From positions 1-26,245 of the IMG/VR virus record IMGVR_UViG_3300035703_000379: a stretch of DNA of 26,245 nt. One strand, given 5' to 3'. The notes beneath the pieces are model-generated. The model made no database searches. It worked only from the letters and a program-made list of their open reading frames with translations, and was not told the DNA's origin. This DNA is from a virus. Shown here in pieces: positions 1 through 26,245 of the stretch. A program made the position numbers and the translations under genes. Numbering within the stretch: position 1 is the first letter of the stretch; each line of letters opens with the position of its first letter.

Positions 1-99
1 AGCAAGAGTTTCAAACTCAGACTCAAAGGACTGGTTGACAGTCCAAGAAGTCATTGTCATTGGAGCAGCATCAGATTCAATCATCACAATGTAAGACAT
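1..99 (-). CDS. Unrecognised protein, N-terminal 33 residues (partial)
   Basis: The gene starts at ATG 97-99 and runs off the left edge. The visible N-terminus is MSYIVMIESDAAPMTMTSWT followed by VNQSFESEFETLA. It has a GGGGGTG ribosome binding site inside the duplicated leader. The fragment has no signal peptide or recognisable motif. Too little is visible to name a function. Confidence 0.7.
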   Translation of the reverse strand, partial: MSYIVMIESDAAPMTMTSWTVNQSFESEFETLA

Positions 100-127
100 A
101 ATTCACCCCCATGAATAACTTATCGTC
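97..127 (-). repeat. Duplicated leader, copy 2
   Basis: This is the second copy of the 31-nt leader at 467-497, with four substitutions and no indels. It again ends exactly at a start codon, here that of the gene running off the left edge. Its invariant core on the minus strand is GACGATAAG followed by TATT and ATGGGGG. Confidence 0.75.
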
Positions 128-133
128 TGAATG

Positions 134-469
134 TTAAGAAACTTGAGTAGATTCTTCAGCCCAACTGATGTTTAGTTTTAGGTCGTCGCTAACATAAACC
201 ACGTAACCATTATCCTGTAACTGCAGGACAATAGTTTTAATAAGAACCGGCAAAGTTAGTTTTTGCCTTTCTAAAATATGAGTGAAATTTTTATCTGTAG
301 TAAGTCCAGCAAAATCAGCACTTGCAGAATAAAATCCTGCATTTATTGACCTTTCTATAACGCTATAGACTTTAGGCATATACTCGTTAAGCAGCCTATC
401 TAGCTTTTCTTTTCTTTCAGGAGAATTAATAGCTTCTTGTGTTTTTTGTCTAGCTGTTTTTGCGTCCAT
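134..469 (-). CDS. Hypothetical small protein, unrecognised
   Basis: The chosen start is ATG at 469 (111 residues, MDAKTARQKT...), because a GGGGG-type site lies 7-9 nt upstream and the same leader precedes the next gene's start. A longer frame back to 499 lacks a site. The protein is helical at first (residues 5-50) and ends with LQDNGYVVYVSDDLKLNISW. This 'L-x-x-x-G-Y-x-V ... L-x-I-x-W' ending is familiar from small phage proteins of unknown function. I cannot name a role. Confidence 0.75.
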   Translation of the reverse strand: MDAKTARQKTQEAINSPERKEKLDRLLNEYMPKVYSVIERSINAGFYSASADFAGLTTDKNFTHILERQKLTLPVLIKTIVLQLQDNGYVVYVSDDLKLNISWAEESTQVS

Positions 470-497
470 AACTCGCCCCCATAAATAGCTTATCGTC
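467..497 (-). repeat. Duplicated leader, copy 1
   Basis: The 31 nt ending at the ATG of the 111-residue gene are nearly repeated 370 nt further on, at 97-127 (27 of 31 identical). Read on the minus strand both contain GACGATAAG-[C/T]-TATT, then ATGGGGG, GA and TTATG, with the final ATG as start codon and GGGGG as ribosome binding site. The coding sequences that follow are unrelated. Confidence 0.75.
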
Positions 498-513
498 ACA
501 GAATCAAATAACT

Positions 514-768
514 TTAATTAAAAACTCTTCCGCACTCAGCCCGCTGAATTAACAAAGGATTATGGCCGCGTTCAATCAATGTTTGTTTAAGTTTTCTTAA
601 AGCCAAACACCTGTTTGAGCCATGGCCAGCAAATGTTGTTGAGTCTATAGTGATAAGACACAGATGTGGGTCATAAAGAGTCGCGCAAACATCTTGCGGC
701 TCCGGGGTAGGAGCAGGACGACTAACACAACCAACCAATAAAATAAAAGATAACAAATACTTAAACAT
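514..768 (-). CDS. Small lipoprotein, possible o-spanin or surface-exclusion protein
   Basis: The 84-residue product has a signal peptide with a lipobox (MFKYLLSFILLVGC, Cys14 as lipidated residue). A Pro-rich stretch (RPAPTPEPQ, 17-25) follows, then four more cysteines (28, 37, 54, 79) that could form two disulfides. Lipobox plus Pro-rich segment resembles outer-membrane spanins (Rz1-like), but no inner-membrane spanin partner or lysis gene is visible. A superinfection-exclusion lipoprotein is equally possible. The ATG has an AGGTGA site that overlaps the stop of the upstream gene. The lipobox suggests a diderm host. Confidence 0.6.
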   Translation of the reverse strand: MFKYLLSFILLVGCVSRPAPTPEPQDVCATLYDPHLCLITIDSTTFAGHGSNRCLALRKLKQTLIERGHNPLLIQRAECGRVFN

Positions 769-776
769 AAATCACC

Positions 777-1460
777 TCATTTTTCGTTCGACTGTTCTTC
801 TAGCGCCTTCAGCGCCTCTATCCTCTTTTCGGAAGTTTCTAATAATTCTACAGTCTGGGCATCAGTCACTTGGGTTTGTGTCTGTGATTGCCCATTGTTA
901 AGAGTCAAGGTTTGATTACTGACGTTTACTAGGGGCTGTTTAGCTCCAAGCCTCATAAAAGCATCAATCTTATGGACCTCTCCAACAACTCCTAGAAACT
1001 CTTTCATTTCTTTAATGTTTTTGGGAACAAACGCAGAATCTGCTGCCGACATATCGCCGGCCAGTATTCTCTTGAGGTCGTTTTCAATAGCAATCTTTGT
1101 CATTGTAAAAATGGTGTCAATGGCTTCCTTGCCAAACACTTCCAATACAGAACCATCGGCCTGTTGATTAGCCATCTGCATTCTCATGCACCAGTTGTAT
1201 TTCAATAAGCTGCAAACAATGGTTTCGGGAAGATGTCCTGACTGTCTGGCAATTTGGGTTACAGTCCTGCCCATGGCATACACACCAAACAACGCGGCTT
1301 CTTGAGAAGGGCTAACAAACAATGTCTTTTGTTGAGAAAACGCCCTTTCGGCAATTCCACGCTCTTCGTCTGTAAGCCATTGATAATCGCGCTCGTATGC
1401 CTCTTGAAGTTCTTTCAAGACCTTTTGCTGCGCTAGTTGTTGTTCAGTGACTTTTGCCAT
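777..1460 (-). CDS. Helix-turn-helix protein, candidate terminase small subunit
   Basis: In the 227-residue product, residues 50-94 contain a helix-turn-helix pattern (GRTVTQIARQSGHLPETIVC followed by SLLKYNW). The region after it is helical and rich in Ile/Met. The C-terminal part has NIKEMKEFLGVVGEVHKIDA, then a polar QTQTQ linker and a final charged helix (209-227). An N-terminal HTH followed by helices and a flexible tail is the layout of phage small terminase subunits, which bind the packaging site. The start is close to the preceding stop with only a weak ribosome binding site. A transcriptional regulator is the main alternative. No large terminase is in the window to confirm it. Confidence 0.4.
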   Translation of the reverse strand: MAKVTEQQLAQQKVLKELQEAYERDYQWLTDEERGIAERAFSQQKTLFVSPSQEAALFGVYAMGRTVTQIARQSGHLPETIVCSLLKYNWCMRMQMANQQADGSVLEVFGKEAIDTIFTMTKIAIENDLKRILAGDMSAADSAFVPKNIKEMKEFLGVVGEVHKIDAFMRLGAKQPLVNVSNQTLTLNNGQSQTQTQVTDAQTVELLETSEKRIEALKALEEQSNEK

Positions 1461-1463
1461 ATT

Positions 1464-1880
1464 TCACATCGACCGTGATGGGTGAATTTCAGGCAAATCG
1501 GGCAAAGTTCTGACAAAATCAATTTCTGCTTCAATATTCATTGTTCTTTGAAGCATATGTCGAAACTCTTCCGACGATGCTCTATGTTTACCCACGCGCT
1601 TTCTTTTAATGTAACGCAACCAAAACCAATCAAGTCGCCCAAAGTTTTCCCATTTGTTTTCTAAAAAATCTCTGTTAATTGGGCTAACAAGAACTTTGTA
1701 ATCTTCTTCTTTTTTCTCAATAGCAACAATTGCATCATCAGCGTCAAACCATACCGCAGCAGCGACTCGCAATTTATAGATTTGAGTTGCATCCAAATCT
1801 ATTCCAAGCGTCTCGCGACGCACTATAGAGGCGAGTGTTTTAGGTTTCATTCTTGACTTTAAGTCAATAACATTACTCAT
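1464..1880 (-). CDS. Hypothetical protein, unrecognised
   Basis: The 138-residue product has no family I can name. It begins MSNVIDLKSRMKPKTLASIV and has a hydrophobic alpha/beta middle (residues 35-68). A Trp/Arg/Lys-rich segment follows (LDWFWLRYIKRKRVGKHRAS, about residues 83-102), then an acidic helix. The basic segment could contact nucleic acid. The ATG has AGAGG upstream; the stop is 3 nt before the next ATG, so the two are probably coupled. Being next to the helix-turn-helix gene and after the fibre gene, it may belong to the packaging or head side of the genome instead of the tail. Confidence 0.75.
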   Translation of the reverse strand: MSNVIDLKSRMKPKTLASIVRRETLGIDLDATQIYKLRVAAAVWFDADDAIVAIEKKEEDYKVLVSPINRDFLENKWENFGRLDWFWLRYIKRKRVGKHRASSEEFRHMLQRTMNIEAEIDFVRTLPDLPEIHPSRSM

Positions 1881-1896
1881 AAAAAACCTCTTTTTT

Positions 1897-4377
1897 TTAA
1901 ATCAATTCCCAATCGCCCGAAACTGCGTTGGCAACAAAAACATAAGACGCACCATCAGACTGAATAACAAAAGAAGCAGCAACTCCGTCAATAGTATCAG
2001 AGCCAGTCCTGACTACAGTAATTGTATTAACATATGAGTTATTTGATTTATCTTTAATAATCACTGTATGGCCGTCTCCAACTGAACTGATTGCTGGCAG
2101 TGTCAGTGTAGCAGCACCAGTTGAAGTGTCAACAGAAAGAATATGGTCTGTTGATAGTACAGAGTAAGTTCCTGAGACATCGGCTCTTTTGACAGACTGA
2201 GCACCCTGAATGCGAGTTACACTTAAAGCCTGTCCAACTTTAATATCATTGGCATTTTCAAACAAACGAGCTGCAGTTGCCGTCGAAGTCACGTCTACAT
2301 CAGTATCGTGAATCCAAACGTCTTCAATCTGAAGTCTTTGTGGGGTAGCTCTGCCTTTTGCCCCGACAACTGTTCCGTCAAAGAACACAACGTATGAAGC
2401 CGAGCCAATAGTGACTTGTTTGGCCAACATAAAGACTTGGCGGTTGTCATAGTTTCTAAGAGGGGAGTTAGTTGGTTGTCTAATTTCAAAGACGTTGGTT
2501 GTATTTACATCATCTACGCTGCCAGATGTCAAAACATATGGAGTTGCAGAATAACTGTCTGAAATTTTTACCCAAAGTTCTTGTCCCGCGCCCAATGTGA
2601 CGTTTCTGTCCATTTGATACGTAAAGATGGCGGGGTTTTGAGTTGAATCGGAATTAATGCGGTTGTTTGTCTTTCTCTTATGGAAAGAAAGATAAACAGT
2701 GCTGTCGATTGGAGAAAGAAGAGTTGGGTTAAAAGCCAATACGTTTGAGACATATGCAACATCTGGGTTTAAGACGAGAATTGGCTCTGCTGCAAAATCG
2801 TTTTGGTTTTCGTCTGTTGCTCCAGTATCAATAACTTCAATCTCTTCGCCTTCAGAAAGGTTGCCATAGTCTCTGAAATAGAAAGTAGAGCCTGTTCTGC
2901 GACCAATCCAATACCAATTTACGTCGTTGGCAGGAACATCGCCTACGCCTCTGACTTGCAAGTCGGCATTGGAGTATCTTGCCCTGAAGTATCTGAATGG
3001 CTCTGATGTCTGCGCAGGAATAACTCTGTCTAGCTCTACAGCACGGATAGTGGCATCTGATACTGTACCCTCTGTCGTAAATACAGAAGTTCCGTCATAG
3101 AGCTTTTCTACTCTGTAATAAGAAAGAATACCATCTGACTCTTTCTTAATATAGTCACCAACGGCAACTCCAATGAATAGACCGTTTCCTTCGACTGATT
3201 TAGTTGAGTCTAATCCGCCACCGGGGGAAATTGTTGGCTTCCAATCCACAGGGCTGTTGGTAAGTCTTACCTCTCTCTGTAGTGTCAGATAAAGGGAATC
3301 GCCATCGTCGATAGACGGAGAAGTAAAGTTTACGTTGCTGTAAACTCTTCCAGAAGAATATGTTCCACCGAGCTGCCACTTAACAGGGTAGCCATAATTA
3401 ATTTGCCACTGAACAGTAGAAACGCCTTCGCTGCGCAAAATATTATCAGGAACGCCTGCTGTTGTTTTGCCCCAAAAGACTGTAGCCGATGGAATAGCAA
3501 GGATTGAATGTCCTGCCTGAGAGTCAAGGAATAGGCTCAACAAGGACAGATTGATTGGGTATCCAGAAGAACTTGCCGCATCCTGATACCAAGTCGGTGT
3601 TCCCTTGATTTCTTTCAATACTGACATCGTTGCATTAAGCCAATCTTTGAATGACTTGATGCCCTTGTCGTTGAGTACAGTACCGTTGATAGTGTTAGCG
3701 TAATAAACGGATGCGGGGTCTGTACTAGAAAGTTGAGACGGAATTGAAGATGTCTGTGGCGGCTCTTGTCTGACAGTTGTATCCCAAGGATATACATAAG
3801 CAGAATCAGGAGCAGTACCGCCTGTTGCCAATCTAAAAAAGAGTTCGCGTGAGTCTACGACTGAAGTAATATCAGAAGGGCCAGTTGTAATCTTAGCAAT
3901 CTTAATAGAGTTAGGAGTAAACCCGCCAAATCTTTGAACAAGTTTAGGAACAACGACTTTTTGAGCATCTACTGTTTCTGTATACTCTGAGCCTGCGGGA
4001 GAGTCTGCAGTAATAGCCAATGAATCCCAAAAGCCTTTCGAGACAGGGCCTTCGGTAGATGTTTCGAGGACAAGCTCAAGGAAGATTTCTGAATTAGACT
4101 GTAGGGCTGCAGTCAAGTCAAGGTCTGCAGTAAGTCCCTTATAGAATGGAGCTACAGGGTTGTTTGGGCAAAAAACTAGAGAGTCTGCTACTTTAACACT
4201 AATTGTTAAACCTGACCAACCCGTAACCTCTAGACCTTTGACAACAAAAGACGTATCTCCTGTCAAAGAAATCAAGAAGTTGCGAATATCATTAATGGTA
4301 TAAGAATCAGTCGCAAGCAAATCAGGCAGGTCAACGCGCTGACCACCTAACCAGTTGACTCTTGATTGAACAGCCAT
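1897..4377 (-). CDS. Tail fibre or baseplate-attached fibre-like protein
   Basis: The 826-residue product starts with RVNWLGGQRVDLPDLLATDS and YTINDIRNFL, a baseplate-attachment type N-terminus. Long beta-rich, Ser/Thr/Asp-rich stretches follow. The final 85 residues (SVLSTDHILSVDTSTGAATL ... GDGHTVIIKDKSNNSY ... DTIDG ... YVFVANAVSGDWELI) match the small C-terminal beta domain common at the ends of phage fibres ('D-x-x-I-x-V-D-T-S ... I-T-L-P ... G-x-x-x-x-I-K-D'). It probably reaches the host surface or trimerises there. The ATG has GGAG 7 nt upstream. No intramolecular chaperone or sialidase motif was seen. It could be an adaptor that carries further fibres encoded outside the window. Confidence 0.65.
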   Translation of the reverse strand: MAVQSRVNWLGGQRVDLPDLLATDSYTINDIRNFLISLTGDTSFVVKGLEVTGWSGLTISVKVADSLVFCPNNPVAPFYKGLTADLDLTAALQSNSEIFLELVLETSTEGPVSKGFWDSLAITADSPAGSEYTETVDAQKVVVPKLVQRFGGFTPNSIKIAKITTGPSDITSVVDSRELFFRLATGGTAPDSAYVYPWDTTVRQEPPQTSSIPSQLSSTDPASVYYANTINGTVLNDKGIKSFKDWLNATMSVLKEIKGTPTWYQDAASSSGYPINLSLLSLFLDSQAGHSILAIPSATVFWGKTTAGVPDNILRSEGVSTVQWQINYGYPVKWQLGGTYSSGRVYSNVNFTSPSIDDGDSLYLTLQREVRLTNSPVDWKPTISPGGGLDSTKSVEGNGLFIGVAVGDYIKKESDGILSYYRVEKLYDGTSVFTTEGTVSDATIRAVELDRVIPAQTSEPFRYFRARYSNADLQVRGVGDVPANDVNWYWIGRRTGSTFYFRDYGNLSEGEEIEVIDTGATDENQNDFAAEPILVLNPDVAYVSNVLAFNPTLLSPIDSTVYLSFHKRKTNNRINSDSTQNPAIFTYQMDRNVTLGAGQELWVKISDSYSATPYVLTSGSVDDVNTTNVFEIRQPTNSPLRNYDNRQVFMLAKQVTIGSASYVVFFDGTVVGAKGRATPQRLQIEDVWIHDTDVDVTSTATAARLFENANDIKVGQALSVTRIQGAQSVKRADVSGTYSVLSTDHILSVDTSTGAATLTLPAISSVGDGHTVIIKDKSNNSYVNTITVVRTGSDTIDGVAASFVIQSDGASYVFVANAVSGDWELI

Positions 4378-4412
4378 GTGATTACTCCATTAGACTCAAT
4401 GCGCTGATTTTA

Positions 4413-6944
4413 CTATTCATAAGGCTTAATACTTTCGTCGGCAAAACGCAGCTCTGGATACAATACATCTTCTGTAACGAAAACGCCAGCGGAAATCACC
4501 GCTTTGATAATTTCAAAGAAAGAATCTCGCGCTTTTGATGTTCCTGTTAAAAATGGCTGAAACATCGCGCCGTTAACCGAAGGACTGAATGGTGTAAGCT
4601 GCTTGACCTGTCTAACCGTTGCTCCATTTTCATGAGAAAACTTAAATGTATAGGCTGGGTCTATTACAATTTGATTTCCTGAAAGAGCTAAGTATCGAAC
4701 CGGGCCTTCTTCTGTGGCTGTGCCATAATCAAATACAACGTAACCGCCCTCAAAGGAGAAGTCTGCTGCTGAGTCAACCAAAGCAATAACGCCGCTTTCG
4801 CCCTTTAAAATACGAGCATTTGTGTTTGTGCCGACATTTGAAGGCAAGTATTTATAGACAAAACCCTGTGGGTCATAAATATAAGAACCTAAAAATAAAG
4901 GACTTTCTGGCTGAACATAATCTACGGCAATCATTTCAAGGCCATTTAAAAACATTGCTTGGTTATTTTGAGACGCTTTATCAAAATAATAGGTCGTGTT
5001 TGAGCCGCCCCAATGTACCTCTGTTGTTTGAATTTTCACATTAGAGGCTATAACCTGATTAGGGATAACAGACCAGTCATCAACAATATCAAAATCTACG
5101 CTGTTTGTTCCTACACTGGAGACAACGTGAACTCGTGCTTTTAACTGCTGCCATGCATAAGAGTTAAACACACTGGCCGTTCCGTCTTCATATAGCTTAA
5201 ACTTTTTACCAACAAAACCTAACTTAGACAGATTTAGGGCCGAGGTAGACGAATATTGCAGCCTGTATTTTTTATTACCAAGAGCATATAGGATAGCTGT
5301 TGATGACGGAGGGGGCGCAATATTCTTTTGATTAATCTTAAAAGAAATCTTAGTGGGAGAGATAATCTTATTAACAGTCCATGTGCCGTTAAGGTTAAGG
5401 CTGTTGGCAGGGTTGGTTGTAGCCGAATTGATGATAATTTGAGAGTTTTGAATTAATCCGTGACGATAATCAAATTCCAACTCAACCATATCAGAATCAA
5501 AGTCACAGAAAAATGGATTAGCAACTCCGACTAACGCAGGGCTTGTGTAAGGTAAAACAGCATATTCTTCGGATGTATCGAGAGCCATAATCCCATTTGT
5601 GGTATTGATACTCAATATTTTAAATTTTTTCTTAGAATAATCTGCTGTAAGCATTGGAGATTCTAATACAAACGTAGTTCCTTGCGGAGGCAACTGTATG
5701 CTAGTTGCCACGCTAATCTTGAGGGATGAGCGAGTAAAGTCCTGAACAGGATGGTTGATGCCATAAATATGCCATGCGCCCTCAAGGAAGCGCTTGACGA
5801 TAGGAGGAACCGCTGGCACTGTAATTGCCAACTCATCATCAGTCATTTCACTTAAATAAGAAAAGGCAGATTGTTCATAAACTCTATGAGGTACGTTTTC
5901 TGTAAAGATAACATCTCTTGGAGAAAGCTGAAGTAACTCACCCTGATTGTTGATAGGAAGTCTTAAATACTTGTTTCTTATTTTAAAGTAATCATACCCC
6001 ATTTCTATAATTTCATAAGTGCCGTTCAATACAGAATAGTTACCTTGAATGAGGTTTACGGCAACCGTAACTAGGTTACCGTTATTATCAATAACGTCGT
6101 CTCCAAAAATGTCCTGAATAGGAATATTAACAGTGCCGCTTGCCCCTACGTCAAATTGATTTCTAATTGTGACAATATCTCCGACTTTTGTCAAAAAGAC
6201 GGACGGTAGCGGTCCGCTTTGATACGTAAAAGTAATAATGTCTGAATAGTCGGCAACTTTAGATATTAGCCAACGTGTTTGAACTGTATTGGTTGTTGGA
6301 ATAACATTAGGGAACAGTAAAAGGTTTTGTAGTGTTCCGCCAGTCACTTGAATGATTTCATTCGGGCCAGAACCACTGGCTATCAATCTTATTTTGTTTT
6401 TGCCAATAGCTCTGTCATAAAAAACAGCAGCAATATAATGGTCTTGAATTGAGTTTATGTAGGTGGCCAGCTCAGATGCCGTAATGTTTTTTAGATTAGA
6501 GAACATAGTAGAGTCAATAGTGAGTCTATGTTCCGCTTCGCGAGTTTTAACAATAAGGTCGTCGCCTTCTCTAAGGCGATATGGCTCAGCCTGAGCGCAT
6601 ACAATGTTTGGACGCGACAATGGCTGAGAAAAATAAATCTCCATAATCTGAATAAGCAGCGCAAGGGTTGTCTTGGGCTGGTTAATCATAAGAGGAGCTA
6701 GTGGCTTAAGACCTTCGACGTTAAGGCCGGCATCTCTTGGAAGATAAAATCCATTTCGAGCCGCCAGTTTAAACACATACTCGGCATCGGCTGTAGTAAA
6801 AAAGAACTGATTTTGAGCATATTCTGAGTATTGCTCAAGTTGAGAAACAATCTCATCAGCGCCGTCGAGAAAGGCATTAAGAGCAGGGGCTTGCTCTTTA
6901 TTTGGCCTAGCCACTAATGGCAAGTATTGACGAACATTTGACAT
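4413..6944 (-). CDS. Baseplate wedge protein in tail-protein-I/gp7 position
   Basis: The 843-residue product follows the baseplate J gene with a 2-nt gap, the position of gpI in P2-type and gp7 in T4-type clusters. Residues 1-110 are helical (YLPLVARPNKEQAPALNAFL, GFYLPRDAGL, TTLALLIQIMEIYFSQP) and resemble the start of tail protein I. Residues 123-213 hold a domain (ITASELATYINSI ... IRLIASGSGPNEIIQV ... LQNLLLFPNV) also present in the baseplate J protein. The remainder is beta-rich with no recognised motif. The start has only a weak GGACAG site next to the upstream stop, so coupling to baseplate J translation is likely. A wedge role linking the ring to fibres is inferred from position. Confidence 0.5.
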   Translation of the reverse strand: MSNVRQYLPLVARPNKEQAPALNAFLDGADEIVSQLEQYSEYAQNQFFFTTADAEYVFKLAARNGFYLPRDAGLNVEGLKPLAPLMINQPKTTLALLIQIMEIYFSQPLSRPNIVCAQAEPYRLREGDDLIVKTREAEHRLTIDSTMFSNLKNITASELATYINSIQDHYIAAVFYDRAIGKNKIRLIASGSGPNEIIQVTGGTLQNLLLFPNVIPTTNTVQTRWLISKVADYSDIITFTYQSGPLPSVFLTKVGDIVTIRNQFDVGASGTVNIPIQDIFGDDVIDNNGNLVTVAVNLIQGNYSVLNGTYEIIEMGYDYFKIRNKYLRLPINNQGELLQLSPRDVIFTENVPHRVYEQSAFSYLSEMTDDELAITVPAVPPIVKRFLEGAWHIYGINHPVQDFTRSSLKISVATSIQLPPQGTTFVLESPMLTADYSKKKFKILSINTTNGIMALDTSEEYAVLPYTSPALVGVANPFFCDFDSDMVELEFDYRHGLIQNSQIIINSATTNPANSLNLNGTWTVNKIISPTKISFKINQKNIAPPPSSTAILYALGNKKYRLQYSSTSALNLSKLGFVGKKFKLYEDGTASVFNSYAWQQLKARVHVVSSVGTNSVDFDIVDDWSVIPNQVIASNVKIQTTEVHWGGSNTTYYFDKASQNNQAMFLNGLEMIAVDYVQPESPLFLGSYIYDPQGFVYKYLPSNVGTNTNARILKGESGVIALVDSAADFSFEGGYVVFDYGTATEEGPVRYLALSGNQIVIDPAYTFKFSHENGATVRQVKQLTPFSPSVNGAMFQPFLTGTSKARDSFFEIIKAVISAGVFVTEDVLYPELRFADESIKPYE

Positions 6945-6946
6945 TT

Positions 6947-9900
6947 TTACTGTCCAACATTGATGTTTGTTGCCGGGTCAATAACGACTGCCTTTTCATT
7001 ATCTGCTACTGGGATTCTTCCGTCAACTGCGAGAGGCAGAGTTTCAATAATTTCTACTGAAGTCACTCCCGGAATATCTTGAACAATACTAATAAGCTCA
7101 CTGAGAATAACAGCCTGTCCAAGACCAAGACTACTTACAAAAGAAGCAATTGCTGAACGCACTACGGCGGCAATCGTATTGATTGAAATACCGTCGCGTG
7201 TTCTAACTCTGAATGTCACCGCAATAGAGCGAGGAATTGGTGGCAATACGGACACGTCTGTACCTGTAGCCTTAATTCCGGGATAACGGCTAATAGACGT
7301 AGGTACGCCATCAACTGTTCTCTGTGCTTCTCGAATCAAGCCACCGAAAATCTTATATCCGTCGATGCCTGTCTTGGGAGCGGTTTCATATCCAAGTTTA
7401 TGAACACATGCAATTTCTGTACCAAGAGAGTTTGAAATCTTTTGGTATGACTTTGCAGGAGCCAAATACAACTGTGAGTTTTCTGTGTTCTTGGGGTCGA
7501 TAGACCATCCCTGAACAAGGCGGAATGCAGAGAACGGAGTCTTCTCGATAAAACCAATATTTTCTTCGTTTGCTGCAGAAATAATAATCTGCAAAGGCGT
7601 TGGAGGAGCGCCATTAGGCATTTCAAATTCAATGTATTGGCAAATATCAGCCGATGGGCCATAAAAGCCAATCTCTGTTACAGTCCATGTTCCTGTTAGT
7701 GCGGTTGGGAACCAGTTTGTTGACCCCTGCGCACCAGAGGCTATTGATAGCTTGCAGCCGGGAATGACTGACTCAGCATCAACAATACGTACTGGACGAG
7801 GGTCAATAGTGTAATCTAGTGGGTCAGTGTCTGCAACTTCAACCTGCTTACCCCACCAAACTTTACCAATTTCATTTGTATTTCTTGTTTGAGTATCATA
7901 CACAACATCTTCAATTGGAAGGATTGGGTTATACAAAATGACTGAGTTTTTGCCATCGTGAGCAACTATTTGATATTGGCCATCGGCTCCTGAGCCAAAA
8001 CCATTCAAGAACACATAATCATCTGAGTTCACACCACACTCGGCCAATAGCATAGTGTCAGTTGCATAGTCGGGAGCGGTGACGTTGTCCGATGTATTTG
8101 ACAACATCAAGGCCGAGAACCCATCAGACAATCTCTTCAAGATACCGTATGAATAGACACCGGCAATCGCTTCTGCGTGTGTTCCCTGAGTTGATACATC
8201 GCCTAAGACTTCAACGCCTTGGGGGCCGGCTTTATAGTTTGTCTTAATGTTCTTCTCTGTATAGACAGTAGGAACAAAGACAAGGTCTGTTGCCGCAGCA
8301 AGAACTAGGGCATGGTTTTGTGTTAAGTCGGGGGCGATAACAACAATGCTCGTTGGGTCATTAACTTGAACGACTGGGTAACCGGGGTAGCCACTGAGGC
8401 CGTACTGATTACTGTAGAGACTGCTGCTCATAACAAGGTTGCTGTTGAGGGCGGGGCAATTAACTTCAGCGGGGAATCCAGCCGAACGAACATACATCAT
8501 ATCGCCAATACGTGCCGACAGTGTTCCTGCAGAGCATGTAACTGTAGCTAGGCCAACAGAGGGGGTGTCGTATGTCACGTTAATTGTTGTGCCAGCGGTT
8601 AAAGGTTCTACTGCGGTAACCGTAATTCCCGCAATCGTACCTGACTGTCCATTTCTCATGAAATACAAGCGACCGTGAGTTGAGTCAGCTTGTTCATAAA
8701 TAATGTTTGTACCTACTCTAAACCATGTCTTTTCGTTTTCCGTATTTGCCGCAGTTCGATTGGCAACCGGGGAAGCAACGCGGAATGGCCTAAGCATATC
8801 AGTTGTCAGGCCATTTGTGACACGGACAACCGAATCTTTGGGAAGTTGTTTTGTCTGGGCGGTCAACAATGGGAAGTATGCCGAGCCGTTTTCAGAAGAT
8901 GCAGCGTCCAACGCAACTGTCTTATAGTTGTTTGCAAGAGTGTCTTTAGGATAAACGGCTCCGCTTGTGCCCCTGAGCTTGGAAGAAATCTGAATCTTGC
9001 TTGCACCTTCGGCGCGAGCGATGTCGGCTTGAATAGGCAACGAAGACGCTGGAGCAAAGTTTGCCCATCGGTTAAAAGTAGCTGCGTTGGTTGGCATAAG
9101 GTAAACCTCTTCGCCAATTGACGAATAAGATGTACCAAGGATTGCATTGCCGCTTGGGAAGATAGAGTCGGCAGATTGGGCTGTAGCTTTGATTTCATTT
9201 AATGTTGAGTTGTAGTCATAAATCGAACAACCCTCTGAGCGGTTTGCTGAGAATACATGGAACAGCAAAGCCGCCGCTGGAGTTGTAATAGAAGCAGGCA
9301 GCGATGCTGTATTTGTGTAGTTGATGTAAGTAGAGCGCGGCACTTCCGGCGGATTTGGAATTAAAACGTCGGTTGTGTCTAACCCTAAAGTTTCGGCACT
9401 AACAATGGGGGTGTCTGGCAAATAAGCATTAATGGCGTCGGCCAAGTCTTTAAGTGACTTGGGCGCGGTCGGGAAAGATTGCAACTGATACTGAGACGCA
9501 TTAAAGACTGTGGTGACAGCGGCTGCTGCAGAAAGTCCCGTGTAGTTGGGTACACGAATGGTAATTTCTGCTGCAGATGGCTTGGCAACAATTGGCCATA
9601 CGCCGATTGGCATTGATGTTGCTGTCTGTGTACCCAATACTTGTAACAAGTTGTTTGCGGTATATGGGCCCGCAAACGCGCCGTCTGTTTGGTCTGCTCC
9701 GCCGCTTGTGTAAATAAGGTTAAATGTGTTTTTTCCGCCTGTAAAAAATACTTTTGCAAAAGTCAACAAATAAATAGATGGGCTGGTAGAGTAACTAGAA
9801 CTTGTGATTGCTCCGGGTAGAGCAGCATCCAATAAGGATGGCAAGCTAGAAAGAGGATATGTTGTATTACCCAAAAGGTTGATTGTGATTTCTCTTGTTG

Positions 9901-12900
9901 TGCGGTCTACAGCTACAGACGGAGTTGCGGCTGAACCGGTATTAATACACTGAATTGACCAAACATTACCATACTCACCGCGAATAGCGGGACCGTAATC
10001 AATTTGGTTCATCGTAAATGTAATGACGTTCGGGCCGGGGTTGGTAACTTTAGCCGGAACCTCTGCCGAATAGGCATAGGCAAATGGGTTGATAGACAGA
10101 TTGCCTGTTCCTGTTACTGTCTCAAGATACGTACTGACCGATAGGGCTGCTGTAAGTTTAGTGGCATCCGGAGTCGTTCCAAATAAGTCAATTGTAACTT
10201 TCTTGGTAGACTGAGCCACCATTGTTACAAGTCCGGTGACTGTTCCTGTATTGGCTGTGGACGGAATATCTCCGCCCGTTTGGCTATAGGTAAAGGTTGT
10301 GGGCGTAACGCTTACAACGGTAAATGTGCCGTTTACTGCGGTTGTTGGAGTGGCCGCAACCGTAACCCTTTGTCCAACTTTGTAGCCATGGTTTTTGTCA
10401 GTTGTAATAGTAACAACTTGAGATGTTTTAGAAACATTTGTAACATTGGATACTTCTGTCGTCGAGTTGGCAAGCTGTACCGAACCACTATCTGAGGTGG
10501 AGGGTATGTCCGTACCACTAAGAGCATATGTAAATGTTACAGAAGTAGGAGCAGTTGCAATAGTGAATGTGCCGTTGAGGGTTGGTTGTCCGCTTGTAGC
10601 TACCGTGACTTTTTGTCCTGCGTAGTACCCATGAGCCGATGCAGTCGTAATAGTAACTGTATTTGTTGTTCTAGCAACATTTGAAATAGTGCGTGTTTGC
10701 GTACTAGCCAAAACCTGACGGCCAGTGTTTTGAATAGTAAGTTCAATATTATTGCCCAGAACGCCGGGGAAGCCAGACGCTCTTGCTGATACTACAAAGT
10801 TATAGGCGGGAGATAAGGATTCAATATTGGCTACTGCTGTAATAGCTGGTTGGAATGTAGACAATGTGATGTCTGCAAGATTGTTTGATGTCGAAAAGCC
10901 TGTAACTGCATAAGTGCCTGTGGACAATAATGTAGACGGCACAACTGACTGAGACGCCATCTCTGCGCTCAAGATTGTATGCACTTCCCCGTTTTCATAT
11001 ACGTTTACATGCGACACAGTAATGTCTGTTTTGTCTGGTGTCTGCGGATACAAAACGTTTAGTTTAATCTTGTTGGCTCCGCCAAATGAAGTGGAGCGTA
11101 CTACAAGAGAGGGCTCGCTACCGCTGAGTCCTGCACTATTGAGTTTGTATACACCAACGGACTTACCTACGACTTTAAAGTCATTGAAGTCAAAGTTCTT
11201 GAAAGGACTTGTAACATCAAAGAACTCTTTATCAAAATCTTCTGGGTCTTTGAGTGTAAAGTAATACTGCTGACCCTTACCGCCCGTTGAGCTGATAAGA
11301 ATTTCATCAGAAACAACTGCTTTTTTGTATAGAGGCAAAGTAACTGTTTTATTAGATGGGTCCAAGTCCATTTCAACAACAAACTTGTCGTATGGAGTTA
11401 GAGACAAGTCTTGCAACCTAAAAGAAATATTTGAATATCTATCTAGAGTGTCAGTTGTATTATTAACAGCGCCGATTGGTTTAATGGCACTGTCTGTTCT
11501 TAAGATTCCTTGGAATGGAGTGTTGGTTTGGTTATTGTAAACGCGACCCGTCCAACCTGACAACTTACCCGTTACCCAAGTCTCTTGGAAGCCTGTTGGG
11601 TAACTAGACACAAACGAAGCTGCTTGTGCAATAGGGTTGACGGATGTCTGAGTCACTTCTGTAAATGTAGGAGCTACCTTGAGATAATCTCTGGCAGCAT
11701 ATCCGGCTGCAGGAGCTGAAGGAAGAATAGTTTGAGAAACAACGGGAAAGCCGCCATCAAGGTAGGAAGAGTTGGAAGACCCTACGTGGGACTGAAGGCT
11801 CGTGCCATCAGCAGAGGTAAATAAATTACCTGCTTTACCAAATGCGGCTACAATCGAGATAGCCCCATCTGTATATGTATTTGTTCTCAAAAAGAAATAC
11901 TGTCCTGTGCTTCTCTCTGCAGCCGCGCCAATAATTTGAGAGTTAACTTCGGTAACAACGTCTTCCACAATAACTGCCGCTGAAGGAGTAAAACTGACAA
12001 CTTGGGGTGTGACTGCTGAACTGAAGATTTTAAAAACAGGAGCGCCTTGGTATGACGTATCATACTCATCTGCAAGCACAAACGAGGAAGATGCTTGAAA
12101 TGAGGACACTTCAATAACGATTGTGTCTACATTAGATACACCGCGCACGATGTTCTTGATTCTGTAGAATCCAACGGCAGTGTCGGCCACGCTCTTAAAA
12201 CCAGCGAGAGGGGTTATCGCATTTTCTTTAATGTTTGTAAGATATAGATAGTCGCCAACTGCAGCATTAATGAAGAGTCCGTTGCCCAGTTGGTCTGTAA
12301 GAGAAACAGTCAGTTCGTTAACATCAACGTCCGTAACTTCAATAATACCACCGGTGGTGTTTCCTGTGCTCTTAACTGTCACAGAACCATCAACGGCAAC
12401 GATAATCTTGGACTGTCCAAATCCGGGATAGTCGTTTGATAGGTCGTAAGTGCCGCTTGAGGTGGTTGTTGATTTGACGAATGCGCGAGTGTTTATAGAT
12501 GCAATCTCAACAATATCGCCTGCCTGTAAACGAGACACGAAGCGAATATCACCTGTATATCTGTTGAATGTATAGTCTTTAGAAGCACCTACAGAAGTTC
12601 TATCGGCTAGGTTAGGAGAGAAAAGAGACGCTGTTCCAATCCAATCTCCAGCCGTAATAGTTACTTCGCTCGATGAGTTGTTTTCTTTATTTGATGTAAT
12701 AATAAATCTGTTGTCTTGGAAGATAACAGTCACGCCGGGAATCTTTGACTGAAGAATCTCTCTCCAGTTGTCGGCAGTAGCTACTGCCATAGTCACACCA
12801 AAGCGTGACAAGAAGTCGGTGTTTGTAATGCTTGCAATATTGACGGTCACTCCGTCAATAACTGCTTGTAGTCCTGTGTAAGGAGCGCCTGTAATTGACC

Positions 12901-14407
12901 AATTTGAAAATGGATTTGAAGAAATTGTTGCTGTCTGTCCTTTAAATGACTGAAGAATACCGTTTTTATATAGGTAAATTGGTCTTTGAGAAACAGTTGG
13001 GAATCCCAAGACAGCCTGCAAGTCACCCGAAATAACTCTGATTTCTTCCGCTGCATTTGTTCTATCAATAGCAACGATACGACGACCATTATCAATAACG
13101 CGGAAGTCTAGGATACCTTCAGCGTCTGAGTTGAGGTCACGGACAACTTCATAAGCGGTTGCTGCTGTAATATCTTTGTAATTAGAAGGAGTTATAGTAT
13201 AAACGTAGGGAATATTGTCAATCAAGAATGTAATCGACATGCCCGCTTGAATAACATAAGGGGCTTGTTGAGCTGCAGTCACAATGGCGGGAGTCACTGG
13301 AGCCTGAGCAGTTCTAAAACCTTGCTCAAGTCCAGATGCTCTTGCCAAAAGAAGCTCATAGTCCTGACCAGCGAAGACTGGCTCCAAGAGAGAGCCGTCA
13401 TCAATATAAACTGTTGTTGGCTCGCCCTTTTCAAGTGGACGAATAACAGAAGCAGACACAACTTTCTTTTTTGTATCAGCATCAACAACTGACAACAAGG
13501 CCGAGTTGATTGCGCCAATTGTACCGCGAGCAAGCGTGTTTGGATAATCTTTGATTCTGAGCCTGAGCGAAGCGTCTGACTCAGTGTCGGCACCATTTAC
13601 AAATGGCAAATTGTTGGTAACAGTTGCACCGGCAAAAGGTGGATTTGAAAATTCAGAGATAGCGCCTGAAGCAACATTCCCCACAACGCCAAATTGAGTG
13701 CACGTAACTGAAACAGTGATGGAGTCTTCTCCATCAGGGAGGATAACTGCCGCATCAGTCGTAAATTGAATTGCAGGAGCGTCTGAATAAGCTGGCACTT
13801 GCACAGTTGTTGATGCGTTAATGTTTCTGTCGCCGCCTTGAGCAAGAACAATCTCGTCTGTATAGGGGTGGTCTTTAGTCAGAGGGTCAACTAGATTAAT
13901 AATCCAATATGTACCCGTTGATGAGATGCTTGAATAAGAGATTGGGCCTTCAAAAGAGTCTACTGTATTGCGGCCAATATAAATCTTGCCGTTAGTTGGA
14001 GTTTTGGCAAACATCTCTGAAGCATCTTGAACATACAGAGTCTTTGAGCCCGCATAAGGGGCTGGCTTACCTGCATATGCGCGTGTTGAAATCTTCTTGA
14101 AACCTGAACTAATCGTAACTGAACCAGTTGCCTGCAATGCTGCCTGACGGCCTACTCCGCCTTGACCATTGGGAATCTTAAGAGACTCAGCAAGGTCGTC
14201 AAGTCTTTTGTCTGTAAGGTTATCTACTTCTGTAACTTCGAGAACTTTGAGAACAGAGAGTTGTGCCTGATAGACTTGCTGAGCGACTGCTTCCATCAAT
14301 GTTACAAGGGCACCGCCGGGCTGAAAGTCAGTAATATCTGTATTATTTTTAATACGTCTGACCCAAGTGCCAAGTAATTGCTCTTTTGATTTAATAGTAA
14401 CTGTCAC
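6947..14407 (-). CDS. Giant baseplate J-like (gp6-type) wedge protein
   Basis: The 2,486-residue product is much larger than T4 gp6 (about 660) or P2 gpJ (about 300). The GTG start has AGAGG upstream. Residues 26-75 (DFQPGGALVTLMEAVAQQVY ... LDDLAESLKIP) and 225-312 (FGVVGNVASGAI, NGADTESDASLRLRI) are clear baseplate-J signatures. Residues 2390-2486 (IAVTFRVRTRDGI ... LGLGQAVILSELI ... IPGVTSVEI) are the C-terminal half. Between them lie roughly 2,070 extra residues, mostly beta and Ser/Thr/Gly-rich. They include two copies of a 'FP-ending' domain (391-470, 508-598) and a tandem pair of beta-sandwich repeats (1241-1392). The protein should form the baseplate ring; the insertion may be an outward arm, fibre or glycan-contacting region. 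The frame is open throughout. Confidence 0.85.
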   Translation of the reverse strand: MTVTIKSKEQLLGTWVRRIKNNTDITDFQPGGALVTLMEAVAQQVYQAQLSVLKVLEVTEVDNLTDKRLDDLAESLKIPNGQGGVGRQAALQATGSVTISSGFKKISTRAYAGKPAPYAGSKTLYVQDASEMFAKTPTNGKIYIGRNTVDSFEGPISYSSISSTGTYWIINLVDPLTKDHPYTDEIVLAQGGDRNINASTTVQVPAYSDAPAIQFTTDAAVILPDGEDSITVSVTCTQFGVVGNVASGAISEFSNPPFAGATVTNNLPFVNGADTESDASLRLRIKDYPNTLARGTIGAINSALLSVVDADTKKKVVSASVIRPLEKGEPTTVYIDDGSLLEPVFAGQDYELLLARASGLEQGFRTAQAPVTPAIVTAAQQAPYVIQAGMSITFLIDNIPYVYTITPSNYKDITAATAYEVVRDLNSDAEGILDFRVIDNGRRIVAIDRTNAAEEIRVISGDLQAVLGFPTVSQRPIYLYKNGILQSFKGQTATISSNPFSNWSITGAPYTGLQAVIDGVTVNIASITNTDFLSRFGVTMAVATADNWREILQSKIPGVTVIFQDNRFIITSNKENNSSSEVTITAGDWIGTASLFSPNLADRTSVGASKDYTFNRYTGDIRFVSRLQAGDIVEIASINTRAFVKSTTTSSGTYDLSNDYPGFGQSKIIVAVDGSVTVKSTGNTTGGIIEVTDVDVNELTVSLTDQLGNGLFINAAVGDYLYLTNIKENAITPLAGFKSVADTAVGFYRIKNIVRGVSNVDTIVIEVSSFQASSSFVLADEYDTSYQGAPVFKIFSSAVTPQVVSFTPSAAVIVEDVVTEVNSQIIGAAAERSTGQYFFLRTNTYTDGAISIVAAFGKAGNLFTSADGTSLQSHVGSSNSSYLDGGFPVVSQTILPSAPAAGYAARDYLKVAPTFTEVTQTSVNPIAQAASFVSSYPTGFQETWVTGKLSGWTGRVYNNQTNTPFQGILRTDSAIKPIGAVNNTTDTLDRYSNISFRLQDLSLTPYDKFVVEMDLDPSNKTVTLPLYKKAVVSDEILISSTGGKGQQYYFTLKDPEDFDKEFFDVTSPFKNFDFNDFKVVGKSVGVYKLNSAGLSGSEPSLVVRSTSFGGANKIKLNVLYPQTPDKTDITVSHVNVYENGEVHTILSAEMASQSVVPSTLLSTGTYAVTGFSTSNNLADITLSTFQPAITAVANIESLSPAYNFVVSARASGFPGVLGNNIELTIQNTGRQVLASTQTRTISNVARTTNTVTITTASAHGYYAGQKVTVATSGQPTLNGTFTIATAPTSVTFTYALSGTDIPSTSDSGSVQLANSTTEVSNVTNVSKTSQVVTITTDKNHGYKVGQRVTVAATPTTAVNGTFTVVSVTPTTFTYSQTGGDIPSTANTGTVTGLVTMVAQSTKKVTIDLFGTTPDATKLTAALSVSTYLETVTGTGNLSINPFAYAYSAEVPAKVTNPGPNVITFTMNQIDYGPAIRGEYGNVWSIQCINTGSAATPSVAVDRTTREITINLLGNTTYPLSSLPSLLDAALPGAITSSSYSTSPSIYLLTFAKVFFTGGKNTFNLIYTSGGADQTDGAFAGPYTANNLLQVLGTQTATSMPIGVWPIVAKPSAAEITIRVPNYTGLSAAAAVTTVFNASQYQLQSFPTAPKSLKDLADAINAYLPDTPIVSAETLGLDTTDVLIPNPPEVPRSTYINYTNTASLPASITTPAAALLFHVFSANRSEGCSIYDYNSTLNEIKATAQSADSIFPSGNAILGTSYSSIGEEVYLMPTNAATFNRWANFAPASSLPIQADIARAEGASKIQISSKLRGTSGAVYPKDTLANNYKTVALDAASSENGSAYFPLLTAQTKQLPKDSVVRVTNGLTTDMLRPFRVASPVANRTAANTENEKTWFRVGTNIIYEQADSTHGRLYFMRNGQSGTIAGITVTAVEPLTAGTTINVTYDTPSVGLATVTCSAGTLSARIGDMMYVRSAGFPAEVNCPALNSNLVMSSSLYSNQYGLSGYPGYPVVQVNDPTSIVVIAPDLTQNHALVLAAATDLVFVPTVYTEKNIKTNYKAGPQGVEVLGDVSTQGTHAEAIAGVYSYGILKRLSDGFSALMLSNTSDNVTAPDYATDTMLLAECGVNSDDYVFLNGFGSGADGQYQIVAHDGKNSVILYNPILPIEDVVYDTQTRNTNEIGKVWWGKQVEVADTDPLDYTIDPRPVRIVDAESVIPGCKLSIASGAQGSTNWFPTALTGTWTVTEIGFYGPSADICQYIEFEMPNGAPPTPLQIIISAANEENIGFIEKTPFSAFRLVQGWSIDPKNTENSQLYLAPAKSYQKISNSLGTEIACVHKLGYETAPKTGIDGYKIFGGLIREAQRTVDGVPTSISRYPGIKATGTDVSVLPPIPRSIAVTFRVRTRDGISINTIAAVVRSAIASFVSSLGLGQAVILSELISIVQDIPGVTSVEIIETLPLAVDGRIPVADNEKAVVIDPATNINVGQ
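10234..10687 (-). repeat. Tandem beta-domain repeat inside the baseplate J protein
   Basis: Residues about 1241-1318 and 1319-1392 of the giant protein are two copies of one unit. Shared features in order are SNV, TVTITT or VVTITT, HGY-x-x-GQ-x-VTVA, NGTFT, T-x-FTY, DIPST and a closing G-x-V. The unit length is about 75 residues. Similar units occur in tandem in many phage tail and bacterial surface proteins. Copy number here is two, with clear divergence between copies at residue level. Confidence 0.8.
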
Positions 14408-14440
14408 TGCTCAACCTCTCAATAAGATTCAGGTGAGTCT

Positions 14441-14469
14441 ATTTTAAGATGAACTATGTTATTTTTCAA
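14441..14469 (-). promoter_or_regulatory. Sigma70-like promoter upstream of the giant baseplate gene
   Basis: The minus strand reads TTGAAA (14469-14464), a 17-nt spacer, then TAAAAT (14446-14441). Each hexamer matches the consensus at 5 of 6 positions and the spacing is optimal. It lies in a 69-nt gap, one of the two longest in the window. Initiation near 14434 would leave a leader of about 27 nt before the GTG start and its AGAGG site. It could give the baseplate J, wedge and fibre genes their own transcript. Confidence 0.5.
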
Positions 14470-14476
14470 GAAGAAT

Positions 14477-16033
14477 TTAGCCTGAAACAAAGCTCAAGGG
14501 AATTATGACATTGGAGCCGTCTACCGTTATAATCATATTGATGGACACGGAGGTTTCTGTCACGGTTAAGTCTTGAATGACAACGTTTGAGTATCTACCG
14601 TCAGCAAGAATAACTTCTTGTAATACTTCGGAAAAAGCCGCCGCAAGTTCTACGTTGCCATAGAATCTGTCGCCAATTGAGTTGGCAAATGGAACGCCAT
14701 AATCTGGATGAAAAGGCAACTCATTGATATTAGTAGACATTAATGAATGAATGGCTTGACGGACTGCTGGCATTCCATAAACAATATCAAAGTCTCCGTT
14801 CTTGCCTATTTGAATCTCGCCTGTTCTTTCGTCTCTGCGAATATCAACGCCAAAGTCTAATAGGGCTTTGTCTAGGCGCTTGAGAACATCGAGGGATGGC
14901 TGCTTACCCTCAACCAACGCAGACTCGGCGTCAATAGGGATTAGAAGCAGCGTATCTTCATTGGCTGTTTGTGGCTTGTAGATTTTGACATAGGCTTTTT
15001 CAGAGATTTTTAGTTTGGCTAGGTCTGGAGTGCCAGACAGAGAAAGAATCATCGTACCGTCATCAAACTTAACAATTTTCAAGACAGAACGAGTTTCTTC
15101 TCTTACAGTATACGAACCAACCTTAACTTTTGTTCCAACTTTTATATCGTTTGCTTTATTTGATGAAATCTTGACTGAAGCCAATGTACCCGGCCCCAAT
15201 AGAAACTCTTTTGCTCCTGTGGTGTCTACGTAGGGGGGCTGCAGATTATTGATGCTGGCAATATCAAACCAATAGTCCTTATTGCCCATAAACTGCTCTG
15301 CCATGTACTCTAGAGAGGTCACAAATGGAAGAGATACGGCGGTAGTGTAGGATTGATTAAAGACAACTTTTGAATCTGGGTCAGTGTTTCTGTTGGCTAC
15401 AGCGAGCAAGTTAGGCTGCTGCACCGTCTGTTGCTGCAGAAAATAAATAATACCATCGACTTCGTCTGCTAAGTCAAATATATCACTGACTTGCTCTAGT
15501 TCTTGCGGAGAGTATCCTCTTTGTGCTTCTGTAATAGAAAAACCCTGTACGATTGCACCATCGTCATCGCCTAAGCCGACAATCTGGGCTGCAGTGGCTG
15601 CGCTGCTGCGCAAGAAAAACGCCATGTCTGTAAATTCAGTAATAGAAAGATTAGATAAACGCTTCTGCTCTTCTTTAAGAACCAGCGCTTCTGATTGTGT
15701 CAAAGAGATGTCAGATAAAGATATGTAGGAAAGAATGGGCTTGTATTTAATAAATTTAGTTAAGTTAATGAAAGGATTGGTGCTTGTTGTTGGGAATATT
15801 TTTTGAGTTGTAATTTCGTTGTTTAAGTCTTTAAGAAGATTAATAAAAAAATCAGATTTAGGCAAAGTTCTTTTAAATTCAGGGTGTAGTTTGAGTTCCC
15901 AGTTCTGAACAACCCAGTCCCATCTATTGATTGCAATTGTCTGTACGTCGGCCAACGTAAACGGACTATTCTTTGATACTTTCACGTACCCCAGATAGTC
16001 GGTCATTACTTGGTCTAAATACGTATAAGCCAC
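14477..16033 (-). CDS. Baseplate wedge protein with LysM-like segment and C-terminal gp25-like domain
   Basis: The chosen start is GTG at 16033 (518 residues), because GAGG lies 7 nt upstream; a TTG 12 nt earlier has no site. The N-terminal half is helical and unrecognised. At about residues 239-268, SLEYMAEQFMGNKDYWFDIA followed by SINNLQPP resembles the LysM-type core of T4 gp53 ('IA-x-x-x-x-G-x-x-x-x-W-x-x-I-x-x-x-N-x-L-x-x-P'). At about 411-516, DIVYGMPAVRQAIHSLMSTN, NELPFHPDYG and DLTVTETSVSINMIITVDG match the gp25/gpW family. gp53 and gp25 sit next to each other in wedge assembly, so a single protein carrying both would be economical. The gp25 part is the more secure call. It directly precedes the baseplate J gene, the normal order. 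Confidence 0.65.
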   Translation of the reverse strand: MAYTYLDQVMTDYLGYVKVSKNSPFTLADVQTIAINRWDWVVQNWELKLHPEFKRTLPKSDFFINLLKDLNNEITTQKIFPTTSTNPFINLTKFIKYKPILSYISLSDISLTQSEALVLKEEQKRLSNLSITEFTDMAFFLRSSAATAAQIVGLGDDDGAIVQGFSITEAQRGYSPQELEQVSDIFDLADEVDGIIYFLQQQTVQQPNLLAVANRNTDPDSKVVFNQSYTTAVSLPFVTSLEYMAEQFMGNKDYWFDIASINNLQPPYVDTTGAKEFLLGPGTLASVKISSNKANDIKVGTKVKVGSYTVREETRSVLKIVKFDDGTMILSLSGTPDLAKLKISEKAYVKIYKPQTANEDTLLLIPIDAESALVEGKQPSLDVLKRLDKALLDFGVDIRRDERTGEIQIGKNGDFDIVYGMPAVRQAIHSLMSTNINELPFHPDYGVPFANSIGDRFYGNVELAAAFSEVLQEVILADGRYSNVVIQDLTVTETSVSINMIITVDGSNVIIPLSFVSG

Positions 16034-16041
16034 TGCAAGCC

Positions 16042-17109
16042 TCAAATAATTGGTGGTTTAGAAGCAATCAACCCTAGTGGGTTTGTGCTTATTTTACGTG
16101 TTAAGGACTGAGCACGTTCGCTCGCTCCGCTAAGAGTAAATGAGCTAACTCCTCCAAGGTCACCATCGGGGCCAAATCTGTCTACTGGAGTTCTAGCGCC
16201 TCCGCCGACTTCGGATAAATCAAATCCCTGCAAAACAATATTGTATTTATACAAGTATGGCTGTGCTGCGTTTTTCTGAAAGCCAAAATTCTTTACAATG
16301 ACCTGCCATTGCATGTTGTCTTTTTGTGATTCAAAATAAAGGTTAACATTATCAGGGTCGTTTTCTTTCAAGTGTGAATATGAGTTTAGAAAGTTATGCA
16401 ACAAATGAATTTCTACGTAGCCGTTGGTTGCGTTCGGCTTTTGCGAACCAAATCGAGAGAAGTCCAATCCTACGGCAGAGGCTAATTTAGAGCCGGGGCT
16501 TTCTTCAGGGATATAGTTCTTAACCGCCGAAGTATTATATCTTTGAGCTGTTGAGGCCAAACCTTCCAATAGACCAAATGCGCCTTCAGCCCCCTGCCCC
16601 CACGCACCCTTAACGGCGTCGGTTGCGTTTAATACTTTATTAAAAGTGTTGGCCAATAGACCACCTTTTAATACGGTTCTGAAACTATTTTCACCAGAGG
16701 CTGGTTTATCTAAAGTGTCTTTATCGCCTGCATATGGACGACTAATGCCGATACCTGTTGTTCCCGATAGGGCAATTTGCCAAAATACAGTTGGTGATGT
16801 TTCTTCTACAACTCCTCCAAGAGTCGGAATAAGCTGAGAGGCCGATACCATCTGATAACTTAGGGCTTCTGGGGGGATAGGTAAGCAGTAATAAGTTGGT
16901 TTGCCTTTTACAACTATCTTAAATCTATAAGGAAATGTTTTATACCAGTCTTCTGCTGTAACAGAATAAAAAGGTGCGTCTCCCGCATAAGCGCTCTCAA
17001 GTAATTTTGCTATAGAGTTAGGGTCGTCTTTGGGTTTTGGAAGAGGCCCAATTCCCATCTTAGTCTTTACTTTATCTACTGCTTGTTTTACTAAAGACTT
17101 TAAATTCAC
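16042..17109 (-). CDS. Baseplate/tail protein, probable inner baseplate component
   Basis: The 355-residue product starts at GTG (17107-17109) with GGGAG upstream. The first 30 residues are basic and helical. From residue 58 the pattern FPYRFKIVVKGKPTYYCLPI, then PPEALSYQMV, leads to TLGGVVEE (96-103). The C-terminal third has GYVEIHLLHNFLNSY and AAQPYLYKYNIVLQGF. A 'pull-down' start of the form hydrophobic-strand, L-P-x-P-P, later T-x-G-G-V-V-E, recurs in baseplate proteins of contractile and some siphovirus tails. I could not assign a named family. Its place between spike and the gp25-like gene supports a hub-periphery or tube-initiation role. The gene's stop overlaps the ribosome binding site (TGAGG) of the next gene. 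Confidence 0.5.
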   Translation of the reverse strand: MNLKSLVKQAVDKVKTKMGIGPLPKPKDDPNSIAKLLESAYAGDAPFYSVTAEDWYKTFPYRFKIVVKGKPTYYCLPIPPEALSYQMVSASQLIPTLGGVVEETSPTVFWQIALSGTTGIGISRPYAGDKDTLDKPASGENSFRTVLKGGLLANTFNKVLNATDAVKGAWGQGAEGAFGLLEGLASTAQRYNTSAVKNYIPEESPGSKLASAVGLDFSRFGSQKPNATNGYVEIHLLHNFLNSYSHLKENDPDNVNLYFESQKDNMQWQVIVKNFGFQKNAAQPYLYKYNIVLQGFDLSEVGGGARTPVDRFGPDGDLGGVSSFTLSGASERAQSLTRKISTNPLGLIASKPPII

Positions 17110-17146
17110 GCTATACTCTCCCTACATCTATTTTAAGAGACGCGGG

Positions 17147-18019
17147 TCATTCAACCTTGCCTTTAATCTGAGACAATTTAACTTTTATTTCCGCTACTGC
17201 GGTAATCAAATTTGGGTCCATGGCTCCCGGCCCTACTGCTGTTTGGACTAGCTGAGGTGCTGCCTTTTGTAATGCCTCTAACAATTTATCAATCAAATCA
17301 AGTAATTCCGTAGAAGATGTTCCCAGCGCCACTTTAGGTGCCTTAATAATAACTTCTTTAGATGATTCAACTTTAATAGTGCCTTTTTGGTCAATAGACA
17401 CTTTTTCTTTGTCTGAAGATATTTCTATCTTTTTCTTAGCTGCATCTACTACGATGGACTGCTTATTAGCGTCAACAAAAGCAAAACTTGAATCATCTTT
17501 TAATGTTAAGACTGAAACTTTCTTTTCGTCTATTTCAGGGACATCACTAGGGCTGTCTGTAATCTTGGGAGCACCCGTATGGGTAATCGTAAGCTGCCCC
17601 TTGGTATCAATATCAAAAATCATGCCCAAATACTGAAAGCGCATCTGGGGCTTTTTTTCTTCTGGCTCAGGAAGTTCTATCAAGTCTACAATTCTGTTGT
17701 AGCCACCAATAATAATTCCACGTCTAATATCGTTATTGATGAAAGCAACAATAACTCTTTCGCCTACGCCAAACGGGGTCTTGTCGTCGATTTCATATGA
17801 TTTATCGTCAACCGTAGTTGGGCGACGATAAATTTTAAAGCCGTCTGCAACTCCACCGATAAAGGTAGATGCAACAACATTAGATACGAAGGTTGATGTT
17901 CCGTTTTCTGTTTCAATTCTTACAAAATACTTAGTCACCCTATCTGTGTCAGAATTCGGCTTCTGAACAGCGACTATCTCTCCAACCGAAATTGATGGTG
18001 CATAAGGTATATTGCTCAT
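17147..18019 (-). CDS. Baseplate central spike (gp5/VgrG/Mu gp45-type)
   Basis: The 290-residue product likely forms the trimeric puncturing spike below the hub. Residues 10-110 show an OB-fold pattern (VGEIVAVQ ... YFVRIET ... GERVIVAFINNDIRRGIIIGG). Residues 168-233 have short alternating strands with repeated polar turns (SFAFVDANKQSIVVDAAKKK, then IEISSDKEKVSID), as in spike beta-helices, ending in IIKAPKVALG. Residues 235-290 are predicted helical instead of ending in a pointed beta tip, so a separate tip protein or a helical tip bundle is possible. No lysozyme domain like that of T4 gp5 is visible. The start overlaps the hub stop (TGATG), which implies coupled translation in hub-spike stoichiometry. 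Confidence 0.65.
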   Translation of the reverse strand: MSNIPYAPSISVGEIVAVQKPNSDTDRVTKYFVRIETENGTSTFVSNVVASTFIGGVADGFKIYRRPTTVDDKSYEIDDKTPFGVGERVIVAFINNDIRRGIIIGGYNRIVDLIELPEPEEKKPQMRFQYLGMIFDIDTKGQLTITHTGAPKITDSPSDVPEIDEKKVSVLTLKDDSSFAFVDANKQSIVVDAAKKKIEISSDKEKVSIDQKGTIKVESSKEVIIKAPKVALGTSSTELLDLIDKLLEALQKAAPQLVQTAVGPGAMDPNLITAVAEIKVKLSQIKGKVE

Positions 18020-19896
18020 CAGAATGGCACTTTCGGTAACTTAGGTAAATTTAATTTTGGAAGCAATTCTTGTAACTTAGGTATTTTAATTTTAAATTCT
18101 GGAAACTTAAACAACTCTTTAATATCAGAATCTGCCAACTCTGGGTCAAACAAATCCGTAAAACCTGCGGGGCCAATCAGTGTTAAAGACCCGTCGTCCT
18201 TTACTTTGCACAAGTAAGAAAGTTGAACATTGGTTGTTGTAGAGGCCATTCCGTCCATACCAATATTAAAACTCCAATTTACTGACTCAACATGGCCGCA
18301 CAATACATTCTTGCCCATAGGAAAAGAAAGATTACAACCAACCATAATTGGCAAGTTATTATCCTTGAGAGTCAAGTTAGCATCTCCAAAACGATAACTC
18401 AAGGCATGCCAATAGTACATTAGTTTTTTAGTATCTTCAAACCATGGAACATATACAACGCCTGACTCGCTTGATTTGGCTGTTGGGGCACTGTAAACAG
18501 TATTCCAATAATGTTCAATAGTTCCAAACCTGTTAATAGCTCCATCATCAATAATACGGTGTACGGCTGTTGTTAATACCGTAGTAGGGTCGTCGTTTCT
18601 TGATGAGCCTACTTCGCCCGTTTGTAGCTGAGGCATAATAAAATTTGGAGATGTAAAAAAGCTGTTTGTTGTAGATACGCTTTGTATCATAGTGTCGTCG
18701 GCGAAGACTCTGGGCAGGTCATCGAACGCAGTCCACTTTGTATGCTTAATTTGATTGTCCGGGTCTGTCAGAAACGTTTTAAGAGCAAATGGTTTGTCAC
18801 GTAGAATAATCATAGGCAAGGAAGTAGTCGCCCCTGATTCTGTCTTGAAATACCAGATGTCAGTAAAAGCTTCATTGATTGTGGTGTCAATATGCTCTTG
18901 AATTAAGCTCCAAGCTGAAGAACCTTGCCCTAAAGATGAAAGAAAGTTTGTTTTTACTGGCCTATCTTGATAATTAGAAAACATTGATTTGAGTTGATCG
19001 TAACTTTTAAAGTATCCGTTGAAGGATTTTGGGTCGCGTTGCTGTTTGCCGTATCCATCCAACGCCCCTTGCTTAGATGCCTCAAAAGTCGTATTGGCGT
19101 ACATTACACCCAACAGTGTGTTAGTAAATCCTGTTGCAAACGCATTGTTAGCTTGCGTTGATTTTGGCAATTCCAAATAATCTAACAGTTCTTGAGGTAG
19201 GCTTGGCATCCTTGAAGTTAACTTTGAAATACTTATTACTTTTTCATACTCTCCCAAGTCTGCTCCTAAGCTTGCTCCTGACTGCGGGTCTGTATTCAAG
19301 CCGCCAATAATAGATAGCACCATGCCTGCCCCCACAAAGGGGTCAATCAGTTTTTGAGCTAATTCAGCAATATTAATTTTTGAACTTTTCTGTGTATTGG
19401 AAATTAAATTAAGTCTACCCAACGCCTCTTGAGTTTGATTGAAATAGCTAGAAATCGAGTTCGCGTCAATGCGTACAGGAATGTTTAACAGGCTAGACCA
19501 CTCTCTAATATGAATAGTAGCTCTTTTGGTAAGAACCCCGGAGCCTTCGACTGAATAACTATTTTCAATAGTGGTAATCTGCCCAATGAATCTAATTATC
19601 CCTTCTTTAAGGGGAGACACTTCTGTAAACTTTTTGTCTTTTTCTGTAAACTTGCCAACTTTTGATTTAATGACAATCCAATTGCCGATTGAATAGGCTG
19701 GATGCAAATCGCCCACAACGCGAATGCTGGCTGTATTTTGAATAGAAGCTTTTGACCTTGATATGCCAATTGAAACAACTCCCTTGTTTCCACTATGGAC
19801 TTCGACTTTGGGTGTGTCGGGAGTTGGAATATCATCAAGATAATCAAATAGGATAATATCCCATCTAGTTGAATTATTTAAATATTTCACTTTCAT
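18019..19896 (-). CDS. Baseplate hub protein (gp27/gpD-like)
   Basis: The 625-residue product probably forms the ring joining tube and spike. The N-terminal part has alternating strands ending in GIIRFIGQITTIE (around residues 98-110), a hub-type barrel pattern. The C-terminal part has VGCNLSFPMGKNVLCGHVES followed by VNWSF (around 525-550). This resembles the 'G-K-x-V-x-G-H-I-E-x-V-x-H' strand pair found near the end of hub proteins. The last 32 residues are rich in Lys, Pro and Leu (IPKLQELLPKLNLPKLPKVPF), an unusual extended tail. The ATG start has GGGGATT upstream overlapping the tape measure stop region. The stop overlaps the spike gene by one base (TGATG). Hub function is inferred from order and these patterns. 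Confidence 0.6.
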   Translation of the reverse strand: MKVKYLNNSTRWDIILFDYLDDIPTPDTPKVEVHSGNKGVVSIGISRSKASIQNTASIRVVGDLHPAYSIGNWIVIKSKVGKFTEKDKKFTEVSPLKEGIIRFIGQITTIENSYSVEGSGVLTKRATIHIREWSSLLNIPVRIDANSISSYFNQTQEALGRLNLISNTQKSSKINIAELAQKLIDPFVGAGMVLSIIGGLNTDPQSGASLGADLGEYEKVISISKLTSRMPSLPQELLDYLELPKSTQANNAFATGFTNTLLGVMYANTTFEASKQGALDGYGKQQRDPKSFNGYFKSYDQLKSMFSNYQDRPVKTNFLSSLGQGSSAWSLIQEHIDTTINEAFTDIWYFKTESGATTSLPMIILRDKPFALKTFLTDPDNQIKHTKWTAFDDLPRVFADDTMIQSVSTTNSFFTSPNFIMPQLQTGEVGSSRNDDPTTVLTTAVHRIIDDGAINRFGTIEHYWNTVYSAPTAKSSESGVVYVPWFEDTKKLMYYWHALSYRFGDANLTLKDNNLPIMVGCNLSFPMGKNVLCGHVESVNWSFNIGMDGMASTTTNVQLSYLCKVKDDGSLTLIGPAGFTDLFDPELADSDIKELFKFPEFKIKIPKLQELLPKLNLPKLPKVPF

Positions 19897-19906
19897 AAAA
19901 ATCCCC

Positions 19907-22900
19907 TTACGGCATCATACTACCAACTGCCGACCTAGTTCTAGCTCTATTTTTCTCTTGTTGAATTTGTTGTGGAGTTTTAGGTGAATTTACGGATGGC
20001 TTTTCGGGCATCACGCCGCCTGCGGGAGTCCCACCAACCGCATCAGCAAGCTGTTGCACCGCCGTAGGACCAAAAGCTTCGATAATGCTTAGTGATGTTC
20101 TCTGTGTATCTTTGTCCGCATACGTAGACATGGCAGTTGCTAGCTTGGCAAAAGTAAACTTCTCTCCCTTACCAACATCAACTCCTGCAGCCTTGCCAAG
20201 TTCCTGCTTCCAATTCGCCTTGCTTGTATCAATTCCCATGCCAGCGGCTGTAGTCTTTAGTTCTTCATCGGATACAGTTCTGTCAATTCCTTTAGCCGCA
20301 TCGACCGCTGCTGAGTTTAGTACACGCTTGTAGTTAACGGTTGCAAAATCTGCTGCTGCTTTTGCGGCTCCCTTGCCTTTTTCTTGGGCCAACATTCTTT
20401 GGCCTTTTTTGAAGTCTCCGGGAGGAGCACCTGTCATTAACAGCGCCATGCCCGCGCCTTCGGCTTCAAGGCCGGCCATACCTACAGTTTCATCTTCAAA
20501 CTGGAACATGAGATTACGAAGACCTTCTGAATCTCCTTTTTTCAACATTTCCTTTGCTCTAGCTTGAATAGTAGAAAAGTCTTTCCCTGTTCTACGCTTA
20601 TATTCTGCCGAGAACGGAGCAACTTGGGTAGTCATTTGCCCTTCAAGTGCTCTTCTGGCTTTAGCAATTGCCTCGGTTTGAGTCATGCCTGCTGCCATTT
20701 GAGCGCCTACCATTCTACGAGCCAAGCCGGTCATTTTGGTGTAGTCGCCTTGAGAGCCTAACTGCTGTAAAGCCTCTTGCACCTGAACAACGTTTGAACG
20801 ACTAACCGCTCCTAGACCGGTGCCGACTCCTAGCCCCGCACTTGCGCCTGAAAGAACTTTTAGCGTTCCCATAAGTCCGGTTGTTGCACCGGTCGCTCCG
20901 GCAAGACCCATTAAGCCTGAGCGGGCTTCATCCATATACATCATGGCTGAGCCAGACTTACCAGCCATCGCTCCTGTCAAAGTAGACAGAAATCCTGCAG
21001 CGCCTGTGGCCGACTGTATCTTTAATGCCTGAGACATTTCCATGGCTGCTTGCGAGAATCTTTGAATAGCTGGAGCGCCTTTAAGTCCTGCTTCAAAAGC
21101 CTTGGCAAAAATATTTTCAAGTTGCTTGGTATCTCCTTGCTTACCAGAAACAGCCGAGATGCCTAGTACGTTGCTGGCCATCTGTTCAACAGAACCAACG
21201 CCCGCACGGCTTAATCCAAGAAGACGGTCAGCGCCTCTGGTTGTACCCATCATGCCTGCATAGGTGTTGTAAATATTTCCAACTTCTGGAATTGAATAGC
21301 CTAACTTGGCATATCTTCCGGCCAAAGCTTCGGCTCTTTCAGGGGATAGTCCTTTAAAAGCCTCAAACCCCGAAACAGCAGCTCCACCTGCCATGGAGGT
21401 TGCTGCAGTTCTCATTCTCATTGCAGCTAAATTTTCATCAAGTCCCATAGCTAAACGACGAGAATCAAATCTAGATTTTTCAGCTTCTATAAGCATTCTT
21501 TCATTTTGTTCGCGTTGACGAATAGCACCGGATTGATACATGGCCTTAACTGCTTGGGCATTTTGCTGAGGTTTATCAAAAAATAAACCAGCTCCGGGCA
21601 TGTCATAAATACCGCCTTCTTTTTGACCAGCCAGTCCTGTCTGGGCACCTGTGATATTGGTAAACAGGTCTTTGCCCGCACCAACCAAACCAGTTACACC
21701 GGCTCCTGCTAAAGCTAAGCCCGGAAGCGCACCAACTCCTACGGTTCCTGCAGTTAAACCTACGCCGCCTACAATTGCTCCGATTGAAAGAGCTGCCTGC
21801 CCAATCGCACTGCCGATTGAACTTCGCGTTGTTGCTTTGCGCTCTGCTTCTGAAACTTTAAATTCTTCTTCAAAAATTTTATTTGCTTCTGTTTCGCGTG
21901 ATTGTCTGTTGCCTACTCCCAAATAAGAAAATTTCTTTTTACCGGGAGTCAGTAAGTTACCATACGCTTCGAGCATCTGCTCGCCAGTTGTGGGAGCCAC
22001 AACCGCCATATACTTTTGATACCTAAGAGACTCAGCCGCTGCTATATTCTGAGGAATAGCCTGCATTGCCTGTAGACTTTGTTGAAAGCCCATGGCCTGA
22101 ACATTTGCATATGCTCCGCCTAGCTGAAAACCAAGAGCAGCAGTACCTGCCACTGCAGACGCACCAAATCCTACCTTTCCACCATATTTATCCCACCAAC
22201 CACCAAATCCACCACGACCGCCACCTTCGCCACCGCCGCCGCCGGGGCCGCCCTTTTTAATAAAGTCATCTAGAGTTGTAGAAAACTGTTCGGCCTTTTG
22301 ATTGACTTTATTAAACTTCTTGGCTGCTTCGTCGAGTTCTCTTGCAAACTTAGCGAGGTCTTTGGCTCCGGCCTCGGATGCTCTGCCATATTCTTCGGTT
22401 GCTCGTTTAAGCGTTTCTGAAGCAGCGGCTCTTTCTTGCTCTATCTTTTTAGATACATCTAGCAGAATTTTTGCTGTTGTGTTGGCGCTTCCTGACAGTA
22501 ACTTAATTGCCTCTTCGCGTTCTCTTTTGGCCGCCAAATCATTTTGAAATCCGGCCTGCCCAGCAAACGCTTGAGCTATGCCTACGCCACCGCGAGAAAG
22601 CTGCCATTGGGCACTAGGAAGAGGGCCACCTAATGGAATACCTGCGGGATTAATGTTAGACGGAGGAACAGGAGCGCCTGTGCCGATTGAATAGACATTG
22701 CTACCTACGGGCCCACCGCGTGCAGCAATCCTATCTTGAATCTCAAGAGCTAGTCCTGTTTTAGTTGGAGAGTAACCGCCAGCCGCCTGCCTTTGGTGAG
22801 CAGCCATCTGTGCTTGTAATTGCACAGTAGAGCGAAGAGCTTCATTCATCTTCTGAATCTCTTCGCGCATCTGCCTAATAGGGGCTAATAAATCTGATAG

Positions 22901-22921
22901 GTCTACGTTTATGCGTGTCAC
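19907..22921 (-). CDS. Tail tape measure protein
   Basis: The product has 1,004 residues, and its length would set tail length; at about 0.15 nm per residue this predicts a tail near 150 nm. Residues 1-40 and about 128-225 are charged, Ala-rich and coiled-coil-like. Residues 223-247 form a Gly-rich hinge with GGPGGGGGEGGGRGGFGGWW. Two small-residue hydrophobic stretches follow (about 250-272 and 368-416), of the kind that can enter membranes during injection. The rest is Ala/Gly/Met-rich and helical. No lysozyme or peptidase motif was seen. The start is GTG at 22921 with GGAGTG upstream; a 38-nt gap before it holds a TAAAAT box. Position after the chaperones and before the hub supports the call. 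Confidence 0.85.
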   Translation of the reverse strand: MTRINVDLSDLLAPIRQMREEIQKMNEALRSTVQLQAQMAAHQRQAAGGYSPTKTGLALEIQDRIAARGGPVGSNVYSIGTGAPVPPSNINPAGIPLGGPLPSAQWQLSRGGVGIAQAFAGQAGFQNDLAAKREREEAIKLLSGSANTTAKILLDVSKKIEQERAAASETLKRATEEYGRASEAGAKDLAKFARELDEAAKKFNKVNQKAEQFSTTLDDFIKKGGPGGGGGEGGGRGGFGGWWDKYGGKVGFGASAVAGTAALGFQLGGAYANVQAMGFQQSLQAMQAIPQNIAAAESLRYQKYMAVVAPTTGEQMLEAYGNLLTPGKKKFSYLGVGNRQSRETEANKIFEEEFKVSEAERKATTRSSIGSAIGQAALSIGAIVGGVGLTAGTVGVGALPGLALAGAGVTGLVGAGKDLFTNITGAQTGLAGQKEGGIYDMPGAGLFFDKPQQNAQAVKAMYQSGAIRQREQNERMLIEAEKSRFDSRRLAMGLDENLAAMRMRTAATSMAGGAAVSGFEAFKGLSPERAEALAGRYAKLGYSIPEVGNIYNTYAGMMGTTRGADRLLGLSRAGVGSVEQMASNVLGISAVSGKQGDTKQLENIFAKAFEAGLKGAPAIQRFSQAAMEMSQALKIQSATGAAGFLSTLTGAMAGKSGSAMMYMDEARSGLMGLAGATGATTGLMGTLKVLSGASAGLGVGTGLGAVSRSNVVQVQEALQQLGSQGDYTKMTGLARRMVGAQMAAGMTQTEAIAKARRALEGQMTTQVAPFSAEYKRRTGKDFSTIQARAKEMLKKGDSEGLRNLMFQFEDETVGMAGLEAEGAGMALLMTGAPPGDFKKGQRMLAQEKGKGAAKAAADFATVNYKRVLNSAAVDAAKGIDRTVSDEELKTTAAGMGIDTSKANWKQELGKAAGVDVGKGEKFTFAKLATAMSTYADKDTQRTSLSIIEAFGPTAVQQLADAVGGTPAGGVMPEKPSVNSPKTPQQIQQEKNRARTRSAVGSMMP

Positions 22922-22959
22922 ACTATGGGCACTCCACTACAGTGATGACATTTTAAGTC

Positions 22960-23484
22960 TTATTCGTCTTTTTCTTCTTTGGTGGCGGGGCGTTGTGCTT
23001 CTGAAAGTTGACGATTAAGCTCAAGAATAGGGGTATAGTCCAACAAATGATAACCACCTAGCTCTTCGTTCTTGGGTTTCCACCAATCAGGAGCCTTGAC
23101 AATATGAGCGTTAAGAACTGCAAGCATCTGAATAAACTCGGCTTGTTGGTCAATATCTCTCAATTCGGGAAGAATTCCTTCGATAACACGACGTACAGCC
23201 TCATCACTTGCCACTAGAGCGACCTTGTCTTTATCTTCTACACCTAGAGCCACCTCGTCATGGATATTCTGAAGAGCGTCCTTAATTCCTGCAAGCAAGG
23301 AAGGAACACTGTAAGATGGTGGGCGACGTAGACCTGTAGACAGCCTATTGGCCACACGGGATGATTCAGTCATATCTCTGTGAGATAGAAACTTTTTAAG
23401 TTCAAAAGTCCCCTGATATTTTTCACCGGTTGTGGTTCCAACAACATCCAGCTCAACAAAAATAATAGGATTAAGACTGCTCAT
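22960..23484 (-). CDS. Tail assembly chaperone-like protein 2
   Basis: The 174-residue product begins with a beta segment (GEKYQGTFELKKFLSHRDM, residues 20-38). It then has a helical middle and ends with NAHIVKAPDWW (residues 129-139) and GYHLLDYTPILELNRQLSEA (144-163). A 'G-x-F-x-x-K-x-x-L' start combined with 'I-x-x-A-P-x-W-W ... L-x-D' is a pattern I associate with tail assembly chaperones of contractile phages, encoded just upstream of the tape measure. The ATG lies inside the end of the preceding gene with its own GGAGC site, so it is independently started. Its likely job is to bind the hydrophobic tape measure and keep it soluble. No search was possible. Confidence 0.55.
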   Translation of the reverse strand: MSSLNPIIFVELDVVGTTTGEKYQGTFELKKFLSHRDMTESSRVANRLSTGLRRPPSYSVPSLLAGIKDALQNIHDEVALGVEDKDKVALVASDEAVRRVIEGILPELRDIDQQAEFIQMLAVLNAHIVKAPDWWKPKNEELGGYHLLDYTPILELNRQLSEAQRPATKEEKDE

Positions 23485-23851
23485 TGTTTTGCTCCTGTTT
23501 CAAACCAAAATCTCTTTTTGCCTGTTCTAGAAAATCATCGTCAGATTGAATGTCTAGGTCTTCCCAATACTCATCCTTGTTTGCTTCCTCTCTGACAAAA
23601 TCAGCCACTTCTTCTTTGGCTAATTCTGGGTCAGCTTTGGCTGCAACTTCTTTATGAAGATAGACCTCAAACATAAGTTCGTCAAGAGTTCTTTCTTCAA
23701 AGTATGGGTCAAATATCGGCATGTTGTACTTTTGGCATAAAACAAACTGGAAGACAAGTCTCAAGTCAGACTCGTCATCAATCTTTCCATCAATAATTTG
23801 TTTTGCTTTTTTCTTGGCGGCTTCAATGCGCTCGGCCAAATACGGTTCCAT
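23471..23851 (-). CDS. Acidic protein, candidate tail assembly chaperone 1
   Basis: The 126-residue product is strongly acidic and predicted mainly helical, with clusters such as DLDIQSDDDFLEQAK near residues 98-112. It sits immediately before the second chaperone candidate and the tape measure gene. That is the position where tailed phages encode two proteins that coat the tape measure before tube assembly. The ATG has a GGTGAG site. Its 3' end overlaps the next gene by 14 nt. The two frames differ by +1, and no X-XXY-YYZ slippery heptamer is visible, so the classical -1 frameshift fusion is not supported. The chaperone role is inferred from place, size and charge. Confidence 0.5.
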   Translation of the reverse strand: MEPYLAERIEAAKKKAKQIIDGKIDDESDLRLVFQFVLCQKYNMPIFDPYFEERTLDELMFEVYLHKEVAAKADPELAKEEVADFVREEANKDEYWEDLDIQSDDDFLEQAKRDFGLKQEQNNEQS

Positions 23852-23869
23852 AAACTCACCATGGGTTAA

Positions 23870-24406
23870 TTATTTTTTATAAGGAACGAAACTCTGGGTC
23901 ACGTTGTGAGCATAAGCGGTTCCAACAAAATCAACGCTTCTGTTTGATAACGAGCCGATTGTAACACTTCCTGAGATTCTTGTAAACATACCTCTTGCAT
24001 AAAACATCTTCTGGCCAAGCTTATCAAACACTTCAAGTTCAATAAGTGGCTGATGGATAATAGATGCCATGTTTGCCCATAAACCTTGGGATTCAGGTGA
24101 CTCTGAAGGGTCTATAAGTTGTCTCAGTGAGGCTCTAATAGAAACTTGGCCTACAGAAATATCCCACGGAACATGAGTATCAATAGTACGAGTTTCTTCT
24201 GGAGTGAAGTCAATAGTGTAGTTGAAATCTTGACAGACTGCGACGAGTTCACCGGACACAACAACATATGCGCGAGCGCCTGACATATACTGTGGAAGAG
24301 ATACTTTTGGATTTTTACCCAAAGCCTTGTCGCGCTCGGCAGCGTCTTTAAAAGCCTGCCCAAGTTCTTCCATAGATTTTTTCCATGCGTTGCCGGTACC
24401 GCTCAT
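23870..24406 (-). CDS. Tail tube-like protein C (tube or baseplate-tube junction paralogue)
   Basis: The 178-residue product carries QYMSGARAYVVVSG at residues 39-52, matching the FMSGPRLLIKIDG signature of the two tube-like proteins upstream. LIELEVFDKLG near residue 120 lines up with their STFDIEV segment. It adds a roughly 36-residue charged helical N-terminal extension (Glu/Lys/Ala rich) absent from the other two. Its ATG overlaps the previous stop by 4 nt (ATGA) and has no clear ribosome binding site, so it probably depends on translational coupling. The extension suggests a specialised partner, for example at the junction of tube and baseplate or at the head-proximal end. In T4, gp19, gp48 and gp54 are structural relatives that divide such roles. 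The assignment is by pattern and context. Confidence 0.5.
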   Translation of the reverse strand: MSGTGNAWKKSMEELGQAFKDAAERDKALGKNPKVSLPQYMSGARAYVVVSGELVAVCQDFNYTIDFTPEETRTIDTHVPWDISVGQVSIRASLRQLIDPSESPESQGLWANMASIIHQPLIELEVFDKLGQKMFYARGMFTRISGSVTIGSLSNRSVDFVGTAYAHNVTQSFVPYKK

Positions 24407-24726
24407 CTTTTAGTTTTTCTTTTTGTTGGCTTACGTCCGCGTCTTTTTACAGTAACAGTAACAGCGCCCGCTTCAGCAACACTATCCACCATGCTGCGTC
24501 TAATTGCGTAGACAGCAATTGGCTCTTGGCCTTTCATTGACATTTTTGCAATCTCTTCTGGCGACTGCATATAAAAACAAACTTTTCCGTAATCTGAAAT
24601 AAGCCAAGAAACCGCCTTGACAGCCAATTCAGAACCATCGTTAAGATGGACTGTAAACGTCTTTAGGGTAGTATCTGATGAGGAGTATTTATTGTTTGTA
24701 TTTTTAGACAGTTGCACTAAAGTCAT
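24403..24726 (-). CDS. Small protein with strongly basic C-terminus, unrecognised
   Basis: The chosen start is ATG at 24726, giving 107 residues. It has a GGAG site 7-8 nt upstream, whereas the longer in-frame ATG at 24765 sits inside the terminator hairpin with no site. The body (residues 20-90) looks like a small alpha/beta domain. The last 14 residues (94-107, KRRGRKPTKRKTKR) contain 10 Lys/Arg, including an AT-hook-like RGRKP. Such a tail suggests nucleic-acid or acidic-protein binding, and the acidic chaperone candidate at 23471-23851 lies two genes downstream. The stop overlaps the next start as ATGA. I do not recognise a family. Position between two tube-like genes suggests a role in tail assembly, but this is inference. 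Confidence 0.7.
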   Translation of the reverse strand: MTLVQLSKNTNNKYSSSDTTLKTFTVHLNDGSELAVKAVSWLISDYGKVCFYMQSPEEIAKMSMKGQEPIAVYAIRRSMVDSVAEAGAVTVTVKRRGRKPTKRKTKR

Positions 24727-24737
24727 GATATTACTCC

Positions 24738-24776
24738 AAAAAAAGGAAATACCCCTAGAGGTCATCTAGAGGTATT
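24738..24776 (-). terminator. Rho-independent terminator after tube-like gene B
   Basis: On the minus strand AATACC-T-CTAGA, loop TGACC, TCTAG-G-GGTATT forms an 11-bp stem with one mismatch (24776-24748). It is followed by TCC and seven T residues (24744-24738). This is a textbook intrinsic terminator layout. It lies between tube-like gene B and the 107-residue gene, so it should reduce read-through from the sheath/tube messages into the rest of the module. Confidence 0.7.
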
Positions 24777-24803
24777 TTATACCATGGGCCTTAAAAGAGT
24801 CAA
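24776..24803 (-). promoter_or_regulatory. Sigma70-like promoter with extended -10, overlapping a terminator
   Basis: The minus strand reads TTGACT (24803-24798), a 16-nt spacer, then TATAAA (24781-24776) preceded by TGG, which makes an extended -10 (TGG-TATAAA). Both hexamers match the consensus at 5 of 6 positions. Expected initiation about 7 nt downstream, near 24769, falls inside the 5' arm of the terminator hairpin. It would drive the 107-residue gene, tube-like gene C, the chaperones and possibly the tape measure gene. This is a sequence-only prediction. Confidence 0.55.
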
Positions 24804-24809
24804 GTCGGA

Positions 24810-25490
24810 TTAGACTGCCGAACCAAATCCAGATAGGTCCGCAGTGTCTCTTTCGCCGCCTGCACGGTCTTCAGATACTAGCAACGTGCCAGTAAATGAG
24901 AATGATTCAGTAAGGAGCTGTCCTGCAGAAATACTCGCTGAACGAGAGTTAAGTCTGCAATTTTGCACAGTAAAGTGTTTTACAAGAACACCTTGTTTAT
25001 TATTTAGCGATGTACCGTCAGTGCTTTTTAGAGCATCTACTTTTGGATACATCTGCCACACTTCAATATCAAATGTGGAAGACACTAGCACTGAGGTAGG
25101 GTCTAAGTGTCTTTTAAGGTTTTCTGTGGCACTAATGGTTGAATTTGACGTACCTGCCGTTCCTGCAGCGTCTGGAGTATTAAGACCTGTTAAAGATGAT
25201 TCAGGAAGTGTTGTTAAAGCTTTTTTATCATCGGCTTTGGTGGCAGATGCGTTTGCACTTAGTGTGTTGCGAGAGGCAGAGTCAAGCAATCGAACAATCT
25301 GCATACTGCCAGAAACGCCGTTATACATTGTTGCTTGGATAGCGACTGAAGCGAAGCTACCAAGTGTATTTACAATCTGTACGTTTCTGCTTACGCGAAG
25401 GTCTAGACCAACAGCATACGCAACCTTTACTCCATCAATTTTAATGAGGAGTCTTGGGCCAGACATAAAAAATGGAGTTTGAGCTGCCAT
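24810..25490 (-). CDS. Tail tube-like protein B
   Basis: The 226-residue product is a paralogue of the preceding gene: FMSGPRLLIKIDG at residues 8-20 matches FLDGARLVVKIDG at the same positions there, and STFDIEVW near residue 138 matches STFDIEVY. It is longer because of a Ser/Thr/Ala/Asp-rich, probably flexible insertion at about residues 70-128. This could be a surface loop or a lumen-facing loop if the fold is tube-like. The ATG start has an AAAGG site that overlaps the stop codon of gene A, so the two are probably translated together at related levels. It is followed by a promoter-like sequence and a terminator. It could be a tube subunit or a tube-initiator/terminator relative, as gp48 and gp54 are to gp19 in T4. 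Confidence 0.55.
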   Translation of the reverse strand: MAAQTPFFMSGPRLLIKIDGVKVAYAVGLDLRVSRNVQIVNTLGSFASVAIQATMYNGVSGSMQIVRLLDSASRNTLSANASATKADDKKALTTLPESSLTGLNTPDAAGTAGTSNSTISATENLKRHLDPTSVLVSSTFDIEVWQMYPKVDALKSTDGTSLNNKQGVLVKHFTVQNCRLNSRSASISAGQLLTESFSFTGTLLVSEDRAGGERDTADLSGFGSAV

Positions 25491-25502
25491 TGTTAGTTAC
25501 CT

Positions 25503-26069
25503 TTATCCTTTAGTAATACGTTCATCTTTGTCTTCAATTAGACGACAAACAATAGAAATATCTTCTGACACAAGAGCGCCTACGTTAAAACGAATAGAAA
25601 GGTCTGTAATTAGACAGTCTCTCATTACATACGTAGCGCTTGACAAGGCATTTCCTTCCCCAACGCGAGTATAAACTTCAATATCAAAAGTAGATTCTAA
25701 TAGCATTTTGACCGGAGAAAAACTATTAAGCATCATCATGGAGTTACCATCCGATGCTCTGTCATTAGTCATGCCGGTTGTGCTGGCGATTGCGTTTACT
25801 TTGCCCTTCATATCGGGAATATCTGCGTCGCCTCTTCCAAGCGCTTTCAATCCCAAGGCCGCTGTGGTATAACGCAATATTCTGAGAGATGCTTGAGCTG
25901 AGTAAATCATAGGTTCGTTAGTATGGGGGCTGTATGAACCGATACCCATAGTCAACTGCGAAGCCATATTGTCGGAAAAGCTAACAGCCTCGCAAAAAGC
26001 AAACGGTTTACCGTCTATTTTAACGACAAGCCTTGCTCCGTCCAAGAATGCTGGTAATTTGTTTGCCAC
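25503..26069 (-). CDS. Tail tube-like protein A
   Basis: The 188-residue product would polymerise into the inner tail tube through which DNA passes, or cap it. The start is GTG (26067-26069), preceded by an AGGAG-type site at 8-9 nt spacing. It follows the sheath gene directly, as tube genes usually do. The N-terminus has FLDGARLVVKIDG at residues 8-20 and the C-terminal half has STFDIEVYTRVG near residue 126. Both align with the next gene and more weakly with the gene at 23870-24406. The alternating hydrophobic pattern suggests a mainly beta structure. Nothing here tells which of the three paralogues is the main tube subunit. The family call comes from position, size and paralogy. Confidence 0.6.
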   Translation of the reverse strand: MANKLPAFLDGARLVVKIDGKPFAFCEAVSFSDNMASQLTMGIGSYSPHTNEPMIYSAQASLRILRYTTAALGLKALGRGDADIPDMKGKVNAIASTTGMTNDRASDGNSMMMLNSFSPVKMLLESTFDIEVYTRVGEGNALSSATYVMRDCLITDLSIRFNVGALVSEDISIVCRLIEDKDERITKG

Positions 26070-26084
26070 TTTTAATCTCCTAAC

Positions 26085-26120
26085 TTAATCATAGGGGTAT
26101 TTTACCCCCACCATGATTAA
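26085..26120 (-). other. Intergenic hairpin between sheath and first tube gene
   Basis: The arms TTAATCAT (26085-26092) and ATGATTAA (26113-26120) pair perfectly over 8 bp. Inside them GGGGTA (26094-26099) pairs with TACCCC (26103-26108) around a 3-nt loop, with an unequal internal bulge (1 against 4 nt). The hairpin starts inside the last sheath codons. No T-run follows it on the minus strand, so it is not a standard intrinsic terminator. It could protect the 3' end of the sheath message or mark an RNA processing site. The ribosome binding site of the tube gene lies just downstream and stays outside the stem. Confidence 0.55.
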
Positions 26121-26245
26121 AGATTTCTTGTCGCAGTTACATCCAAAGAAATAAACTCAAGAGCCTCAGCGGGACGGACCTGAACTTGAACAGCATAGCC
26201 ATTTCCAAGGTCTGTAACAAGTGGGTTGCGGCTGAACGCAACAAT
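26117..26245 (-). CDS. Tail sheath protein, C-terminal fragment (partial)
   Basis: Only the last 42 codons are in the window; the gene continues beyond the right edge. The visible end contains GNGYAVQVQVRPAEALEFIS followed by LDVTATRNL and a TAA stop. A short charged beta-strand ending of the type 'PAE-x-hydrophobic-x-V-T-x-R' is typical of contractile phage sheath C-termini, where this part folds into the inner conserved domain facing the tube. Its position immediately before two tube-like genes fits the usual sheath-then-tube order. The family call is inferred from this short piece and the context. Another structural protein with a similar ending is possible. Confidence 0.6.
   Translation of the reverse strand: MVAFSRNPLVTDLGNGYAVQVQVRPAEALEFISLDVTATRNL

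Follow-up and report, generated by a model that had tools for sequence, protein, structure and literature searches.

Genes and features at the tail gene junction

The window, a 26-kb viral record analyzed over its full 26,245 nucleotides, comes from an uncultured, contractile-tailed phage. On its minus strand, between two blocks of tail genes, lies a predicted promoter/terminator element of 66 bases (24803-24738) with the layout 5'-TTGACT CTTTTAAGGCCCATGGTA TAAAAT ACCTCTAGATGACCTCTAGGGGTATTTCC TTTTTTT GGAG. The element occupies the whole gap from the stop codon of a tail-tube-like gene to the Shine-Dalgarno sequence of a 107-aa gene. Comparisons were made across nine loci, namely the window and eight related viral contigs. 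The features are as follows.

24810-25490, minus strand: upstream gene, tail-tube-like, 226 aa (Pfam Phage_tube_2, 2.6e-6, just above the cut-off)
24798-24803, minus strand: -35 hexamer TTGACT, the same in 9 of 9 loci
24774-24779, minus strand: -10 hexamer TAAAAT after an 18-nt spacer, the same in 9 of 9 loci with constant spacing
24766-24767, minus strand: expected transcription start, A24767 or G24766, predicted from the -10 position; within an invariant TAGA where the 5' arm ends
24765-24777, minus strand: 5' arm of the terminator stem, from folding and covariation
24747-24759, minus strand: 3' arm of the terminator stem, from folding and covariation; loop at 24760-24764
24738-24744, minus strand: run of seven T residues preceded by CC, read directly; T6-T8 in all relatives
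24734-24737, minus strand: Shine-Dalgarno GGAG right after the T-run; GGAG and its 7-nt spacing to the ATG are constant in all loci
24403-24726, minus strand: downstream gene, 107 aa, start ATG 24726 assigned by conservation; no family match

The tube-like gene ends 6 nt ahead of the -35 hexamer, and its paralog is a 188-aa gene at 25503-26069. Modelling the tube protein with AlphaFold gave a structure of too low quality for use (pLDDT 32), and a PDB search returned nothing useful. In the relatives, the upstream block consists of a protein of 939 aa with homology (28% identity, 3e-59) to what is annotated as the tail sheath in Myxococcus phage Mx1, followed by two tube-like paralogs; this homology bears out the sheath assignment made in the initial annotation. 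Further downstream are small genes, a 1004-aa protein of tape-measure size that had no family match, baseplate proteins and a 2486-aa Baseplate_J protein. An alternative start for the 107-aa gene at the in-loop ATG 24765 (ORF called as 24403-24765) was rejected, being not conserved; automatic annotation would begin the gene too early, at this hairpin ATG.

A conserved putative promoter overlapping the terminator stem

TTGACT (24803-24798), TATAAA (24781-24776), the hairpin and exactly seven T residues (24744-24738) all lie on the minus strand where the initial annotation had placed them. The -10 proposed there, TATAAA after a spacer of 16 nt, is not conserved, GCTAAA taking its place in three relatives (L003, L004 and L008); therefore the -10 in use is taken to be TAAAAT. 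The proposed extended -10 does not hold up either, as TGG-TATAAA becomes CGC-TAAAAT or TGC in relatives and no TGn precedes TAAAAT. With the invariant TAAAAT and its 18-nt spacer, the expected start shifts from 24769 to about 24767/24766, which leaves it inside the 5' arm, as first proposed, at a corrected position.

TTGACT-N18-TAAAAT matches 10 of 12 consensus positions and has the TTGACA-like and TATAAT-like hexamers and 16-18 nt spacing of a sigma70 promoter. The last four bases of TAAAAT are also the first four bases of the hairpin. Across the nine loci, all 12 hexamer positions and the spacer length of 18 are invariant, while spacer sequence identity falls to as low as 7/18 and four-fold degenerate sites of the adjacent tube gene approach saturation (about 0.46 identity between groups). 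Such constancy amid divergence indicates selection on the promoter. Use of sigma70 is an assumption. No sigma factor or multisubunit RNA polymerase gene was found in four relatives, so host RNA polymerase likely reads the element.

Promoter-like sites show only a weak excess in the intergenic DNA of these genomes. A search of all viral contigs with the promoter pattern gave 22 matches, eight of which are the tail loci with hairpin and T-run; the other 14, without hairpin and T-run, look like chance matches. A second conserved promoter, TTGAAA-N17-TAAAAT, precedes the giant Baseplate_J gene (window 14469-14441, minus strand) and has no terminator. Its leader, ACCTGAATCTTATTGAG, is strongly conserved in the window and the six relatives that cover the locus (G006 21190, G007 78936). 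A third, TTGACTTTC..GGTAAAAT, precedes the gene predicted to encode the portal (L034 near 2282, corresponding to G006 42282; L046 near 528, corresponding to G007 100528).

The predicted terminator hairpin is maintained as RNA

Folding gives a 13-bp stem (24777-24765 with 24759-24747) in place of the 11 bp first described, with a loop of five and a minimum free energy of -15.4 kcal/mol (z = -4.1; none of 200 shuffles as low). The stem containing G+C, the short loop and the U-rich tract together have the form of an intrinsic terminator, and this form is conserved. Comparison of relatives for covarying stem changes, as the initial annotation had proposed, revealed compensatory changes with pairing kept: 97.7% of cells are paired across relatives, against at most 56% in slid-partner controls, and covariation is 0.256, against at most 0.140 in slid controls. 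Two stem pairs have changed on both sides, from A-U to G-C and from C-G to U-A. All wobble pairs in the stem are U-G on the sense strand, corresponding to A-C mismatches on the opposite strand, which indicates selection for an RNA hairpin in the strand reading the tail genes. The pattern is unlike that of a DNA palindrome or an antisense RNA, neither of which would stay paired.

The stem and T-run are separated by one or two C residues, or by AAC in one relative (L018). A heuristic terminator score ranges from about -16 to +19, which is moderate; the same heuristic gives 40 for the terminator after a relative's capsid gene. Because of this gap and the moderate score, partial read-through is likely, and the element may lower read-through rather than abolish it.

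Occurrence in related viral contigs

Each of the eight related viral contigs that span the site carries the element, and both parts are present in 9 of 9 loci; a close relative lacking one of them would have spoken against the proposal, but no covering contig lacks either. A scan for terminator-like hairpins with a predicted start in the 5' arm or loop returned one per contig in eight contigs. All eight matches are this orthologous place, although each contig carries 1-14 terminator-like sites. The fused pattern occurred 0 times in 3.74 Mb of dinucleotide-shuffled sequence, despite 105 terminator-like sites there. We conclude that the element is real and beyond chance. Nucleotide and tube-protein searches found no relatives in 50,697 phage records, and none were found among genome contigs. 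Searches with sheath and baseplate proteins found no further contigs covering the site; L093 and L096 end short of it by coordinate estimate. No Rfam cis-regulatory RNA scored above the gathering threshold, and the matches seen were at chance level.

Predicted folds of read-in and newly started RNA

RNA read in from upstream folds at -14.1 to -19.0 kcal/mol in computations for the nine loci, with the stem adjoining the U-run. RNA started 6-10 nt past the -10 folds at -2.8 to -7.8 kcal/mol at the same loci, forming small displaced stems only; the value of -7.8 kcal/mol belongs to G005, in which CCCC and GGGG re-pair over four bases away from the U-run. The comparison of upstream-started with internally started transcripts, suggested at the outset, thus agrees with the idea that new transcripts escape: the stem next to the U-run is lost in all nine loci. 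The effect is also larger than first proposed, as RNA with the corrected start (24767/24766) would lose about 10 of 13 stem pairs and not six. In these computed folds the start lies inside the hairpin and only read-in RNA forms the stem, the arrangement that marks the fused type. That read-in RNA stops and new transcripts escape is the mechanism best supported by the predicted structures.

Proposed mechanism and alternatives

We consider it probable (about 75%) that the element is a fused terminator-promoter that resets transcription between the tail blocks. Host sigma70 RNA polymerase arriving from the sheath and tube genes would transcribe the whole inverted repeat, and the read-in RNA would form a hairpin of 12-13 bp followed by U6-8, at which most polymerases would presumably stop (24744-24738). 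From TTGACT-N18-TAAAAT, a second transcript would begin near 24767/24766, where the 5' arm ends. Deprived of about 10 of 13 arm bases, this RNA should form no hairpin next to the U-run and would continue into the small gene (GGAG, ATG 24726) and on through the genes for assembly, tape measure and baseplate. The transcription level could thereby be reset within 66 bp, between abundant sheath and tube proteins and downstream products of lower abundance. The positions of start and stop, the strength and the purpose are all inferred.

The element might instead be a terminator only, its promoter-like hexamers a by-product of the hairpin's A-rich foot. TAAAAT does partly overlap the A-tract facing the U-run, and chance promoter-like matches are common, yet TTGACT and the 18-nt spacing are useless to a hairpin and are nonetheless invariant at near-saturated divergence. 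Promoters of the same type also precede the baseplate and portal genes, and we regard this reading as very improbable. It is likewise improbable that the promoter is accompanied by an inverted repeat acting without termination, as a repressor DNA site over the start or as a hairpin that stabilizes or processes RNA. A palindrome across +1 is in the usual operator position and the heuristic terminator score is moderate, but the U-G pairs occur on the sense strand only, the stem changes in sequence while RNA pairing is kept, and the T6-T8 run is present in all loci. The hairpin possibly stabilizes RNA besides terminating.

Stop and start might also be coupled, positively if a polymerase, having terminated, moves some 60 bp back along the DNA and fires again, or negatively if stalled terminating polymerases block the promoter. 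Once it has terminated at an intrinsic site, Escherichia coli RNA polymerase stays bound to the DNA and re-initiates nearby, at a measured rate of about 43% for upstream re-initiation when sigma70 is added (PMC6978380, PMC6978322), and the stop-to-start distance here, 23-29 nt, is within one polymerase footprint. Sliding in vitro spans far longer distances, however, which would make fusion unnecessary, and we consider coupling unlikely. There is a slim chance that the element is a re-loading device, passing polymerases terminated at the T-run directly to the overlapping promoter; tail-assembly transcription would then track sheath and tube transcription at a fixed lower ratio.

As a fused terminator-promoter, the element would be a clean and strongly conserved natural case of a promoter and terminator with common bases, among the tail genes of an uncultured group of phages, governed by a simple rule in which presence or absence of the 5' arm in the RNA decides between stop and go. 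It would serve as a compact, ready-made insulator and as a natural template well suited to tests of post-termination re-initiation.

Comparison with known systems

Precedents exist for the functional layout as well as for the fused geometry. The nearest cultured relative is Myxococcus phage Mx1 (sheath, baseplate J and DnaE), which likewise has a strong hairpin terminator just past the small gene following the sheath; unlike here, no sigma70-like promoter was found at that terminator. The Mx1 terminator (L059 27726-27757) is 13 bp long and lies 24 nt past the gene that comes after the sheath; its downstream half extends into the start annotated for a gene that carries the label RNA ligase A. 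At the 18/19/20 junctions of phage T4, hairpins stand beside late promoters with no T-run; the late promoters (TATAAATA) abut small hairpins between the sheath and tube genes (L103 4030-4120, genes 18/19).

The element type is already visible in phage M13. We take the site at the M13/f1 gene VIII/III junction to be the gene III promoter and central terminator. As here, an abundant virion gene is followed by a -10, a stem, a T-run, the Shine-Dalgarno GGAG and the next virion gene. The M13/f1 -10, TACAAT, ends 1 nt before a 9-bp terminator stem, and a start 6-9 nt past it falls in the 5' arm by computation, the fold going from -15.1 to about -0.9/-8.5. The phage and sequence are unrelated, however; M13 has a weak -35 and a stronger stem, and the four bases common to -10 and stem here are not common to both in M13. 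Literature searches by exact phrase and on M13 gene III found no paper on point within the collection searched. Salmonella phage IKe also has an annotated promoter and then a stem-loop between genes VIII and III, but its -10 ends 17 nt upstream of the stem, and the full hairpin would therefore be part of any new transcript.

In Listeria phage A511 the arrangement is tandem and not fused, with a stem at 2880-2900 followed by TTTACT-N17-TATAAT ending at 2941. In Listeria phage CKA15 (Herelleviridae), ONT-cappable-seq mapped an intrinsic terminator downstream of the tail tube gene, together with a fresh start serving the tail-assembly genes that follow (PMC12282133), the same functional layout at a tail tube junction, established there by RNA mapping.
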